From Lentisphaeria bacterium (GTDB lineage Bacteria > Verrucomicrobiota > Lentisphaeria > Victivallales > Victivallaceae), in the NCBI GenBank assembly GCA_022768375.1, contig JALEMG010000039.1, forward strand, positions 1-64,000: DNA of 64,000 nt. The letters run 5' to 3'. The notes under the pieces are model-generated. The model was not told where the DNA came from. It saw only the letters and a list, made by a program, of their open reading frames with translations, and ran no database searches. A program made the translations under genes and the position numbers. Shown here piece after piece: positions 1 to 64,000 of this stretch; the first letter of the stretch is position 1, and each line of letters starts with the position of its first letter.

Positions 1-212
1 ACATGAGCGGCGGTTCTTTTTTTGCCCCGATAAGAAAAAAAGGAAACGACCCTCCCTTCACCGCGAAAGGAGATGGCGAGGGAAAACAACCGCAGTCCGC
101 CGCCGCACGACCATTCCGCCGTTTGCAGACTGCCGAAAAAAAGCACCCTGCTCGCGCTTCGCCGCCTCGTGGACAGCGGGGTCTTTTCGCACCGGCCCCT
201 ACCGATCCGGTT
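1..212. other. left-edge stretch with no recognised gene
   Basis: This short stretch lies beyond the end of the last gene of the minus-strand operon. Long open frames cross it, but they are antisense to the secreted protein at 213-782 and have no ribosome site or recognisable product. An A/T-rich inverted repeat (C plus seven T near 17-24, A-run plus G near 35-42) could form a weak hairpin, but it has no GC core, so I do not call it a terminator. Confidence 0.4.
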
Positions 213-782
213 TTACCGAATTTTGATACCCTCGGAAGGGTCCTCGATTCGGATCACCTCACGCTGGGTGCATTTTGCAACGGAAATAATATCCTGATCA
301 AACCGGTGTATCGCCCGAGCGATCTCCATGATCGCATCACGCAGTTCCCCGGGACCGGCATCTCCGGGCAACTGCACACAGTAGATCGGACGATCTTCCG
401 AGTCCAAGGCCCAGAATCCCAATTCGCTGTTCCCGTTCAATGCCAGCATCCGCTTCATTTCCGCCTTGAACGGGAGATCGCCGGGCGGGGACAACTCGCC
501 GTAGAGGAAGCGTATCGTCTTGCCGGAAGGGAGTTTGTACACCTTGTCATGGATAATGACCGTTTCCTGATATGTCACCGTGGCGGTGCAGGTCAGGTAA
601 TCCGCCCCTTCGCCGCGATGGAATTTCAAATCCGGAGAATCGGGCAGTTTGGCACCGGTCAAAGGCGCGGATACATCTTCGCCGGGTCGGCATAGCCATC
701 CTCCGGGTTCATCCGAATTTGCCGCGAAGGGCAAGGCGCCGCAGGCGGCACACAGCAACATGATCACCCCATAACGTCTCAT
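213..782 (-). CDS. small secreted protein of unknown function, last gene of the RiPP-like operon
   Basis: This 189-residue protein has a typical signal peptide: a short basic start (MRRYG), a hydrophobic core (VIMLLCAACGALPFAA) and a likely cleavage before SDEPGG. The mature part is mixed alpha/beta in composition with scattered Cys residues, and I recognise no domain. The start is supported by an AAGGAG Shine-Dalgarno in front of the ATG. It begins 26 bases after the ABC exporter on the same strand, so it is probably co-transcribed and may work outside the cytoplasm with the exported product. That role is inferred from position only. Confidence 0.75.
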   Translation of the reverse strand: MRRYGVIMLLCAACGALPFAANSDEPGGWLCRPGEDVSAPLTGAKLPDSPDLKFHRGEGADYLTCTATVTYQETVIIHDKVYKLPSGKTIRFLYGELSPPGDLPFKAEMKRMLALNGNSELGFWALDSEDRPIYCVQLPGDAGPGELRDAIMEIARAIHRFDQDIISVAKCTQREVIRIEDPSEGIKIR

Positions 783-808
783 ATCTTTTTTCTCCTTACG
801 TCAAACAA

Positions 809-2593
809 TCACGTTATTGTGTTTTTTGAACATTGTGCGTACAGAAAAGAAAATTTACTGTCGGATTTTTTGAGCAATTCTTCCGGAGGTCCGTGTTCCG
901 CAACACATCCGCCGGAAAGTACGTAAACCTGCTCGGCGGTTTCCGCAATAAGAAACATATTGTGATCGACAATGACCACCGTCATATTCTGTCCGATTTT
1001 TCTGATGGCCGGGATAATATATCGACTGATCGTCGGACCGTCAACACCGGCGGACGGTTCATCCAACAGCAAGATGGACGGATGGCACGCAAAACATCGC
1101 GCGAGCGCCAATAACTTGCGCTGTCCTCCGGACAGATTATCCGCCCCCAAAGAAATTTCAAATCCCGGGATATCGCCCGGCGCAATTCTGAGAGCGGACG
1201 AAAATCCCGTTATCCGACAGGCTTCAACAATTTCCTCGTCCTTGATCTCATTCCGCTGCAATTGAAAATTCTGCCGGATGCTCCCTTTGATAAAGAGGAG
1301 AAATTGAGAACAAATGACACAATGTTTTCGGAAAGATTCCTCATTCAGTGCAAAAATGTCCCGTCCGCCGATGCGGATGCCGCCGCCCTGCGGCAAATAC
1401 AATCTGCCGATCAATTTCAAAATCGTACTTTTCCCCTCCCCGGCCGGTGCGGCAACGGCATGGATCAATCCGGACCGCATTTCCATATTCAACCGGGACA
1501 AAACGTTTTTTCCGTCGGCGTAGGCGAAGGAAATATCCGTCAAGTCGATGGTAAAATCGTTCTCGGACGGAAACGGGAGACATCCGTCGGGAATCTCGTT
1601 TTTCTGCCGAAAAACATCGTAGACGGCGGTGATATACGGCTCCTGATCTTTTACTCCGTTATACATTTGCTGCAATTTGTTCAAATGATTAAACATCAGC
1701 GGGATCAAAAGGATGGATGCGATCAGATCGCGGATGACGGTTCCCCGAAGGCTGTAGTTGTTCAGAATCGAGATCACAATGGCGAATTGAAACATCAGGA
1801 TCAACAGAGACATGGAATAACGGCTGGCGATATGCAGCAGCATTGCGGTATCCATGCGTCGGGCAAGCATGTGCCGCAGGGAAAACATCTTCCGAATCCG
1901 CTGTCGGACCGCATACATGATCCGCAATTCGACGGGGGCATGAAGGTCGTTCAGTATCTCCTCATTGATCGTCTTGCCGCAATCTCGAACTTTGGTGAAG
2001 GCTTTTGCGATAAGTTTCCCGAAAAACCAAGTTTGAAAAGGCTGTATCGCCATCCCCGCGACCAGCGCAACGACCAGCCACATCGGCAGATGGATATTGC
2101 GCAAGGAGTGAAAGAGAACAATCAGGCCGACGACCATACCGCCCCCGTAAAAAATCGGGAAACAGATCAATTCCAGAAGTTCATACGCGATCCCCGGACT
2201 GGAATTGATGTTGAGCAGAAGTTCCCCGTGGGTATGGCGCTGGTAATACTCCGGGTCCATCGTCAGCAATTTTGCATGGATGAAAGAATACGCATCCCGC
2301 TCCAACCGATCTTTCAGCAGCCGGTCAAATACTTCATTCGTTACGGCAAAAAGAAACTGTATCAGCCCCACGCCGAGAAAAAGGAAGGCGGCTCGTCGGA
2401 ATTGCTGCCAATTATTCAGGGTTTCGGCGAGATTTCCGGTCAAATGCGGCATCAGCATCGCCAGCGTTTCCGCGAAAAAACCCAAAACAAGACTGATCAT
2501 CAACAGTTTTTTCTGATTGCGAAAATAAATCCCGCCGAGAAAATAAAGTTGTTTCAGAACTTGAAAATCATGAGAGAAAATGTTTGACTTCAT
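809..2593 (-). CDS. ABC exporter, fused membrane and ATPase domains
   Basis: This is a half-size type I ABC exporter of about 594 residues, acting in the inner membrane as a presumed homodimer. The N-terminal ~320 residues hold about six membrane segments. The C-terminal ATPase domain shows a Walker A (APAGEGKST), the ABC signature (NLSGGQRKLLALARC) and a Walker B (SILLLDEPSAGVD). There is no N-terminal C39 peptidase domain, so leader removal, if it happens, needs another enzyme. I chose the ATG at 2593 rather than the TTG at 2608 because GGGAGA sits just upstream of the ATG; the gene then overlaps the glycosyltransferase stop by 26 bases. Its place in the operon suggests it exports the modified Cys-rich peptide (inference). 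Lipid or polysaccharide export is the main alternative, given the glycosyltransferase next door. Confidence 0.9.
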   Translation of the reverse strand: MKSNIFSHDFQVLKQLYFLGGIYFRNQKKLLMISLVLGFFAETLAMLMPHLTGNLAETLNNWQQFRRAAFLFLGVGLIQFLFAVTNEVFDRLLKDRLERDAYSFIHAKLLTMDPEYYQRHTHGELLLNINSSPGIAYELLELICFPIFYGGGMVVGLIVLFHSLRNIHLPMWLVVALVAGMAIQPFQTWFFGKLIAKAFTKVRDCGKTINEEILNDLHAPVELRIMYAVRQRIRKMFSLRHMLARRMDTAMLLHIASRYSMSLLILMFQFAIVISILNNYSLRGTVIRDLIASILLIPLMFNHLNKLQQMYNGVKDQEPYITAVYDVFRQKNEIPDGCLPFPSENDFTIDLTDISFAYADGKNVLSRLNMEMRSGLIHAVAAPAGEGKSTILKLIGRLYLPQGGGIRIGGRDIFALNEESFRKHCVICSQFLLFIKGSIRQNFQLQRNEIKDEEIVEACRITGFSSALRIAPGDIPGFEISLGADNLSGGQRKLLALARCFACHPSILLLDEPSAGVDGPTISRYIIPAIRKIGQNMTVVIVDHNMFLIAETAEQVYVLSGGCVAEHGPPEELLKKSDSKFSFLYAQCSKNTIT

Positions 2594-4556
2594 TCCATAT
2601 TCTCCCAAATGTCAAGCCCTTACGGCAATCAAACTGCCCGCATTCCCGGCATGTTTCGTAATCGGCGCAATCGGCATGGACGACCTTGTGAAGTTCCTCC
2701 GCATAGGGTGCCCAAGTCAAATGCGTGTCAGCAAAACAGATCGTGACGCCGGGGCAATGGCAGGCTCGAATCAAGTGCATTACGCCGGTGTCGTTGCCCA
2801 CGGCAAAACCGCTGTGACCGCAGGAAAAAGCAAGTGCGGCAATCGCGGTCAGGGGCCAATTGACCGCGGTTCGGAATCCCGCGTTTTCCGCGACTGAACG
2901 ATACAAGGCTTCTTCCTGCGGACCGAGAATGAAAACCGGTTTCCTTCCGGTGTTTTTCAGTTCGGCGGCAAGCCGAAGATAGTTTTCCGCGCCCCAGTCC
3001 TTGCTTTTATCGCTGGCGCACGGTACGATCAATACCATATCGCGTTCCATCCATTCCCCGACGGCGGAAAAATCGACGCAAAGGGTGTTGACATCCAGAT
3101 TTACGGCACGGCAATGATAGTCGGGCCGCACCAGACGGATCAATGCCGCCCCCTGTTCGGTGACACTGGTATAACGGCGCAGCCGGATATCGTCCCACAT
3201 GGAAAGCGGCAGATATCGGGTAAACACCGCTTTGCAGACGGCCTCCGGGAAATCGATCTGCTCATAGCCGTAAGCCGCGTCATATTGCATTTTTCTCAAC
3301 AAGTCCAACGACGCCGTTTCGTATCGGTAATTGAAAACGGCATCGAATTTTTGTTCCGGCAATTCCGTTTCTTTGCCCTGAAATTCGATAACACGGTCGG
3401 CGAAAGCGTAAGCCTCGAAAAACGGCTTCATCGTTTCCGTGGCAAAGACCGTGATATTGCACGGCGCATAGATTTTCGCGGCCGCCTCCAGCACGTCGAT
3501 GTTGACCAGGGAATCCCCGATCCGGTCCTGCATCAGGAAGGCGACCTCCCGGATCGGGGGCAAAGGCAGGGAAAGTTTTTCAAAAAGTTTTCGCACGACC
3601 CGTTCCACGGAAACATGGCCGATGCAGGTTTTCTGACAACGGCCGCACCGCTCCTCCCCGGCGCAAGGCGGCATGATAAGCGAATGGATCGGCTCCTCGT
3701 AGGGATACCAGTTGAAAGCCGCGCCGCCGGCGATGATATGGATCGTCGGGCGATGAAACGCGGCGGCAAAGTGCATGGGCCCGGAATCGTTGCCGATGAT
3801 AAGTTTCGCATGATCGACCACATACGCCAACTGCGCGAAAGGCAGCGTATCCAGCACGGGGAACCCCGATTGCTCCAATTCCGGCACGAGGCGGCGATCC
3901 TGCGGTCCGATGGCGAACACGGCTTCCATCCCGGCGGCTTGCAAAGTTTTTGCCGCCGCGAGATATTTGGAGATCGGCCAGTATTTCCCGATCCAACTGG
4001 TTCCCGGGAGAAAGAGGACGAATTTCTCCGGCAAAGTTCCCGGATAAGGCTCCCTGCGATAGGTTTCCGGCGTAAGGGTCGGATAGATGAAATTGAAATC
4101 GGGATCGACGAGGCGGATCGGTTCCGCCATCTGTTCGCATACCGTCCGGTATTTTTTGAGCGTCACATTGTCCCAGTATTCCTGAGTGACCCATTTGTCG
4201 AAGTCGGCATCGCACATTTCTTTGGTGATGAGACTGCATTCGGAACCGTACCGCACTTTGCATTTCAGTTTTCTTTGCAGTTCAAGGTAGACCGGGTGAT
4301 AGGCAAGATTGAAAACCGCGTCGAACTCCGTATCCGGCGGCACAAAGTCACTCAAGTCCAGATCGCCGTGGACCCCGCCATTCAGAGTGATCACCTCATC
4401 CACCCACGCGGAGTTTTTGAGCAGTTCCGCGATGAGCGGTATCGCAAAGACGGTGATGCGGCAGGGGGCATAGATTTTTTTCAAATGCTCCAACTGGTTG
4501 ACGCAGCAGATCACGTCTCCCAGAGGAGTCAGGGGAATGTAGGCGATTTCATTCAT
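2568..4556 (-). CDS. tandem family 9 glycosyltransferase (two heptosyltransferase-like modules fused)
   Basis: The 662 residues contain two complete glycosyltransferase family 9 (GT-B, heptosyltransferase-like) modules. Module 1 covers about residues 1-335, with the sugar-nucleotide motif GNDSGPMH near 255-262 and a Cys cluster CGRCQKTC near 304-311. Module 2 covers about 336-662, with GNDTGVMH near 595 and a Cys cluster CADYETCRECGQFDC near the end. Both modules open with a similar GD-containing loop and an IYAPC(R/N)ITVFA stretch, pointing to internal duplication. Known family members add heptose or related sugars to lipopolysaccharide. Here the gene lies between an amidohydrolase and an ABC exporter in a radical SAM operon and overlaps both, so glycosylation of the exported peptide is possible but unproven. 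Confidence 0.88.
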   Translation of the reverse strand: MNEIAYIPLTPLGDVICCVNQLEHLKKIYAPCRITVFAIPLIAELLKNSAWVDEVITLNGGVHGDLDLSDFVPPDTEFDAVFNLAYHPVYLELQRKLKCKVRYGSECSLITKEMCDADFDKWVTQEYWDNVTLKKYRTVCEQMAEPIRLVDPDFNFIYPTLTPETYRREPYPGTLPEKFVLFLPGTSWIGKYWPISKYLAAAKTLQAAGMEAVFAIGPQDRRLVPELEQSGFPVLDTLPFAQLAYVVDHAKLIIGNDSGPMHFAAAFHRPTIHIIAGGAAFNWYPYEEPIHSLIMPPCAGEERCGRCQKTCIGHVSVERVVRKLFEKLSLPLPPIREVAFLMQDRIGDSLVNIDVLEAAAKIYAPCNITVFATETMKPFFEAYAFADRVIEFQGKETELPEQKFDAVFNYRYETASLDLLRKMQYDAAYGYEQIDFPEAVCKAVFTRYLPLSMWDDIRLRRYTSVTEQGAALIRLVRPDYHCRAVNLDVNTLCVDFSAVGEWMERDMVLIVPCASDKSKDWGAENYLRLAAELKNTGRKPVFILGPQEEALYRSVAENAGFRTAVNWPLTAIAALAFSCGHSGFAVGNDTGVMHLIRACHCPGVTICFADTHLTWAPYAEELHKVVHADCADYETCRECGQFDCRKGLTFGRIWNEVKHFLS

Positions 4557-5328
4557 GGTTCAAAAAAACTCCGAAGTTGTCGGACAATATTCTCCGGGAG
4601 GAAAATCCCCGCAGGTTTTTACGCAGATACTCCGTCAGCGATATATCGAGCAACCGCTGCTGCACCGGGATGTCGCTGCCGAATAATATCCGATCTTCCC
4701 GCGCTCCGGCGTCGAGCCATTGTTTTACCGCGTCGGCGGAGCCGTAAGCGCAATCCACATAGACGTTATCGTTTTCATTGACGGCGCGGGGGACATCCGC
4801 GGCGGGTTTTCCGTGGGCGAGGTCGAACTTGATCTCCGGAAACTTCCGGCAATAAGGCAGGTAAGCGGGAATCGGATTGGCGGTCTTGTCGTCTTTTTCC
4901 CCGGTGTGGATCTGGACTCGGAATTTTCTTTCCTTTGCGATGGAAAAGACACGGGAAAGAAGCCGCGGATGTTCCAGCCACGGCGTTTCTCCGCCATGGA
5001 GTTTGAGTCCTTCGTAAAAGTCCGGCAGTTTCGACAAATCGGGGTCAAGTTTCCAATACTCGTCGGTGATCCAGAAAAAGGCGTGGGCGCGCCGCCCGGC
5101 CAGACGCCTCATTTCGCGGGCCTCCGCGTGCATGGCGTCCCCGGAGAAATCCCAGATCGCATTGGTGGAACTGAAGATGAACTCGTTCACGCCCGCCCGG
5201 TTCAGGATGCCGAGCACCCGGCGGGGGGAGTAGTAATACGGCTCCTCGTACCCTTTGCGGGGGAAATAGCCCACGTGGACATGGGCATCATTGACCGGCA
5301 CGGAGGAGCATTTCCCTTTGCTTTTCAT
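4549..5328 (-). CDS. metal-dependent amidohydrolase of the operon
   Basis: This 259-residue protein has the layout of an amidohydrolase-2 type TIM barrel. The first strand carries the metal motif DAHVHVG, the middle has KLHGG and QIHTGE, then DLAHGKP, and the last metal ligand is the Asp in LFGSDIP. These match the His-X-His, Lys/His, His and Asp ligands of the superfamily. The ATG at 5328 has GAGG six bases upstream and lies inside the end of the preceding radical SAM gene (41-base overlap); the stop overlaps the glycosyltransferase start by 8 bases. The substrate cannot be told from sequence. A hydrolytic step on the peptide, such as trimming or deamidation, is a guess from context. Confidence 0.82.
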   Translation of the reverse strand: MKSKGKCSSVPVNDAHVHVGYFPRKGYEEPYYYSPRRVLGILNRAGVNEFIFSSTNAIWDFSGDAMHAEAREMRRLAGRRAHAFFWITDEYWKLDPDLSKLPDFYEGLKLHGGETPWLEHPRLLSRVFSIAKERKFRVQIHTGEKDDKTANPIPAYLPYCRKFPEIKFDLAHGKPAADVPRAVNENDNVYVDCAYGSADAVKQWLDAGAREDRILFGSDIPVQQRLLDISLTEYLRKNLRGFSSRRILSDNFGVFLNHE

Positions 5329-6736
5329 CCACGACCTCGTGATTGACGCGGGCCACCTGACAGAAATGCTCCGCCACCTTGAACATATCTCCGGTCTCGT
5401 TGTAATTGCGGCACATGCAGATGGAACAGTAATCCCGATCGGCGCACTCGGCGCAGCGCGGAAAACTTGCGCCCCGCACCGCCCGGAGTTTCCGTATCTC
5501 CGGCGAATCCAGCCACACCTCCTTCAGGCTCTGCCGACAGCAGTTGCCCAGCGGCATCCCGGTAAAGCCGGGACAGGGGTAGTAATCGCCGTTGGCGTTA
5601 AGACACATGGAGTCGATTCCCGCGCCGCAGATTTTCTGCTTTTTCCACTCGTCCGCGGACGGCATTTCCGCTTTTTTGCCGGGGTTGAAGTATTCGCTCT
5701 CCATGGGCACCGCCTTCAAGATCACATCCCGCAGCAGTTCCCGCGTCTGCGGCAATGTCAGGCGATTGCACAAATTGGAGCAGTCGCCGTCCGACTTGGC
5801 GATCATGATAAAATCCGTCTGCGCGCTCATTTTCAGACTTTCCGCGAATTTGATGACCGCCGGATAGTCATGATAATTGATCTGCATGCAGGGACAGGAT
5901 ATCCGCACCGGGATATCCGCCAGCCGCAGTCGCATGATCGCGTCGGTGGTTTCCCGCCATGAACCGTTTCTCCGGGTGATCTCGTCATGGATCGCCGGGG
6001 TCATGCTGTAAAGCGAGACCTGCACCGTGGCGTCGGCCTCTTTCAGCACCGCGATCTTTTCATCGCTGCACAGCGTGAGGTTGGAAAGCACCGCGACGGT
6101 GCAGTCCCTGCTCCGAATATAGCGTATGATTTTCTCAAAATCCGGGTGCATCATGCACTCGCCGCCGGAGAGGGAGATCGTCATCCCGCCCATTTCCCGG
6201 AATTCGTCCACCACTTCGCAAATCTTTTCAAAGGGCAGAAAGAGCGGATGGTACTCCGGCACATAGCAGTGGCGGCAGCGTTCCGTACAAGCCTGAGTGA
6301 TGTCCATTTGGAGCGAAAAAAGCGTCGGATGTTCCTTGAAGTACTCGCCCAGTACCGATTGCGGCAGGAAGTCCGCCTCTTCCTGAGAAAGCATCTCGGT
6401 ATCTTTCAGCGTCTTGGGGTCGTCGCAGTCGTAGGTGAAGCGAATTTCCTGTGCATCCAACGCCTCCGGGGTTTCCCCCGCAAGGACGATCCGGGAAGCG
6501 ATCAGCGGAGTTAAAAACTCCTCGAAATCGGCGGCGATCGCCTCCGGGTTCGCGTCGGAGTAGACGGCGAATATATTTTTCAGAATGTCCGCTTTTTCCC
6601 GAGGATCCCGGGTGATCCAGCGCATGAAGACCTCCGCCCCGTCGTAAACTTGATCGAAGGCGTTGACTTTGCCGAAAATGTAGGTGAATTCCCCGTATTG
6701 ACGGACGTAACCTTGCCGGGCGAGACGAAGCAGCAT
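5288..6736 (-). CDS. radical SAM/SPASM peptide maturase, copy 1
   Basis: This protein of about 482 residues has three parts. Residues ~1-85 resemble a PqqD-like peptide-binding region. The radical SAM core carries the 4Fe-4S motif CTERCRHCY near residue 150, followed by SLSGGECMMHPDF. The C-terminal SPASM-type region is rich in Cys (ICGAG, YPCPGF, CAECADRDYCSICMC, FCQVA) and would bind auxiliary clusters. Such enzymes make thioether or C-C crosslinks in ribosomal peptides. I chose the ATG at 6736 because GGAG precedes it and it lies one base after the stop of copy 2; an ATG at 6748 lacks a ribosome site. It is clearly paralogous to the next gene (shared HPDF, NLTLC, SLYSM, DCSN and NETGDM stretches). 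Confidence 0.92.
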   Translation of the reverse strand: MLLRLARQGYVRQYGEFTYIFGKVNAFDQVYDGAEVFMRWITRDPREKADILKNIFAVYSDANPEAIAADFEEFLTPLIASRIVLAGETPEALDAQEIRFTYDCDDPKTLKDTEMLSQEEADFLPQSVLGEYFKEHPTLFSLQMDITQACTERCRHCYVPEYHPLFLPFEKICEVVDEFREMGGMTISLSGGECMMHPDFEKIIRYIRSRDCTVAVLSNLTLCSDEKIAVLKEADATVQVSLYSMTPAIHDEITRRNGSWRETTDAIMRLRLADIPVRISCPCMQINYHDYPAVIKFAESLKMSAQTDFIMIAKSDGDCSNLCNRLTLPQTRELLRDVILKAVPMESEYFNPGKKAEMPSADEWKKQKICGAGIDSMCLNANGDYYPCPGFTGMPLGNCCRQSLKEVWLDSPEIRKLRAVRGASFPRCAECADRDYCSICMCRNYNETGDMFKVAEHFCQVARVNHEVVDEKQREMLLRAGQ

Positions 6737-6737
6737 G

Positions 6738-8078
6738 TCAGACTCCATATATTTTGTGTTGTATCGCGGCGGCGATGCACCGCTTTGGGGCGTGTTTCAA
6801 CATATCCCCGGTCTCGTTGAAGTTGCGGGTGGGGCAGACCTTGCACCACGGGCGGTTGCCGCAAGCGGCGCACGTTCCGAAATCCCGGTTTTTCAGCGCC
6901 CGCAGGGCGTTGAGTTTCTCCCCGTACCAGACCTCCGAAAAAGTGTGCGTCGCGGCATTGCCCAGTACGATCCCGTGACAGCCGTCGCAGGGATAGTAAT
7001 TTCCCTCGGCATTGATGTCGATCCTCGCCTTGCCGATGTCGCACACTTTTGCTTCCGGTGCGTAAGCGGACGGAGCGGAAGGTATCTGATGAAAGAGTTC
7101 GCGATGCCGGGTCAGCACCGCCTCGAATTCCGCGGGCGAAAGCGCACACGCCTGATTGGAACAGTCGTGATCGGTCTGTCCGAAAATATCCAGATCGGGA
7201 ATGAGGTGCATATGGTGTTCCCGGGCAAAATCCAGCAATCCGGGCAAACTGTCGCGATTGGGTTTCATGACCGGACAGGCGAGACGGATATGCACTCCGG
7301 CGCGTTCCAGCGTCAGTATCGCGGACATGGTCCTGCCCCACGAACCGGGAAACCGGGTGATGCCGTCGTGAATGGCGGGGTCCATGCTGTACAGCGAAAC
7401 ATTGACGAACTGCGGATCAATCTCCTGAAGCAGCCGCACGATTTTCTCATCGCAGAGCGTCAGATTGGAAAGAATGAGCATATTGAGGCGCAGACTTTTC
7501 GCATAGCGCAGAATTTCCGCGAAATCGGGGTGCATCATGCACTCGCCGCCGGAAAAATGGATCGTAAGGCCGCCCGCATCCCGAAATTCATGCAAAACCT
7601 TTTTCACCGTTTCCAGCGGCAGGAAGTGCGGCGTGTAATCGGGGATGTAACAATGGATGCACCGCTCGGTACAGCCGTTGGTGAGGTCGATGTGCAGTTC
7701 TGTCGGCAGATGGTGTTTCTCGAAAAACGATCCCAGCGGCGTCCAACTGTCATCTTTTTTTTCGCCGTCGGCATCGAAGGAGGCGGGACCTCCCTCCGAA
7801 ACGGCGGCATCGGCGGCCGGTCCCGCGTCACTTTCGCAGAAACTCTCCGCGACGAGCATGGCCAGAAACTCGCGGACATCCGCCGCCACTTCGGCGGGCG
7901 CCGTCTCGAATGTCGCGGCGACTTTGCGGATGATCTCCTCCTCGCTTTGCGGTTCGTAGGTCAACGCATCGAGAAACGGTTTCGCGTCCTGCAGGATGAC
8001 GCACGCCGAAGTGCGCCGGTTCCACAACAGACTCTCCTCTCCGGCATGCCGGACGAAGGTGTCTTTTCGATAGTTCAT
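6738..8078 (-). CDS. radical SAM/SPASM peptide maturase, copy 2
   Basis: About 446 residues. The N-terminus (~1-85) again looks like a PqqD-type recognition region, followed by a low-complexity Ala/Asp/Gly linker to ~112. The radical SAM motif is CTERCIHCY at about residues 136-144, with HFSGGECMMHPDF downstream. The SPASM part has CDIGKARID, YPCDGCHG, CAACGNRPWCKVC and a final Cys after NETGDMLK. The ATG at 8078 forms an ATGA overlap with the zinc-ribbon gene, which decides the start; an open frame reaches further upstream but without a ribosome site. The Cys pattern of the SPASM end differs from copy 1 (KVCPTRNF versus SICMCRNY), so the two enzymes may act on different residues of one substrate. 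Confidence 0.92.
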   Translation of the reverse strand: MNYRKDTFVRHAGEESLLWNRRTSACVILQDAKPFLDALTYEPQSEEEIIRKVAATFETAPAEVAADVREFLAMLVAESFCESDAGPAADAAVSEGGPASFDADGEKKDDSWTPLGSFFEKHHLPTELHIDLTNGCTERCIHCYIPDYTPHFLPLETVKKVLHEFRDAGGLTIHFSGGECMMHPDFAEILRYAKSLRLNMLILSNLTLCDEKIVRLLQEIDPQFVNVSLYSMDPAIHDGITRFPGSWGRTMSAILTLERAGVHIRLACPVMKPNRDSLPGLLDFAREHHMHLIPDLDIFGQTDHDCSNQACALSPAEFEAVLTRHRELFHQIPSAPSAYAPEAKVCDIGKARIDINAEGNYYPCDGCHGIVLGNAATHTFSEVWYGEKLNALRALKNRDFGTCAACGNRPWCKVCPTRNFNETGDMLKHAPKRCIAAAIQHKIYGV

Positions 8079-8350
8079 TTTCTTCTGAAAAAAGACTCGA
8101 TTTTGTATATGAACGATCGCCATCTCACTGATTTGCCGCAGCGGTGACAATACGAATCCTCGGGATCGGCATGAAACTTGCATCGCGGACATTCGATGTA
8201 ATTATTGCAGAGGTTTATCAACGTATTCCCATTTTCGTCGACATAGACCGTTTTCCCGGAATAAGGTTGGCAATATCGCGAAAAATCGTGCCCGCAATGC
8301 TTGCAGGGACTGGCGGATGCGGCACGTCCGCATTTAGGGCAATAACTCAT
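8075..8350 (-). CDS. small double zinc-ribbon protein
   Basis: A 91-residue protein with four CXXC knuckles: CPKC and CKHC near the N-terminus, CPRC and CHRC in the second half. This is the pattern of two zinc ribbons separated by a middle segment with NGNTLINLCNN. The C-terminus is basic and aromatic (VRWRSFIYKIESFFRRK), which could bind nucleic acid or membrane. The ATG at 8350 is preceded by AAGGA at good spacing and overlaps the preceding gene by 17 bases; the stop overlaps the radical SAM start as ATGA. No enzyme motif is visible. It may be an adaptor or scaffold for the maturation complex (inference from tight coupling). Confidence 0.8.
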   Translation of the reverse strand: MSYCPKCGRAASASPCKHCGHDFSRYCQPYSGKTVYVDENGNTLINLCNNYIECPRCKFHADPEDSYCHRCGKSVRWRSFIYKIESFFRRK

Positions 8351-8600
8351 AATCAAATTCCTTGATTTCCTCAAGACAGTGCTGCAGTGCGGAATCAATA
8401 ACCTCCTGATCCTGCGGATTGAGTATCACCGCCTCGTTTCTCAACCGCACAGCATAATCTTTCAGAGCCGAAAGCAAAGTCAACTGGTCGGATTGATCAG
8501 GCGAAATATCGCTTTGATCCACGCACGGCTTCGTTATCGACACCTGATCGATTTGCGATCTTATCCAATCCAGCATTTCCCGAAAAGATTTTTTCTGCAT
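8334..8600 (-). CDS. small acidic protein of unknown function in the RiPP-like operon
   Basis: An 88-residue, predicted mostly helical protein starting MQKKSFREMLDWIRSQ and ending EEIKEFDYELLP. It is rich in Asp, Gln and Leu, has two Cys, no signal peptide and no recognised domain. It is the first gene after the precursor peptide and the intervening hairpin, and its 3' end overlaps the zinc-ribbon gene. Small genes in this position of peptide clusters are often immunity, chaperone or recognition proteins; nothing in the sequence decides among these. An AGG sits upstream of the ATG, a weaker ribosome site than that of the precursor. Confidence 0.7.
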   Translation of the reverse strand: MQKKSFREMLDWIRSQIDQVSITKPCVDQSDISPDQSDQLTLLSALKDYAVRLRNEAVILNPQDQEVIDSALQHCLEEIKEFDYELLP

Positions 8601-8627
8601 GACAACAAACCTGCTTTTTTTGAAAAT

Positions 8628-8654
8628 CCTCCCGCCGGACCAACCGGCGGGAGG
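8628..8654 (-). terminator. hairpin between precursor and maturation genes, probable leaky terminator
   Basis: A perfect 11-bp inverted repeat (CCTCCCGCCGG / CCGGCGGGAGG) with a 5-base loop lies 11 bases after the precursor stop codon. In the minus-strand transcript it is followed by A and four U. The short U-tract suggests partial termination. This would yield more precursor mRNA than enzyme mRNA, or protect the 3' end of the short transcript. Confidence 0.7.
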
Positions 8655-8665
8655 TCATCGGTCGC

Positions 8666-8803
8666 TTAATCCAACTTTCCACACATGCAACTGATGTTGA
8701 GGTTGGAGCAATAATGTCTCTCCGGCGTGCGCGTCGGGCAGCCGGCGACGTAGGACTTCTTCGCGGAGGATTTCGCGACCATCTGGGGTTTCTTGTAAGC
8801 CAT
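8666..8803 (-). CDS. Cys-rich 45-residue peptide, putative RiPP precursor
   Basis: This small gene encodes 45 residues. The N-terminal half (MAYKKPQMVAKSSAKKSYVA) is Lys/Ser/Ala rich with no Cys, as expected of a leader. The C-terminal part starts at GCP and carries four Cys at positions 22, 32, 39 and 41, with the end ISCMCGKLD. The ribosome site GGAAAGGAG is the strongest in the operon. It is directly upstream of two radical SAM/SPASM proteins with PqqD-like N-termini, an ABC exporter and a hydrolase. Thioether (sactipeptide or ranthipeptide-like) crosslinks from the Cys residues are the most likely modification, inferred from enzyme class. I cannot assign a named precursor family. Confidence 0.8.
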   Translation of the reverse strand: MAYKKPQMVAKSSAKKSYVAGCPTRTPERHYCSNLNISCMCGKLD

Positions 8804-8929
8804 GACAGGCTCCTTTCCGAGGGATCTCCCTCATTTCGGCCGCGGCGACCATCGCCGCAGGCCTGATTGATATTCCGCCGGGACGACCGCGTCCCGGAAT
8901 CCGGACCTCGACCCGCGTCGGAAATCCCC

Positions 8930-9118
8930 TCATGCAATGCAAAAGGCGTATTTCCGACACATGTACAAGCCGGCAACGCCAATCGCCGTGATGATCCATG
9001 TGACAAAAATACGCCCGCAACGGGAACGCACTCCGTCAGACAGCAGGATCATCAGTCTTTGAAATTTGGCGTTTTCGCTTGTACTGTTACCCTGTCTGAA
9101 GATACGAATTGTCTTCAA
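8930..9118 (-). CDS. doubtful 62-codon frame in the operon leader, possible single-span membrane peptide
   Basis: An open frame of 62 codons lies between the operon promoter and the precursor gene. Its second half looks like one membrane segment (FVTWIITAIGVAGLYM) followed by a basic, Cys-containing tail. The only long start is TTG with a GAGG too close to it, and the internal ATG at 9052 has no ribosome site, so translation is uncertain. If real it could be a small membrane accessory or immunity peptide. If not, this is a ~380-base untranslated leader. Confidence 0.3.
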   Translation of the reverse strand: MKTIRIFRQGNSTSENAKFQRLMILLSDGVRSRCGRIFVTWIITAIGVAGLYMCRKYAFCIA

Positions 9119-9192
9119 ACCTCAGTTTGTCATGCTACATCAAATTTTCCGTTGTCACCTCCATAATTTGATTGGCGGGATACACCGGACTT

Positions 9193-9221
9193 AATTTAGC
9201 ATACGGCGCCGGATTTGTCAA
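9193..9221 (-). promoter_or_regulatory. promoter of the RiPP-like operon
   Basis: On the minus strand, TTGACA (9216-9221) and TAAATT (9193-9198) are separated by exactly 17 bases. The -35 box is a perfect match, while the -10 matches four of six bases. Transcription would start near 9186, about 380 bases before the precursor ATG, leaving a long leader that contains a GGAGGTGACA stretch at 9153-9162 without a convincing start codon. Confidence 0.75.
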
Positions 9222-9464
9222 CTTCTCCCCTCGGAAAATCACGGGATCGGCGTTGACCGGTCAAACAGCCCGGGACCATCCGGTCACGGATGATCTCTAC
9301 TGATTGAACGGAGATTTCAGGATTTTCTTGCAGCAAAAAACGATTTTTTTGCGGATTTTTTTCGGGAAAGACTCCGCGCGACAGGGCGAGGCGGCGCGTT
9401 TGCCGCCTTCCCGCTTCCGCCTTCGCCGAGGCTACGGCGGACAAGCAACCCCGCGTTTTCTTTG

Positions 9465-9496
9465 GTTACTTTCTTTTGCTGTCAAAAGAAAGTAAC
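9465..9496. repeat. 14-bp perfect inverted repeat (intergenic hairpin)
   Basis: GTTACTTTCTTTTG at 9465-9478 pairs perfectly with 9483-9496 across a CTGT loop. It lies in the 390-base gap between the kinase gene and the RiPP operon promoter. It has no strong GC core and no flanking T-run, so it resembles a REP-type intergenic repeat more than a simple terminator. Confidence 0.75.
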
Positions 9497-9514
9497 GCAG
9501 TCGCCTTTTCTTGT

Positions 9515-9546
9515 CTTACTTCTTTTCCCGCGAGAAAAGAAGTAAG
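9515..9546. repeat. 13-bp perfect inverted repeat (intergenic hairpin)
   Basis: CTTACTTCTTTTC at 9515-9527 pairs with 9534-9546 across a 6-base loop. It sits 18 bases from the 14-bp repeat at 9465-9496 and has a related purine/pyrimidine pattern (TTACTTYCTTTT), so the two probably share an origin. Confidence 0.75.
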
Positions 9547-9587
9547 CCGCTGGACCACGTCCGGGTAGCACCCGGTGGCAGATTTCT
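9546..9587. repeat. dispersed ~42-bp repeat, copy 1
   Basis: This segment, with a core CCGGGTAGCACCCGG hairpin (6-bp stem, AGC loop), recurs with a few mismatches at 21565-21607, inside the MITE-like element. It ends at the stop codon of the kinase gene, downstream of that gene in the direction of transcription. It may therefore also act as a transcript 3' end. Confidence 0.75.
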
Positions 9588-9588
9588 T

Positions 9589-10926
9589 TTATTTCTTTTT
9601 TATTTCTGCGACGACTTCCCGGCGCCGCCGAAACAATTCCCGCGTCTTACGCAGGTCATCGCTGAAATCGTGATTTTGCAACTGCGGAATATCTTTCAAC
9701 GCCCGAATGCGGGTGATTTCCGCACCGATTCGGTCGTCAAGTTCAAAATACCGCCACACCGGATCGTCCCGGTGCGCCGCGTCGGAAGCGGCAACGGCGG
9801 CGTCCTGCCGCTCGATGCGGACGTAATCTTCCGGATGATCGGCCCTGCCGGGACGCGCGGCCATCGCTTCGCTCTCCGCCGCCGACACCGGAGCAAGGAA
9901 GGCGGCTTGTCCGGCATCCGTCCGTTCCCGCCGCCAGCGTTCCTTCGTCTTGCGCATTTCCGGCAGAATGCGCCGAAACTCCTCCGGGAGCGGATACGCT
10001 TCGGACAAGCGTTCCAATTCCGCCCAATACGCCCGCCCGTTCAAAATCGTACCCGCTTTTGCCGCCGAAGCCGGGCGGCTCCACCGCCATACCCCGACGC
10101 TGACGCCGACCGCCGGCATCGCCGCCGCGACCAGCATTCCGAGCAATTTCCGCCGGGAATTTTTCCGCCGCGCCGCGGGCAGTCCGCACTGTCCGGCGCA
10201 CCAGCGGTTGTAGAGGATGACGACGGGCCCCGCCTCCCTCAGGCGAAGTTCCGCCGGAAATTCCGGGTACTTCTCCGGAGGATTGCCGGTCAGCGCGCAG
10301 TAGATCGTTTTGCCCAGAGCGAAAAAGTCGTCCGCCGCCGCAAACGGCCGGGTCCCGGCGGCCACTTCCGGCGACAGAAACCCGGCGGTGCCCACCAGCG
10401 TGCCGGAACCGTCCGCCGCCGCCAGCCCGATGTCGCCCAACGTCGCCCGCCCGTTGAGAAAAATGATGTTGCCCGGTTTGATGTCCCGGTGAAACAATCC
10501 CTTGCGGTGCAACAGGGACAGGTCTTCGGCCAATTCGCCGGCGATCCGGCGCAGTTCCGCCGCCGGGATCCGCCCGCGCCGCGCCATGCGGTTCTGCAGA
10601 GTGTCCGGCAGGTATTCGCCGCCCTCCCCGGCCAGATCGTCCGCCAGGTCCATGACATAGTAAAGACGGTCCGCCTCCATGCCCGCGTGATAAATCTGCA
10701 TCAGCGGCGAATGCGCGGCCACGGTCTGATAGCGGATGATCCCGGCAAGTTCTCTTTGGGATGCGGCGCCGGATTCCGGGAATACTTTCAGTGCGAAAAG
10801 TTTGCCGGTCACGACGCTGCGGGCGCGAAACACTTCGCCGTATGCGCCTCTGCCGCACCGGGAGAGAAGCAGATATCCGCCGGGCTGGTCGCCGATCTCA
10901 AAGTTCAAGGTGCAGTTCCCCGTCAA
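9589..10926 (-). CDS. membrane-anchored serine/threonine protein kinase
   Basis: A 445-residue Hanks-type kinase. Visible motifs are the Gly-rich loop CGRGAYGEVF (residues ~24-33), the ATP lysine in ALKVF (~47), the catalytic HRDIKPGN (146-153), a metal motif GDIGLA in place of DFG (~164-169) and an SPE activation segment (~185-187). After the kinase domain comes a basic stretch and a probable membrane segment (LLGMLVAAAMPAVGVSVGVW, ~261-280). A charged extracytoplasmic tail follows that may sense a signal. The upstream start is TTG; a second in-frame TTG at 10908 has GGGGA in front and may be the true start. The gene overlaps the sigma factor gene, suggesting a kinase-sigma regulatory pair. 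Confidence 0.88.
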   Translation of the reverse strand: MTGNCTLNFEIGDQPGGYLLLSRCGRGAYGEVFRARSVVTGKLFALKVFPESGAASQRELAGIIRYQTVAAHSPLMQIYHAGMEADRLYYVMDLADDLAGEGGEYLPDTLQNRMARRGRIPAAELRRIAGELAEDLSLLHRKGLFHRDIKPGNIIFLNGRATLGDIGLAAADGSGTLVGTAGFLSPEVAAGTRPFAAADDFFALGKTIYCALTGNPPEKYPEFPAELRLREAGPVVILYNRWCAGQCGLPAARRKNSRRKLLGMLVAAAMPAVGVSVGVWRWSRPASAAKAGTILNGRAYWAELERLSEAYPLPEEFRRILPEMRKTKERWRRERTDAGQAAFLAPVSAAESEAMAARPGRADHPEDYVRIERQDAAVAASDAAHRDDPVWRYFELDDRIGAEITRIRALKDIPQLQNHDFSDDLRKTRELFRRRREVVAEIKKK

Positions 10927-11485
10927 ATTCGTTACAGCGCCCGACGATCTCCCGGAGCATCCGGAGACAGCGGCTTTTGGCCAGATAGAGTTGCGCTTTG
11001 CTCACGCCCAGCACAGCGGACACTTCCGCGGCTTTGCGGTGTTGCAGCGCGTACATCTCGAACGCCTGATAGGTCGAGGCGTCCACCCGGCGGCGCAGTT
11101 CCTCCAGCGCATCCTCCAGCACCATGTGCCGCCAGCGGTCCATGAACTCCCCGTCCTCCGCGGGGTCGATCGCCTCCTCCGCCGGGAGCACCGCTTCCGC
11201 CCGGCGGTTTTTCCGGATGAAATCCACCGCCTGAGAACGGATCACCGTGGCGAAATAGGTGCGGAACTTCACTTCGTTTTCCCGGTAGACAAACCGCTTG
11301 GCCGAATTGAAAAACTTCAGCATCACATTCTGCACCAGATCGTCGCATTCGTCGGCGTTGAAGTGGCAAAGAGTCCCCGCATACCGGATCACCGGAGCGT
11401 AGCGGCGGTAAAATTCCGTCCACGAGACCTCGTCGCCGGAGCGGACTTTTTCCAGCAGACTTTTACGGGTGGAGGGGTAGTTCAT
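10898..11485 (-). CDS. ECF-like sigma-70 family RNA polymerase sigma factor
   Basis: A 195-residue sigma factor of the small ECF-like type. Region 2 is seen in the first ~100 residues (WTEFYRRYAPVIRYAG, ADECDDLVQNVMLKFF, FRTYFATVIRSQAVDFIRKNRR). Region 4 is in the second half, ending in a helix-turn-helix (RKAAEVSAVLGVSKAQLYLAKSRCLRML). No anti-sigma gene with a recognisable domain is next to it; instead the downstream gene is a Ser/Thr kinase, overlapping by 29 bases. The start overlaps the stop of the DNA polymerase gene by 4 bases, so these genes form one transcription unit. Confidence 0.9.
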   Translation of the reverse strand: MNYPSTRKSLLEKVRSGDEVSWTEFYRRYAPVIRYAGTLCHFNADECDDLVQNVMLKFFNSAKRFVYRENEVKFRTYFATVIRSQAVDFIRKNRRAEAVLPAEEAIDPAEDGEFMDRWRHMVLEDALEELRRRVDASTYQAFEMYALQHRKAAEVSAVLGVSKAQLYLAKSRCLRMLREIVGRCNEFDGELHLEL

Positions 11486-13464
11486 GACGCGCCTCCGAAC
11501 ATCGCCGCCAGCGCGTCCAGTTTGGCCAGATAGTAGGCGATGTTCTCGTCCCTTTCGCCGGGGACGGCGGAATCCAGCAGTTTGGAATTGCCCGTCACCG
11601 GCACTTTGGCTTTGGTCCCGGTCACATAGAACCGCACTTTATCCCCGGCCCGGAATTTCCGCCCGGACGCCAGCGCCAGTTCGTATGCGGCGGATCGGCG
11701 GCCGGAACCGTCGGCCAGTTTGCGGGCGTAGTTCTCCGGCGAATCGCTCAGAACCTCGCTTTTGGCGAAATCCTCCAGCGGCAAAGCGCGATTTTCGATA
11801 TCTTCCCGGAACTTCGCGGCGATCCCCGGCAGTTCCGCTCCCCTGCCCCGCAGCAGCGCCGTCACCGCCGCCAGAATAAACCGCCGCTGAAACGGTTCCA
11901 GCGCCCGCGACTTCAGCGCCGCGCCGGTCAGGGAAACACTGCCGTCGGCGTGCAGCAGCGCATAATTTTTCGCCTTGTAGGAGTACATCGCCGGATAATC
12001 CGCGTCGAATTCCAGATCGATCCCCTCCGGCAGAACCGCCGTCACCGCCCGGTCGAAATCCGCCGCGGCGTGTTCCGGGAGTTGGAAATAGATCCCGTCG
12101 GTGTCCATCTCGATGACCGTCGCGCCCAATTCCGTCAGCCGGGAAGTCAGTTTGCCCAGCAGTTCCCGGCCCGCGGCGGTGACCTGCTCCGCCAGCGCGA
12201 AATCGTTGAAGCATCCCTGCCCGAACCCGAGATAACCGTAAAAGGAGTTGATCAGCACCTTGAAGGAACTCTGCAATGCTTCCGCCTGCTGTCTGGCCGG
12301 CCCCTCCGGCAGGGTGCGGGCCCGGTCCTTGGCCTCCAGACGGAAGCGGCGCAGTTCGGCCAGCAGCCGCAGAAAAATCCCCAGTTCGTCCTTTTCCGGG
12401 GAACGGTCGAACATCAACAGCAGCGACGGGTACAGCGAACGGACGTCGCAGTGGCGCACCTGATCAAAGACCCCGTGCCGTTCCGCGCCGGTGAGCGCGC
12501 CGGTGTAACTCCGGGCGTTTTCCGGGAACGGGATCGCATGCCCCGCCCGCAAATACTCCGCGATGAAAAGCGAATCCAGCGCACTGCCGGAACCCCGGAC
12601 GATGCAGTCCTGATACCCCAGCGGCAACGCCCGCGTCCGGTAGAACCACGCGGGCGACAGCAAATCGGACAATTCGCCGATCCGTTCCGGCGCCGTGGCG
12701 CCGGCAAGCCGGAAATACGTTCGCAGCGTTTCCGGTTCGTAATCTTCCAAATCACGATGGACCGCGTCGTAGAGCAGGACCAGATGCAGCACGTCCACGA
12801 CGTGACGCCCGGAGAGGGAATAACGGTTGTATCCGATCTGCTTGTCTCCGGCGGAGAACCGGCCGGCACGCATGGCAAATCCCCCGCCGTTCCTCCCGCA
12901 GTCAAAGGTGAAACGGCAGGCTTTGGCGCGGCCGAGCAGCAGCGGCAGATCGACGCGGCAGCAGTTGAATCCCTCCAGCACATCGGGATCGAATTCCCGG
13001 ATGCGGGCGTCGAACTCCTCCAGAATCCGCCGCTCGTTCCCGGTAAATTCCACCGTCCCGCCGCCGGAATCGGTCGCACGGACGGCGGCGAGGCGCCCCT
13101 CCGCGTCCGCGACGGCTTGAAACTGCATCCGCCGCAGTTCGGGGAACTCCACGCCGGAAAAGAGCCGGAGCCCGGTGTCGCTCAACGCCTGCTGCAGCAG
13201 ATCGCGGAAGACCATCGCGTCGCCCCGCTTTTTCAACTCCGGCAGCGCGCGGTCATAAGCCGCCATATCCGGGAACACCGCCTTGACGGTGAATTGTCCG
13301 CGTCCCGTCAGCGACACGACCTCGCACCCCGCCGGGACCTCCGCGTCGGCGGTCAGCAGCACATAAGGCCGGAATGCCGCGTCCACGGTGCGAAATCCCC
13401 TGCCCTCCGGCAGAAACAGCCGCAGTCCGAAATCCCCCGTCTCCGCCGCCGTGACCCGGTCCAT
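11482..13464 (-). CDS. family B DNA polymerase with degenerate exonuclease I motif
   Basis: A 660-residue family B polymerase, shorter than E. coli Pol II (about 780). The polymerase site is intact: motif A CDVRSLYPS (~339-347), motif B KVLINSFYG (~402-410) and motif C DTDG (454-457). In the exonuclease domain, motif II is recognisable (GFNCCRVDLP, ~165-174), and a GRHVVDVLHL stretch follows near 219. At the expected exo I position the usual FDIE is replaced by FQAV (~115-118), so both catalytic acids appear missing and proofreading may be lost. The start ATG at 13464 has a GGGGGCGG stretch upstream. It lies between PurO and the sigma-kinase pair. A role in translesion or repair synthesis is inferred. 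Confidence 0.9.
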   Translation of the reverse strand: MDRVTAAETGDFGLRLFLPEGRGFRTVDAAFRPYVLLTADAEVPAGCEVVSLTGRGQFTVKAVFPDMAAYDRALPELKKRGDAMVFRDLLQQALSDTGLRLFSGVEFPELRRMQFQAVADAEGRLAAVRATDSGGGTVEFTGNERRILEEFDARIREFDPDVLEGFNCCRVDLPLLLGRAKACRFTFDCGRNGGGFAMRAGRFSAGDKQIGYNRYSLSGRHVVDVLHLVLLYDAVHRDLEDYEPETLRTYFRLAGATAPERIGELSDLLSPAWFYRTRALPLGYQDCIVRGSGSALDSLFIAEYLRAGHAIPFPENARSYTGALTGAERHGVFDQVRHCDVRSLYPSLLLMFDRSPEKDELGIFLRLLAELRRFRLEAKDRARTLPEGPARQQAEALQSSFKVLINSFYGYLGFGQGCFNDFALAEQVTAAGRELLGKLTSRLTELGATVIEMDTDGIYFQLPEHAAADFDRAVTAVLPEGIDLEFDADYPAMYSYKAKNYALLHADGSVSLTGAALKSRALEPFQRRFILAAVTALLRGRGAELPGIAAKFREDIENRALPLEDFAKSEVLSDSPENYARKLADGSGRRSAAYELALASGRKFRAGDKVRFYVTGTKAKVPVTGNSKLLDSAVPGERDENIAYYLAKLDALAAMFGGAS

Positions 13465-13475
13465 GGCCGCCCCCG

Positions 13476-14111
13476 TCAGCAGATCACCGTGGCCAGACCG
13501 AATCCCTCGCCATTGTCCATGGCCGCCGCGCCGGTCACGGGTTTCTCAAAGTCGGCGAAAACTCCGCCGTCGACGATGTAATGCGCCGCGCAGTTCTCAC
13601 AGGCGCCGTCGAAACCGGTGTCGATATTCTCATCGCTGGGTTTGTTCTTCCCGTAAGTGGCGACGTACCGCGCCACGCCGGGCTCCAGCGCGAACTCCCG
13701 CACCAGCACCGCGTCTTTGCGGATGATGCCCAGATAACCGAGTTTGGAGACCCGTCCGGCCACGGCGACGATGCGCGGAGTGTCCAGCGAATCCTTTTCA
13801 TAATCCATCGCCAGCAGACCGAGGGTGACGGCGTCCCGCACCGGCATCCCGGCGGCGATCTTCTCGGTGATGGGATCGGTTTGGGAACCGTTGGTGGCCA
13901 CCGCCCATTCCCCCGCGATGCGGAGACAGTTGTAACTGATGTACGGATTTTTGGCCAGGTCGCCCTCCGCGCCGGGGCGGGGGACGATGGCGATCTTGCC
14001 GTTGTTCTCCACCGCCTGCCGGTTGGGGAACGAGCGGGACGAGACGCGGTACATGGCGCACACGCGGTTGCTTCTGGTCATGCCGATGGCGACGATTCTT
14101 CCGATGTACAT
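13476..14111 (-). CDS. purO: archaeal-type IMP cyclohydrolase (PurO family)
   Basis: A 211-residue protein matching the PurO family from end to end: it opens MYIGRIVAIGMT and has CAMYRVSSRSFPNR near residues 18-31, a conserved PRPGAEGDLAKNPYISYNC segment and a GFDGACENCAAHYIVDGG stretch. PurO closes FAICAR to IMP, the last step of purine synthesis, in many archaea, where it replaces the C-terminal part of bacterial PurH. Its presence in a bacterium is unusual but known in a few lineages. A CAGGAG site precedes the ATG. purB and purM elsewhere in this window supply other steps of the same pathway. I see no PurH here. Confidence 0.85.
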   Translation of the reverse strand: MYIGRIVAIGMTRSNRVCAMYRVSSRSFPNRQAVENNGKIAIVPRPGAEGDLAKNPYISYNCLRIAGEWAVATNGSQTDPITEKIAAGMPVRDAVTLGLLAMDYEKDSLDTPRIVAVAGRVSKLGYLGIIRKDAVLVREFALEPGVARYVATYGKNKPSDENIDTGFDGACENCAAHYIVDGGVFADFEKPVTGAAAMDNGEGFGLATVIC

Positions 14112-14134
14112 GTTTTGCTCCTGAATTGATGGGG

Positions 14135-15106
14135 TTAAAGTTTCAAACCGGTCTGATTCAAGGTATAACTGAATTTTTTCGGTTCACATCCCGGCGGATA
14201 GAACGTCGGGGCATACGGCGCCGGGGTCAGCGATATTTTGAAGTATTTCTGAAACTCAAGGAGAGCAGTTTCCCGTTCTTGATGGCTTTCCAGTTTAAGG
14301 ATGTCAAATAATGTCACTCCGAGGTCGATGGCAAAAATATACCAATCCGCGGTAACGGTGAGCCCATGAGTTTTCAAAAACGCGGAATAATAGGCGGCCA
14401 ACTGCTGCTTGAGGATAAAAAGTTTTCTTATCTTCTCCAACGTCATGCTATTGCGCAACGGAGACCAATATCCCGTACCGAGATAGTAGGTATACATCGG
14501 TCGGTCGGTTTTCAGGATATAACTGCTGGCGAAGAAAAATATCGGCAGAGCCAAAAACATATCATCAATCAAAGTACGCACGTCGGGAGCAATGGCCTTC
14601 TTCATCACTTCGCCGCGAATGGCCTTCCCCCAAAGTCCCAGATGATTGGGCGCGGACAGAAATATATCGAACAAATTTTTCGCCCGATAACGGAATGCCT
14701 TCCAGTCCGGCAAATATTTACTGCCGTCCAAATCACGTTCCTCGTGAATGAAATGAATGATGTCCCAATTCTCCCGCTCCAAAGTCTGTCTGGATGCCAG
14801 CAAAAAATCCGGCCCCAATTCGTCATCAGCATCCAGCCAGACACAATATTCTCCGGAGAACGCCCGAATCAAGGTGTTGCGGGCGCACAATCCGCCCCGG
14901 TTCCGCTCATGCTTCAGCACCCGAATCCGGGAATCCCGTTCGGCATAACGCGCAAGGATCGCCCCGGTCCCGTCGGTGGAGCCGTCGTCGCAGATCAGCA
15001 GTTCAAAATCCCCGCAGGTCTGGGCCAGGGCGGAATCCACCGCCCGGGCGATGGTCTTTTCTCCATTGTAAACCGGAATCAATATGGAAAACTGCGTATC
15101 CGCCAT
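14135..15106 (-). CDS. family 2 glycosyltransferase, copy 1
   Basis: 323 residues with a GT-A fold N-terminus: FSILIPVYNGEKTIARAVDS, the nucleotide-binding ICDDGSTDGT and the metal motif WLDADDE (DXD type). The C-terminal half is hydrophobic and aromatic and would set the acceptor. No clear membrane anchor is visible. The next gene is a paralogue of similar length, with the same order of motifs, 28 bases away. The pair probably decorates a cell-surface glycan or teichuronic-like polymer; sugar and acceptor cannot be told. Confidence 0.88.
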   Translation of the reverse strand: MADTQFSILIPVYNGEKTIARAVDSALAQTCGDFELLICDDGSTDGTGAILARYAERDSRIRVLKHERNRGGLCARNTLIRAFSGEYCVWLDADDELGPDFLLASRQTLERENWDIIHFIHEERDLDGSKYLPDWKAFRYRAKNLFDIFLSAPNHLGLWGKAIRGEVMKKAIAPDVRTLIDDMFLALPIFFFASSYILKTDRPMYTYYLGTGYWSPLRNSMTLEKIRKLFILKQQLAAYYSAFLKTHGLTVTADWYIFAIDLGVTLFDILKLESHQERETALLEFQKYFKISLTPAPYAPTFYPPGCEPKKFSYTLNQTGLKL

Positions 15107-15134
15107 TTCAACACCTCGCCGTATTTACCCCGCG

Positions 15135-16091
15135 CTACCCCTTGAACGAATACGAAAACCGCTTCGGTTTCCCGGGATACGGGAACTCATACGGACGCGG
15201 GGTGACGCTGCAGGAGAAATATTTCTGGAAATACTGGATCCCCGCGTCCCGGTCCTCCATCGTCGGCAGCAGGATCACCCGCCAGAAAAGATGCCCCAGA
15301 TAGCAGAAGCGGAGCAGATCGTCCTCGTACTTCAGCCCGAACCCGTGATTGAGCAGGAAGTCGTGATTGTACTGGTAAAACCGGATGAACACATCCACCT
15401 GCGCCTTGTACTGCTCCAATGTCAGCGATTCGGTGGTGGAACCCCATTGCCCGATGTCCCGGTAATAGGTGAGCATGGGGTGGTCGTCCACCGCAAGGTA
15501 ACTTTTGCCGTAAAAGAACACCGGCAGCGTGAAAAACACATCGTCCGTGGCGCACCGCATCCGCGGCGGCAGGTGTCTGCGCCACAATTCCGCGCGCACC
15601 ACCTTGTCCCACATGTACCAGATATTGCCCTGCATCCCCCGGAAAAACCAGTCCAGCACCTCGCTTCCGTGTTTTTCCGCCGCCGCGAATCCCTCCCGGA
15701 ACACGTTTCCGTCCGGGGTTTTGTCCCAATGCGGGAAGTGCACGATATCCCAGTCGCCCGCCGTGATCAGCCGGTGCGCCGTTTCCAGAAAGTCCGGCGC
15801 ATACTCGTCGTCCTGATCCAGCCAGACGATGTACTTGCCCTTCGCCGCCTGGATCAGGTCGATCCGCGAACCGATGCTGCCGGTATTCTCCTCGTGCGCA
15901 AGCGGCACGACCCGGGGGTCCGCCGCCGCCAGTTCCCGGATTTCGGCCATGGAATCGTCCGTGGAACGGTCATCCAGCATGAGCAGTTCGAAGTCGCCGC
16001 ACCCCTGGGAGAGGACCGACTTCACCGAACGGTCGAAATATTTCGCGCCGTTGTATACCGGCATCAATACGGAAAAAAACGGCTCTTTCAC
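15135..16091 (-). CDS. family 2 glycosyltransferase, copy 2
   Basis: 318 residues with FSVLMPVYNGAKYFDRSVKS, LLMLDDRSTDDS and the metal motif WLDQDDEY, as in copy 1. Both proteins also share the closing pattern of a FQKYF sequence followed by a Pro/Tyr-rich stretch and (K)RFSY or KKFSY near the end, so they arose by duplication. Lies 10 bases downstream of chorismate synthase on the same strand, probably in one operon by position rather than by pathway. Confidence 0.88.
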   Translation of the reverse strand: MKEPFFSVLMPVYNGAKYFDRSVKSVLSQGCGDFELLMLDDRSTDDSMAEIRELAAADPRVVPLAHEENTGSIGSRIDLIQAAKGKYIVWLDQDDEYAPDFLETAHRLITAGDWDIVHFPHWDKTPDGNVFREGFAAAEKHGSEVLDWFFRGMQGNIWYMWDKVVRAELWRRHLPPRMRCATDDVFFTLPVFFYGKSYLAVDDHPMLTYYRDIGQWGSTTESLTLEQYKAQVDVFIRFYQYNHDFLLNHGFGLKYEDDLLRFCYLGHLFWRVILLPTMEDRDAGIQYFQKYFSCSVTPRPYEFPYPGKPKRFSYSFKG

Positions 16092-16101
16092 GGCGTACTC
16101 C

Positions 16102-17160
16102 TCACAGTTTCGCGCACCGCTGCATCAATGCGAAGTCGGCCAGCGTCAGCGCGGCCATCGCCTCCACCACCGGCACGATCCGGGGCACGACGCAGGGGTC
16201 ATGCCGCCCGGTAACGCGAATTTGCCGGACGTTTCCCGCCTGATCGACCGTATTCTGCGGCAGCGAAACCGACGGCGTCGGCTTCACCGCGAGGCGGAAT
16301 ACGATCTCGTTCCCGGTGGATATCCCCCCGAGGATCCCCCCCGCGTGGTTGGAAGCGAAAGTGAATCCGGGGCTCATCGGGTCGTTGTTCTCACTGCCGC
16401 GCCGACCGGCGGCGGCAAATCCGTCCCCAAACTCAATCCCTTTCACCGCGCCCAACCCCAGCATCGCATAGGCCAGACGCGCATCCAGTTTGTCGAAAAC
16501 CGGTTCGCCCCATCCCGCCGGGACGCCGGAAATCCGGCACTCCACCACCCCGCCGACGCTGTCGCCCGCGGCGGCGGCCGCCGCCGCGACCTCCGCCATT
16601 TTCACGGCGGCTTCGGCGTCGGGAGAACGCGCGGGATTGCGTTCGATCTCGGAAACGTCGACCGTTTCCGCCCTGACGCCGCCGATCTCCGCGGCAAACG
16701 CGGTGATATTCACGCCCAGCGTGCGCAGAAACATTTTGGCCACCGCCCCGGCCGCGACCCGGGCGCAGGTCTCCCGTCCGCTGGCGCGCCCTCCCCCGCG
16801 CGCATCCCGGACTCCGTACTTGCAAAAATAACCGTAATCGGCATGTCCGGGCCGGAACACCTCCTCCAGCGCGGCGTAATCCGCACTGTGCTGATCGGCG
16901 TTGCGGATGAGCAGCGTTATCGGCGTGCCCAGCGTCACGTCATCCCGGACTCCGGAGAGGATCTCCACCGCGTCGCTTTCACGCCGCGCCGTGGCAAGTT
17001 GCGACTGCCCGGGACGGCGGCGGGCCATTTCCCGCGCCAGAAACGCCCGGTCGACGCCCAGCCCCGCCGGGACCCCGTCGATCACCGCGCCCAGCGCCGC
17101 GCCGTGGGATTCCCCGAAAGTGGTGACTTTGAAAATGACGCCGAAACTGTTCCCGCTCAC
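16102..17160 (-). CDS. aroC: chorismate synthase
   Basis: 352 residues, the normal family length. It converts 5-enolpyruvylshikimate-3-phosphate to chorismate using reduced FMN, the last common step of aromatic amino acid synthesis. Conserved stretches are SGNSFGVIFKVTTFGESHG at the N-terminus, RRRPGQSQLATARRESD, FRPGHADYGYFCKYGVRDARGGGRASGRET and, near the C-terminus, TGRHDPCVVPRIVPVVEAM. The start codon is GTG. The downstream neighbour argB is 13 bases upstream on the same strand, so amino acid genes are grouped. Confidence 0.97.
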   Translation of the reverse strand: MSGNSFGVIFKVTTFGESHGAALGAVIDGVPAGLGVDRAFLAREMARRRPGQSQLATARRESDAVEILSGVRDDVTLGTPITLLIRNADQHSADYAALEEVFRPGHADYGYFCKYGVRDARGGGRASGRETCARVAAGAVAKMFLRTLGVNITAFAAEIGGVRAETVDVSEIERNPARSPDAEAAVKMAEVAAAAAAAGDSVGGVVECRISGVPAGWGEPVFDKLDARLAYAMLGLGAVKGIEFGDGFAAAGRRGSENNDPMSPGFTFASNHAGGILGGISTGNEIVFRLAVKPTPSVSLPQNTVDQAGNVRQIRVTGRHDPCVVPRIVPVVEAMAALTLADFALMQRCAKL

Positions 17161-17173
17161 GACTTCACCGCCT

Positions 17174-18070
17174 TCACATCCGGGAATCCGGGCGGACGAT
17201 CTGGGTGCCGATGCCGTCCTCGGTGAAAATTTCCAGCAGCAGCGCGTGCGGGACCCGGCCGCTGATCAGATGGACCTTGTTGATGCCGGCGTCCAGCGCT
17301 TCGGCGCATCCCTCGATTTTCGGCAGCATGCCGCCGGAAAGCACCCCGCCGCGGATCAGTTCGGGAATATCGTTGGTACGGATGGTCGGGATCACCGAAT
17401 TTTCATCGTCCCGGTTCGAGAGCACCCCCGGGACATCGCTGACGAAAACCAGTTTCCGCGCGTGCAGCGCCTCCGCGATCCGCTGGGCTGCGGTGTCGGC
17501 GTTGATGTTGTAGACTTTGCCGTCCCCGCCGACTCCCAGCGGCGTGACCACCGGAATGCGGTTGGTTGCGATCGCTTCCATGATGGACGAGGTGTTGACG
17601 CCGACCACCTTGCCGACGAAGCCGATATCCTCGCTTTTGCCGGTCACCGGATCGACGGACATCGTCTTCTCCGCCCGTAATACGCTTTTGCCGGAGATGC
17701 CGACCACATTGCCGCCCGCCTGCCGGCCCAGTTCGACCAACTGCTTGTTGACCGTGTTGTGCAGCACGTCGTCCACCACTTTGATCGTCCGCTCGCAGGT
17801 ATAGCGCAGACCGTTGACGAACTTCACCGGAATGCCGCACTCCTGCAGCGCGGCGGAGATCGCCTTGCCGCCGCCGTGAACGACCACCGGCACGATCCCG
17901 ATGGCCTCCAGCATCACGATGTCCCGCATCGCGCCGGCGACCAGTTTCGGATTCTCCATCACGCTCCCGCCGAATTTGACCACCATCAGCGAGCGCCGGA
18001 ACCGCTGGATGTACGGCAGCGCCTCCACCAGTACCCCGGCTTTTTCAATCAACTGTTCCATCTTTTCCAT
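17174..18070 (-). CDS. argB: acetylglutamate kinase
   Basis: 298 residues. Phosphorylates N-acetylglutamate in arginine synthesis. Seen are the nucleotide-site KFGGSVM (residues ~31-37), the VVVHGGGKAIS motif, the substrate motif NGLRYTCERTIKVV, VGISGKS and a C-terminal ISGRVPHALLLEIFT followed by GIGTQI. The ATG at 18070 was chosen because AGGAG lies upstream; the open frame extends further only because it runs inside the overlapping queH gene (26-base overlap). The N-terminal helix (MEQLIEKAGVLVEALPYIQRF) resembles that of arginine-sensitive hexameric enzymes, so feedback inhibition is likely. Confidence 0.96.
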   Translation of the reverse strand: MEKMEQLIEKAGVLVEALPYIQRFRRSLMVVKFGGSVMENPKLVAGAMRDIVMLEAIGIVPVVVHGGGKAISAALQECGIPVKFVNGLRYTCERTIKVVDDVLHNTVNKQLVELGRQAGGNVVGISGKSVLRAEKTMSVDPVTGKSEDIGFVGKVVGVNTSSIMEAIATNRIPVVTPLGVGGDGKVYNINADTAAQRIAEALHARKLVFVSDVPGVLSNRDDENSVIPTIRTNDIPELIRGGVLSGGMLPKIEGCAEALDAGINKVHLISGRVPHALLLEIFTEDGIGTQIVRPDSRM

Positions 18071-18611
18071 TTGACTTGCTCTCCTCGTCCCGGCGGCGCG
18101 AAAACTCGCAGCCGCAGTAGTTCTGCCGATAATACCCCTGCGCCGCCGCGAACCGGCACCCGCGCAGGTATCCGTCCTTCTTCTTGAAGTCGATCGGTTC
18201 AAAGTCCGCCCATTGCGAACCCACGTCAAACAGCACCCGGCTCGACTTGCGGGGACTGACCGTCAGCGTCGTGGCAAACGCCCTGCCCGATCCCGCCGCG
18301 CGTTCCGCCGTCCGGCGCAGACTGAAATCGAAACACTTCCGGCACCGGGCGCCGCCCTCCGGCTCCGCCTCGCTTCCGGCCACCGCCCGGAGCCACGCGG
18401 CATGGTCGTACGGGTCCACCGTCAGCGCCAGACCGCAATACGCCGCCAGTTTGCGCACCTCGGCCAGCCGCCGCGCAAACTCCTCCGCCGTATCCAGATT
18501 GCTGTTGGAGTAAAACAACTCCACCCGCCGCCCCGGAGCGATCATCTCCGGACGGTCCACACAGCCGCCGCCGCACGGCGCACAGCAGATATGCAGCAAC
18601 AGGTCCTTCAC
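18045..18611 (-). CDS. queH: epoxyqueuosine reductase QueH
   Basis: 188 residues, QueH (DUF208) family. Reduces epoxyqueuosine to queuosine in tRNA, replacing QueG. Diagnostic Cys motifs are HICCAPCGGG at the start, CRKCF in the middle and NYCGCEF at the end, with FYSNSNLDT and TTLTVSPRKSS between. These Cys bind the iron-sulfur cluster and second metal in the family. It is the first gene of the minus-strand run through argB and aroC. No other queuosine gene is visible in the window. Confidence 0.95.
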   Translation of the reverse strand: MKDLLLHICCAPCGGGCVDRPEMIAPGRRVELFYSNSNLDTAEEFARRLAEVRKLAAYCGLALTVDPYDHAAWLRAVAGSEAEPEGGARCRKCFDFSLRRTAERAAGSGRAFATTLTVSPRKSSRVLFDVGSQWADFEPIDFKKKDGYLRGCRFAAAQGYYRQNYCGCEFSRRRDEESKSNGKDGTVD

Positions 18612-18671
18612 GTTTCAACCTTTCGGAAATATAATTTAACGCGCCGTCCGGTCTTTTACAAGCAGTTTCGC

Positions 18672-18685
18672 CCGGCAATTGCCGG
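18672..18685. repeat. 14-bp perfect palindrome in a divergent intergenic region
   Basis: CCGGCAATTGCCGG is self-complementary and sits between queH (minus) and the amidohydrolase gene (plus), just upstream of the promoter at 18693. It could be a regulator site or chance; there is no T-run to make it a terminator. Confidence 0.4.
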
Positions 18686-18692
18686 ATAAATC

Positions 18693-18733
18693 TTGATAAT
18701 TGCCGTACTCCGGACTATATTATGCTCCGGAGT
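18693..18733 (+). promoter_or_regulatory. promoter with overlapping dyad operator, amidohydrolase gene
   Basis: TTGATA (18693-18698), a 17-base spacer and TATATT (18716-18721) form a promoter. An 8-bp inverted repeat ACTCCGGA (18707-18714) / TCCGGAGT (18726-18733) brackets the -10 box. A repressor bound here would block polymerase. The XRE-cupin regulator encoded just downstream on the other strand is one candidate binder. Confidence 0.7.
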
Positions 18734-18761
18734 CACCGCAACAATTTCCGGAGAAACGATA

Positions 18762-19589
18762 ATGAAGTACCTCGACATGCACGTCCACTGCGACAGCACG
18801 GACAAAGATCAACTGGATATTCTGGCCAAAACCGCCCGGGACGGCGAGACCATTCTGGCGCTCTCCGGCGGACTGCGCTACGGCGGACACGACTTCGCGC
18901 CCAACGAAACCGTCATCGAGATCTGCAAACGCTACCCGGACTGCTTCATCCCGCTGGCCAAACTGGACCTCTGGGAGACCGCCGATCCGAACGAGGTCTA
19001 CCGCTACGCGGAGATGGGGGTGAAGGGATTCAAGTGCATCTACCCCTATTACGAGTACGATCACGACATCTACATGCCGGTCTACGAAGCGGCGGAAAAA
19101 TGCGGCCTTCCGCTGCTCTTTCACACCGGGAACTACCGCCCCAGCGCCTCGGACGTCGTCTACAAACGCCCCGTGCTCAAAAACATGAACCCGATCAATC
19201 TGGACCGCATCGCCCGTTCCTTCCAGAAACTGCATATCATCATGGCCCATCTCGGCACCCGCATCTTTCAGGACGAGGCTTCGCAGTACATCAAAATGCA
19301 CGCCAATCTTTACGCCGACCTCGGCGGCTGCGGTCAGTGGAAACGCATCCAGCCCAAAGAACTGTACGACATGCTCTCCCCGGAACTCACCGTCGCGGAG
19401 CCGACCATGGCCAACTTCCGCAAACTGGTGCTCGGTTCCGATGCCTACGTCACCTACCCGCACATCGTCACCGAGGGCCACAAGCACTACGTCGCGCTGC
19501 TCGAGCGCATCGGCGTCCCGGCGGAGATCATCGCCGAAGTGATGGGCAAAACCGTCGCTTCGTGGCTGGGGATCCAACTGGAGGCGTGA
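18762..19589 (+). CDS. amidohydrolase family metal-dependent hydrolase
   Basis: 275 residues, TIM-barrel amidohydrolase-2 type. Metal motifs: LDMHVHCDS at the N-terminus, GFKCIYPYY, LFHTGNYRP, IMAHLGTRIF and the final Asp in LVLGSDAY. It is distinct from the operon amidohydrolase at 4549-5328, with little similarity outside the metal motifs. The ATG at 18762 has GGAG eight bases upstream; the frame is open upstream but crosses the promoter. Converges on an XRE-cupin regulator, which in turn follows an Ldh_2-type dehydrogenase, so the three may handle one small carbon source. Confidence 0.85.
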   Translation: MKYLDMHVHCDSTDKDQLDILAKTARDGETILALSGGLRYGGHDFAPNETVIEICKRYPDCFIPLAKLDLWETADPNEVYRYAEMGVKGFKCIYPYYEYDHDIYMPVYEAAEKCGLPLLFHTGNYRPSASDVVYKRPVLKNMNPINLDRIARSFQKLHIIMAHLGTRIFQDEASQYIKMHANLYADLGGCGQWKRIQPKELYDMLSPELTVAEPTMANFRKLVLGSDAYVTYPHIVTEGHKHYVALLERIGVPAEIIAEVMGKTVASWLGIQLEA

Positions 19590-19604
19590 CGCTTCGCGCC
19601 GCCG

Positions 19605-20189
19605 TCATTGCAGTTTCGGGTCGGTGTACACCGCCATCCCCCGGGCGAATGCGCACCCGGGGGCCAGTTCCACCCGGTGGGGGATGCCGGACCGCAGATA
19701 CAGCGTGTCGCCCCGCTTCATCCGGAAACGGCGGTCGTCGTCGCAGATGATGTAGTCCAGTTCCCCGTCCAGCAGGACGAAGAACTCCTCCATCTCGTGG
19801 CTCATGAACTCCCGGGGCGATGCCGGGGTGTATTCGATGATGAAAGGGTCCATCCTGCGCCCGATCTGCTGGTACGCCAGCGCAAAGTAGCGGATGCCGT
19901 ACTTGCCCCCTTCGTCCCGTTCGACCTCCTCGCCCGCGTCGATCCGCCCCAGCGTGTACGGCGGCGGCCCCGCCTTGTCTCCGGTAAAAAGCGCGCTCAT
20001 GGGCAGTCCCAGCGCCTCGGTGATGCGCACCAGCGCCTTGAGCGAAGGAGACTGGCGGAAATTCTCCACCTGCGAAATGAACCCTTTGCTGAAGCCGCTC
20101 TTTTTCGCCAACTGCTCCACGGTCATATTCTGCGCCAGCCGCACCCTTCGGATGGTCTGGGATATCTCCAGCAGATTCATGCCTTCCAT
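19605..20189 (-). CDS. XRE-family regulator with C-terminal cupin
   Basis: About 194 residues. The N-terminal helix-turn-helix (IRRVRLAQNMTVEQLAKKSG then FSKGFISQVENFRQSPSL) is of the Xre/Cro type. The C-terminal domain is a cupin_2 barrel (HEMEEFFVLLDGELDYI, then GDTLYLRSGIPHRVE). The family usually senses a small ligand in the cupin and controls nearby catabolic genes. ATG at 20189 is preferred because GGGGG lies just upstream; a TTG at 20201 is possible. Lies 27 bases after the dehydrogenase gene on the same strand. Confidence 0.92.
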   Translation of the reverse strand: MEGMNLLEISQTIRRVRLAQNMTVEQLAKKSGFSKGFISQVENFRQSPSLKALVRITEALGLPMSALFTGDKAGPPPYTLGRIDAGEEVERDEGGKYGIRYFALAYQQIGRRMDPFIIEYTPASPREFMSHEMEEFFVLLDGELDYIICDDDRRFRMKRGDTLYLRSGIPHRVELAPGCAFARGMAVYTDPKLQ

Positions 20190-20216
20190 ATCATCCCCCA
20201 AAGTCGCGGCGCCGCG

Positions 20217-21326
20217 TCAGAAGTCGAAATGATATTGGTCAAGATGATATTCCCGCTGCAGTTCCTTCATCGTTTTCTGCAATGTCGCGTTGACCGGCAC
20301 GCCCTCGGAACTGCGGCGGACGAAATTCTCGTACTCCTTCTCGCCCGCGGTGTAGATGCGGCCGCATCCGGGCGCCTTGCGGGAGTTGCGCAGAGCGCGG
20401 AGAATTTCGCCGGCGGTGTGCTTGAAGTCCTCCGGGTCGATGAAGTTCGCAATGTTGATCGCGATGAAGAAATGGCCCAGATGGTAGGGCTGCTTTACGC
20501 CTTCCGGCGAGAATCCGAGCAGACCTTTCAGAAAACTGCCGTGCTGCAGCGCCGCGCTCAATATCTCCACCACCGTGGCGTAACCGTATCCCTTGTAACC
20601 GGCCGTGGCCTCGCCCAGCCCGCCCAGCGGCGTCAACGCGGCCTTGCCCTTGACGAGGTCCTCCAGGATCTGCAGGGTGTCGGTGCGGGTCTCGCCGTTC
20701 TCGTCGATCACCCAGCCCGGAGGCAGTTCTTTCCCGGCGCGCCCGTAGACCTCGATCTTGCCGCGCTGGGAGACGCTGGTGGCGCAGTCCAGAAAGAACG
20801 GGAACTTCTCGTCCGTCGGCATGGCGAACGTCAGCGGATTGGTGCCGAGCATGTTTTCCACCCCGAATGTCGGCGCGATCGACGGACGGGCGTTGGTGCC
20901 GCAAATGCCGATCATGTTCCGTTTCGCCGCCATCAGCGCGTAGTACCCGGCGATGCCGTAATGCGTGGAGTTGCGGACCACCGCCATGCCCATGCCCAGT
21001 TCGTCTGCCCTGTCGATGGCGTACTGCATCGCCTGTTTGCTGGCGACCATGCCCATGCCGTCGTGCGCGTCGATCACGGCGGTGGTCGGTGATTTCCGCA
21101 CCCATTCGACCTCGGTAACGGGATTCTGTATCCCGGCTTTGATCCGGTCGATGTAGATGGGCTTCAGGCGGCCGATGCCGTGGGAATCGATGCCCAGTTT
21201 GTCCGCGGTGATCAGGACTTCGGCGCAGGTGGCGGCGTCCGCCGCGGGGACCCCGGCGCCGATGAGAGAATCCCGCATGAAGTTCTCCAGTGTGGCGAAA
21301 TCAATGTGACAGATTTTTTCTTCCAT
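20217..21326 (-). CDS. malate/lactate/ureidoglycolate dehydrogenase-type oxidoreductase (Ldh_2 family)
   Basis: About 369 residues, Ldh_2 (YlbC-like) NAD(P)-dependent dehydrogenase. Recognisable are KLGIDSHGIGRL, the conserved RNSTHYGIAGYYALMA, CGTNARPSIAPTFG, LGTNPLTFAMPT and the GYKGYGYATVVEILSAAL stretch. Members oxidise 2-hydroxy acids such as malate, lactate, 2,3-diketogulonate or ureidoglycolate; the substrate here is open. ATG at 21326 follows an AAAGG site; an alternative ATG at 21359 has GGGG upstream and would add 11 residues. It probably shares a transcript with the XRE-cupin regulator. Confidence 0.88.
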   Translation of the reverse strand: MEEKICHIDFATLENFMRDSLIGAGVPAADAATCAEVLITADKLGIDSHGIGRLKPIYIDRIKAGIQNPVTEVEWVRKSPTTAVIDAHDGMGMVASKQAMQYAIDRADELGMGMAVVRNSTHYGIAGYYALMAAKRNMIGICGTNARPSIAPTFGVENMLGTNPLTFAMPTDEKFPFFLDCATSVSQRGKIEVYGRAGKELPPGWVIDENGETRTDTLQILEDLVKGKAALTPLGGLGEATAGYKGYGYATVVEILSAALQHGSFLKGLLGFSPEGVKQPYHLGHFFIAINIANFIDPEDFKHTAGEILRALRNSRKAPGCGRIYTAGEKEYENFVRRSSEGVPVNATLQKTMKELQREYHLDQYHFDF

Positions 21327-21389
21327 TTTTCCAACCTTTCCGCATGATGCTGTTTTCATATTCGATCCCCCGCGTCATCCGAGGGAATT

Positions 21390-21397
21390 TTCCCAAA
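21390..21397. repeat. target-site duplication, left copy
   Basis: TTCCCAAA immediately outside the left terminal repeat of the MITE-like element. The same 8 bases stand at 21639-21646 outside the right end. Confidence 0.85.
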
Positions 21398-21638
21398 GGC
21401 TCTGTACTAAAAGAAACCTGATTTTCTGTTCCGTGCGGCTAGCCGCCTCCCGCTCAATCGTCCCGGAAAAAATTTCCGGGACATCGCTTCCGGCGGGAGG
21501 TGTCGGCCTGTGCCGACCTGAACGCTTCGCTGAGATTTCGCCGCACAGGCGGCGACCAGCGTTCCGCCGCTGGATCACGTCCGGGTAGCACCCGGAGGCA
21601 GATTTTTTTATTTTTCAGTCCTCCTCTAGTACAGAGCC
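21398..21638. mobile_element. 241-bp MITE-like element
   Basis: The element begins GGCTCTGTACTA and ends with its exact inverse TAGTACAGAGCC (12-bp terminal inverted repeats). It is flanked by an 8-bp direct duplication TTCCCAAA. It encodes no transposase. Inside are nested inverted repeats: CCTCCCGC (21446-21453) with 21493-21500, and TCCCGGAAA (21461-21469) with 21473-21481. A copy of the 42-bp dispersed repeat also found at 9546-9587 lies at 21565-21607. It must have been moved in trans by a full-length relative. It sits in the 3' end of the HAD gene. Confidence 0.88.
21565..21607. repeat. dispersed ~42-bp repeat, copy 2 (inside the MITE-like element)
   Basis: Nearly the same as 9546-9587, including the CCGGGTAGCACCCGG hairpin. 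Differences are a C/T and a T/A change around the core and the length of the following T-run. Confidence 0.75.
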
Positions 21639-22421
21639 TTCCCAAATCGCCTGCAGTTTGCCGAGGTCGCAGACTTCCAGGTCCGGCACGATCCCGGGCG
21701 CGGGCGTCAGGTCCGCCCCCGGTCCGTTGATCCGGCAGGTCATGGCCCCGGCGCCGACGCCGACCGCGATGTCCGTGGCCAGCCGGTCCCCGATCATCAG
21801 GGTGCATTCCACCGGCACGCCGACCCGGGCGGCGGCCTCACGGAGCATACCGGGATCGGGTTTGCCCAGAACTTTGAGTTTGACGCCGGCGGCCGCCTCC
21901 AGACAGGCTGTCACCGCGCCGCAGTCCACCAGGCAGGTGGGCTGATCCGTGGGACAGAAGACATCGGGATGCGTAGCAAACCCAGGCACTCCGCGCCGCA
22001 GGAACCACGCCGTCCGGCAGAGATTTTCATAGGTCAGTTGCCGGTCGAACCCCACCACCACCGCCTGCGGATGTTCCCGGTCGATAACGAACCCCGCAAC
22101 TTCCAGCATCCGGTCCATGCACGGCATGCCCAGCGTATGCAGACGTTTCAAATCCGGATGGAGGCGCCGGAAGTAGTCGACGGCGTAATCCGTGGAGATG
22201 TAGAACTGCTCCTCCCCCGCTTCGATGCCGAATCCGGCCAGCCGCGCCACATATTCCGCGTGGCCGTAGGAGGAGTTGTTGGAAAGAAACGTGTAACCGA
22301 TCCCCCTGCCCCGCAGAAAATCCAGAAACGGGTTCGTCGTCGGGAACAGCACTCCCCCGTGGTAGATGGTGCCGTCCATATCGAAGAAAACATGTCGGAT
22401 CCGATTCAGCGATCGTCTCAC
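21615..22421 (-). CDS. HAD-superfamily subclass IIA phosphatase (NagD-like), C-terminus altered by insertion
   Basis: About 268 residues. HAD motif I is VFFDMDGTIYHGG, motif II FLSNNSSYG, motif III the Lys of LGKPDPGML, and motif IV MIGDRLATDI, the layout of NagD-type sugar- or nucleotide-phosphatases with a C2 cap. The start is GTG at 22421, preceded by a perfect AAGGAGG. The last residues GSVLEED are encoded by the MITE-like element. Joining the two target-site copies restores a frame ending AIWENSLG with a stop at 21375-21377, so the original end was probably four codons past the site. The catalytic core is intact and activity is likely kept. Confidence 0.9.
   Translation of the reverse strand: MRRSLNRIRHVFFDMDGTIYHGGVLFPTTNPFLDFLRGRGIGYTFLSNNSSYGHAEYVARLAGFGIEAGEEQFYISTDYAVDYFRRLHPDLKRLHTLGMPCMDRMLEVAGFVIDREHPQAVVVGFDRQLTYENLCRTAWFLRRGVPGFATHPDVFCPTDQPTCLVDCGAVTACLEAAAGVKLKVLGKPDPGMLREAAARVGVPVECTLMIGDRLATDIAVGVGAGAMTCRINGPGADLTPAPGIVPDLEVCDLGKLQAIWEGSVLEED
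21639..21646. repeat. target-site duplication, right copy
   Basis: TTCCCAAA directly after the right terminal inverted repeat; matches 21390-21397 exactly. These bases are coding in the HAD gene. Confidence 0.85.
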
Positions 22422-22455
22422 GTTCCGCCTCCTTTGTTTACTGCATCGTTTACCT

Positions 22456-22484
22456 AATATAAACTCGTTAAAAACCTTTGTCAA
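22456..22484 (-). promoter_or_regulatory. promoter of the HAD phosphatase gene
   Basis: Minus strand TTGACA (22479-22484), 17-base spacer, TATATT (22456-22461). It lies back to back with the topoisomerase promoter, with 18 bases between the two -35 boxes. Confidence 0.85.
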
Positions 22485-22502
22485 GCAAATGTGTCCGTTT
22501 TC

Positions 22503-22531
22503 TTGACTTTTTCCGCATTCGGGGTTATATT
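22503..22531 (+). promoter_or_regulatory. promoter of the topoisomerase operon
   Basis: TTGACT (22503-22508), 17-base spacer, TATATT (22526-22531), about 56 bases before the parE-like start codon. Confidence 0.85.
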
Positions 22532-22586
22532 TCAGGGAAGATGATCAGAGTTCTGTTTTCAGCCATCGACAACCGACAGAGGAACC

Positions 22587-24419
22587 ATGCCCGAGCCCGC
22601 TCCGAAATACGACGACAGTTCCATCAAGACCGTAAGCGCGCTGGAACATATTCGTCTGCGCCCCGGAATGTATATCGGCCGTCTCGGAAACGGCAGTCAC
22701 CCGGACGACGGCATCTACGTCCTTTTCAAGGAGATCATCGACAACGCCATCGACGAATTCATCATGGGGTGCGGCCGGAAAATCGAGATCGAAGTGGACG
22801 TGGAGAGCGGGAAAGTCGCCGTCCGGGACTACGGCCGGGGCATTCCGCTGGAGAAGTTGGTGGACTGCGTTTCGCTGATGAATACCGGCGGCAAATACAA
22901 CAGCGACGCCTTTCAATACTCCATCGGCATGAACGGCGTCGGGACTAAAGCGGCCAATGCGCTGTCCAGTTACTTCCTTGCCCGGTCGGTACGGGACGGC
23001 AAATTTCATGAAGCGGAGTTCTCCCGGGGACTCCTGACCGGGGAACGCTCCGGGGAGTGCGCCGAACGCAACGGGACCCGCGTGGAATTTATTCCCGATC
23101 CGGAGATGTTCCCCGAATACCGTTTCCGGATGGAGTATGTGAAAAAGCGGGTCTGGATGTACGCCTATCTGAACAGCGGGCTGTCGCTGCATCTCAACGG
23201 CGAACGCTACTACTCCGCCAACGGTCTGCAGGATCTGCTGGAGACCGAGACCGGCGACGAGCGGCTCTACGGCGTGATCTACTTCCGGAGCAAGATGCTG
23301 GAATTCGCCCTGACTCACAGCGACAACTACGGGGAGACGAGTTATTCCTTCGTCAACGGCCAGTACACCGGCGACGGCGGGACCCATCTTTCCGCCTTCA
23401 AGGAAGGGGTCCTCAAGGGGATCAACGAATACTCCGGCAAAAGTTTCAAAGCCGACGCCATAAGGGACGGCATGATCGGCGCCGTCGCCGTCAAGGTGAA
23501 AGACCCGGTGTTCGAATCCCAGACCAAGAACAAACTCGGCAATACCGATGTGCGCGGACCGATCGTCTCCGCGGTCAGCGCGGCGGTCGCCGACTATCTC
23601 CACAAGAACAAGGAGATCGCCGACACCGTGCTCGACAAGGTCGTTCGCAACGAGCAACTGCACAAGCAGATCCAGGACGTCAAAAAGAAATCCCGGGAGA
23701 CTTCGCAGAAAGCCAGACTTTTCAACCCCAAACTCAAAGACTGCAAATTCCACACCGGCGACAAATGGCCCCGGGGCAGAGAGCCCCGGGAAACGATGAT
23801 CTTTCTCACCGAGGGCAACTCCGCCGCCGGATCGCTGGAGAAACGGCGGGACGTGGACTGTCAGGCCATTTTCGCGCTTCGGGGCAAGCCGAAGAACGCC
23901 TTCGGCGAAACATTCGAGATGATCTACAAGAACGAGGAACTGACCATGCTCATGCAGGCGCTGGGCATTGAGGAATCCACCGAGGATCTGCGTTACGACA
24001 AAGTGATCCTCGCCACCGACGCGGACGTGGACGGTCTGCACATCCGCAATCTGCTGCTGACGTTTTTCCTCTGCTTTTTCAGCGAACTGGTTCTCTCCGG
24101 CCACCTCTATGTGCTGGAGACGCCGCTGTTCCGGGTGCGCCGGGGCAAGGAGGAACCGATCTACTGCTACAGCGAGGCCGAGCGGGACGCGGCCGCGGCC
24201 AAACTCGGCAAACAGGCGGCGATCACCCGCTTCAAGGGTTTGGGGGAGATCAATCCGGAGGATTTCGGAGAATTCATCGGGGAAAACATGCGGCTTTCCC
24301 CGGTGACGCTGGACAACATGCACGGGATCGGCGACATGCTCAAATTCTACATGGGCGACAACACCCCGGAACGCAAGGACTACATCATGAGCAATCTGGA
24401 GGTCGTCGACTATGAGTGA
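22587..24419 (+). CDS. parE: type IIA DNA topoisomerase subunit B (ParE/GyrB-like)
   Basis: 610 residues, near ParE length. The ATPase part has LRPGMYIG, the Bergerat-fold DNAIDEF, the ATP-lid [14 protein letters not shown] and QTKNKLG. The TOPRIM domain has TEGNSAAGS (usually EGDSA) and the metal motif DADVDG. The C-terminus keeps the family's [14 protein letters not shown]. With the next gene it forms a heterotetramer that relaxes or decatenates DNA using ATP. Topoisomerase IV is more likely than gyrase because subunit A lacks a long beta-pinwheel tail, but this assignment is tentative. The stop overlaps the partner start by 8 bases. Confidence 0.92.
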
Positions 24420-26985
24420 CGAACTGCCCCCGAACACGCCGTCCCCGGAGGAGTTGAACGAGGAGAACGATTCCGTCGCTCTGGCCGAACAGCGGCAGGG
24501 CGGCAACGACTTCTTCCGGCGGATGATGGACCGGAATTTCCTCGAATACGCCAGTTACGTCATCGGGTCGCGGGCCATCCCGGACGTGGACGACGGATTG
24601 AAGCCGGTCCAGCGGCGCATTCTGTGGACGCTCTACCAGATCTACAACAACGGACTCATGACCAAAAGCGCCAACGTGGTGGGCAACGCCATGCACTACC
24701 ACCCCCACGGCGACGCTTCCATCGCCGATGCGCTCACCGTGCTGGCCAACAAGGGCGGCTGTGTGGAAAAAATGGTCCGCGACCCCCGGAGCGACGCCGA
24801 GGAACTTCACTATCTCAGTACTCCGTACTTCATCGCCACCGAGGGAAACTTCGGCAACATCCTCACCGGCAGTCCGGCGGCGGCCACGCGGTACACCGAG
24901 TGTTCGCTGACCCGTCTGGCCTACGCGACGATGTTCAACAACGACATTACCGAACTCATCCCCAACTACGACGGGCGGAAAAAGGAACCGGTACTGCTCC
25001 CGGCCAAAGTCCCCAGTCTGCTGATGATGGGCAGCGACGGCATCGCGGTGGGCATGTCCACCAGCGTGCTGCCCCACAACTTCAACGAACTGCTGGACGC
25101 GGAGATCGCCGAACTCAAGGGCGAGGAATTCCACCTCTACCCCGACTTCCAGCAGGGCGGGGTGATGGATGTCCGCGAATACGACGACGGCAACGGCAGG
25201 ATCGTGCTCCGGGCCAAAATCGACATCGAGGGCCGGGACCTGGTCATCCGGGAGATCCCGGCCACCACAAACTCCCTGTCGCTCATCGCCTCCATTAAAA
25301 AAGCGGCGGAAAAAAACAAGATCCGCGTCTCCAACATCGGGGACTTCACCAGCGACCATGTGGAGATCCGGGTCACGCCCACCCGGGGATACGATCCGGA
25401 GAAAACCATGCAGGGGCTGTACATGTACACCGACTGCTCCGTCTCCATCTCCCCGAAACTGGTGGTGATCTGCGACCGGAGGCCCCGGCAGATGACCGTC
25501 ACCGAGGTGCTGAAGCGCAACGTGGCCAAACTGCTGGAGTATCTGCGCCGGGAGTTCGAGATCGAACTGGAACGGCAGAACGAACTGGTCCACGCCAAGA
25601 CGCTGGCGCAACTGTTCTTTGAAAACCGGATCTACAAGCGCATCGAGGAGTGCAAGGATCAGGAGGAGGAGTACGCGGAAGTCCTCTCCGGGCTGGCCCC
25701 GTTCCGGGGGCAGTTGAAGCGGGACATCACCCGGGAGGACGTGGATAAACTGCTGGCGCTGCCGGTGCGCCGCATCGCCCGGTTCGACATTGAGAAAAAC
25801 CAGCGGGAACTGCGGGAGATCGCCGCGAAGATCAGGGAGATCAAGCACAATCTGGCCCACCTGACCGAGTACGCCATCGATTATCTGCGGAACCTCAAGC
25901 GGGAGTACGGCGCCGACTTCCCCCGCCGCACGGAGATCGAACAATTCGAGCAGATCGACCGCACGAAGGCGGCGCTGAACAACATCAAGATCGGCTGGGA
26001 CCGCAAAAACGGCTACATCGGCACCGCGATCAAAAGCGACGACACGGTGGTGTGCAACGAATTCGACCGCTTCGTCTGTACGGAGAAATCCGGCAAATTC
26101 AAGGTCATCCCCCTGCCCCCGGAGAAATTGTACGTCGGCAGACTGTACGACTTCCGCCGCTATGACGCCGCCACGGAATTCGGCATCGTTTACAAGGAGA
26201 GCAAAAGCGGCAAATTCTACGGCAAGCGGAGCCGGATCGCCGGTTACATCATGGACAAGGAGTACACCTTCTGTCCGCCGGGGTGCAAACTGGAGTTGCT
26301 GACCCCGCGGTCCGATGCGGTTTACACGCTGTACGAGACGGTCCGCGACACGGTTCGGGAGCGGGAAATCAATCTGATGGAACTTCCGGCGCGCACCCCC
26401 AAAGCCCGGGGCATCCTCCTCGGTGACAAACCGGTGAATAAGATCGTGCATGCCCGCTATCTGACGCCGGAGGAGTTGGAGGAGTACGCCGCCGCATCCG
26501 CCGCCCCGGAGGAATCCGAGGACCGCGATGAGGCCATGACCGAACCGACGCCCGAACCCGAGCCGACACCCGAACCCGAGCCGACACCCGAACCCGAGCC
26601 GACACCCGAACCCGAGCCGACACCCGAACCCGAGCCGACACCCGAACCCGAGCCGACACCCGAACCCGAGCCGACACCCGAACCCGAGCCGACGCCCGAA
26701 CCCGAGCCGACACCCGAACCCGAGCCGACACCCGAACCCGAGCCGACGCCCGAACCCGAGCCGACGCCCGAACCCGAGCCGACGCAGGAGCCCGAGCCGA
26801 CGCCAAAGCCCGAGTTGCTGGAACTTTCCGGGGAGCCGGAACCCCGGCAGAAAAAATCCCGGCCCCGGCGCAAACCGGAGCCGACGGCGCCGGCGAATGC
26901 CGCGCCGTCCTCAAAATCTCCCGACGCGGCCGCCGAAGCCGATGACGACGATCTGGGGATCATCCAGCCGGAATTCGGCTTCTGA
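24412..26985 (+). CDS. parC: type IIA DNA topoisomerase subunit A (ParC/GyrA-like) with PTPEPE repeat tail
   Basis: 857 residues. The breakage-reunion domain begins near residue 40 with the conserved [27 protein letters not shown], has [10 protein letters not shown] and the catalytic tyrosine Y161 in [10 protein letters not shown] coiled segment follows, then a reduced C-terminal domain to ~700. From about residue 712 comes a Pro/Glu-rich tail of 15 hexapeptides, then a basic stretch ([12 protein letters not shown]) and an acidic end ([14 protein letters not shown]). The tail is probably disordered. The pair with the upstream subunit B is translationally coupled. Confidence 0.92.
26545..26814 (+). 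repeat. 15-unit 18-bp tandem repeat coding PTPEPE
   Basis: Fifteen in-frame copies of an 18-base unit (CCGAC[A/G]CCCGAACCCGAG), thirteen coding PTPEPE, then PTQEPE and PTPKPE. Units differ mainly by a silent A/G in the Thr codon. Copy number probably changes by slippage without shifting the frame. Confidence 0.95.
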
Positions 26986-26999
26986 CACGGGGGGGCGGC

Positions 27000-28223
27000 A
27001 TGAAGTTCTCTAAGTCCCAGTTTTCCTGGCTGCTTTACGACCCGGCAAACGCCGCCTATGCGCTGATCGTCCGCACGGTATTCGCCCCGGCATTCTTCAT
27101 GGCGGCGGCAACACCGGTCTGGGGCGAAGTCTCCGGCACCGCCTACTGGGGTTACACCGCAAGTCTGGCGGGGATCGCGGCCGGGGTCTTCACGCTGGCC
27201 ACCGGCAACTTTGCGGACGTGAGGCACCGGAAGCGCCGGATGCTCGGGCTGTGCACCGGCGTCGGTCTGCTCACGACGGCGGCGATGTCGCTGCTGAGCG
27301 ACCGCGCCCACCCGCTGGCGATCCTGATCCTCTTTTTCTTCGGCATGTGCGGGTATATGAGCGCCAACGGCTTTTACGATTCTCTGCTGATCGACGCGGC
27401 AAAGCCGGAGGAGCGGGACCGCCTCTCCAGCATCGGATACGCATGGGGATACCTCGGCGGCATGGTCCCCTTCATCCCCGTCATGCTGGTCGCGTTTTAC
27501 CGTCCGGCATGGGCGTATCGGGCGGCATTCTGGATCACCGCGCTATGGTGGGGCGCGGGAACCGTCCCGCTGTTGAGGAACGTTCCGGAAACCGGCGACG
27601 GCGGCACCCGGGTCCGCATGGCGGAGACGCTGAAATTCATCGCCGGACATCGGCTGATCCTGTTCTTTCTGATCGCGTACTTCCTCTACATCGACGGCAT
27701 CGGCACCATTCTGCTGGTGGCAACGCCGCTGGCGGCGAATCTGCGGATCCCGCCCGGTGTTCTCATGACCATCGTTCTGGCTCTCCAGGTGATCGCTTTT
27801 CCTTTCACGGTCCTGTACGGGAGGGCGGCGGAGAAATTCGGCGCCCGGCCCATGATTCGCGTCGCCATCGCGGTTTACGTGCTGATCGCCGTGCTGACGG
27901 CGGTGCTGTCGTTCACCCCGGATCTGCGGGTCCGGCAGATCATATTCGGCGGCATCGCCTTTCTGATCGGGACAAGTCAGGGCGGGATCCAGGCCCTGAG
28001 CCGTTCGCTGTACAGCCGGATCATCCCGCCGGAACGGGCGGCGGAACTTTTCAGCGTCTACAATTTTTTCGGCAAATTCACCACCATCCTCGGTCCGGTG
28101 CTGGTGGGCGCGGCCGCCGCGTGGTGGGCACGCCCGGAACTGGGCGTCACTCTGCTGATCCTGCCGTTTCTCTGCGGCGGCATACTGTTGAGTCTGCTGC
28201 CGCTGCCGCCGGGGGTCCGCTGA
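27000..28223 (+). CDS. MFS transporter, UMF1/Atg22-like
   Basis: 407 residues with about 12 membrane segments. The opening SWLLYDPANAAYALIV is the hallmark of the UMF1 subfamily of the major facilitator superfamily. The loop ADVRHRKRRM after segment 2-3 is the usual MFS motif, and SSIGYAWGYLGGM is another subfamily mark. Fungal relatives (Atg22) export amino acids from the vacuole; bacterial substrates are poorly known. A G-rich site precedes the ATG, 14 bases after the topoisomerase stop, so it may be read from the same promoter. Confidence 0.88.
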   Translation: MKFSKSQFSWLLYDPANAAYALIVRTVFAPAFFMAAATPVWGEVSGTAYWGYTASLAGIAAGVFTLATGNFADVRHRKRRMLGLCTGVGLLTTAAMSLLSDRAHPLAILILFFFGMCGYMSANGFYDSLLIDAAKPEERDRLSSIGYAWGYLGGMVPFIPVMLVAFYRPAWAYRAAFWITALWWGAGTVPLLRNVPETGDGGTRVRMAETLKFIAGHRLILFFLIAYFLYIDGIGTILLVATPLAANLRIPPGVLMTIVLALQVIAFPFTVLYGRAAEKFGARPMIRVAIAVYVLIAVLTAVLSFTPDLRVRQIIFGGIAFLIGTSQGGIQALSRSLYSRIIPPERAAELFSVYNFFGKFTTILGPVLVGAAAAWWARPELGVTLLILPFLCGGILLSLLPLPPGVR

Positions 28224-28224
28224 C

Positions 28225-29235
28225 ATGGCCGGATATCTGCTCAAGCGGCTGCTGCTGGCGCTGGTCACACTGCTGGCGATCCTTTTCACCAGTTACGCGC
28301 TGCTGCGGCTGGCTCCCGGCGATCCCACCCGCAGCGACATGCTGACCGGTGACGGTCGGCAGGGCACCATCGACGGCAAAAGCGGAGCGCTGCGGGTCAA
28401 CACCGCCCTGCGCGAGAAACTGGCGCTGGACCGGCCGATCCTCACCGGGTTCCTCCGGTGGCTGAAATCCGCGCTGCGGGGAGACTTCGGCGAATCCGTC
28501 ACCGTGGACCCCGGACGCGGCGTCACCGAACTGATTCTGGAACGACTGCCGCTCACGCTGAAACTCAACTGCTGGGCGATCCTGCTGACCTATCTGCTGG
28601 CAATTCCCATCGGCGTGGGTTCGGCGGCGCACGCGGGCGGAGCGGGAGACCGGATCGCGGAATTTCTGCTTTTCGTGCTGTATTCCCTGCCGGTCATGTG
28701 GGTGGGGCTGCTGCTCCAGGCGCTGTTCTGCGAAGGCGGCAGATTTCCGGTCTTCCCCATCGGCGGCGGCATCGAGGACGCCGACGCGCTGAACATCTGG
28801 CAGTATCAGCGGGAACAAATCCGGACCTTCCTGCTGCCGGTGCTGTGTCTGGCCTACGGCGGCTTCGCCGGACTGTCCCGCTACACCCGGGGAAGCGTAC
28901 TGCAGTACATCCACAGCGACTTCGTGCGGACCGCCCGGGCCAAAGGGCTGAGCGAAAGCGCGGTGCTGTGGCACCACGCCTTCCGCAACGCGCTCATCAC
29001 CATGATCACGCTGTTCAACGGCATTCTGCCGGCGCTGGTCGGCGGCAGCGTACTGGTGGAGTACATTTTCAACCTGCCCGGCATGGGTTCGCTCTCGCTG
29101 CTGGCGCTCTCCAGCCGGGATTATCCGCTGCAGATGGCGCTTTTCACCTTCACCGGAGCGCTGACGCTGCTGGGAATTCTGCTCTGCGATCTGCTCTACA
29201 TGGCGGCGGACCCGCGCATCCGGCTGACCCGATAG
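28225..29235 (+). CDS. orphan DppB/OppB-type ABC transporter permease
   Basis: 336 residues with about six membrane segments. The N-terminal LLKRLLLALVTLLAILFTSY and LRLAPGDP, and the late ARAKGLSESAVLWHHAFRNAL (EAA loop) and LVEYIFNLPGMG, are typical of the B permease of dipeptide/oligopeptide importers. Between them is an unusually long insertion around GGGIEDADALNIWQYQRE. It starts one base after the MFS stop. The partner permease, ATPases and binding protein are not in the window, so it must use partners encoded elsewhere. Confidence 0.9.
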   Translation: MAGYLLKRLLLALVTLLAILFTSYALLRLAPGDPTRSDMLTGDGRQGTIDGKSGALRVNTALREKLALDRPILTGFLRWLKSALRGDFGESVTVDPGRGVTELILERLPLTLKLNCWAILLTYLLAIPIGVGSAAHAGGAGDRIAEFLLFVLYSLPVMWVGLLLQALFCEGGRFPVFPIGGGIEDADALNIWQYQREQIRTFLLPVLCLAYGGFAGLSRYTRGSVLQYIHSDFVRTARAKGLSESAVLWHHAFRNALITMITLFNGILPALVGGSVLVEYIFNLPGMGSLSLLALSSRDYPLQMALFTFTGALTLLGILLCDLLYMAADPRIRLTR

Positions 29236-29237
29236 GG

Positions 29238-29582
29238 TTACGGCTTACGGATCACGAGAAAAGGATTGCCCTCCGGGTCGCATCCCCGACAGCAGGTGCG
29301 GCCCAGACGCTCGAAGGGATCGGACAGGGTGCCGCCGTCCTTTTTCATCCGCTCCGCCAGCGCCTCGATATCGGCACATTCCAGCGCGAACCGCACCGCC
29401 CCGGAAGCGTGTTCCATATATCCGCCTGCGCACCGCTCCAGCACCAGGACCAGTCCGGGGGCAAGTCCGAACACCACGGCGCTGTTGCTGTCCAAAATCA
29501 CGGGCCCGACTTGCAGGACCTCCCGGTAAAAATAACGGCTGGCGTCCAGATTTTCCACCAAAATGATGATTTCGTGTGCCAT
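29238..29582 (-). CDS. VOC (glyoxalase/bleomycin resistance) family protein
   Basis: 114 residues, one VOC unit of the beta-alpha-beta-beta-beta fold in duplicate. It opens EIIILVENLDASRYFYREVLQ and ends with DPEGNPFLVIRKP, the classic closing strand. A Cys pair (TCCRGC) is unusual. The ATG at 29582 has AAGGA upstream. It converges tail to tail with the permease gene, two bases apart. Substrate unknown. Confidence 0.85.
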   Translation of the reverse strand: MAHEIIILVENLDASRYFYREVLQVGPVILDSNSAVVFGLAPGLVLVLERCAGGYMEHASGAVRFALECADIEALAERMKKDGGTLSDPFERLGRTCCRGCDPEGNPFLVIRKP

Positions 29583-29616
29583 AAACGATCCTTCCCTGTT
29601 GTTCCGTTCGACGCTG

Positions 29617-29645
29617 AATATACCACCGGGAGCGGCAAAATGCAA
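29617..29645 (-). promoter_or_regulatory. promoter of the VOC gene
   Basis: Minus strand TTGCAT (29640-29645), 17-base spacer, TATATT (29617-29622). Confidence 0.7.
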
Positions 29646-29676
29646 AGGGAAAAAGCGTTTTTTACGTCTCAACGGC

Positions 29677-29705
29677 TTGCGAAAAACCAGTTTATGCCGT
29701 AAATT
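29677..29705 (+). promoter_or_regulatory. promoter of purB
   Basis: TTGCGA (29677-29682), 17-base spacer, TAAATT (29700-29705), about 50 bases before the purB start. No conserved purine operator was recognised. Confidence 0.6.
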
Positions 29706-29754
29706 ATATGGAGGTGTATTCCGTTTGTCAATTTAAGATATGAGGATTTCTGCC

Positions 29755-31185
29755 GTGAATGACGTTTACCGCAGCCCGCTGACCGACCGGTACGCGGGAA
29801 AGGAAATGAGTTTCATCTGGTCGCCGCAGCACAAGCACTCCACCTGGCGCAGACTCTGGCTGACGCTGGCCAGGTGCGAAAAGGAACTGGGATTGCCCAT
29901 CACCCAAACTCAGATCGACCAGTTGGCTTCCCACCTGGACGACATCGACTTCGACCGGGTGGCGGAACTGGAGAAGGAGTTGCGCCACGACGTGATGAGC
30001 CATATCCGCGCCCTCTCCGAATTGTGCCCGGAGGCCGCGCCGATCATCCATCTCGGAGCCACCAGTTGCTTCGTCACCGACAATACCGAACTGCTCCAGA
30101 CCAAAGAGGCTTTCGGCGTGATCCGGGGCAAAATGCTGAAACTGATCGCCAATCTGGCCGCGTTCTGCGACCGGTACAAGGCGCTTCCCGTACTGGGATT
30201 CACGCACTTCCAGCCGGCGCAGTTGACGACGCTGGGCAAGCGGTTCGCGCTGTATTTGCAGGATTTCGTGCTGGATTTCGAGCGGGTGGAGCGGGAGATG
30301 GCGGAACTGCCCTTCCGCAGCGTCAAGGGAACCACCGGCACGCAGGCCAGTTTTCTGGAACTTTTCGACGGCGACCACGCCAAATGCCGGCAATTGGAGA
30401 AGAATGTGGCCGCAGCCATGGGATTCGACCGCGTCATCGCGCTCTCCGGTCAGACCTACACCCGCAAGATCGACTATTTCGTGCTGAGCGTACTTTCCGG
30501 CATCGCCCAGAGCGCGGCAAAAATGGCCACGGACATCCGTCTGCTGGCCTCCATGAAGGAGTTGGAGGAACCGTTCGGAGCCAAGCAGGTAGGTTCCAGC
30601 GCCATGGCGTACAAACGCAACCCCATGCGCAGTGAACGGGTCACTTCGCTGGCGCGCTACGTGATGAACCTTCCCGGCAACGCCGCCATGACCCACGCGA
30701 CCCAGTGGTTCGAACGGACGCTGGACGACTCCGCCAACCGACGGATCGTCCTGCCGGAAGCGTTTCTGGCCACGGACGTGATCCTCTCCATCCTCATCAA
30801 CGTCACCGACGGGCTGCAGGTGTGGGAAAAGGTCATCGCCCGCCATATCAACGCGGAACTGCCCTTCATGGCCACGGAAAATCTGCTGATGGAAGCCGTG
30901 AAGCACGGCGGAGACCGCCAGCAACTCCACGAGGTGATCCGCGAACATTCCATGGCGGCGGCCCGCCGGGTCAAAGCAGAGGGCTTGGACAACGATCTGC
31001 TCGAGCGGCTGCGCCGCGACCCGGCTTTCGCCGCCGTCAAAGACGATTTCGACCGGATCATCGACCCGGCGGCCTTCATTGGCCGGGCGCCCCAGCAGGT
31101 AGAGGCGTTTCTGGAGGAGACCGTGCGTCCGCTGCTGGCCGCCCGCGCCTCGGACATGGGCCGCGGCGACGCGGTGAATGTGTGA
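29755..31185 (+). CDS. purB: adenylosuccinate lyase
   Basis: 476 residues. It splits SAICAR and adenylosuccinate, releasing fumarate, in purine synthesis. Motifs: DVYRSPLTDRYAG at the start, LRHDVMSHIRAL, IIHLGATSCFVTDN, the catalytic-site TGTQASF and the superfamily signature SSAMAYKRNP. The length and the C-terminal helical region match the ~480-residue animal/Legionella-like branch rather than the shorter Bacillus type. GTG at 29755 is preferred since GAGGA stands upstream; an ATG at 29740 has no ribosome site. Followed by uronate isomerase and purM on the same strand. Confidence 0.95.
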   Translation: MNDVYRSPLTDRYAGKEMSFIWSPQHKHSTWRRLWLTLARCEKELGLPITQTQIDQLASHLDDIDFDRVAELEKELRHDVMSHIRALSELCPEAAPIIHLGATSCFVTDNTELLQTKEAFGVIRGKMLKLIANLAAFCDRYKALPVLGFTHFQPAQLTTLGKRFALYLQDFVLDFERVEREMAELPFRSVKGTTGTQASFLELFDGDHAKCRQLEKNVAAAMGFDRVIALSGQTYTRKIDYFVLSVLSGIAQSAAKMATDIRLLASMKELEEPFGAKQVGSSAMAYKRNPMRSERVTSLARYVMNLPGNAAMTHATQWFERTLDDSANRRIVLPEAFLATDVILSILINVTDGLQVWEKVIARHINAELPFMATENLLMEAVKHGGDRQQLHEVIREHSMAAARRVKAEGLDNDLLERLRRDPAFAAVKDDFDRIIDPAAFIGRAPQQVEAFLEETVRPLLAARASDMGRGDAVNV

Positions 31186-31217
31186 ACACAACCTCAAATC
31201 AATCAGGAGAATACAAA

Positions 31218-32591
31218 ATGGCTTTCATGGATCGCAGTTACCTCATCCGCAACGGCGCCGGACTGAAAATATTCGACTCGGTCAGGACATTGCCGGTGGT
31301 CGATCCCCACAACCACGCCAACGTCAGGGAGATCGCGGACAACGACCACTACCGCGACGCGTGGCAACTTTTCGCGGCCACCGATCACTACGTGTGGGAG
31401 ATGATGCGCAAACGGGGCGTGCCGGAAACGCTGATCACCGGTAAAAACGCGACCCCGAAAGAGAAGTTCCTCGCGCTGGCGAAAATCTTTCCGGAAGTTG
31501 CCGGCAACCCGGTCTACGAATGGATCCATCTTGATCTGAAGCGGTATTTCGGCGTGGAGGAACTGCTCTGCGAAAAGACCGGCGGCAGGATCTACGACGC
31601 CGTCACCGCGAAACTGGCCACCGACGCCTACCGGCCTCAGGCCCTGCTGACCGGGCCGCTGAATGTGGAAGTGATGTGTTCCACCGACGATCTCATCGAC
31701 ACGCTGGAGGACCACGCCCGCGCCAACGCCGCGTTCGGCAGGACGCTGATCCGTCCCACCTGGCGGCCGGACAAGGCGATGAAAATTTTCGCCCCGGTCT
31801 GGCGGCCGTACATGAATCAGGTCGCGGCGCGGTTCAACGTCAAGTTGAATGAATTGTCCGGCCTGATCGACGCCTTCCGGATGAGCCACGACTATTTCGA
31901 GGCCCGGGGCTGTCGCGCCAGCGATCACGGGCTGGAAATCCCGCTGCGCGCCGATGTGGAATATGCCGACGCGAACCGGATTTTCAAAAAAGCGATGGCG
32001 GAGGAAGCGCTCACTGCCGCGGAAGTCGACGCATTCATGGGGTACATCCTCGCGGAGGCCGCCGAACTCAACAGCAAGAGCGACTGGGTGACGCAACTGC
32101 ATCTCGGCGCGGTGCGCGATGTGCGCGACTCGCTGTTCGACGCGCTCGGCCCGGACGTGGGCGGCGACATCAGCAATCACTTCCTCGATTTCGCCCCGGC
32201 GCTGTGCAGTTTCCTCAACCGGTTCGACGGCCGGCTCAAAGTCGTGCTTTACTGTCTGGAAGCCTCCCATCAGGGGACGCTGGCGACCATCGCCCGGGCC
32301 TTCGGGGAAAAGGTCGCCCTCGGGTCCGCGTGGTGGCTGCTGGACACGCCTATCGGCATGCGGCGGCAGTTGGAATACATCGGTTCGGCGGATACATTCA
32401 GCAACTTCGCCGGAATGGTTTCCGATTCGCGGAAACTGCTGAGTTACGGATCGCGGTTTGAAATGTTCCGCCGGGTGCTGTCCGACGTGCTGGGCGACCT
32501 GGTGGAACGGGGGCAGATGCCGGAGGAGATCGCCCTTGATCTGGCCGGACGCATGGCGTACCGCGGCACTAAAAAATTCTGGAACCTCTGA
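31218..32591 (+). CDS. uxaC: uronate isomerase
   Basis: 457 residues. It interconverts glucuronate or galacturonate with fructuronate or tagaturonate, the first step of hexuronate breakdown. The amidohydrolase-fold metal motif DPHNHAN lies near residue 30. Other matches are the LTGPLNVEVMCSTDD region and the late LGSAWWLLDTPIGM and FSNFAGMVSDSRKLLSYGSR blocks. AGGAGA precedes the ATG. It sits between purB and purM with short gaps, an odd place for a sugar-acid enzyme, so co-transcription may be accidental. Confidence 0.93.
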   Translation: MAFMDRSYLIRNGAGLKIFDSVRTLPVVDPHNHANVREIADNDHYRDAWQLFAATDHYVWEMMRKRGVPETLITGKNATPKEKFLALAKIFPEVAGNPVYEWIHLDLKRYFGVEELLCEKTGGRIYDAVTAKLATDAYRPQALLTGPLNVEVMCSTDDLIDTLEDHARANAAFGRTLIRPTWRPDKAMKIFAPVWRPYMNQVAARFNVKLNELSGLIDAFRMSHDYFEARGCRASDHGLEIPLRADVEYADANRIFKKAMAEEALTAAEVDAFMGYILAEAAELNSKSDWVTQLHLGAVRDVRDSLFDALGPDVGGDISNHFLDFAPALCSFLNRFDGRLKVVLYCLEASHQGTLATIARAFGEKVALGSAWWLLDTPIGMRRQLEYIGSADTFSNFAGMVSDSRKLLSYGSRFEMFRRVLSDVLGDLVERGQMPEEIALDLAGRMAYRGTKKFWNL

Positions 32592-32610
32592 ACGGAAAGG
32601 TCGGTATCTT

Positions 32611-33648
32611 ATGGCAAAAAGTGAACTTTACAAAGCGGCCGGGGTCGATATCGACCTGGCCACCACGCTGCTGGACCGGGTCAAAGCCGATCTCGGCGCC
32701 GCCCGCCGTCCGGAAATGCTTGCGCCCATCGGCGGTTTCGGCGGGCTGTTTCAAATCGATCTGACCAAGTACAAGGAGCCGGTGATGGTCGCCAGCATCG
32801 ACGGCGTGGGGACCAAACTCATGGTTGCCGCGATGATGGAAAAGTATGACACCGTCGGCTGCGACATCGTCAATCACTGCATCAACGACATCTCCGTGCA
32901 GGGCGCGGAACCGGTCTACTTCCTCGACTATATCGGCATCGGGAAACTGCGTTCTCCGTTGTACGAACAGGTCCTCGGCGGCATCGCCAAAGCCTGCAAA
33001 GCGGCCAACTGCGCCGTGCTGGGCGGAGAAACCGCCGAAATGCCGGGAATGTACGGCGCCGACTTCGATCTGGTGGGCGTCATCACCGGGATCGTGGAAA
33101 AGAGCAAAATCATCACCGGAGAGAAGATCCGTCCCGGGCACGTCGCCGTCGGCATTGCCTCCAACGGCTTGCACACCAACGGGTTCAGTTTAGCCAGAAA
33201 GATTCTTTTCGACCACGACAAATATACGGTAAAAACTTACCTCGACGAACTGGGCGAGACCGTGGGCGAAGCACTGCTTCACCCCCACACCTGCTACTAC
33301 CCCGCCATCCGTCAGGCCATGGCCGAAGACCTGCCGCTGGACGGCATCGCCCATATCACCGGCGGCGGGCTGTACGACAACGTGCCGCGGATCCTGCCGG
33401 CGGACGTCTCCGTGAAATTCGCTCCGTCGGCATTGCCGGTACCGCCGATTTTCAAGTTGCTGGTCCGGGAGGGACAGGTCGGTCATCAGGAAGCGTACCG
33501 GGTGTTCAACATGGGCGTGGGCATGGTATGGTTCGTGCCGCGCACGGCGGCGGACCGGGCGCTGGAAATCATCCGCGGGAACGGATTTACCGCCGAAGTG
33601 ATCGGCGAAGTCGTCCCCGGCGACAAGAGCGTGGAAGTCGCGGAGTAG
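32611..33648 (+). CDS. purM: phosphoribosylformylglycinamidine cyclo-ligase (AIR synthetase)
   Basis: 345 residues, usual length. Converts FGAM to AIR with ATP in purine synthesis. Motifs: SIDGVGTKLMVA, CINDISVQGAEPVYFLDYI, AVLGGETAEMPGMY, IASNGLHTNGFSLAR and AHITGGGLYDNVPRIL. It shares a strand with purB across uxaC. Together with PurO it shows that this genome makes purines de novo. Confidence 0.96.
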   Translation: MAKSELYKAAGVDIDLATTLLDRVKADLGAARRPEMLAPIGGFGGLFQIDLTKYKEPVMVASIDGVGTKLMVAAMMEKYDTVGCDIVNHCINDISVQGAEPVYFLDYIGIGKLRSPLYEQVLGGIAKACKAANCAVLGGETAEMPGMYGADFDLVGVITGIVEKSKIITGEKIRPGHVAVGIASNGLHTNGFSLARKILFDHDKYTVKTYLDELGETVGEALLHPHTCYYPAIRQAMAEDLPLDGIAHITGGGLYDNVPRILPADVSVKFAPSALPVPPIFKLLVREGQVGHQEAYRVFNMGVGMVWFVPRTAADRALEIIRGNGFTAEVIGEVVPGDKSVEVAE

Positions 33649-33651
33649 ACC

Positions 33652-35466
33652 ATGTCCGGTTACGGCAGAGTGCGGCGGATTTTCGGTTTCACCCGGACTG
33701 CGACGGGGATCGTCCGGGAGAATTTCGCCCTCATCGGGGAGATGTTCTCCGGGGACGCCGACGCGGAACGGCGGCAGGAGATCTACACGGCGTTTCTGTC
33801 GCTGATTTTTCCGATGCTGACGCGGGACGGACACATCCCCGAATCCCGGAAAACGATCTGCCGCCGACTGCTGGAGGAACAATTTGACCGGGCCGAAACG
33901 GAACACTGTCTGCGGGAACTCGACCGCCTCGCGCCCCTGTCGGAATCCGAGGCGGTCCGGGTCCTTTGCGGCGCGGGAACAACTCAGGCCCGGAAGATCG
34001 CGGAATTTCTGCTGGCGCTGGCGCTGGGCAACGCCCCCGATGACGTGGCGATCGCCCGCCGGCTGGCGGCCGCCATCGCGTGGCCGGAGGAGGAATTTTC
34101 CGCGCTTCACCGCCAGTTGAGCGATGAATACGAACGCCGGAATCGGCTGATCCGGTCCGGACACGGCGTGATCGCGGCGCTGGTCATCATCGTGGTGTTC
34201 ATCCTGACGGCGAAACTGCTGCAATCGGTGATCTTCGGTCTGATCCTCGGCTGTATCCTGCTGCCGCTGGAGAAATTTCTGGAGCGGCGGCTGCGCCGTC
34301 GGCGCGGGGTGGTCTATCTGCTGACCGCGGGATTCGGATCCCTGCTGGCGCCGCTGCGGAAACTCTCCCGGGCCATCACCCGGCGCGACACCCACGCCGC
34401 CATCCCGACGGACGCGGCAATGGAGCATGACCGCCGGATCATCCGACAGGCGGTCACCCTCACCGCCGCGATCGCCCTGCTGGTCGCCGGCGCCGCCGGC
34501 TGGGGCGTGACCAAACTCACCGGCCGCTACATGAAAAATGTGCAGAAAAGCGTTCAGGTCTGGGAAAAAAAACGCAACCGCGAACAGCATACGCTGGACC
34601 AACACTCCGCGATCGCCCGGACCAACTACTATCTGGAGAAACTGCGGAAGCACTTCGAGGAACTTCCCCCGGTGCGGGCCGGACTGGACTTTCTCGGCCA
34701 GGTCATCAACGACCCGGAGGCGCGGACGAAATTCTTTGAGACCGTACTCAAGCACAGCGGCGGCATCTTCTACTTCACCACCGGAATGGTGGGCATGGTC
34801 ATCTCCCTGCTGTGCAATATTCTGCTCACGGTGTTTTTCGCGCTGCTGTTCCTGACCAAACTGGCGGAGTTCTGCCGGGAAGACGGCAGCGACAAGCGCA
34901 AAAGCGAATATCTGGTCCGGTCGTTTTTCAACGGCATCTGGCTGCCCGGCGCGGACGAGAACGTCATCGCGGAGGCGGGCCGGATCATCGAAGGCATCCT
35001 GTTCCGACTGCGGGTGTGGCTGAAAGGCTACCTGACCCTCATCCTCGTCGACTCCACGGTCTACACCACGTGTTTCTTCTTTCTGGGGGTCCCGTTCTTT
35101 CTTCCGCTGGGGATCCTCGCCGGGTGCGGCATCGCCCTGCCCTATCTGGGCCCGGTGATCTCCTGCGCCGTGACGGTGCTGGTGACGCTGGCGTCCGGGG
35201 ACGCCTCCGGCAACATGCTGGCGGCGATCGTCGTCTGTTACCTGATCTACAACGGCATCATCGAACAATTCATCCTCTATCCGGCGGTGATCGGGGAAGC
35301 CCTCGGGCTCAGCACACTGGAAACCATCATCGTCGTCCTGCTGGGCGCGGTTTTCGCCGGGATTCCCGGGATGATCTTCGCCCTGCCGGCGGCTTCGGTG
35401 GCCAAATACATCATTCCCCAGATCTACCGGGGGCTCATCCGCGGGGAGGCTCGGGGGAACTTATGA
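33652..35466 (+). CDS. AI-2E/PerM-family membrane protein with N-terminal cytoplasmic domain
   Basis: 604 residues. Residues ~1-150 are soluble, helical and charged, similar in composition to TerB-like domains (FLSLIFPMLTRDGHIPESRK). The rest has about seven to eight membrane segments in the pattern of the AI-2E transporter family (TqsA/PerM/YdiK), ending with AALPYLGP-type and IIEQFILYPAVIGEALGLS blocks. A long cytoplasmic or periplasmic helical part (~300-370) lies between. Family members may be small-solute exporters or sodium/proton antiporters; the name does not prove AI-2 transport. It begins 3 bases after purM, and its stop overlaps the lipase start as ATGA. Confidence 0.83.
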   Translation: MSGYGRVRRIFGFTRTATGIVRENFALIGEMFSGDADAERRQEIYTAFLSLIFPMLTRDGHIPESRKTICRRLLEEQFDRAETEHCLRELDRLAPLSESEAVRVLCGAGTTQARKIAEFLLALALGNAPDDVAIARRLAAAIAWPEEEFSALHRQLSDEYERRNRLIRSGHGVIAALVIIVVFILTAKLLQSVIFGLILGCILLPLEKFLERRLRRRRGVVYLLTAGFGSLLAPLRKLSRAITRRDTHAAIPTDAAMEHDRRIIRQAVTLTAAIALLVAGAAGWGVTKLTGRYMKNVQKSVQVWEKKRNREQHTLDQHSAIARTNYYLEKLRKHFEELPPVRAGLDFLGQVINDPEARTKFFETVLKHSGGIFYFTTGMVGMVISLLCNILLTVFFALLFLTKLAEFCREDGSDKRKSEYLVRSFFNGIWLPGADENVIAEAGRIIEGILFRLRVWLKGYLTLILVDSTVYTTCFFFLGVPFFLPLGILAGCGIALPYLGPVISCAVTVLVTLASGDASGNMLAAIVVCYLIYNGIIEQFILYPAVIGEALGLSTLETIIVVLLGAVFAGIPGMIFALPAASVAKYIIPQIYRGLIRGEARGNL

Positions 35467-37322
35467 GAAAAACGCTGCTGCTGCTGCCGGCGCTGTGCCT
35501 CGCCCTCCTTATGGGAGGATGCGGCGGGGAGATCGGGGTGAAAGCCGTGGGCGCCGCCGGACGGGAACGTTACAACACGCAGTCCGTCTTTCTGCTCGGG
35601 ATGAGTTCGGACACCACCAATCTGCTGGGGAACTACCTGCTGGCGGACATGCTGACCGACGAACCGGAAAAATTCATCCCGACGCTGGAATCCCTGCTGG
35701 ATACCGACCGGACGCAGGAGGTCCGTATCGCGCTGGCGGAAACCGGATTGCTTCTGGCGTCCCGCTTCTGCGACGATCCGGACCTTGCGGTCCGCTATCA
35801 TCTCACGGTGATCCTGCATGCGCAGCAATATCTGGAGGAGATCGTCCGAACCCCGGGCGCATCGGTTTTCGACCCGGATATTCTGGTGGCGATGCGCTCC
35901 TACAACCGGGCGCTGACGGAATTGTTCTGCTATCTCAAGGAACGGGGGCTGCACGCGTCCAACTCCTTTGAACTCACCGCCGCCGGCGGCCAGCAGATCC
36001 GGTTCGACACGCCGGAGTACCTGCTTCCGGTCAAACGGGAAAACATCACGGATTTCAAACTGTGCGCCGAATATCAGGCGGTGAATCTGACCCATAACAA
36101 CCGACGGTTCGGCATCGGAGCGCAACTGATCTGCGAACTGGCGGAGAACGCCATCCCGGAGACCGTGTTCGCCGAAGCACAGGTCATTCCCGGCACCCTG
36201 ATCATCCGCATCAGCCGGAATAACGGCGACAACCGCTACACCGCGAAGTTCCGCTATCTGGATTCCCGCTCCTGCGACACCGTGCCGGACAAGGACTTCC
36301 CGCTGCCGCTGGCGCTGGATTTCTCCATCCCCATGGCGTACATGATCCGCAAGCCGCCGACGATCAACCTGCTCGCCCGGGCGTTCATCGCGGACCAAAC
36401 TTCGGATGTCGAAGGGCTGTACCATATGGAACCGCATCACGACGACCGCATCCCGGTGATCCTGGTCCACGGCCTGATGTCGGACACCCGGACATGGATG
36501 CAGATGATCAACACGCTGTTGAGCGATCCGGTCCTGCGCAGGCATTACCGGTTCATGGGATTTACTTACGCCAGCGGCAATCCGATCTTCTACTCGGCGA
36601 TGAACCTGAGAAAGGCGCTGCAGAAGGAGCGTGACAAGTTGGTGCGGGACGGCCGGGACCTGACCAGTTTCGACCGCATGGTGGTCATCGGACACTCGAT
36701 GGGCGGACTGCTCGCCCGCATCCTGATTTCCAATTGCAACGAGGAGGTGCTGGGACAGTATTTCGGGGCGGACTTCCCGCAGGTGATGGCCGGGCACCGG
36801 AATTCCAAATTCGCGGAATGGCTGGTCTTCCAGCCGTTCCCCTCGGTCAAGCGGGTCATTTTCATCGCCGTGCCGCACCGGGGCGCGACGCTGGCGGATT
36901 CATGGCTGAGCAAATATCTCTCCTCGTTTGTGAAATTTCCGAAAGCGCTGCTGGATTTCCAAAGCGAAGTCGTCTCCACGCTGGCGGACCGCGGCGACGG
37001 CAAAAGCCGGGAAGTGGAGATACTGAGCGGAATCGAAAATCTCTCCACCGACAACAACGCGTTGAAACTGATGGAAAAGATGCCCATGGCGCCGATCCCG
37101 CACCACTCCATCATCGGCAACCGCGGCGGCGGCGACATCCCCGGCGGTTCCGACGGCGTGGTGGACTACCGCAGCAGTCATCTGGACGAGGTTCAGAGTG
37201 AAAAAGTGGTCAAGTCCGGCCACAGCGTCCAGCAGAATCCGCTGGCGATCCAGGAAATCCGCCGCATCCTGCGGGCGCACCTCAAAGGGTACCCGGATCT
37301 GCAGACGGAGGTCGGACGATGA
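35463..37322 (+). CDS. lipoprotein alpha/beta hydrolase (lipase-like)
   Basis: 619 residues. A lipoprotein signal peptide with lipobox LLMGGC puts it on the outside of a membrane. The N-terminal ~300 residues are of unknown fold. Then an alpha/beta hydrolase follows: IPVILVHGLMSDTRTW, the nucleophile elbow VVIGHSMGGLLAR, and VIFIAVPHRGA. A late GGSDGVVDYRSSHL carries the likely catalytic Asp and precedes a His in KSGHSVQQNP. It may hydrolyse lipids or polyesters at the envelope. Its start overlaps the AI-2E-family gene, and its stop overlaps the next gene by 4 bases. Confidence 0.87.
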   Translation: MRKTLLLLPALCLALLMGGCGGEIGVKAVGAAGRERYNTQSVFLLGMSSDTTNLLGNYLLADMLTDEPEKFIPTLESLLDTDRTQEVRIALAETGLLLASRFCDDPDLAVRYHLTVILHAQQYLEEIVRTPGASVFDPDILVAMRSYNRALTELFCYLKERGLHASNSFELTAAGGQQIRFDTPEYLLPVKRENITDFKLCAEYQAVNLTHNNRRFGIGAQLICELAENAIPETVFAEAQVIPGTLIIRISRNNGDNRYTAKFRYLDSRSCDTVPDKDFPLPLALDFSIPMAYMIRKPPTINLLARAFIADQTSDVEGLYHMEPHHDDRIPVILVHGLMSDTRTWMQMINTLLSDPVLRRHYRFMGFTYASGNPIFYSAMNLRKALQKERDKLVRDGRDLTSFDRMVVIGHSMGGLLARILISNCNEEVLGQYFGADFPQVMAGHRNSKFAEWLVFQPFPSVKRVIFIAVPHRGATLADSWLSKYLSSFVKFPKALLDFQSEVVSTLADRGDGKSREVEILSGIENLSTDNNALKLMEKMPMAPIPHHSIIGNRGGGDIPGGSDGVVDYRSSHLDEVQSEKVVKSGHSVQQNPLAIQEIRRILRAHLKGYPDLQTEVGR

Positions 37323-38248
37323 ATTGCGCGCGGGCGATACTCCACACGCTTCTGCTGGCGGCATCGCTGGCGGCGGCGGTGACGCTCACCGTGATGATGA
37401 ATTGGGAATGGACGGTTTGTCACATTCTGACAGTGGCGGTGCTGGTGCTTTGGCTCGGCATCCGGCGCAGACGGGGCTGCGCCTACGCGCTGGCGGTATT
37501 CGTTCTGGCGGTGGGCGGATTCTACGCCATGCTGACCCCGGAACAGCAGTTCCGCAACGCCCGCTGGGAAAAGACCTGCGCCCGCAAGCCGCAGGTCCGC
37601 AGGCTGGACCGGAACCGCTTCGAATTCCGAGACGTCCGCGATTTCCGTTACCGGACGGAACACGACTTCGACGTCCGTTACCGGAACGAGATCTACGATG
37701 TCGACAGGTTGGAATCCCTTGATCTCGCCCTCTCCCACTGGGACGGCATGGACAGTATCGCGCACATGATGCTGTGTTTCAACTTCTCCGACGGAAAGTC
37801 GGCGGCGCTGTCGGTGGAGATGCAGTGTCCGCAGGGTACCAGCCGGGCCTACTACACCACGCTGTTCAAACAGCACGCGCTGATCTACATCTGGGCGCCG
37901 CCGAAAGACCTTTTCGACCTGCGCAGCAACTTTCGCAGCGGCGAAGCGCTCTACCGCTACCGTACCACCGCCGCGAAAGCCGAAGTCAGGCAGTTGTTTC
38001 TGCTGCTGGCGGAACGCACAGCGGACCTCTACGGTCATCTGGAATTCTACCGGACCGTGCGGGGCAACTGCACCACGGAACTGCTGCCGTACCTGAAAGC
38101 GGTGCGGCCCGATCTGCACTGGGATTACCGGGTGCTGCTGAACGGCACCATCGACCGGATGTTTTTCGAGCAGGGCTTCCTCCGGCATAAGCCCGGGGAG
38201 AGTTTTGAGTCGCTTCGGGCCGGGAGCATCGTGCGGAACCGCCCCTGA
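37319..38248 (+). CDS. membrane-anchored DUF4105 protein (Lnb-like periplasmic domain)
   Basis: 309 residues. Two or three N-terminal membrane segments (to ~75) are followed by an extracytoplasmic domain. It matches DUF4105: SIAHMMLCFNFSDGKSAALSVEMQ (a His and a following DG), a hydrophobic ALIYIWAPP strand and the conserved GNCTTEL near residue 255. The family is papain-like, with Cys and His as likely catalytic residues, and includes lipoprotein N-acyl transferase Lnb. Following a lipoprotein lipase, it may act in lipoprotein or lipid processing (inference). Confidence 0.75.
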   Translation: MNCARAILHTLLLAASLAAAVTLTVMMNWEWTVCHILTVAVLVLWLGIRRRRGCAYALAVFVLAVGGFYAMLTPEQQFRNARWEKTCARKPQVRRLDRNRFEFRDVRDFRYRTEHDFDVRYRNEIYDVDRLESLDLALSHWDGMDSIAHMMLCFNFSDGKSAALSVEMQCPQGTSRAYYTTLFKQHALIYIWAPPKDLFDLRSNFRSGEALYRYRTTAAKAEVRQLFLLLAERTADLYGHLEFYRTVRGNCTTELLPYLKAVRPDLHWDYRVLLNGTIDRMFFEQGFLRHKPGESFESLRAGSIVRNRP

Positions 38249-38308
38249 CCCCGAACCGTTTTTCAGACAAGGACATTGAACGATCAACAGGAATTCAACG
38301 GTGACAAC

Positions 38309-39148
38309 ATGAAAAAAAGTTCCCAGATCCTGCGGGCGCAGGCCCGGTTTCTAAAGTACATCCCGAACTTCCTGACCATCTGCAATTCCCTGTGCGGATT
38401 CGCCGCCATGCTGCTGCTGGTCACCGCGTACCGGGCGCAACACGGCACGGCGCTGCAGATATGCACCATCAGTTCCATCATGATCTTCTCCGCCATGATC
38501 TTCGATGTTTTCGACGGGCTGGCGGCCCGGCTGCTCAACGCGGCCAGTCTCCACGGCATCCAGATGGATTCGCTGTCGGACATGGTGACATTCGGCGTAA
38601 CTCCGGCGATGATGGTGGCAATCATCTGCCAGTGCTTTTTTCAGTGGGACGCCGCCGGCACATGGCGTCTGATCTACGTCTATCTGATGTGTTCGATCTA
38701 CCTGGGATGCGCGGCGCTGCGACTGGCGACGTACAATGTTCACGCCACGCTCAAGACCCACAGCAAGGGAAATTCCGACCGGTTCTCCGGCCTGCCCTCC
38801 CCCGGCGCGGCCGCCGCGATCTGCGTGGCGCTCTTTTTCATCTGGAACCAGCGCGACGGCCTGACGGAGACCGATATGCGGATCGCGGCATGGATACTGC
38901 CGGCGTACACCGCGATCCTCGGCCTGCTGATGACCAGCACCATATCGTACATCCACGCGGGGAAATGGCTGATGTCCATCCGCCGCAACCGGAGGAAACT
39001 GCCGCTGGTGGTGGGGATGCTGGCGGTGGTTGCGTGCTTCCGGCTGGACGGACTGGCGTTTCTGACGCTGGCGTATATTTTCTCCGGCCCGGTCATGCTG
39101 ATGTTCGAACGGATGTTCCGGAAGCGTTCCGCGGGAGGCGGACGATGA
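38309..39148 (+). CDS. pssA: CDP-diacylglycerol-serine O-phosphatidyltransferase
   Basis: About 279 residues, membrane enzyme of the CDP-alcohol phosphatidyltransferase family. It joins serine to CDP-diacylglycerol to make phosphatidylserine. The metal motif D-G-x2-A-R-x8-G-x3-D-x3-D is seen in FDGLAARLLNAASLHGIQMD then SLSD. About eight membrane segments follow, with a PSPGAAAA block in the middle. The ATG at 38309 is chosen, with an upstream TTG at 38276 preceded by AAGGA as an alternative. Ends with an ATGA overlap into the epimerase gene. Confidence 0.92.
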   Translation: MKKSSQILRAQARFLKYIPNFLTICNSLCGFAAMLLLVTAYRAQHGTALQICTISSIMIFSAMIFDVFDGLAARLLNAASLHGIQMDSLSDMVTFGVTPAMMVAIICQCFFQWDAAGTWRLIYVYLMCSIYLGCAALRLATYNVHATLKTHSKGNSDRFSGLPSPGAAAAICVALFFIWNQRDGLTETDMRIAAWILPAYTAILGLLMTSTISYIHAGKWLMSIRRNRRKLPLVVGMLAVVACFRLDGLAFLTLAYIFSGPVMLMFERMFRKRSAGGGR

Positions 39149-40119
39149 AGATACTGATCACCGGCGGCGCCGGGTTCATCGGCAGCCATCTGTGCGCCAG
39201 ACTGCTGAGTGCGGGACATGAAGTAACGGTTGCGGACGACTTCTCCACCGGCTCCCGGGACAACCTGCCGAAAGACGGCAGCCGGAAACTTGAGGTGGTC
39301 GAACTCGACGTGACCCGGGACCCCGCCGCGGTCGACGCGCTGGTCCGCCGGGCCGACGCGGTGTTCCATCTGGCGGCGGCGGTGGGCGTGGAACTGGTGG
39401 TCAACGATCCGGTGCGCACCATCCGGACCAACATCGACGGTTCGGCCAATGTGATCAAAGCGGCGGCGGCCCGCGGCAAGCGGCTGATCATCGCCTCCAC
39501 CAGTGAAGTGTACGGCAAATCCGAACACGAGAAATTCGCGGAGAGCGACGATCTGCTGATCGGTTCGCCGGAACACTCCCGCTGGAGTTACGCCTGCAGC
39601 AAACTGCTGGACGAGTTCTATCTGATGGCCTACCATCAGACCGCGGGTCTGCGGGGAACGGTGGTCCGGTTCTTCAACACCGTCGGCCCCCGGCAAACCG
39701 GCAAGTACGGCATGGTGGTGCCGCGATTCGTCGGACGGGCGCTCCGGAGCGAACCGCTGCAGTTGTACGGCGACGGCGGTCAGTCCCGCTGTTTCTGTCA
39801 CGTCGACGATGTGATCCGGGCGCTGCTGCTGCTGCTGGCGGATGACCGTTCCATCGGCAATATCTACAACATCGGCAGTTCCCGGCTGGTCACAATCCGG
39901 GAACTGGCGGAGTTGGTCATCGCCCGCACCGGAAGCCGTTCCGCCATCGAAGTCATCCCCTATGAGACGGCCTATGCCAAAGGATTTGAAGACATGCGCC
40001 GCCGAATGCCGGATACGACGAAAATCAACCGACTTACCGGCTGGAAACCGGAACGCACTTTGGAAGACATCATCGACGACGTGGCCGCCGCCATGCGCGA
40101 TGCGGCGCCGGATTTGTAA
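39145..40119 (+). CDS. NAD-dependent sugar-nucleotide epimerase/dehydratase
   Basis: 324 residues, extended short-chain dehydrogenase. NAD site ITGGAGFIGSHL, catalytic YACSK (Tyr-X3-Lys) with the Ser in STSEVYG, and the substrate part GPRQTGKYGMVVPRFV. Closest in pattern to UDP-glucuronate decarboxylase and UDP-glucose 4-epimerase groups, so the exact reaction is open. It would feed activated sugars to envelope glycan synthesis. Coupled to pssA by an ATGA overlap. Confidence 0.9.
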   Translation: MKILITGGAGFIGSHLCARLLSAGHEVTVADDFSTGSRDNLPKDGSRKLEVVELDVTRDPAAVDALVRRADAVFHLAAAVGVELVVNDPVRTIRTNIDGSANVIKAAAARGKRLIIASTSEVYGKSEHEKFAESDDLLIGSPEHSRWSYACSKLLDEFYLMAYHQTAGLRGTVVRFFNTVGPRQTGKYGMVVPRFVGRALRSEPLQLYGDGGQSRCFCHVDDVIRALLLLLADDRSIGNIYNIGSSRLVTIRELAELVIARTGSRSAIEVIPYETAYAKGFEDMRRRMPDTTKINRLTGWKPERTLEDIIDDVAAAMRDAAPDL

Positions 40120-40130
40120 AGGAGTTTTTC

Positions 40131-41282
40131 ATGCAGGATCTATTTGCCCGCAACGGATTCACCCCGGAGGAAAGGATTTCGGCTCTGACGGGGGCCCCGG
40201 GACGGATATTCTTTCTGACGCCGGAATTCATCGCCGCGTACTGGCCGCTGACCGCCATGCCGCCGGAACGCCGGGCCGGGGTGACGGCCTGCGCGCGGCG
40301 TCTTCAGGACGACCCGGAGGCCCGGGCGCTGGTGTGGCACCTTTACAGCGAGTTCTGCATCCGGAACCGCGCAGGATTCCCGGAGATCCTCGCCGGACTG
40401 GAGGCGGAATCCGGCAAAATCTACATTCTGCTGCTCATGGCGCTCATCCCGTTTTTCGAGGAACGGGCGATCCGGGAGAAATTTCCGGTAAAATACGCCC
40501 GGGCCGCCGCCGACCGCATCGGGTCGTCCACGGTGTTTTTCGCGCAGAAGTACCACGGGGAGTTCGGCATTCTGGCCAAATCCCTGCCCTTCATGCTCAA
40601 TTTCAAGAACCGGCCGTGCTTCCGGATCGGTCGGTTCGACTTCGAGATGATGGCGTTTGACGAATTTCTGCCGGAGATATACTCCGCGGGCGGCCAAACG
40701 GCCGCGCTCTGTCAGGACGGCTGGCAGTTCGACGACCGCGGCGAGCGGACCCAGGACCCGGCCCGGGCGGTGCACACCACCCGGCTCGTCCGAACGGCGG
40801 ACACCGTCACCGGCACACCGGTGAACCCGGAATCCGGGTATGCCGAATCCGACGAGGTGACGCTGGACCTGAAGCACTGGACCCGACTGGCCGGACCGGG
40901 GGACTGGACGATCCACTACCATATTCCCGGCGGCGGCGGCATGACCCCGGAGGTGTGCGAAGCGGCCTTCACGGAGGCGAAGACATTTTTCGCGGAGTAC
41001 TTCCCGGACAAACCGGCTAAGATCATCTGGACCAATTCGTGGTTCTTCAACCCCGCCTACAAGGAGTACCTGCCGGAATCCAATATCGCCAAACTCAGCC
41101 GGACCGGATCGCTGTTTCCGGTCTTCTCCACCGGCAAGGACGGGCTGTACTTCGTTTTCGGCCGGGAGGATGACGATTTCGCGACTTACGAATGCCGCAC
41201 TTCGCTGCAGAAAGCGGTGCTGCGCTGTCGGCGCGAACGGGGCTTCCTGCGCCGCACCGGATGGTTCATCCCGATAAAATAG
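40131..41282 (+). CDS. GNAT_C-like acyltransferase-domain protein of unknown role
   Basis: 383 residues with no signal or membrane segment. The N-terminal ~200 residues are helical. The C-terminal part resembles the GNAT_C domain of DUF5596-type proteins: WTIHYHIPGGGGMTPEVCEAAF, then FFAEYFPDKP, TNSWFFNPAYKEYLPESNIAKL. The substrate is unknown, and the acetyl-CoA pyrophosphate loop is not obvious. It follows the epimerase by 11 bases, so sugar acylation is possible. Confidence is limited by distant similarity. Confidence 0.6.
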   Translation: MQDLFARNGFTPEERISALTGAPGRIFFLTPEFIAAYWPLTAMPPERRAGVTACARRLQDDPEARALVWHLYSEFCIRNRAGFPEILAGLEAESGKIYILLLMALIPFFEERAIREKFPVKYARAAADRIGSSTVFFAQKYHGEFGILAKSLPFMLNFKNRPCFRIGRFDFEMMAFDEFLPEIYSAGGQTAALCQDGWQFDDRGERTQDPARAVHTTRLVRTADTVTGTPVNPESGYAESDEVTLDLKHWTRLAGPGDWTIHYHIPGGGGMTPEVCEAAFTEAKTFFAEYFPDKPAKIIWTNSWFFNPAYKEYLPESNIAKLSRTGSLFPVFSTGKDGLYFVFGREDDDFATYECRTSLQKAVLRCRRERGFLRRTGWFIPIK

Positions 41283-41303
41283 CGGGAAAATCCGGGCGTC
41301 GGC

Positions 41304-41331
41304 TTGACAAACCGGCAAATCGGTGTATATT
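41304..41331 (+). promoter_or_regulatory. promoter of rpmE
   Basis: TTGACA (41304-41309), 16-base spacer, TATATT (41326-41331), about 50 bases before the rpmE start. Confidence 0.8.
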
Positions 41332-41383
41332 CTTATCCTGACATATTTTCAATACGGATTTCAACATAAGAGAGAGTCTGAAC

Positions 41384-41584
41384 ATGAAAAAGGAAATTCA
41401 TCCGGAGTACGGCGACGCTGTGGTCACCTGCGCCTGCGGCGCGGTGTGGCACATCAAATCCACCCGCCCCGAATACAAGGTCGGCATCTGCGCCAAATGC
41501 CACCCGTTTTTCACCGGCAAGCAGAAATTCGTCGATACCGCAGGGCGGATCGACAAATTCAACCGACGTTACAAGAAGGCGTAA
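41384..41584 (+). CDS. rpmE: 50S ribosomal protein L31
   Basis: 66 residues, full length. Type A L31 with the zinc ligands kept: CACG in the first half and [10 protein letters not shown] in the second, then [14 protein letters not shown]. Binds the large ribosomal subunit. It has its own promoter and is followed at once by a strong terminator, so it is mainly transcribed alone. Confidence 0.98.
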
Positions 41585-41600
41585 GTCACCAGAGTATTTC

Positions 41601-41633
41601 GGCTTGCCGGTGGATATCGGCAAGCCTTTTTTT
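41601..41633 (+). terminator. rho-independent terminator between rpmE and prfA
   Basis: GGCTTGCCG (41601-41609) pairs with CGGCAAGCC (41618-41626), followed by seven T (41627-41633). The T-run ends 4 bases before the prfA start codon. Confidence 0.93.
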
Positions 41634-41637
41634 GATT

Positions 41638-42726
41638 ATGACCCCTTCGGATATCGAACAACACATCCGGAACCTCAGAATCCGGGAAGCGGAACTGGAG
41701 CAACTGCTCTCCAGCGGGGAAGTTTTTGCCGACATGAAAAAATTTCGCCGTCTTTCGCAGGAACACAGCAAGTTGGCCGCGCTGTTCGCGGACTTCGACG
41801 CGTGGACCGCGGCACTGCGGGCGCTGGCCGCCGATCATGAACTGCTGACGGCGGAGAACGACGCCGAAATGCGAACGCTTCTGGAGGAGGAGATCGGGGA
41901 ATTGTCCGCCAAATCCGCCGCGTTGGAGGAAAAAATCCAACTGTCGCTCCTGCCGCCGGACCCCAACGACGCCAAAAACATCATCGTCGGCATCAAACCG
42001 GCGGCCGGCGGCGATGAAGCGGCGCTTTTCGCCGGGGAGTTGTACCGGGCCTATCTGCACTACGCGGAGTCACAGGGCTGGAAGGTCGAGATCCTTGATC
42101 AGAGCGATACCGACCTCGGAGGGATCAAGGATGTGTCGTTCTCCCTCTCCGGCGTCGACGTCTACAGCAGGATGAAGTACGAAAGCGGCGTCCACCGCGT
42201 CCAGCGGGTCCCGGAAACCGAGGCGGGGGGCCGTATCCACACCTCGACCGTGACCGTGGCCGTAATGCCGGAGGCCGAGGAGGTGGAACTGGACATCAAA
42301 CCGGAGGAGTTGCGGTTCGACGTGTTCCGTTCCAGCGGGCCGGGCGGTCAATGCGTCAACACCACCGATTCCGCGGTGCGGGTGACCCACATTCCCAGCG
42401 GTCTGTCCGTGGCCAGTCAGCAGGAGAAATCCCAGCACCGCAACAAGGAAATCGCCCTGCGCATCCTCTACGCCCGACTGCTGGAGCACAAACAGCAGCA
42501 GGAAGCGGCGAAGCAGGCGGCGGACAAACGGTCGCAGGTGGGGACCGGGGACCGCAGCGAAAGGATCCGGACCTACAACTTCCCCCAGAACCGGGTCACG
42601 GATCACCGGTTCAACATCTCCTCGTTCGATCTGCCGAAAATCATGCAGGGCGGATTCGATCTGATCATCGACCAGATTCTCAAACTCAGTTGCGAACAAC
42701 GGCTCGAAGAACTGCGAAATGGCTGA
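41638..42726 (+). CDS. prfA: peptide chain release factor 1
   Basis: 362 residues. It ends translation at UAA and UAG. The catalytic GGQ is in [17 protein letters not shown], and the codon-reading PXT is PET in QRVPETEAGG, which marks RF1 rather than RF2. The N-terminal coiled region and the C-terminal NRVTDHRFN are normal. There is no ribosome site: the terminator T-run of rpmE ends 4 bases before the ATG. Expression must come from read-through or from a start further in, so the level is probably low. Confidence 0.96.
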   Translation: MTPSDIEQHIRNLRIREAELEQLLSSGEVFADMKKFRRLSQEHSKLAALFADFDAWTAALRALAADHELLTAENDAEMRTLLEEEIGELSAKSAALEEKIQLSLLPPDPNDAKNIIVGIKPAAGGDEAALFAGELYRAYLHYAESQGWKVEILDQSDTDLGGIKDVSFSLSGVDVYSRMKYESGVHRVQRVPETEAGGRIHTSTVTVAVMPEAEEVELDIKPEELRFDVFRSSGPGGQCVNTTDSAVRVTHIPSGLSVASQQEKSQHRNKEIALRILYARLLEHKQQQEAAKQAADKRSQVGTGDRSERIRTYNFPQNRVTDHRFNISSFDLPKIMQGGFDLIIDQILKLSCEQRLEELRNG

Positions 42727-42732
42727 CGCCGC

Positions 42733-42761
42733 TTGAAAAACCGCCGGCGGCGTGTTATCTT
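42733..42761 (+). promoter_or_regulatory. promoter of the ACT-domain gene
   Basis: TTGAAA (42733-42738), 17-base spacer, TATCTT (42756-42761), about 43 bases before the start codon. Confidence 0.65.
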
Positions 42762-42803
42762 ATCCCCGTGAACCGGAAACCCCTAAATTCGGAGGGAATC
42801 ATC

Positions 42804-43232
42804 ATGTTGACGCAACTGTCGCTTTTTCTGGAAAACCGCCCCGGCGCGCTGTCCGAAGCGTGCAATGTCCTCAAGCGGGCGGGGGTCAACCTCCGGGCGC
42901 TGGCGCTGGCCGACACCCAGCAGTTCGGCATTCTGCGGCTGCTGGTGGACGATCCGGCCGCCGGAAAAGCGGCGCTGAGCGCGGACGGATTCGTGGTCAA
43001 GGAGAATAAGGTCCTGGCGCTGGGCGTCCCGGACTGCGCGGGCGGACTGGCGGAACTTTTCACCGTCATCGACCGGCTCGGACTGTCGGTGGAGTACATG
43101 TACGCCTTTGCCGGCGGCAGAAAGGACCGGGCGGTGATCGTGTTCCGGTTCGCCGATCAGGAGCAGGCGGCCGCGAAACTGACCGCCGAAAATGTGGAGG
43201 TCATCACCGCCGACATGCTGGCGGCGGAATGA
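42804..43232 (+). CDS. tandem ACT-domain protein
   Basis: 142 residues containing two ACT domains: LTQLSLFLENRPGALSEACNVLKRAGVNLRAL (1st) and LALGVPDCAGGLAELFTVIDRLGLSVEYMYAF (2nd), each with the Gly turn that binds amino acids. Such stand-alone proteins often sense amino acids for regulation of metabolism. A GGAGG site precedes the ATG. The stop overlaps the next start by 4 bases (ATGA). Confidence 0.9.
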   Translation: MLTQLSLFLENRPGALSEACNVLKRAGVNLRALALADTQQFGILRLLVDDPAAGKAALSADGFVVKENKVLALGVPDCAGGLAELFTVIDRLGLSVEYMYAFAGGRKDRAVIVFRFADQEQAAAKLTAENVEVITADMLAAE

Positions 43233-44884
43233 ACTCCGCCCGCTTCCGGCGTCGGAGATTTTTCCTGCCGCTGATCCTGCTCATGCTGATCGTCGGAGCG
43301 GCGGCGGCGCTGCCGCCCGCACCGGTATGGATCACCGACAGCGGCAACAAATATCTGATTCTGTGCAATCTGGCCGAGTACGGCGAGGGCGTTTTCCGCC
43401 ATCCGGTCCCGGAATTGTTTCCGTACTGCGGATTCCACTTTCAACTCATGCCCGACGGCGGAATACGGTCATTCTTCCCGGAAACGCTGGCGGCGGCGAC
43501 GCTGCCTTTCCGGAATTTGTTCGGAGACGCGGCGGCGAGCGTGCTTTCCATATCGGCAGCGGTGCTGATCGTGTTTTTCACGCTGAAACTGAGCCGGGAC
43601 CGCCTGTTTCCGGTTCTGGCGCTGGTTTGCGCCTCCCCGCTGGTATTCTATGCGGTGCAGATGTGGGAAATGCTTCCGGCGGCGGCGCTGGTGACGGCGG
43701 CGGCGTGGTGTTTTTACCGCGGCGAACCGCTGGGAGCCGGACTGCTTTTCGGATGCGGGGTGTGGATGCGCGAGGAACTCTATGTGCTGGGAGCGGCGTT
43801 CGGGCTCGCGCTGCTCATCCGGCGGCGCGGCCGGGAACTGCCCCTTTTCGCCCTCGGCGCGGCGATCCCGGTCCTGATTTTGTGGACGGTGAACCTGCGC
43901 ACTTACGGCCATATTTTCGGACTGCACGGCGGCGCGTATTTCACCAACAACCGTCCCGACTCGGCCGCATGGCCCGACCGCCTGCGGGAGATCGGCTTCA
44001 ACTACGGTCAGCAACTGCTCCGTTTCGACACGGTCGGACGGTTCGCGCCGTGGCTGACCGCGGGATCGGCCGTGGTGACCTTTATCGCCGGATGCGCTCC
44101 GGATTTCCGGTCGTTTCGGAAGTTCCGGATCGCCGTCCAAACCATCTCCGTCCTCGCCGGCGCGGTTCTGTTGCGGGGTCTGTTCCGCAGCGACGATCCG
44201 CTGTTGACATCGGCGCGGACCGCCGGACTGCTTTTCGCTTTCCCCGCGGCGATCCCGGTGCTGGCCCACTGGCGCGCCCTGCTCCGCGCCGGGAATTCGG
44301 AGATCCGACTGACCGCGCTGACGGTATTTCTTTACCTTCTGCTGTTCCCCCTCTTTCTCAACGCCAACGACATCGGCCTCACCTGGAGCAGCCGCCACTG
44401 CATCGTCGTCATGCCGCTGCTGGCGCTGTTGTGCGGCTATGCTCTGGGAATCACCGGGGCGTGCCGCCGTCCGTGGCTGCCGGCGGTCCTGCTCTCCCTC
44501 GGGTGCGCCATGCAGATATGGGCGATGTGCGCGCTGTACGAAGTCTCGCACCGGACGCGGGCGCTGGAAAACACGCTGCGGGAAGCCCCGGAAAAAATCA
44601 TCGTCTCCGATGTGTTCTTTCTCCCGGAAATGACGCCGCGGGCGATGCGGAACAAACTCTGGCTCGAAATCACCGATCTTCCGCGCACCGAAATTCTGCT
44701 TCGCTACCTGAAGGCCAACAAAATCGACCGCTTCCTGCTCGTGCTTTCCCCCCGCTACCGGCGGCTGCCCAATCCGGCGCTGGCCGAACTGCTGAGGCAT
44801 TACCGCCCCGCGGCGGAGCCGGAACGCTTCGATATTACGCCGCATATCGGGGTTTTTCTCGCCAAATGCGAAAAAACTCCTTGA
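43229..44884 (+). CDS. polytopic membrane protein, GT-C glycosyltransferase-like
   Basis: 551 residues with about ten to eleven membrane segments. The first extracytoplasmic loop (WITDSGNKYLILCNLAEYG) starts with an Asp after segment 1, as in GT-C enzymes of the PMT/dolichyl-type group. The C-terminal ~110 residues are soluble (FFLPEMTPRAMRNKLWLE onward). The layout fits transfer of a lipid-linked sugar to a surface acceptor, but no motif proves it. Coupled to the ACT protein by an ATGA overlap. Transcription of rpsA begins from its own promoter at its 3' end. Confidence 0.7.
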   Translation: MNSARFRRRRFFLPLILLMLIVGAAAALPPAPVWITDSGNKYLILCNLAEYGEGVFRHPVPELFPYCGFHFQLMPDGGIRSFFPETLAAATLPFRNLFGDAAASVLSISAAVLIVFFTLKLSRDRLFPVLALVCASPLVFYAVQMWEMLPAAALVTAAAWCFYRGEPLGAGLLFGCGVWMREELYVLGAAFGLALLIRRRGRELPLFALGAAIPVLILWTVNLRTYGHIFGLHGGAYFTNNRPDSAAWPDRLREIGFNYGQQLLRFDTVGRFAPWLTAGSAVVTFIAGCAPDFRSFRKFRIAVQTISVLAGAVLLRGLFRSDDPLLTSARTAGLLFAFPAAIPVLAHWRALLRAGNSEIRLTALTVFLYLLLFPLFLNANDIGLTWSSRHCIVVMPLLALLCGYALGITGACRRPWLPAVLLSLGCAMQIWAMCALYEVSHRTRALENTLREAPEKIIVSDVFFLPEMTPRAMRNKLWLEITDLPRTEILLRYLKANKIDRFLLVLSPRYRRLPNPALAELLRHYRPAAEPERFDITPHIGVFLAKCEKTP

Positions 44885-44909
44885 CTTGCAAGTGATTCCG
44901 TGCTATATT
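44881..44909 (+). promoter_or_regulatory. promoter of rpsA
   Basis: TTGACT (44881-44886), 17-base spacer, TATATT (44904-44909). The -35 box overlaps the last bases of the preceding gene. Confidence 0.88.
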
Positions 44910-44925
44910 ATCGGCAGTAGGGTTA

Positions 44926-44946
44926 TTCCCGGCACGGGGCCGGGAA
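44926..44946 (+). promoter_or_regulatory. hairpin in the rpsA leader
   Basis: TTCCCGGC (44926-44933) pairs with GCCGGGAA (44939-44946) across a 5-base loop in the first 40 bases of the rpsA transcript. It is followed by an A-rich single-stranded stretch up to an ATG without Shine-Dalgarno. A role in S1 autoregulation is plausible by analogy with other bacteria. Confidence 0.55.
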
Positions 44947-44993
44947 GCACGGTCAACGCAACAAGTCAATAACCAACAAGAAATCTCAAGTAA

Positions 44994-46730
44994 ATGGAAG
45001 AGAACAAATTTGCAGAGAGTTTTCTCGACTTCAGCGGCATGCCGGAGAGCATGGAGGAACTGCTGAAGGGCAAAGAGGGCGCCGGCACCATCACCAAAGG
45101 CAAGATCGTCGAAGGCACCATCGTCGCCAAACGTCCGGACGGGGCGCTGGTGGACATCGGTTACAAGGCCGAGGGCTTTGTGCCGTCCGGTGAATTCATG
45201 AACTTCGACGATGCCAACGTCGGCGACAAGATCGACGTCTACCTCGAGGAGATCGAGAACCGTCAGAACATGCCGACTCTCAGTTTGGAAAAAGCCTACT
45301 CCATCAAGGCGTGGAACCGCATCACCACCGAATACGGTGAAGGCCATGTGGTCAAAGGCACCATGCGTCACCGGGTCAAAGGCGGCATCATGGTGGACGT
45401 CGAGGGCTTCCCGGCCTTCCTGCCCGGCAGTCAATTGGACGTCAGCCCGGTCCGCAACATGGACGATTATCTCAACAAGGAATACGATGTCAAGATCATC
45501 AAGATCAACGTCGAACGCCACAACATCGTCGTCTCCCGCCGCGAACTGCTGGAGGAGTCCATCCGCGACCAGCGCGGCAAACTGCTGGAGACCATGAAGG
45601 TCGACGATCTGGTCAAAGGCACGGTCAAGAACATCACCGACTTCGGCGCCTTCATCGATCTGGGCGGCATCGACGGTCTGCTTCACATCACCGACATTTC
45701 CTGGGGCCGGATCAACCATCCCAGCGAAGTGCTTTCCGTCGGTCAGGAAGTCGAAGTGGTCATCATCGGCATCGATAAGGAGAAGGAACGCGTTTCGCTG
45801 GGTCTGAAGCAGAAGACCCGCAATCCGTGGGACGACGTGGTTGCCAAATATCCGAAAGGCAGTCATGTCACCGGTAAGGTGGTCAATCTGATGCCCTACG
45901 GCGCATTCGTGGAAATTGAAACCGGGGTCGAGGGTTTGATCCACGTCTCCGAAATGAGTTGGACCAAGCGCATCAACAAAGCCAGCGACGTGCTGAGCAA
46001 GGACGAGATCGTCGAAGCCGTCGTGCTGGATATCGACCGCGAAAGCCGGAAAATTTCCCTGGGTCTGCGGCAGAAGGAGCGCAATCCGTGGGAAGTGCTC
46101 GCCGAGAAGTATCCGGTGGGCAAGCACATCGTCGGCAAGGTCCGCAACATGACCAACTACGGCGCGTTCGTCGAGATCGAGAACGACATCGACGGCATGA
46201 TCCACGTCTCCGACATGAGTTGGACCCGCAAGATCAACAAGCCCAGCGAAGTGCTCACTCCGGGACAGGAGATCGAAGTGGTCATTCTGGAGATCAATCC
46301 GGAGCAGCAGCGCATTTCCCTCGGCCTCAAGCAGGCGGAGAACGATCCGTGGAGCAATATCAACGATCTTTACAAGGTCGGCGACATCGTCAAGGGCAAA
46401 GTGACCAAGATCACCACCTTCGGCGCCTTTGTCGAATTGAGCAACAAGATCGACGGTCTTATCCACATCTCCCAGTTGAGCCACGACCGCGTGGACAAGG
46501 TCAAGGATGTCCTCAAAGTCGGCGATGAAGTCGAGGCCCGCGTGATCAAGGTCGATACCGACGAGCGTCGGATCGGGCTGTCGATCAAGGCGGTGGACGG
46601 CGACTTCTCCGAAGCGGACCTCAAGGCCGCCGAGGAGGAATATACCGCGGCGCTGAAACCCGGCGAAGCGATGGTCAACGTCGGCGAAGTTTTCGACTCC
46701 GGCGCAATGGACGGATTGAAACTCGACTGA
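44994..46730 (+). CDS. rpsA: 30S ribosomal protein S1
   Basis: 578 residues with six S1 (OB-fold) repeats of about 85 residues. The later ones share VTGKVVNLMPYGAFVEIETGV, LIHVSEMSW and ISLGLRQKERNPW. The first two repeats are more diverged, as usual, and bind the ribosome; the rest bind mRNA. No clear ribosome site is present before the ATG (AACAAGAAATCTCAAGTAA), which fits known S1 mRNAs. Strong promoter upstream and terminator downstream make it a single-gene unit. Confidence 0.97.
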   Translation: MEENKFAESFLDFSGMPESMEELLKGKEGAGTITKGKIVEGTIVAKRPDGALVDIGYKAEGFVPSGEFMNFDDANVGDKIDVYLEEIENRQNMPTLSLEKAYSIKAWNRITTEYGEGHVVKGTMRHRVKGGIMVDVEGFPAFLPGSQLDVSPVRNMDDYLNKEYDVKIIKINVERHNIVVSRRELLEESIRDQRGKLLETMKVDDLVKGTVKNITDFGAFIDLGGIDGLLHITDISWGRINHPSEVLSVGQEVEVVIIGIDKEKERVSLGLKQKTRNPWDDVVAKYPKGSHVTGKVVNLMPYGAFVEIETGVEGLIHVSEMSWTKRINKASDVLSKDEIVEAVVLDIDRESRKISLGLRQKERNPWEVLAEKYPVGKHIVGKVRNMTNYGAFVEIENDIDGMIHVSDMSWTRKINKPSEVLTPGQEIEVVILEINPEQQRISLGLKQAENDPWSNINDLYKVGDIVKGKVTKITTFGAFVELSNKIDGLIHISQLSHDRVDKVKDVLKVGDEVEARVIKVDTDERRIGLSIKAVDGDFSEADLKAAEEEYTAALKPGEAMVNVGEVFDSGAMDGLKLD

Positions 46731-46753
46731 GGCGAAGTTCAGGAAATCCCGAA

Positions 46754-46781
46754 GGGGCGGCGCATGCCGCTCCTTTTTTTT
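46754..46781 (+). terminator. rho-independent terminator of rpsA
   Basis: GGGGCGGC (46754-46761) pairs with GCCGCTCC (46766-46773), including one G-U pair, across a GCAT loop. Eight T follow. Confidence 0.92.
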
Positions 46782-46887
46782 GTCCCCCTCCTCCGCCGCC
46801 GTCAGCGAAAAGGTTTTTGAAGACAAGTCGAAAGGCCTGCTGGCCTAAGGCGGTTTTCTCCGTGATCCGGCAGATTTTGTTTGAAAA

Positions 46888-46916
46888 TCACAAAATTTGA
46901 TAATTTTTCACAAAAT
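46888..46916 (+). promoter_or_regulatory. direct-repeat operator candidate upstream of the DeoR gene
   Basis: TCACAAAAT occurs at 46888-46896 and again at 46908-46916, 20 bases apart (two helix turns), just before the -35 box. Such spaced direct repeats are typical for DeoR-family binding. Confidence 0.55.
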
Positions 46917-46919
46917 CGT

Positions 46920-46948
46920 TTGACTTTGCGCCGCGCCCCCCATATATT
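46920..46948 (+). promoter_or_regulatory. promoter of the DeoR-2-oxo acid dehydrogenase unit
   Basis: TTGACT (46920-46925), 17-base spacer, TATATT (46943-46948), about 45 bases before the DeoR start. Confidence 0.85.
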
Positions 46949-46992
46949 ATATGCGGTAATTGGGTGACGGGTAAAACTCGAGGATTCCGACA

Positions 46993-47739
46993 ATGACGGA
47001 ACGGCGCGAAGCGATCCGAAAATTTATTGAGTCCAAAGGTGAGGTTTCCATCGGAGAACTGGCCGCTCATTTCGCTTCGTGGTCGGAAATGACCCTGCGC
47101 CGGGACCTGGCCGCGCTGGAACAGGAACACCGGCTCATTCTCACCCGGGGCGGCGCCCGCACCATCCCTTCCCGCTACGGGCTTCACGAAGATATCTACA
47201 GCGAACGCGAACAGCGCAACGCTCAGGCCAAACGAACCATCGCAGACAAGGCAGTGGAACTGATCGAACCGGACACCGGGATCTTCCTCGACTCCGGCAC
47301 CACGGCCATGGCGCTGGCGCGGATCCTGCCTGACTGTCATCTGGCGGTGATCACCGCCGCCCCCAATATCGCACTGGAAGTGGCCATGCGCAAAGCCAAG
47401 CCCTCCGTCATCATGCTGGGAGGGACGCTTTCCCGGGACGAGATCGCCGTTTCCGACCCGGAGATCGTCCGCAATCTGGAAAATCTGAATATCGACACCG
47501 CGTTCGTCACCGCTTCCGGCTATGACGAACGCAGCGGTTTTACCGTCGGCAGTCAACTCGGCGCCCTGCTCAAGCGGGCGGTGGTGAAACAGGCCCGGCG
47601 AGTGGTGATGATGCTGGACAAATCCAAGGTCGGCACGCTGCTGCCCTTCACGTTTGCCCGGATGGAGGATGTGGACGTGCTGGTCGGGGACGGCGAGTTG
47701 CCCGCAAGCATGCTGAAAAATTGTCGTAAACTGCTGTAA
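46993..47739 (+). CDS. DeoR-family transcriptional regulator
   Basis: 248 residues. The N-terminal winged helix (ERREAIRKFIESKGEVSIGELAAHF, MTLRRDLAALE) is of the DeoR type. The C-terminal DeoRC sensor has IFLDSGTTAMALAR, VITAAPNIALEVA, MLGGTLSRDE and the closing VMMLDKSKVG. Family members usually bind a sugar phosphate and repress their own operon. It lies just ahead of the E2-E3-E1 genes, 30 bases from the next start, and probably controls them. Confidence 0.92.
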   Translation: MTERREAIRKFIESKGEVSIGELAAHFASWSEMTLRRDLAALEQEHRLILTRGGARTIPSRYGLHEDIYSEREQRNAQAKRTIADKAVELIEPDTGIFLDSGTTAMALARILPDCHLAVITAAPNIALEVAMRKAKPSVIMLGGTLSRDEIAVSDPEIVRNLENLNIDTAFVTASGYDERSGFTVGSQLGALLKRAVVKQARRVVMMLDKSKVGTLLPFTFARMEDVDVLVGDGELPASMLKNCRKLL

Positions 47740-47769
47740 CATACCAACACATAAGGAGAATATGGTATT

Positions 47770-49377
47770 ATGGCTGATTTCATTCTGATGCCCCAGATGG
47801 GCGTGTCCGAGGAGAGCGCGCTGCTCGCCGAGTGGAAGGTCAAGGAGGGCGATGTCATCAAACTCGAACAGCCGCTGTTCGCTCTGGAGACCGGCAAATC
47901 CTCCTTTGAGGAACTGGCCAAGTACGAGGGCACGCTGCTGAAAATTCTCGTCCCCGCCGGGGAGGAAGTCAAAGTGGGCGCTCCGGTGGCCGTGGTCGGC
48001 AAACCCGGAGAGAGTTTCGCCGTTCCCGGCGCGGCGGCTCCGGCGCAGGAAGCAACTCCGGCGGCGGCGCCCGCCGCTGCCCCCGCTCCGGCGGCAGCGG
48101 CAACTCCGGCGGCTTCCGACAACGCGGATGTCAACTTCATTCTGATGCCCCAGATGGGGGTCTCCGAGGAGAGCGCGCTGTTGTCCGAGTGGAAGGTCAA
48201 GGAAGGCGACGTCATCAAACTCGAGCAGCCGCTGTTCGCCCTGGAGACCGGCAAATCCTCCTTTGAGGAACTGGCCAAGTACGAGGGCACGCTGCTGAAA
48301 ATCCTCGTCCCCGCCGGCAATGAAGTCGCGGTGGGCGCTCCGGTGGCCGTGGTCGGCAAACCGGGGGCAAGTTTCACCATTCCCGGCGCGGCGGCCCCGA
48401 CTCCGGCGCAGGAAGCGACTCCGGCGGCGGCGCCCGCCCCTGCCCCCGCTCCGGCGGCAACGCCGGCGGTGTCCGGCGGCAAAGTGCTCGCTTCGCCCCG
48501 GGCCAGAAAACTGGCCTCCGAACTCGGTCTCGATCTCGCTCAGGCTCAGGCCAGCGGTCCCGAAGGCCGGATCATCGAACGCGATGTGAAGGCGCTGAAA
48601 GCGGCGGCTCCGGCGGCAACTGCGGCTCCGGCGTCCGCCCCCGCAACTCCGGCCCCGGCGACAACTCCGGCGGCAACTCCGGCGGCCTACACCGAGGAAA
48701 AGATTTCCCGTCTGCGCAAGGTCATTGCCGACAACATGCACAAATCGCTGGCGGAAATGGCCCAACTCACGCTCAACCGCACCTTCGACGCCACCGCGAT
48801 TCTGGAACTGCGCAAGCAGATGAAAAACGCGCCGGAACTCGGACTGAACAAGGTCAGTCTCAACGACATCGTCCTTTTCGCCGTGGCGAAAACGCTGGTG
48901 GAATTCCCCGACATCAACGCCAACTTCATCGGCGACAAGATGCGCCGTTTCACCCATGCCCAGTTGGGCGTGGCCGTGGATACGCCCAAAGGTCTGCTGG
49001 TCCCGGTGCTCAAGGATGCCGACACGATGTCCCTGATGGCGATTTCCGTCGCGGTCAAGGAGTTCGCGGCCCAGTGCAAGGACGGCACGCTGCCCGGCGA
49101 CAAACTGCAGGGCGGCAGTTTCACCGTCACCAATCTCGGCAATCTCGGCATCGAGAGTTTCACCCCGATCATCAATCCGCCCCAAACCGCCATTCTCGGC
49201 GTCTGCGGCACGATGCTCCGGCCCCGGCAGAAAGCCGACGGTTCGGTGGAATTTTATCAGGCCATGGGCCTCTCGCTCACGTTCGACCACCGGGTAGTGG
49301 ACGGCGCGCCGGCGGCGAAGTTCCTCAAGGCGGTGGCCGAGAAACTGGAAAAATTCAATCTGATTCTGGCTCTCTAA
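47770..49377 (+). CDS. 2-oxo acid dehydrogenase E2 (dihydrolipoyl acyltransferase) with two lipoyl domains
   Basis: 535 residues. Two lipoyl domains (~1-80 and ~120-200) each carry the lipoylated Lys in LETGKSSFEEL and are almost identical. They are joined by Ala/Pro linkers. A peripheral-subunit-binding domain follows (LASPRARKLASELGLDL), then the catalytic domain with the active-site FDHRVVDGAPAAKFL near the end. It forms the core that passes the acyl group to CoA. The substrate (pyruvate, acetoin or branched-chain) is not decided; the absence of a leading acetoin-specific gene leaves pyruvate most likely. Confidence 0.93.
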   Translation: MADFILMPQMGVSEESALLAEWKVKEGDVIKLEQPLFALETGKSSFEELAKYEGTLLKILVPAGEEVKVGAPVAVVGKPGESFAVPGAAAPAQEATPAAAPAAAPAPAAAATPAASDNADVNFILMPQMGVSEESALLSEWKVKEGDVIKLEQPLFALETGKSSFEELAKYEGTLLKILVPAGNEVAVGAPVAVVGKPGASFTIPGAAAPTPAQEATPAAAPAPAPAPAATPAVSGGKVLASPRARKLASELGLDLAQAQASGPEGRIIERDVKALKAAAPAATAAPASAPATPAPATTPAATPAAYTEEKISRLRKVIADNMHKSLAEMAQLTLNRTFDATAILELRKQMKNAPELGLNKVSLNDIVLFAVAKTLVEFPDINANFIGDKMRRFTHAQLGVAVDTPKGLLVPVLKDADTMSLMAISVAVKEFAAQCKDGTLPGDKLQGGSFTVTNLGNLGIESFTPIINPPQTAILGVCGTMLRPRQKADGSVEFYQAMGLSLTFDHRVVDGAPAAKFLKAVAEKLEKFNLILAL

Positions 49378-49401
49378 TCCTTAAATTCGAGGTAGGAAAT
49401 T

Positions 49402-50772
49402 ATGGTTTACGATGTGCTCGTCATCGGCGGGGGGCCCGCCGGTTACAAAGCGGCGGAGCGCGCCGGTCACAAAGGCATGAGCGTCTGCCTTTTCGAGGGG
49501 CGTTCCCTCGGCGGCGTCTGCCTCAATGAGGGATGCGTCCCCACCAAAACGCTGTTGTACAGCGCCAAGATATTCGATTACGCCAACGGCGGCGGCGAAC
49601 ACTACGGCGTTACCGTCACCGGCGCGAAAATCGACCATGCCCAGGTCATCGCCCGCAAGGACAAGGTCGTCAAGACCCTCGTCTCCGGCGTCGCCATGCA
49701 GATGAAGGGCGCCAAGGTCAACGTGGTCAAAGCGCAGGCGAAAGTGCTGTCCAAGGACGCTTCCGGCATCACCGTGGAAGCCGGAAACGAAAAATACGTC
49801 GGCAAAAAACTGATCATCGCCTCCGGTTCCGTGGCGGCGGTGCCGCCGATCCCGGGACTGAAGGAAGCGGTCGCCTCCGGCGACGCGCTGACCAACCGGG
49901 AGATTCTCGCGCTGACCGAAGCACCGAAAAAACTCATCGTTCTGGGCGGCGGAGTCATCGGGCTGGAAATGGCGTCTTACTTCAACAGCATCGGCACGGA
50001 AGTCACCGTGGTCGAAATGCTGGACCGTATCGGCGGCCCGACGGATATCGACATGTCTGAAATGCTTCGCGGCATCTATGAGAAGCGCGGCGTCAAATTT
50101 ATGCTCAAGACCAAGGCTGTCGCCGTCAAGGGCAGCACGCTGGCGGTGGAGAATGCTTCCGGCGCCTCCGAACTGGCGGCCGACAAGATTCTGGTGGCCA
50201 TCGGACGCCGCGCCAACACCGCCGACATGGGATACGAGAATATCGGCGTCTACATGGAGCGCGGCGCGATCAAAACCGACGATCAGATGAAAACCAATGT
50301 GTCCGACGTTTTCGCCGTGGGCGACGTCAACGGCAAATCCATGCTGGCCCATACCGCCTACCGGGAGGCCGAAGTCGCCGTCAACGTTATCGCGGGCGAG
50401 CGGGACGCCATGGATTACAGCGCGATCCCGGCGGTGATCTACACCAATCCGGAAGTCTCCAGCGTCGGCGAGACCGAGGAGACCGCCAAAAACAAAGGGC
50501 TGAAATTCCACACCGTCAAAATGCCGCTGCAGTACAGCGGCCGCTACATCGCGGAAAACGAGGGCGGCACCGGGTTCCTCAAACTGATCCTCGATGCCGA
50601 CGACATCGTCATCGGCGCGTGCATCCTCGGCAATCCGGGCTCGGAAATGATCTTCGGTCTGGCCATGGCCATCACGAGAAAACTCAACTGCGCCGAAATC
50701 GCCAAAGTGGTCTTCCCCCATCCGACTGTGGGCGAGGTCTTCCGCGACGCGGCGCTTTCGCAGGTCAAATGA
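49402..50772 (+). CDS. lpdA: dihydrolipoyl dehydrogenase (E3)
   Basis: 456 residues. FAD site VIGGGPAGYKAAERA, redox disulfide GGVCLNEGCVPTKTL, NAD site VLGGGVIGLEMASYF, second FAD site VFAVGDVNGKSMLAH, and the C-terminal FPHPTVGEVFRDA. The usual His-Glu pair of E3 is HPTVGE. Re-oxidises the lipoyl groups of the E2 encoded just upstream, making NADH. Confidence 0.95.
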   Translation: MVYDVLVIGGGPAGYKAAERAGHKGMSVCLFEGRSLGGVCLNEGCVPTKTLLYSAKIFDYANGGGEHYGVTVTGAKIDHAQVIARKDKVVKTLVSGVAMQMKGAKVNVVKAQAKVLSKDASGITVEAGNEKYVGKKLIIASGSVAAVPPIPGLKEAVASGDALTNREILALTEAPKKLIVLGGGVIGLEMASYFNSIGTEVTVVEMLDRIGGPTDIDMSEMLRGIYEKRGVKFMLKTKAVAVKGSTLAVENASGASELAADKILVAIGRRANTADMGYENIGVYMERGAIKTDDQMKTNVSDVFAVGDVNGKSMLAHTAYREAEVAVNVIAGERDAMDYSAIPAVIYTNPEVSSVGETEETAKNKGLKFHTVKMPLQYSGRYIAENEGGTGFLKLILDADDIVIGACILGNPGSEMIFGLAMAITRKLNCAEIAKVVFPHPTVGEVFRDAALSQVK

Positions 50773-50813
50773 TCCAACTTCAACCTTAAAATCAAAGAAA
50801 AGGAAAAAAAGAA

Positions 50814-53285
50814 ATGCCGAAAAGTCAATTCATCGACCCGGTGGCCATCCGCAAACCCGGAGTCGTCGATCTGGGCAAGATCGAACTGAACCAGTACAAA
50901 AAGACCTTCGCGGAGGAAAAGAAACTTTTCAGCAAGGATGCGCTGCTGGGCATCTACCGCGACATGCAGTTCATCCGCGAGTTCGAGACCATGCTGTTTC
51001 AGGTGCGGACGCAGAAGCACTACAACGGCGTCGATTACCTCTACACCGGTCCGGCGCACCTCTACACCGGTCAGGAAGCCGAAGCGGTGGGCATGGCCTA
51101 CACGCTGACGCATGACGACGTGATCTTCGGCAGCCACCGCAGTCACGGCGAAGTGCTGGCTAAAGGATTCAACGCCATCCGCAACCTCTCCGAAAAGGAG
51201 TTGATGGATGTGATGAAGAATTTCTTCGACGGCGCGCTGCTCAAGGTCGTCGAGAAGAACAACAAGAGCGGCAATGTCCGGGATCTGGCGCTGGACTTCC
51301 TGCTCTACGGCTTCATGGCGGAACTTTTCGGCCGGGAAAACGGGTTCACCCGCGGACTGGGCAACTCCATGCACGTATTCTTCCTGCCCTTCGGCATCTA
51401 TCCCAACAACGCCATCGTCGGCGGTTCGGCCGGGATCTCCGCCGGTGCGGCGCTCTTTAAGAAAGTCAACAAAAAACCCGGTCTGGTGGTCTGCAACGTC
51501 GGCGACGGCTCCATGGGCCGCGGCCCGGTCTGGGAAGCGCTGAACTTCGCCTCCATGGACCAGTACTTCAAACTCTGGGAGAAAGAGTATCAGGGCGGTC
51601 TGCCGCTGATTTTCCACTGCATCAACAACGGCTACGGCATGGGCGGCCAGACCCGGGGCGAGACGATGGCCTACGATATCGCCGCGCGCATCGGCGCGGG
51701 CGTCCGGCCCGACTGCCTGCATGCGGAACGGGTCTACGGTTACGATCCGCTGGCGGTCATCGACGCGTTCAAACGCAAACGCGAGATCATTGAGAAAAAG
51801 CAGGGACCGGTCCTGCTGGAGACCGTGACCTACCGTTACGTCGGCCACAGCGCCACCGACAGCAGCAGTTACCGGACGCAGGAGGAGATCGAGGCGTGGC
51901 GCGCGCAGGATTCCATCGCGGCGTTCCGGGCGAAACTGGTCAAGGGCAAGATCGCCGCGGACGATGCGTTCGACGCGTTCAACGCCGACATCAAGGAGCG
52001 GATCACCCGCATCATGAAACTGGCCATTGATGATACCGTCTCCCCGCGGATCGACCCCGCCAAAGAGCCGGACGCCATGCGCAAATACATGCTCTCCAAC
52101 GGCCATGTGGAGAAATTCGACGACCGCAAGCCGGAAGTGAATATGCCGTTGGCCGAAAACTCCAATCTGAAAAAGATCCAGGGCAAGAAACGCTTCGGCT
52201 ACGACGAAAACGGCAAGGAAGTCTCCAAACTGATGGCGTTCAACGTCCGCGACGCGCTGTTCGAGGCCATCATCAACAAGTTCTACACCGATCCGACGCT
52301 GATCGCTTTCGGCGAGGACAACCGGGATTGGGGCGGCGCCTACGGTGTCTATCGCGGGCTGACCGAAGCGATCCCGTATCACCGGTTCTTCAACGCGCCG
52401 ATCTCCGAATCCGCGATCGTGGCGGCGGCGTGCGGCTACGCGCTCTGCGGCGGCCGGGCGATCCCGGAACTGATGTACTGCGACTTCCTCGGCTGCGCCG
52501 GGGACGAAGTGTTCAACCAGTTGTCCAAATGGCAGGCGATGTCCGCCGGCGTACTGAAAATGCCGGTGGTGCTTCGGGTCTCCGTGGGCGCGAAATACGG
52601 CGCCCAGCACGCGCAGGACTGGACCAGCCTCTGCGCCCACATCCCGGGATTGAAGGTCTGCTTCCCGGCCACGCCGTATGATGCCAAGGGGCTGATGAAT
52701 GCCGCGCTGAGCGGCACCGACCCGGTGATCTTCTTCGAGAGCCAGAAACTCTACGACACCGCCGAACTTTTCCACGAGGGCGGCGTTCCGGAGGGTTACT
52801 ATGAAGTCGCCATCGGTGAACCCGATGTCAAACGCGTCGGCGGCGACCTCACCATCCTCTCCATCGGCGCCACGCTCTATCCGGCGATCAAGGCGGCGAA
52901 GGAGATGAGCGAAAAGTACGGCATCGAAGCGGAAGTCATCGACGCGAGGTCGCTGGTGCCTTTCAACTACGACAAACTGATCGAGTCGGTGAAAAAGACC
53001 GGTCGGCTGCTGCTGATCTCCGACGCGTGCGAACGGGGATCGTTCCTCAACGACGTGGCAGCCAACGTCACCCGGATGGCGTTCGACTATCTCGATGCGC
53101 CGCCGGTGGTGGTCGGCGCGCCGAACAGCATTTCGCCGTGCCCGGAACTGGAATCCTTCTACTATCCGCAGGCCAGTTGGATTCTGGACGCGGTCAACGA
53201 AGCGATCCTGCCGCTGCCGGGATACACGTCCCGGATGAATTTCACCCGCGTGGAGAAAATGCGCCGCGCCAAATTGGGGATTTAA
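50814..53285 (+). CDS. 2-oxo acid dehydrogenase E1, alpha and beta subunits fused
   Basis: 823 residues. The alpha part (to ~440) has the thiamine diphosphate motif GDGSMGRGPVWEALNFAS, with the NN in FHCINNGYGMGG after an inserted segment (MDQYFKLWEKEYQGG). The beta part (~470-823) has FGEDNRDWGGAYGVYRGL, a PELMYCDFLGCAGDEVFNQ block and a normal C-terminal transketolase domain (TGRLLLISDACERGSF). The oxo acid is decarboxylated and its acyl group passed to E2. Fused E1 chains occur in several phyla. AAGGAAAAAAAG-type site upstream. Confidence 0.92.
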   Translation: MPKSQFIDPVAIRKPGVVDLGKIELNQYKKTFAEEKKLFSKDALLGIYRDMQFIREFETMLFQVRTQKHYNGVDYLYTGPAHLYTGQEAEAVGMAYTLTHDDVIFGSHRSHGEVLAKGFNAIRNLSEKELMDVMKNFFDGALLKVVEKNNKSGNVRDLALDFLLYGFMAELFGRENGFTRGLGNSMHVFFLPFGIYPNNAIVGGSAGISAGAALFKKVNKKPGLVVCNVGDGSMGRGPVWEALNFASMDQYFKLWEKEYQGGLPLIFHCINNGYGMGGQTRGETMAYDIAARIGAGVRPDCLHAERVYGYDPLAVIDAFKRKREIIEKKQGPVLLETVTYRYVGHSATDSSSYRTQEEIEAWRAQDSIAAFRAKLVKGKIAADDAFDAFNADIKERITRIMKLAIDDTVSPRIDPAKEPDAMRKYMLSNGHVEKFDDRKPEVNMPLAENSNLKKIQGKKRFGYDENGKEVSKLMAFNVRDALFEAIINKFYTDPTLIAFGEDNRDWGGAYGVYRGLTEAIPYHRFFNAPISESAIVAAACGYALCGGRAIPELMYCDFLGCAGDEVFNQLSKWQAMSAGVLKMPVVLRVSVGAKYGAQHAQDWTSLCAHIPGLKVCFPATPYDAKGLMNAALSGTDPVIFFESQKLYDTAELFHEGGVPEGYYEVAIGEPDVKRVGGDLTILSIGATLYPAIKAAKEMSEKYGIEAEVIDARSLVPFNYDKLIESVKKTGRLLLISDACERGSFLNDVAANVTRMAFDYLDAPPVVVGAPNSISPCPELESFYYPQASWILDAVNEAILPLPGYTSRMNFTRVEKMRRAKLGI

Positions 53286-53291
53286 GGGAAA

Positions 53292-54548
53292 ATGAAAACG
53301 ACCGCGGTAAGACTTTACGGCAAAGAGGATCTCCGGCTCGAAACTTTCGAATTGCCGGAGATCACCGACGCGGAAATCCTCGCCAAGATCACCAGCGACA
53401 GCATCTGCATGTCCAGTTTCAAGGCGGCGGAACAGGGCGCGGCCCACAAGCGCGTCCCCGACAACGTGGCGGACAACCCGATCATCATCGGGCATGAGTT
53501 CTGCGGCGAGATCGTCAAGGTCGGCGCCAAGTGGCAGAAAGAGTTCAAGGCCGGTCAGCGGTTCGCCATCCAGCCGGCGCTGAATTACAAGGGCTCGCTG
53601 GCGGCGCCGGGGTACTCCTACAAGTACATCGGCGGAGAAGCCACCTACATCGTCATCCCCGAGGAAGTCATGCTCACCGGCAGTCTCCTGCCCTACAACG
53701 GCGAGGCGTTCTTCTACGGATCGCTGTCCGAGCCGGTCTCCTGCGTGATCGGCGCATTCCACGCCCAGTATCATACCACCAACGGCTGTTACGTCCACAA
53801 AATGGGCATCGTCGAAGGCGGCAAAATGGCCATCCTCGCCGGGGTCGGCCCGATGGGGCTGGGCGCGGTGGATTACGCCATTCACGGTCCGAGAAAACCG
53901 TCGCTGCTGGTGGTGACCGATATTGACGACGACCGGCTGGCCCGGGCCGCCAGTCTGTACACCGTGGAGGACGCGGCGGCGAACGGGGTGAAGTTGGTCT
54001 ATCTCAATACCGGATGTCCCGATCCGGTGGCCAAACTGATGGAACTTTCCGGCGGGACCGGGTTCGATGACGTGATGTGTTTCGCGCCGGTGCGTCCGGT
54101 CGTGGAACAGGCCGACCAGATCCTCGGCAAGGACGGCTGCTTGAACTTTTTCGCCGGACCGCTGGACCCCAAGTTCAAGGCGGAGTTCAACTTCTACAAC
54201 GTCCACTACGCCTCCACCCACATCGTCGGCACCAGCGGCGGCAACACCGACGACATGAAGGAAGCCCTCGCCCTGATGGAACAGGGCAAGATCAACCCGG
54301 CGGCGATGATCACCCACGTCGGCGGACTGGACGCGGCGATCGAAACCACGTTGAATCTGCCGAAAATCAAAGGCGGAAAGAAGTTGATCTACACCGGCAT
54401 CAGCATGCCGCTGACCGCCATCGCCGATTTCGCGGAAAAGGGAAAAAACGATCCGTTCTTCGCCAAACTGGCGGAGAGCGTCGCCAAACACAACATGCTG
54501 TGGAATGCCGAAGCGGAGAAACTGCTGCTGACGCATTTCGGAGCATAA
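53292..54548 (+). CDS. zinc-dependent alcohol/sugar-phosphate dehydrogenase (MDR family)
   Basis: 418 residues, medium-chain dehydrogenase. The N-terminal catalytic domain has IIGHEFCGEIVKVG with the zinc-ligand His/Glu pair. The coenzyme part is ILAGVGPMGLGAVDYA with an Asp after strand 2 (VTDIDDDRL), fitting NAD. The overall pattern (ALNYKGSLAAPGYSYKYIGG, SLSEPVSCVIGAFHAQYH) is like L-sorbose-1-phosphate reductase. It follows E1 by 6 bases, so a sugar-derived intermediate may be routed to the complex. Substrate not proven. Confidence 0.85.
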   Translation: MKTTAVRLYGKEDLRLETFELPEITDAEILAKITSDSICMSSFKAAEQGAAHKRVPDNVADNPIIIGHEFCGEIVKVGAKWQKEFKAGQRFAIQPALNYKGSLAAPGYSYKYIGGEATYIVIPEEVMLTGSLLPYNGEAFFYGSLSEPVSCVIGAFHAQYHTTNGCYVHKMGIVEGGKMAILAGVGPMGLGAVDYAIHGPRKPSLLVVTDIDDDRLARAASLYTVEDAAANGVKLVYLNTGCPDPVAKLMELSGGTGFDDVMCFAPVRPVVEQADQILGKDGCLNFFAGPLDPKFKAEFNFYNVHYASTHIVGTSGGNTDDMKEALALMEQGKINPAAMITHVGGLDAAIETTLNLPKIKGGKKLIYTGISMPLTAIADFAEKGKNDPFFAKLAESVAKHNMLWNAEAEKLLLTHFGA

Positions 54549-54558
54549 ACGAGACGCG

Positions 54559-54593
54559 AAAAAAGCCGGGAGTGCAAACTCCCGGCTTTTTTA
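54559..54593. terminator. bidirectional rho-independent terminator
   Basis: GCCGGGAGT (54565-54573) pairs with ACTCCCGGC (54578-54586) over a GCAA loop, with an A-run before and a T-run after. It serves both the dehydrogenase (plus) and the oxidoreductase gene (minus) that converge here. Confidence 0.93.
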
Positions 54594-54612
54594 TCCCCCC
54601 GCGCGGGAAAAC

Positions 54613-55800
54613 TCACGAGCGCCGCACCTGTCCGCCGTTGAAATACTCCTCCCACTCGCGGCATACCGGCGGCACGTCCATCGGCACGTTGCCGTTGCGC
54701 ATGGAATAGTGTCCCAGATACCCGGCGGCAATGGCGTTGCGAGCCGCCAACGGGGTGATCAGCGCGGGGGCTTCACCGCGGACAAAAGCGAAAAACGCCT
54801 TGATGATCCGGGGATCGGCGCCGCCGTGACCGCCCTCCACGGCCTTGAGATCGTAGATCACATCCGGGCGGCGGCGGGAACCGCGATCGGTCCAGACGTG
54901 GATCTGGCACTCTCCCTGATCGCCGATATTCTCCACCCGCCCGTGCGTTCCGATGAACGTGTAGTTGCGTTCGGAATCGGGGGTGTACATGCACTGCTGA
55001 TAGGTGGCCTGCACCCCGTTGTCCAACTGCATCATGATCATGCTGTGGTCCTCGACGTCGATTTTCGGGGACAGTCCCTTGAGTTCCAGCGGGGGCCAGC
55101 AATCCGGTTTCCACGACGCCTTGCGGTCCGGAGCCTCGCCCGGGGCCAGCCGGCCGGTCGTCCGGTTGTAGACCGAGAGTTTGCCCATGGCGCAGACCCG
55201 GGTGCTGTACCCTCCGGCAAGCCAGTGGATGACGTCGATGTCGTGCGCGCCTTTCTGCAGCAGCAGTCCGGTGCAGTGTTCCCGCTGGGCGCACCAGTGC
55301 CGGAAGTAGCAACTGCCGTAATTGATGAAATGCCGCACCCAGACGCACTGGATGTCGCCGATCATCCCGGAGTCGATCACTTCCTTCATCTTGAGAATGC
55401 TCGGCATGTACCGCATGTTATGCCCGACCATGAGCGGGACCTGATTCCGATAGGCCGCCTCAAGGATACGGTCGCAGCCCTCAAGAGTGATGGCCATGGG
55501 CTTCTCCAGAAACACCGCCTTGCCGGCGTTGAGGGCGGCCACGGCGATCTCCTCGTGGTAGAAATCCCGCACCATCACAAAGACGGCTTCGACCTCCGGG
55601 TCCGCGATCAACTCCCGGTAATCGCCGTAGGCCCGGACATTTTTGTACTGGGGATAATCGGCGGCGAACTTCTCCAGCATGGCGGGGTTGCAGTCGCAGA
55701 TCGCAACCAGTTCCGCCGACTCCCGGGGGTAGTACAACTCCACTACGTGGGCGCGCAAACTCATGTCCGCGCCGATCAATCCGAATTTTGTTTTCTTCAT
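54613..55800 (-). CDS. Gfo/Idh/MocA family oxidoreductase
   Basis: 395 residues. The N-terminal Rossmann fold starts FGLIGADMSLRAHVVELYY, with the usual EKP motif in AVFLEKPMAI. The C-terminal beta-sheet domain contains KGAHDIDVIHWLAGG, where a His-Asp pair acts in catalysis in relatives. Members oxidise, reduce or deglycosylate sugars with NAD(P). ATG at 55800 chosen since the preceding 27 codons lack a homologous start. It is next to a secreted glycosidase on the same strand, 19 bases apart, fitting glycan breakdown. Confidence 0.9.
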   Translation of the reverse strand: MKKTKFGLIGADMSLRAHVVELYYPRESAELVAICDCNPAMLEKFAADYPQYKNVRAYGDYRELIADPEVEAVFVMVRDFYHEEIAVAALNAGKAVFLEKPMAITLEGCDRILEAAYRNQVPLMVGHNMRYMPSILKMKEVIDSGMIGDIQCVWVRHFINYGSCYFRHWCAQREHCTGLLLQKGAHDIDVIHWLAGGYSTRVCAMGKLSVYNRTTGRLAPGEAPDRKASWKPDCWPPLELKGLSPKIDVEDHSMIMMQLDNGVQATYQQCMYTPDSERNYTFIGTHGRVENIGDQGECQIHVWTDRGSRRRPDVIYDLKAVEGGHGGADPRIIKAFFAFVRGEAPALITPLAARNAIAAGYLGHYSMRNGNVPMDVPPVCREWEEYFNGGQVRRS

Positions 55801-55819
55801 TGTCGATGATCGCTCTTTC

Positions 55820-58705
55820 TTATTTTTCCGCGTTATGAAGGATCCGCAATTTCCGCAGGTCCCCCTGAAACATTTTCGCACCCTTGACCGCGCCGTAGTT
55901 CCGGATCGGGCCGCCGAAACACGACGCCCGGAACAGACCGCCCAGCCCGATGCCGTTGAACGTCTGCGTTTCCCCGTTGAGTGTGACCGTCAGAACGTTG
56001 ATATTGGAGGTGATCTTGAGGGTATTCCATTCCCCCGCCTTGACCGGCAGCCAGGTCGGCATATTCCGGAACGCGGTGGACGGTTTCATGAAGTTGAGAT
56101 ACAGTTTGCCGCCTTTGATGAAAACTCCCAGCGATCCGGGGTGGCCGGCGCTGCAGCGGAAAATCGTCATATCCTCCTCCGTCTCCGGCCGGAATTCGCA
56201 CTCCAGCGTAAAGGCGCCGCGGGGAAACACCTCCGGCTCGAAGGTGACGTTCTGCATTATGCCGTCGAAGTGCAGGATGTTCCGCCCGTCCGTGTCCTTT
56301 CTCCACTGGGCGGCGGCGGTTTTCGCGCCTTTGATCCGAACCCGGGCGCTGCTGAACGGCTGACTGTAGCGGTAGCCGCCGCCGATCTCGCCGTTGAATC
56401 GCGGCGCATAGGTGTTGAGCAGCATCGCGCCCGGGCCGGGATCGAAAATATAGTTGGCATCGGGGATCCGGTCCGCCGCGACCTGCAGACTCAGCAGTTT
56501 GCGTTCCGTCTCCGACCAGACCGGCAGCGCGACCATTTTGCCGGAGGCGCGCTTCATCTGAAGCGGCGCGGAACGGAACAACTTGCCGTCGTCCATGATC
56601 ACCCGCAGGTGGAAGACCGGGAACTCGAATTCCGAGAATACCTTGCAGTCGAAAGCGACCTCCTTTTTGTTCAGCCGCACCGGGATATCCGGCTGGGCTT
56701 CAAAGCGGTCGAACCGGAAGAAAATGCACGGTTCAAACTCCCGGGCCACGGAGCCGTACTTCATGATGTCCGCCACCGGGATGGAAAACTCTCCGATGTT
56801 GAGCGCACCCCGCAGGACCGCCTTGTCCGCTTCCTTGCGGGGAATGGCGAAAAAGACCCGGCGGGTCGCGCAGCCGATCCCCTGCCCGTGATATTCGATC
56901 CCGAACTCGGTGATCTCGAACTGGAAGTTTTCGTGGTTGCCGTCCTGTTTGGCGCTGCGGGCGATGCAGCGGGAGACGTTCCGCATCTCCACCGGACCGG
57001 TGAGCCGCGGGCCGGGCACGGCGTGAGTGGCCATCTGGATAATGACCATCTCGTTTTGATCGAATTCCGGCTTATCCTCGCCCAGCGCCCGCATCTCGTC
57101 CCGGTTGTCCAGCAGTTCGACGGAAGCCATCGGCGCGTTGGCGGTCACTTTGCCCCGGACCCGGTAGGAGCCGTCGGGCTCGGGCGTTGCGGTGAAGTCG
57201 GAAACTTTTACCTCCGCCGCTTCCCGCAGGGCCACCCGCACGTACTGGAATATCCGGTTCTCCGTCGGGGTCAGCCGAATATACAGATTGTCGGCATAGA
57301 CCCGCTTCCGCCCATTGGCGTCGGTCACGGTGAGTTCGGGGATCAGCACCTGCTCGACGGTGAATTTTTCGCTGGGCAGCGTCTGGGTCACCGCCTGCAT
57401 GACGCCGCCGTCGATGGTGACTTCATCGAACGCATGGACGACTTTGCCGTCGATATCTTTCAGCGTGATCTGCGCCTTGTATTGTCCGGACGGACCGCCG
57501 TCGGGGATGTTGAGCATTTCGAAGCGCATGACGTCGCCGAGTTTGCACGCATACCGGTAACTTAACAGTATATTGGGAGTGGAAAGATCGTCGTCAGGCA
57601 ACGGAACGAGTTTCTTGCCGTCGAAAAGGCTCTGGTAGTAACGGAGCATGCGACGGTAGCCGGAACCCTTGTAGACCGACGGCACAAAGCAGGTGTTTTC
57701 GTTCCACTCGTTCCACTCGAACGTAATGATGAAATCGGGATTCAGCGAGAGCAGCGCTTCGAAGTTTTTGCGGAACGTCTCGCTGCCGTACTCCTGCGGA
57801 TTGATCATCCCGGAAAAGTGATTGACGTATCCCAACTGGCAGACCGCGCCCATGATCTTGCCCTTATTCCGCGGCCGGGAAAACACCTCCAGAATCAACG
57901 GCTTCACATGATCGAAAAACGGCTGATCCCAGTGAGTTCCGTATTCGCCGCCCTCGACGTAACTGCTCTTTTTGCCGAGCGTATAGAGGTACAGCCCGTC
58001 GGCCACGTCCAAATAAGCCTGCATGGTGTCCACGAACTTTTTGGTCTCCTCCGGATCGGGATTGCCACGGGAACTGTTGAAGTGCTGGTAATAGCGCTGG
58101 CCGGGGATCTTCATGTCGGCAAGAAACAGAAAGCCGTCGCCTTTGGCCTTGCGCGCGTCGTCCAGCATGGTCTTCAGCCGTTCCGGGGTGATAACATCGC
58201 TGGCGGACTCATAGGAATTGATCACGACTTTGCCGTTGATCCGAAAGACTTTATCAGACTTCATCGCCCGTTCCAAAATCGCGTGGAACGTCTCGAAATT
58301 GGCGGAACTGGAGTAGGAGATGCCCGGCAGATACACCGCCGGCATGACCCGAAAACCCTCCACGTCGTTTTTCTCCACCGCATCCAGCAGCGGACGCAGA
58401 TTACGGATGCCGCCCAGCGGCGAAAGACCGGCGATGTTGTAGGATTTGGCGATCTCGACGTTCTTCATCAGGCTCGGTTCGGTGACGTAGTCGAAGTTAT
58501 TGCCCTCATAGCGGTGCGCCGGGTCGACATACAGCGGCCGATCCTTCCAGTAATGCAGGAAGTTCTGGAACGTCCCGTAGTGCATCTCCCACTGGGAAAA
58601 GATCAGAATATCCTTCGTCGCCTTCCCCGGGCGCTCCGCGATTTCCAGCGCGGTTCCCGCCATCGACACCCCCAGCATGAGGGCCAATGCCATCCGTCTC
58701 AACAT
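55820..58705 (-). CDS. large secreted glycoside hydrolase (GH71/GH99-like) with C-terminal LamG-like domain
   Basis: 961 residues with a signal peptide (MLRRMALALMLGVSMAGTAL). The N-terminal ~400 residues look like the GH99/GH71 TIM-barrel group: FSQWEMHYGTFQNF, the middle VMPAVYLPG and GKVVINSYES, and the late IITFEWNEWNENT, whose Glu pair is a candidate catalytic site. Middle beta-rich domains follow. The last ~200 residues resemble a LamG/concanavalin-type domain (FTLECEFRPETEEDMTIFR, WNTLKITSNINVLTVTLNGE). Substrate could be an alpha-mannan or alpha-glucan. The ATG at 58705 follows a GAGGAGGT site. Confidence 0.8.
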   Translation of the reverse strand: MLRRMALALMLGVSMAGTALEIAERPGKATKDILIFSQWEMHYGTFQNFLHYWKDRPLYVDPAHRYEGNNFDYVTEPSLMKNVEIAKSYNIAGLSPLGGIRNLRPLLDAVEKNDVEGFRVMPAVYLPGISYSSSANFETFHAILERAMKSDKVFRINGKVVINSYESASDVITPERLKTMLDDARKAKGDGFLFLADMKIPGQRYYQHFNSSRGNPDPEETKKFVDTMQAYLDVADGLYLYTLGKKSSYVEGGEYGTHWDQPFFDHVKPLILEVFSRPRNKGKIMGAVCQLGYVNHFSGMINPQEYGSETFRKNFEALLSLNPDFIITFEWNEWNENTCFVPSVYKGSGYRRMLRYYQSLFDGKKLVPLPDDDLSTPNILLSYRYACKLGDVMRFEMLNIPDGGPSGQYKAQITLKDIDGKVVHAFDEVTIDGGVMQAVTQTLPSEKFTVEQVLIPELTVTDANGRKRVYADNLYIRLTPTENRIFQYVRVALREAAEVKVSDFTATPEPDGSYRVRGKVTANAPMASVELLDNRDEMRALGEDKPEFDQNEMVIIQMATHAVPGPRLTGPVEMRNVSRCIARSAKQDGNHENFQFEITEFGIEYHGQGIGCATRRVFFAIPRKEADKAVLRGALNIGEFSIPVADIMKYGSVAREFEPCIFFRFDRFEAQPDIPVRLNKKEVAFDCKVFSEFEFPVFHLRVIMDDGKLFRSAPLQMKRASGKMVALPVWSETERKLLSLQVAADRIPDANYIFDPGPGAMLLNTYAPRFNGEIGGGYRYSQPFSSARVRIKGAKTAAAQWRKDTDGRNILHFDGIMQNVTFEPEVFPRGAFTLECEFRPETEEDMTIFRCSAGHPGSLGVFIKGGKLYLNFMKPSTAFRNMPTWLPVKAGEWNTLKITSNINVLTVTLNGETQTFNGIGLGGLFRASCFGGPIRNYGAVKGAKMFQGDLRKLRILHNAEK

Positions 58706-58745
58706 TTCATACCTCCTCGATGTTTGAAACAGTGAATTTCCCGAA

Positions 58746-59550
<805 letters not shown>

Positions 59551-59564
59551 CTTTCGCCTCCGCG

Positions 59565-60335
<771 letters not shown>

Positions 60336-60382
60336 TTTCACCCTCCGTCCCTGTGCTCCTTTGTTTTGAAGTTGCCGCCCTC

Positions 60383-60453
60383 GGTTCCGGAGAAGCGGTC
60401 GCCGTATCGCGGCGGCCTCTCCGGAACCCTCGTGCCGGAATCATGTCCGGCAC
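60383..60453. repeat. two strong intergenic hairpins
   Basis: Hairpin A: GGTTCCGGAGA (60383-60393) pairs with 60418-60428, with an inner stem 60397-60404 / 60410-60417. Hairpin B: GTGCCGGA (60432-60439) pairs with TCCGGCAC (60446-60453). No T-run follows on either strand, so they may protect or process the mRNA between the secreted protein and the pseudopilin gene rather than terminate it. Confidence 0.7.
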
Positions 60454-60467
60454 GGAGAGCGACGGCG

Positions 60468-61256
60468 TCACTTCGCCGCGTCTTCCTTGATGACCTCCAC
60501 GGTCAGATTGCGGAACTGAAGCGGCGTCATCGTGGAGATGACCGGCACCAGAGCATCGCCTTTCGGCCACATCTTGTACCGCGGATTGTCCCGCACGCCG
60601 GCCGCCACGCCCGGCACGGTGGTCATCGTGAACGTCTGCCACTCGGTGGCCACCGGACACTTCACGTTGCCGAGGAAACTCCACGTCGCCTGATGCTGAC
60701 GCACCGCGGTCCCGGCATCCAGCGCGACTTTGGCCGGTTTCGCCAGCGTGATCTCGTTCTTGCTCCGGTTCACGCTTTTGATGAAACCGAGAGAATTGCG
60801 GTTGGGCAGATCCCGCAATTTCCCGGAGGGATCGCAGTCGAAGACCACCAGCGTACTGTTCCCGGAGGACCATTTGAACGCATCCTTGACGGTAATGACC
60901 GTATCGCCGGGCTTGACCGGAGCGGCCAGTTCCGTGTCGCTGCCGGGAACGAAAAATACCTCCTGCCCGCTTATGACCTGTCCCTGACACATCGGGTGAA
61001 AACCGATATTGACCCGGGCTTTTTCCGCATCCGCGGCGTCGATTTTCAACTCCACGGAGATTTTGTATTTGGCCTCCGGCTCGAATTTGATCCGCTTGGT
61101 GCCCAGCATCCAGCAGCGCTTGACGATCTGGAATCCGTCCGCGGTCGCTTTGACGTTGCCGTTGAACTTTTTGACCTGATCATACGGGATCGTCTCCGCC
61201 ATGACCGGGAGCGCGGCGACCAATGCCGCACAACACGTTGCGATTGCTTTTTTCAT
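60468..61256 (-). CDS. secreted protein of unknown function
   Basis: 262 residues with a clear signal peptide (MKKAIATCCAALVAALPVMA, cut before ETIPYD). The mature part is beta-rich, with a carbohydrate-binding-like feel (KYKISVELKIDAADAEKARVNIGF, and the closing TPLQFRNLTVEVIKED), but no family is certain. AAGGAGG precedes the ATG. Lies between the GntR gene and the pseudopilin genes on the same strand, so it is likely part of the glycan-use group. Confidence 0.8.
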   Translation of the reverse strand: MKKAIATCCAALVAALPVMAETIPYDQVKKFNGNVKATADGFQIVKRCWMLGTKRIKFEPEAKYKISVELKIDAADAEKARVNIGFHPMCQGQVISGQEVFFVPGSDTELAAPVKPGDTVITVKDAFKWSSGNSTLVVFDCDPSGKLRDLPNRNSLGFIKSVNRSKNEITLAKPAKVALDAGTAVRQHQATWSFLGNVKCPVATEWQTFTMTTVPGVAAGVRDNPRYKMWPKGDALVPVISTMTPLQFRNLTVEVIKEDAAK

Positions 61257-61278
61257 CTTCCTTCCTCCTTGGGTTGGG

Positions 61279-62334
61279 TTAGGGCTGTCGATTGCGATTG
61301 ATCGTATTTCCGGCGCGGTAGACCGCGTCGACATTCTGACTGGTGATGATGCCGCTGCCGCGCTGGGCCATGGCCCGTTCCATCATATCCATCGCGGAAA
61401 CCGCCAGCAGATCGAACTGCTGGGCCAGCACATCAATGACGTATTTCTGTCCGGGGACCGGCGTCTGATTCTCCGCGCCGAGCCAGTTGAAGTCCCGCCC
61501 CGGTACGATCTCCGGGTGGCCGGCAAGAAACTCCGCCAACTCGCGCGTGTATCCGAGCGTGGAGGTAAAAATCGAATCGAACTCTCCCCAGTAGCGGTCG
61601 AAAATCTCCTCAAATGTCCGTCTCGTCGGACTGAAATCGGAGGATTCCTGCCCGGGATAGACCTCCAGCGGCGGGGCCCAGTTGAATGCTTCGCATCCGG
61701 CGACAAAACCGGAACAGCGCAAACTCGGTTCAAACTTCCGATAGCCGCAGACCAGCGCCCGCCGGCCGTAACGGTACAGCAGTTCCGCCGCCCGAAATCC
61801 GATTCGAAAAAGGTTGCTTCCCACCATCGGCAGCGCCCCGGTTTTCATCGGCGCATCCAGGACCACCAGCGGGTAATGCTCCCGATAAGCCCGGTCGAAA
61901 ATCTTGTTCCACGAATTGGAATAGGAAACGTCGCAGTTGAAAAACATGCCGCTGATGCTGCGGTCATCCATGATCTCATTGATCTGCATCCAGTCATCAC
62001 GATCGAGATGCCGGAATACGCATTCGCTGTGACGCAGTTTCGCCTCCCGGTGGAGCGCCAGCGCGAATCCGCTGCACCCGTCCTTTGCGGGGGAAAGGAA
62101 AATGAATTTCTTTCCCCCGCTGGCCCCTTTGAGATTCGCCGGCGCGACAAAGTAACCGTTGGAGGGACGACAGACCAGCACCCCTTCCGCCACCAGCGCC
62201 TGAAGCGCCCGGTGGATCATGTTCTGGGAACAGCCGAATTCCAGCGCGAATTTCCGTTCGCTGGGCATCCGCTCCCGCAGCGGGAAGTCGCCCCTGAGCA
62301 CCCGCTCGAAAATGATCTGCTTGACAAATTCCAT
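61279..62334 (-). CDS. GntR-type regulator with periplasmic-binding-like sensor
   Basis: 351 residues. The N-terminal winged helix (LRERMPSERKFALEFGCSQNMIHRALQALVAEGVLVCRPSNGYFV) is GntR type. The rest is a LacI-like sugar-binding fold (FIFLSPAKDG, PLVVLDAPMK, ALVCGYRKF), the AraR-like layout. It would release DNA on binding a sugar and control the downstream secreted proteins and glycosidase. GAGG six bases before the ATG. Confidence 0.88.
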   Translation of the reverse strand: MEFVKQIIFERVLRGDFPLRERMPSERKFALEFGCSQNMIHRALQALVAEGVLVCRPSNGYFVAPANLKGASGGKKFIFLSPAKDGCSGFALALHREAKLRHSECVFRHLDRDDWMQINEIMDDRSISGMFFNCDVSYSNSWNKIFDRAYREHYPLVVLDAPMKTGALPMVGSNLFRIGFRAAELLYRYGRRALVCGYRKFEPSLRCSGFVAGCEAFNWAPPLEVYPGQESSDFSPTRRTFEEIFDRYWGEFDSIFTSTLGYTRELAEFLAGHPEIVPGRDFNWLGAENQTPVPGQKYVIDVLAQQFDLLAVSAMDMMERAMAQRGSGIITSQNVDAVYRAGNTINRNRQP

Positions 62335-62475
62335 ACCCGTCCTCAGTCCTGACGGAGGAAATTATACTCCATCGTCTTGCAATTCGCCACGGATTTTTCA
62401 CAAAAAAGCCGACAAAAGACGAAATTGATTTAAATTGGTCTAAAATTCGGACTGAAAAAGAGGGCCGCAACGAAG
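62335..62475 (-). promoter_or_regulatory. GntR gene upstream region
   Basis: A TATAAT box on the minus strand (62361-62366) stands about 27 bases before the start codon, but no matching -35 is seen at 17 bases. A/T-rich dyad-like sequence (AATTGATTTAAATT, near 62420-62440) further upstream may be an operator. Confidence 0.4.
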
Positions 62476-62510
62476 AAAAAAATCCGCCCTCCGAGGGCTT
62501 CCCCGGGCGG
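62476..62510 (-). terminator. rho-independent terminator after epmA
   Basis: On the minus strand CCGCCC (62505-62510) pairs with GGGCGG (62484-62489) around a 15-base loop, followed by A and seven T (62476-62482). Confidence 0.75.
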
Positions 62511-62563
62511 CGGCGGGATGCAAGGCGGAGCGTTGTTCGGCGGACTGCAAGGCGGCGGGACGG

Positions 62564-63457
62564 TCAGTCGAAGATCACGTCTCCGATATCCCATGCGTCG
62601 CAAACGATCATGCACCAGCGGTCGAATCCGATGGCGCACCCGGCACACTCCGGCATTCCCCGATCCAGCGCGGCAAGAAAATCCGTCGCCTCCGGGTACG
62701 CGAGCATACCGTGTTCCGCCCGGAACCGCGCCGCCGCCGCGAACCGCCGCCGCTGCTCGGCGGCATCGGTCAATTCGCCGAACGCATTGCCGAGTTCCAG
62801 CCCGGCGATGTAAAGTTCCCAGCGTTCCGCGACGTTAGCGTCGGCGGCGCTCAGGCGGGAGAGCGAAGCCCGGTTCGCCGGATAGTCGATGAGAAACTCC
62901 GGGCAATCCCGGCCCAGTTGCGGTTCGACTTTCAGCACCATGAGTTCGTCGAAACTGCCGTCGGCGTCGGCGGCGAATGCGGAAACCCCCGCATACTTGC
63001 GGAACGCCTCGTCCACCGTGATGAAGCGGTGTTCCGCCAACTCCACCGTCCGTCCCCGGTAGGTCAGCGCGGTCCCGCCGCGCACCCGCCGCGCCGTCCG
63101 GGACAGCAGTTGCGCGGTGAACTCCGCCAGTCGGCGGTAATCCCAGGAAACGGCATAATATTCGAGGATGGTGAATTCCTCCCGGTGCTTCCGCCCGGAT
63201 TCCCCGGCCCGGAACGCCGGACCGATCTGGAACGTCCGCTCCATGCCCGCGCAGAGCATCCGCTTCATGGCCAACTCCGGGCTGGTGCGCAGGAATCCTC
63301 CGGCGCAGGGAACGGATTCGATGTACTCCTCGGGAGCCGGAGCGGGGATCCGCACGGGCGTGGAGACCTCGCAAAAATCCGCCGCGTAAAATTCCTCCCG
63401 CACCGCCCGAAGCAATTCGGAGCGAAAACGCAGGTTGTGAAGCGGGCTCACTGCCAT
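62564..63457 (-). CDS. epmA: elongation factor P lysine ligase-like (EpmA/GenX)
   Basis: 297 residues, a class II aminoacyl-tRNA synthetase fragment without anticodon domain. Motif 2 is [17 protein letters not shown], then [11 protein letters not shown]; motif 3 is GCAIGFDRW near the end, with [10 protein letters not shown] before it. EpmA adds beta-lysine to EF-P in some bacteria. The open frame runs further upstream, but the ATG at 63457 overlaps the prfB stop by 10 bases and matches the homologue start. EpmB and EF-P are not in the window. Confidence 0.9.
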
Positions 63458-64000
63458 TTCAGATATGCTTCGACAAAGCGGTCGATATCCCCGTCCAACA
63501 CCCCGGCGGTGTCGCTGGTCTCCTCCCCGGTACGCAGATCCTTGACCATCTGGTACGGCTGGAGGACATAACTGCGGATCTGGCTGCCCCACCCGTTGTC
63601 CAACTGCTCGCCGCGCATGGCGGCGGCGGCCTCCCGGCGTTTGCGCTCCTCCAGTTCAAAGAGGCGGGCTTTGAGCATTTTCATCGCCGTGGCCCGGTTC
63701 TTGTGCTGGGACCGCTCGTTCTGGCAACTGACCACGATGCCGGTGGGCAAGTGGGTGATCCGCACCGCGCTGTCGGTGGTGTTGACGTGCTGACCGCCCG
63801 CGCCGCTGGAGCGGTAGGTGTCGATCCGCAGATCGGCTTCGTTGATCTCGATCTCGATCTCGTCGTCGATCTCCGGGTACACGTCCACCGAGCAGAAACT
63901 GGTGTGCCGCCGGGCGTTGCTGTCAAAGGGAGAGATGCGCACCAGCCGATGCACCCCGCTCTCGCCCTTGCAGTATCCGTAGGCGAATTCGCCGCTGATG
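63448..64000 (-). CDS. prfB: peptide chain release factor 2 (partial, runs off the right edge)
   Basis: Only the C-terminal ~183 residues are in the window. The stop-codon reading SPF is in [13 protein letters not shown], which marks RF2, and the catalytic GGQ is in [17 protein letters not shown]. The end [19 protein letters not shown] is typical. The reading frame continues through 64000 (upstream [16 protein letters not shown]); whether the usual programmed frameshift exists lies outside. It releases at UAA and UGA. Confidence 0.96.

Follow-up and report, generated by a model that had tools for sequence, protein, structure and literature searches.

A candidate operon for an undescribed RiPP family, with two radical SAM/SPASM maturases and an amidohydrolase, in a Lentisphaeria bacterium

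The window, by which we mean the whole 64,000-nucleotide stretch of DNA analysed here, from a Lentisphaeria bacterium of the gut, carries a minus-strand gene unit that we regard with reasonable confidence as an operon for making a RiPP of a family not yet described, acting through the leader-to-export steps proposed below. An earlier note on this DNA had suggested that two radical SAM/SPASM enzymes belong to a RiPP pathway here, and that suggestion is supported because the precursor is conserved beside the maturases. Gene content across loci indicates that the conserved pathway is a precursor peptide, two paralogous radical SAM/SPASM maturases and an Amidohydro_2 enzyme. The broader proposal that the entire unit is one pathway is narrowed to this set: at E 1e-3, none of the 35 other loci yields a homologue of o88, the zinc-ribbon protein or secP, which for that reason probably lie outside the pathway. 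These genes likely represent a new radical-SAM RiPP family whose products would be thioether-crosslinked and, in some loci, glycosylated. The sequences show which genes are present and which occur together, a conserved leader, a hypervariable core and catalytic motifs; the chemical steps, their order and the role of the product are inferred.

All genes named previously are present on the minus strand, from position 8803 down to 213. The 45-residue precursor peptide (8666..8803), whose homologues adjoin maturases, is followed after 65 nt by o88 (8334..8600; 88 residues, family unassigned) and a 91-residue zinc-ribbon protein (8075..8350), both locus-specific, with o88 occupying the slot that separates the precursor from the maturases. 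Next come the maturases rSAM1 (6738..8078) and rSAM2 (5288..6748), the predicted metal-dependent amidohydrolase AHY (4549..5328), a 662-residue tandem fused GT9 (heptosyltransferase-like) glycosyltransferase (2568..4556) and a putative permease-ATPase ABC exporter with a Pfam ABC_tran domain (809..2593); the start positions of rSAM1 (8078) and the ABC gene (2593) are corrected ones. As the earlier note had observed of the unit, neighbouring genes overlap or almost touch: from o88 through to the ABC gene, all junctions are overlapping (−17, −4, −11, −41, −8 and −26 nt). A gap of 26 nt then leads to secP (213..782), which encodes 189 residues with an apparent signal peptide judged by eye. Base 1 of the window is base 1 of its contig (C24), so nothing past secP is visible.

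The precursor comprises a conserved leader (residues 1 to about 23) and a hypervariable core (residues 24–45), with cysteines at positions 22, 32, 39 and 41. The leader follows the strongly conserved consensus MAYKKPxxVAKSxAKxSYVAGCP; the core is near random apart from anchored cysteines. Over 190 pairs, leader identity was 0.73 (nucleotide) and 0.72 (amino acid), and core identity 0.57 and 0.32, versus 0.56 and 0.27 for shuffled cores. Genome G080 encodes three precursors that share a common leader (99–100% nucleotide identity, zero synonymous change) and have cores 62–76% identical. Thirty-five chromosomal precursors were counted. Cys22 is kept in 30/30 precursors, a count that leaves aside L091, which has two additional N-terminal residues and carries Cys24. 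Searches of whole genomes recovered precursors held out of profile building at E 1.2e-22, and the fetched loci gave 2.7e-24 for such precursors, far above chance. A chance open reading frame was ruled out, as the precursor is conserved together with its position. The window's own genome holds no second precursor copy. Pfam returned nothing for the precursor, and no known RiPP precursor model in NCBIfam or Pfam rose above noise, the best being SSH RaS-RiPP (E 0.025, in one of ten precursors).

Directly upstream of the precursor ribosome-binding site lies an RNA hairpin, TGAGGG-AGAT-CCCTCG (8818..8833, minus strand). A hairpin occurs at the equivalent position upstream of 15 of 20 precursors, with both stem arms varying together, and in later-found loci it precedes 8 of 11 precursors, compared with 17 of 93 control starts. 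Judged from an explicit list of stems and this control count, the sequences indicate that a covarying hairpin stands 5′ of the ribosome-binding site in most precursors; Rfam gave no match for the 5′ region. Some 390 nt ahead of the precursor, a sigma-70-like promoter (TTGACA-17-TAAATT; 9193..9221, minus strand), identified by consensus match only, is a possible start of the unit; it is one of eight promoter-like sites in the region, versus 6.2 expected by chance.

The association between precursor and maturases holds from both directions. Among close maturase relatives (E up to 1e-30 or 1e-40), a precursor was found in 16 of 18 maturase-led loci, our own included; in the other two (L024 and L025) the contig ends on the precursor side. 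Conversely, 13 of 14 precursor-led loci encode a maturase, the remaining one (L088) being cut. Two loci seemingly of one genome, L019 and L090, lie on separate contigs and have one complete maturase each, with its own precursor. A Clostridia match (L026; 24% identity) had no similar precursor among its small open reading frames and was dropped. Occurrence is patchy, in 8 of 137 genomes of the order, own genome included. A two-gene version, without amidohydrolase or GT9, is carried by conjugative plasmids in the Enterobacteriaceae and Vibrionaceae, with E. coli, Salmonella and one fish bacterium among the hosts; of seven full-length plasmid records matched, four were opened, and all four carry a precursor. 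The plasmid precursor has one and the same peptide sequence in E. coli and Photobacterium, encoded by differing DNA. Weaker plasmid matches, covering 65–70% of the query, came from Thiodictyon, Macrococcoides, Paenibacillus and Indioceanicola, and a megablast search of 5,426 complete RefSeq E. coli genomes found no place covering 80% of the plasmid cassette. Maturase relatives lacking a Cys-rich peptide, which the earlier note had named as evidence against its proposal, were thus not encountered among the chromosomal loci, save the two cut by contig ends, or the opened plasmids.

Both window maturases contain Pfam Radical_SAM and SPASM domains, as do 38 of 38 maturases examined, and CX3CX2C and seven-Cys SPASM motifs are present in 40 of 40 maturase sequences. 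PqqD-like N-termini had been ascribed to both enzymes; this stands for rSAM1 (Pfam PqqD, E 2.5e-5), but rSAM2 has no Pfam PqqD match, and the domain is detected in 16 of the 38. The N-terminus of rSAM2 is putatively RRE-like: its model aligns with SuiB from model residue 6. Structural neighbours of this model are 5wgg, which we take to be CteB, a ranthipeptide-type maturase, together with SuiB, SkfB and ChlB, all peptide maturases. Also a neighbour, within 1 Z unit, is anSME, which to our knowledge is not a RiPP maturase. The two paralogues share about 36% and fall into separate groups in the tree, and rSAM1 is the less conserved in all 120 pairs from 16 loci; rSAM2 is the more conserved and probably the ancestral enzyme of the pair, and rSAM1 the faster-evolving. 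No NCBIfam maturase equivalog reaches its cut-off. As regards viperin membership, a PADLOC pVip match covers the radical SAM core alone (residues 147–294 of 486); the NCBIfam viperin model scores 57.6 and 52.3 bits for plasmid relatives L061 and L060 (cut-off 180) and is not among the best 25 NCBIfam models for the window. Phage origin was set aside, as a search of 50,697 phage records at E 1e-15 returned nothing for rSAM2 and the precursor profile matched nothing in viral contigs.

AHY was listed but unstressed in the earlier note, and is the constant third partner. It scores 32.8 bits against Amidohydro_2 (PF04909; gathering score 26.4), its metal ligands HxH, H, H and D are invariant in 20 of 20 sequences, and its predicted model has a pLDDT of 94.4. 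It is present in 22 of 25 two-maturase loci, the other three being on contigs that stop within or shortly past a maturase, and in four of six single-maturase loci; L049 has no amidohydrolase within the 14 kb fetched. TruffO appears as a fold neighbour of AHY at rank 45.

Turning to the accessory genes, the fused GT9 pair claimed previously is real, with two Glyco_transf_9 stretches by Pfam, and is an optional part of the pathway: GT9 occurs in 10 of 31 loci and is a tandem fusion in five, and the open reading frames with two GT9 matches in seven genomes all (5/5) fall inside this cluster. The claimed ABC exporter is present here but rarer than GT9, a homologue (E 1e-20 or better) occurring in three of 35 other loci, all of the same genus, or four loci with the window's own; Pfam finds no peptidase domain in it, and no dedicated protease was identified. 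As to the double zinc ribbon, the protein exists but its DZR match (E 1.2e-5) gives 25.8 bits against a Pfam cut-off of 27.3. For o88, there is no Pfam or PADLOC family and the best NCBIfam match is at noise level (E 0.099), and secP matches nothing in Pfam or NCBIfam.

The slot between precursor and maturases was surveyed by inspection of open reading frames, with no gene finder, in 17 two-maturase loci. Ten carry slot genes on the same strand, tightly packed and unlike between loci: the window has o88 and the zinc-ribbon protein, L016 has membrane proteins of the 8xMP family, as does L027 judging by its clustering with L016, L020 has an FRG protein, L015 a 583-residue protein, and L022, L029 and L030 have small proteins. 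The slot is empty in the other seven (L017, L018, L021, L023, L031, L032 and L057). The L015 protein looks SIR2-like by eye alone and matches nothing in Pfam, NCBIfam or PADLOC. In L020, an FRG/PDC-S15 protein and a JAB-domain protein lie in the slot or its flank; PADLOC matched none of the remaining slot genes run against it, among them those of the window. A literature search on 8xMP returned no useful paper.

The family shares features with several known systems and differs from each. The best NCBIfam match of rSAM2 is GeoRSP (geopeptide, TIGR04303; 104.6 bits, and 90.1 for rSAM1), far under the cut-off of 400, and no geopeptide model appears among the precursor matches. Against sactipeptide maturase models, rSAM2 scores 77.8 bits for StsB (cut-off 625), 72.3 for AlbA (850) and 52.7 for SkfB (300), and against the ranthipeptide PapB model 61.2 (340). 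Ranthipeptide SCIFF precursors are of a six-Cys type, which the present precursor is not. Prochlorosins similarly combine conserved leaders, hypervariable cores and several precursors per maturase, but are made by a lanthipeptide synthetase rather than radical SAM enzymes. Bottromycin, which uses YcaO chemistry, offers a parallel for AHY. Its PurAH/BotAH is described as a metal-dependent amidohydrolase in RiPP tailoring or release (PMC10885120); by this description AHY has the superfamily alone in common with it, and bottromycin has a follower peptide. Ruminococcin C, like our system from a gut bacterium, resembles it in having a Cys-containing precursor with an N-terminal leader and two radical SAM and SPASM enzymes that show CX3CX2C and seven cysteines in SPASM; its enzymes also bear an RRE, of which ours have a putative counterpart. 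The comparison draws on the description in PMC8188230, which presents RumMC1 and RumMC2 as highly homologous, unlike rSAM1 and rSAM2. Relative to sactipeptides such as ruminococcin C, the present loci add an amidohydrolase and GT9. A limited search of the literature returned no description of this family, and searches of open-licence papers turned up very little about radical-SAM RiPPs from Kiritimatiellae or Lentisphaerae.

We propose that the conserved 23-residue leader would be recognised by RRE-like (PqqD-like) domains at the N-termini of both maturases, after which rSAM2 and rSAM1 would install radical crosslinks, most likely thioethers, on Cys22 at the leader/core border and on core cysteines. 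The amidohydrolase would then act in a second, constant step, for which the likeliest reaction is a hydrolysis to trim the product or set it free, with decarboxylation as an alternative for its fold. Where present, the GT9 enzyme may add sugars, here through two fused modules, and the ABC exporter of the window may export the product. Several observations count against a RiPP operon: the precursor without a known-model match, the exporter homologue missing from most loci, the plasmid form without AHY and GT9, the limited detection of PqqD, the proximity of anSME, the failure to identify a dedicated protease, the L049 region lacking an amidohydrolase, and the non-adjacent maturases of L019 and L090.

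A narrow-spectrum antagonistic peptide fits best with these sequences, since the core is hypervariable. Such a peptide could be a bacteriocin whose slot genes confer immunity or self-protection paired with each core, an idea we take seriously while placing it short of an even chance: differing slot genes fill over half of the two-maturase loci surveyed, and the two G080 clusters (L016 and L022) differ in both core and slot genes, but the slot is empty in seven loci and some slot products, such as that of L015, are large and unlike immunity proteins. The modified peptide and slot genes might instead act jointly against phages or plasmids; the conflict families of L020, the patchy distribution and the minimal version on conjugative plasmids are consistent with such a defence role, but the negative PADLOC results for other slot genes, the restriction of pVip matches to the generic radical-SAM part and the lack of a match at E 1e-15 in the phage records make it unlikely, and the JAB-domain protein of L020 may simply lie nearby without any functional connection.

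We consider similarly improbable a cofactor-like or metal-binding small product, comparable to PQQ or mycofactocin and finished by the amidohydrolase and GT9. The scarcity of exporter homologues and the identity of the plasmid precursors despite differing DNA would suit it, but a shared cofactor would not tolerate the hypervariable chromosomal cores, and PqqE and mycofactocin models score far under cut-off. The surface-glycan role raised in the earlier note, in which GT9 would build LPS or capsule sugars onto the peptide as an acceptor or primer, appears very unlikely: GT9 is a heptosyltransferase family and L017 has a UDP-sugar dehydrogenase and GT4 downstream, but 21 of 31 loci, several on short contigs, have no nearby homologue of the window GT9, and the cores vary; we see no evidence for this role beyond the GT9 family. 

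A fuller formulation of the main reading, which we advance tentatively and regard as doubtful in its entirety, is a new RiPP class defined by a YKKPxxVAKS...AGC leader, in which leader, ribosome-binding site and hairpin are kept nearly identical and cores are exchanged or diversified within a genome, with two diverged radical SAM enzymes, an ACMSD/isoaspartyl-dipeptidase-like amidohydrolase, tandem GT9, changing immunity/effector slot genes and a two-gene conjugative-plasmid form.

The leader motif provides a handle for mining radical-SAM RiPPs of Kiritimatiellae and Lentisphaerae, and the contrast between rSAM1 and rSAM2 offers a natural way to ask which of the two enzymes reads the variable core. 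The two-gene plasmid form is small and so would make the core chemistry tractable. Within this family an amidohydrolase appears as the constant partner of radical SAM maturases, joined in the window by a tandem glycosyltransferase from a family usually tied to LPS.

The locus lies on the minus strand near the start of the window (bases 1–64000 of contig C24, in a genome of 2.25 Mb). All genes named in the earlier note were recovered there on that strand, with families taken from Pfam and NCBIfam assignments, and junctions overlap from the gene for an 88-aa protein (o88) through the ABC exporter gene. Contig C24 starts at window base 1, so our view of the unit ends at the gene for a 189-aa protein. 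Genome G080 belongs to the same family as the window's source; most of the other named relatives are assemblies of Kiritimatiellae or Verrucomicrobia, and the labels of several name the gut of goat, sheep or yak.

Relatives were gathered from both the maturase and the precursor. With rSAM2, one of two paralogous radical SAM/SPASM maturases, as query, matches were obtained in 6 of 60 relatives (own genome counted; E up to 1e-30) and 7 of 78 family genomes (own counted; E up to 1e-40), and a scan of named genomes matched 12 contigs, of which one (L026, Clostridia; 24% identity) was then removed. After removing duplicates, this set comprised 18 loci: that of the window, L015–L025 and L027–L032. 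Precursor-profile searches matched 8/137 genomes of the window's order, 13/387 of a phylum sample, 12/161 of the order of G279 and 4/28 of the order of G219. These four sets overlap one another and the maturase-led list, and contributed 14 new loci (L049, L057–L060, L082–L084 and L086–L091); L085 repeats L015, at equal length and in mirrored coordinates, and was not counted apart. Both rSAM1 (the maturase with a PqqD-like N-terminus) and rSAM2, complete or partial, are neighbours in 22 loci. Three further loci are of the two-maturase type with one complete maturase visible (L019, L090 and L025, the last cut by its contig end), and six carry a single maturase (L049, L058–L060, L087 and L091); L088 makes up the remainder. 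By coordinates, L019 and L090 are two contigs of genome G557; each holds a different one of the two maturase types together with a precursor of its own, and an rSAM2 N-terminal fragment is present on L090 as well, at 273–515.

The earlier note had proposed a RiPP pathway, a claim that would be refuted by maturase relatives with no Cys-rich peptide nearby. The precursor was seen in 16 of the 18 maturase-led loci, L024 and L025 being cut on that side, and a maturase in 13 of the 14 precursor-led loci, the remaining locus, L088, being cut right after its precursor; such relatives were thus not found. With 35 chromosomal precursors counted, the window's peptide is a real member of a family.

A related form occurs on plasmids. 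Proteins resembling rSAM2 (tblastn; 97–98% of the query, 31% identity) are encoded on seven plasmid records, from five E. coli, one Salmonella and one Photobacterium. In all four plasmids opened (CP099011, NZ_CP030177, NZ_CP150463 and NZ_LT985265; L061–L064), the rSAM2-like gene is preceded by the same 38-aa peptide, MSYSKPTVLAKSSTYMAQCRPNSKPSGRPCNPPGPSGR, the ORF of which is missing from the PLSDB gene table. The peptide is identical between E. coli and Photobacterium, with differing coding DNA. Three of the four carry an annotated recombinase gene upstream; in the fourth, from Salmonella, the 3′ end of the same recombinase frame is readable. Precursor and radical SAM gene form a two-gene cassette on these conjugative plasmids.

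In the precursor (45 aa in the window), M1, P6, A10, K15, A20, C22 and C39 are invariant across the first 19 sequences. Cys22 is present in 30/30 precursors (L091, with numbering shifted by two, left out), which contain 2–6 cysteines each, and a cysteine stands, by the count used, exactly seven residues from the C-terminus in 17 of the first 20. Over 190 pairs from 20 precursors, the leader (residues 1–23) shows identities of 0.73 in DNA and 0.72 in protein; the corresponding core values are 0.57 (0.56 after codon shuffling of the cores) and 0.32 (0.27 after shuffling). In 70 equal-length pairs, pN/pS was 0.29 for the leader and 0.76 for the core, a comparison that is indicative only because the cores are near saturation. 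Three precursors in G080 have leaders 99–100% identical in DNA, with zero synonymous changes, and cores 62–76% identical, with 0.27–0.58 synonymous differences per site; tandem pairs in L021, L028, L082 and L083 repeat this contrast, with identities of 0.84–0.93 for the leader versus 0.47–0.58 for the core. A constant leader beside a divergent core is hard to obtain by point mutation and selection; we infer that cores have probably been exchanged, or leaders converted.

A hairpin with a 5–6 bp stem (window 8818–8833) lies directly 5′ of the precursor's ribosome-binding site, AGAAAGGAGCC. Its arms change together, as three differing stems sit within nearly alike flanks (GGAAC/GTTCC in L017, GAGTC/GACTC in L020 and GAGGC/GCCTC in L023). 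Under a single test, the hairpin precedes 15/20 first-set precursors (Fisher p 2e-6) and 8/11 later-found ones (p 4e-4), versus 17/93 other starts in the first loci, p-values that are optimistic because the rows are related; among single-maturase chromosomal loci it occurs in one of six (L058). Translational control or mRNA stability would be guesses at its role.

A homologue of the window's tandem GT9 glycosyltransferase lies near core genes in 10 of 31 loci (the window, L016, L018, L019, L024, L027–L030 and L087), several negatives being short contigs; all five ORFs with two GT9 matches in seven genomes belong to this cluster. At E 1e-20 or better, the ABC gene has homologues only in L027, L028 and L029, all of the same genus. 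Upon ORF inspection of 17 two-maturase-type loci, the gap that separates the precursor from the following core gene proved to hold extra genes, differing by locus, in 10 and none in seven. The window has o88 and a zinc-ribbon protein there; L016 (812–1531) and L027 (14210–15397, assigned by clustering) have an 8xMP membrane protein; and L020 (1220–2305) has an FRG-domain (PDC-S15) protein. Genes with no assigned family occupy the gap in L015 (3177–5317, with a protein that is SIR2-like by eye only), L028 (5425–6444), L022, L029, L030 and L019, in the last between precursor and amidohydrolase. Those between precursor and rSAM1 in L015, L016, L020, L027 and L028 are locus-specific, a changing cargo slot.

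Other features were noticed too. With up to 2 mismatches allowed, the repeat AAAAGAAAGTAACCAAAGAAAA (window 9456–9477) has 52 copies in the window's genome, G000, 26 on each strand, against 0 for a reversed-pattern control; copies are often clustered at about 145–155 bp spacing and look intergenic. Genes for a Sigma-70 region 2 protein and then a Ser/Thr protein kinase (11485–9589) have a family B DNA polymerase gene upstream (11482–13464; 660 aa), and a protein kinase also lies near the locus in L031, which may reflect either an association or just an abundant type of gene.

Open-licence papers (titles and abstract starts among the matches listed) yielded no description of this family under radical-SAM RiPPs of Kiritimatiellae, Lentisphaerae or rumen Verrucomicrobia, amidohydrolase with SPASM, hypervariable cores, Photobacterium or plasmid precursors, or glycosyltransferase/ranthipeptide, and no match to three leader strings; given that coverage, the family may already be described elsewhere, such as in radical-SAM RiPP atlases. 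Glycosylation, bond type, the amidohydrolase reaction and the function of this pathway are what we infer. The core idea of the earlier note holds, with a conserved pathway smaller than the unit it described: the locus represents a genuine, conserved and apparently so far undescribed radical-SAM RiPP family.
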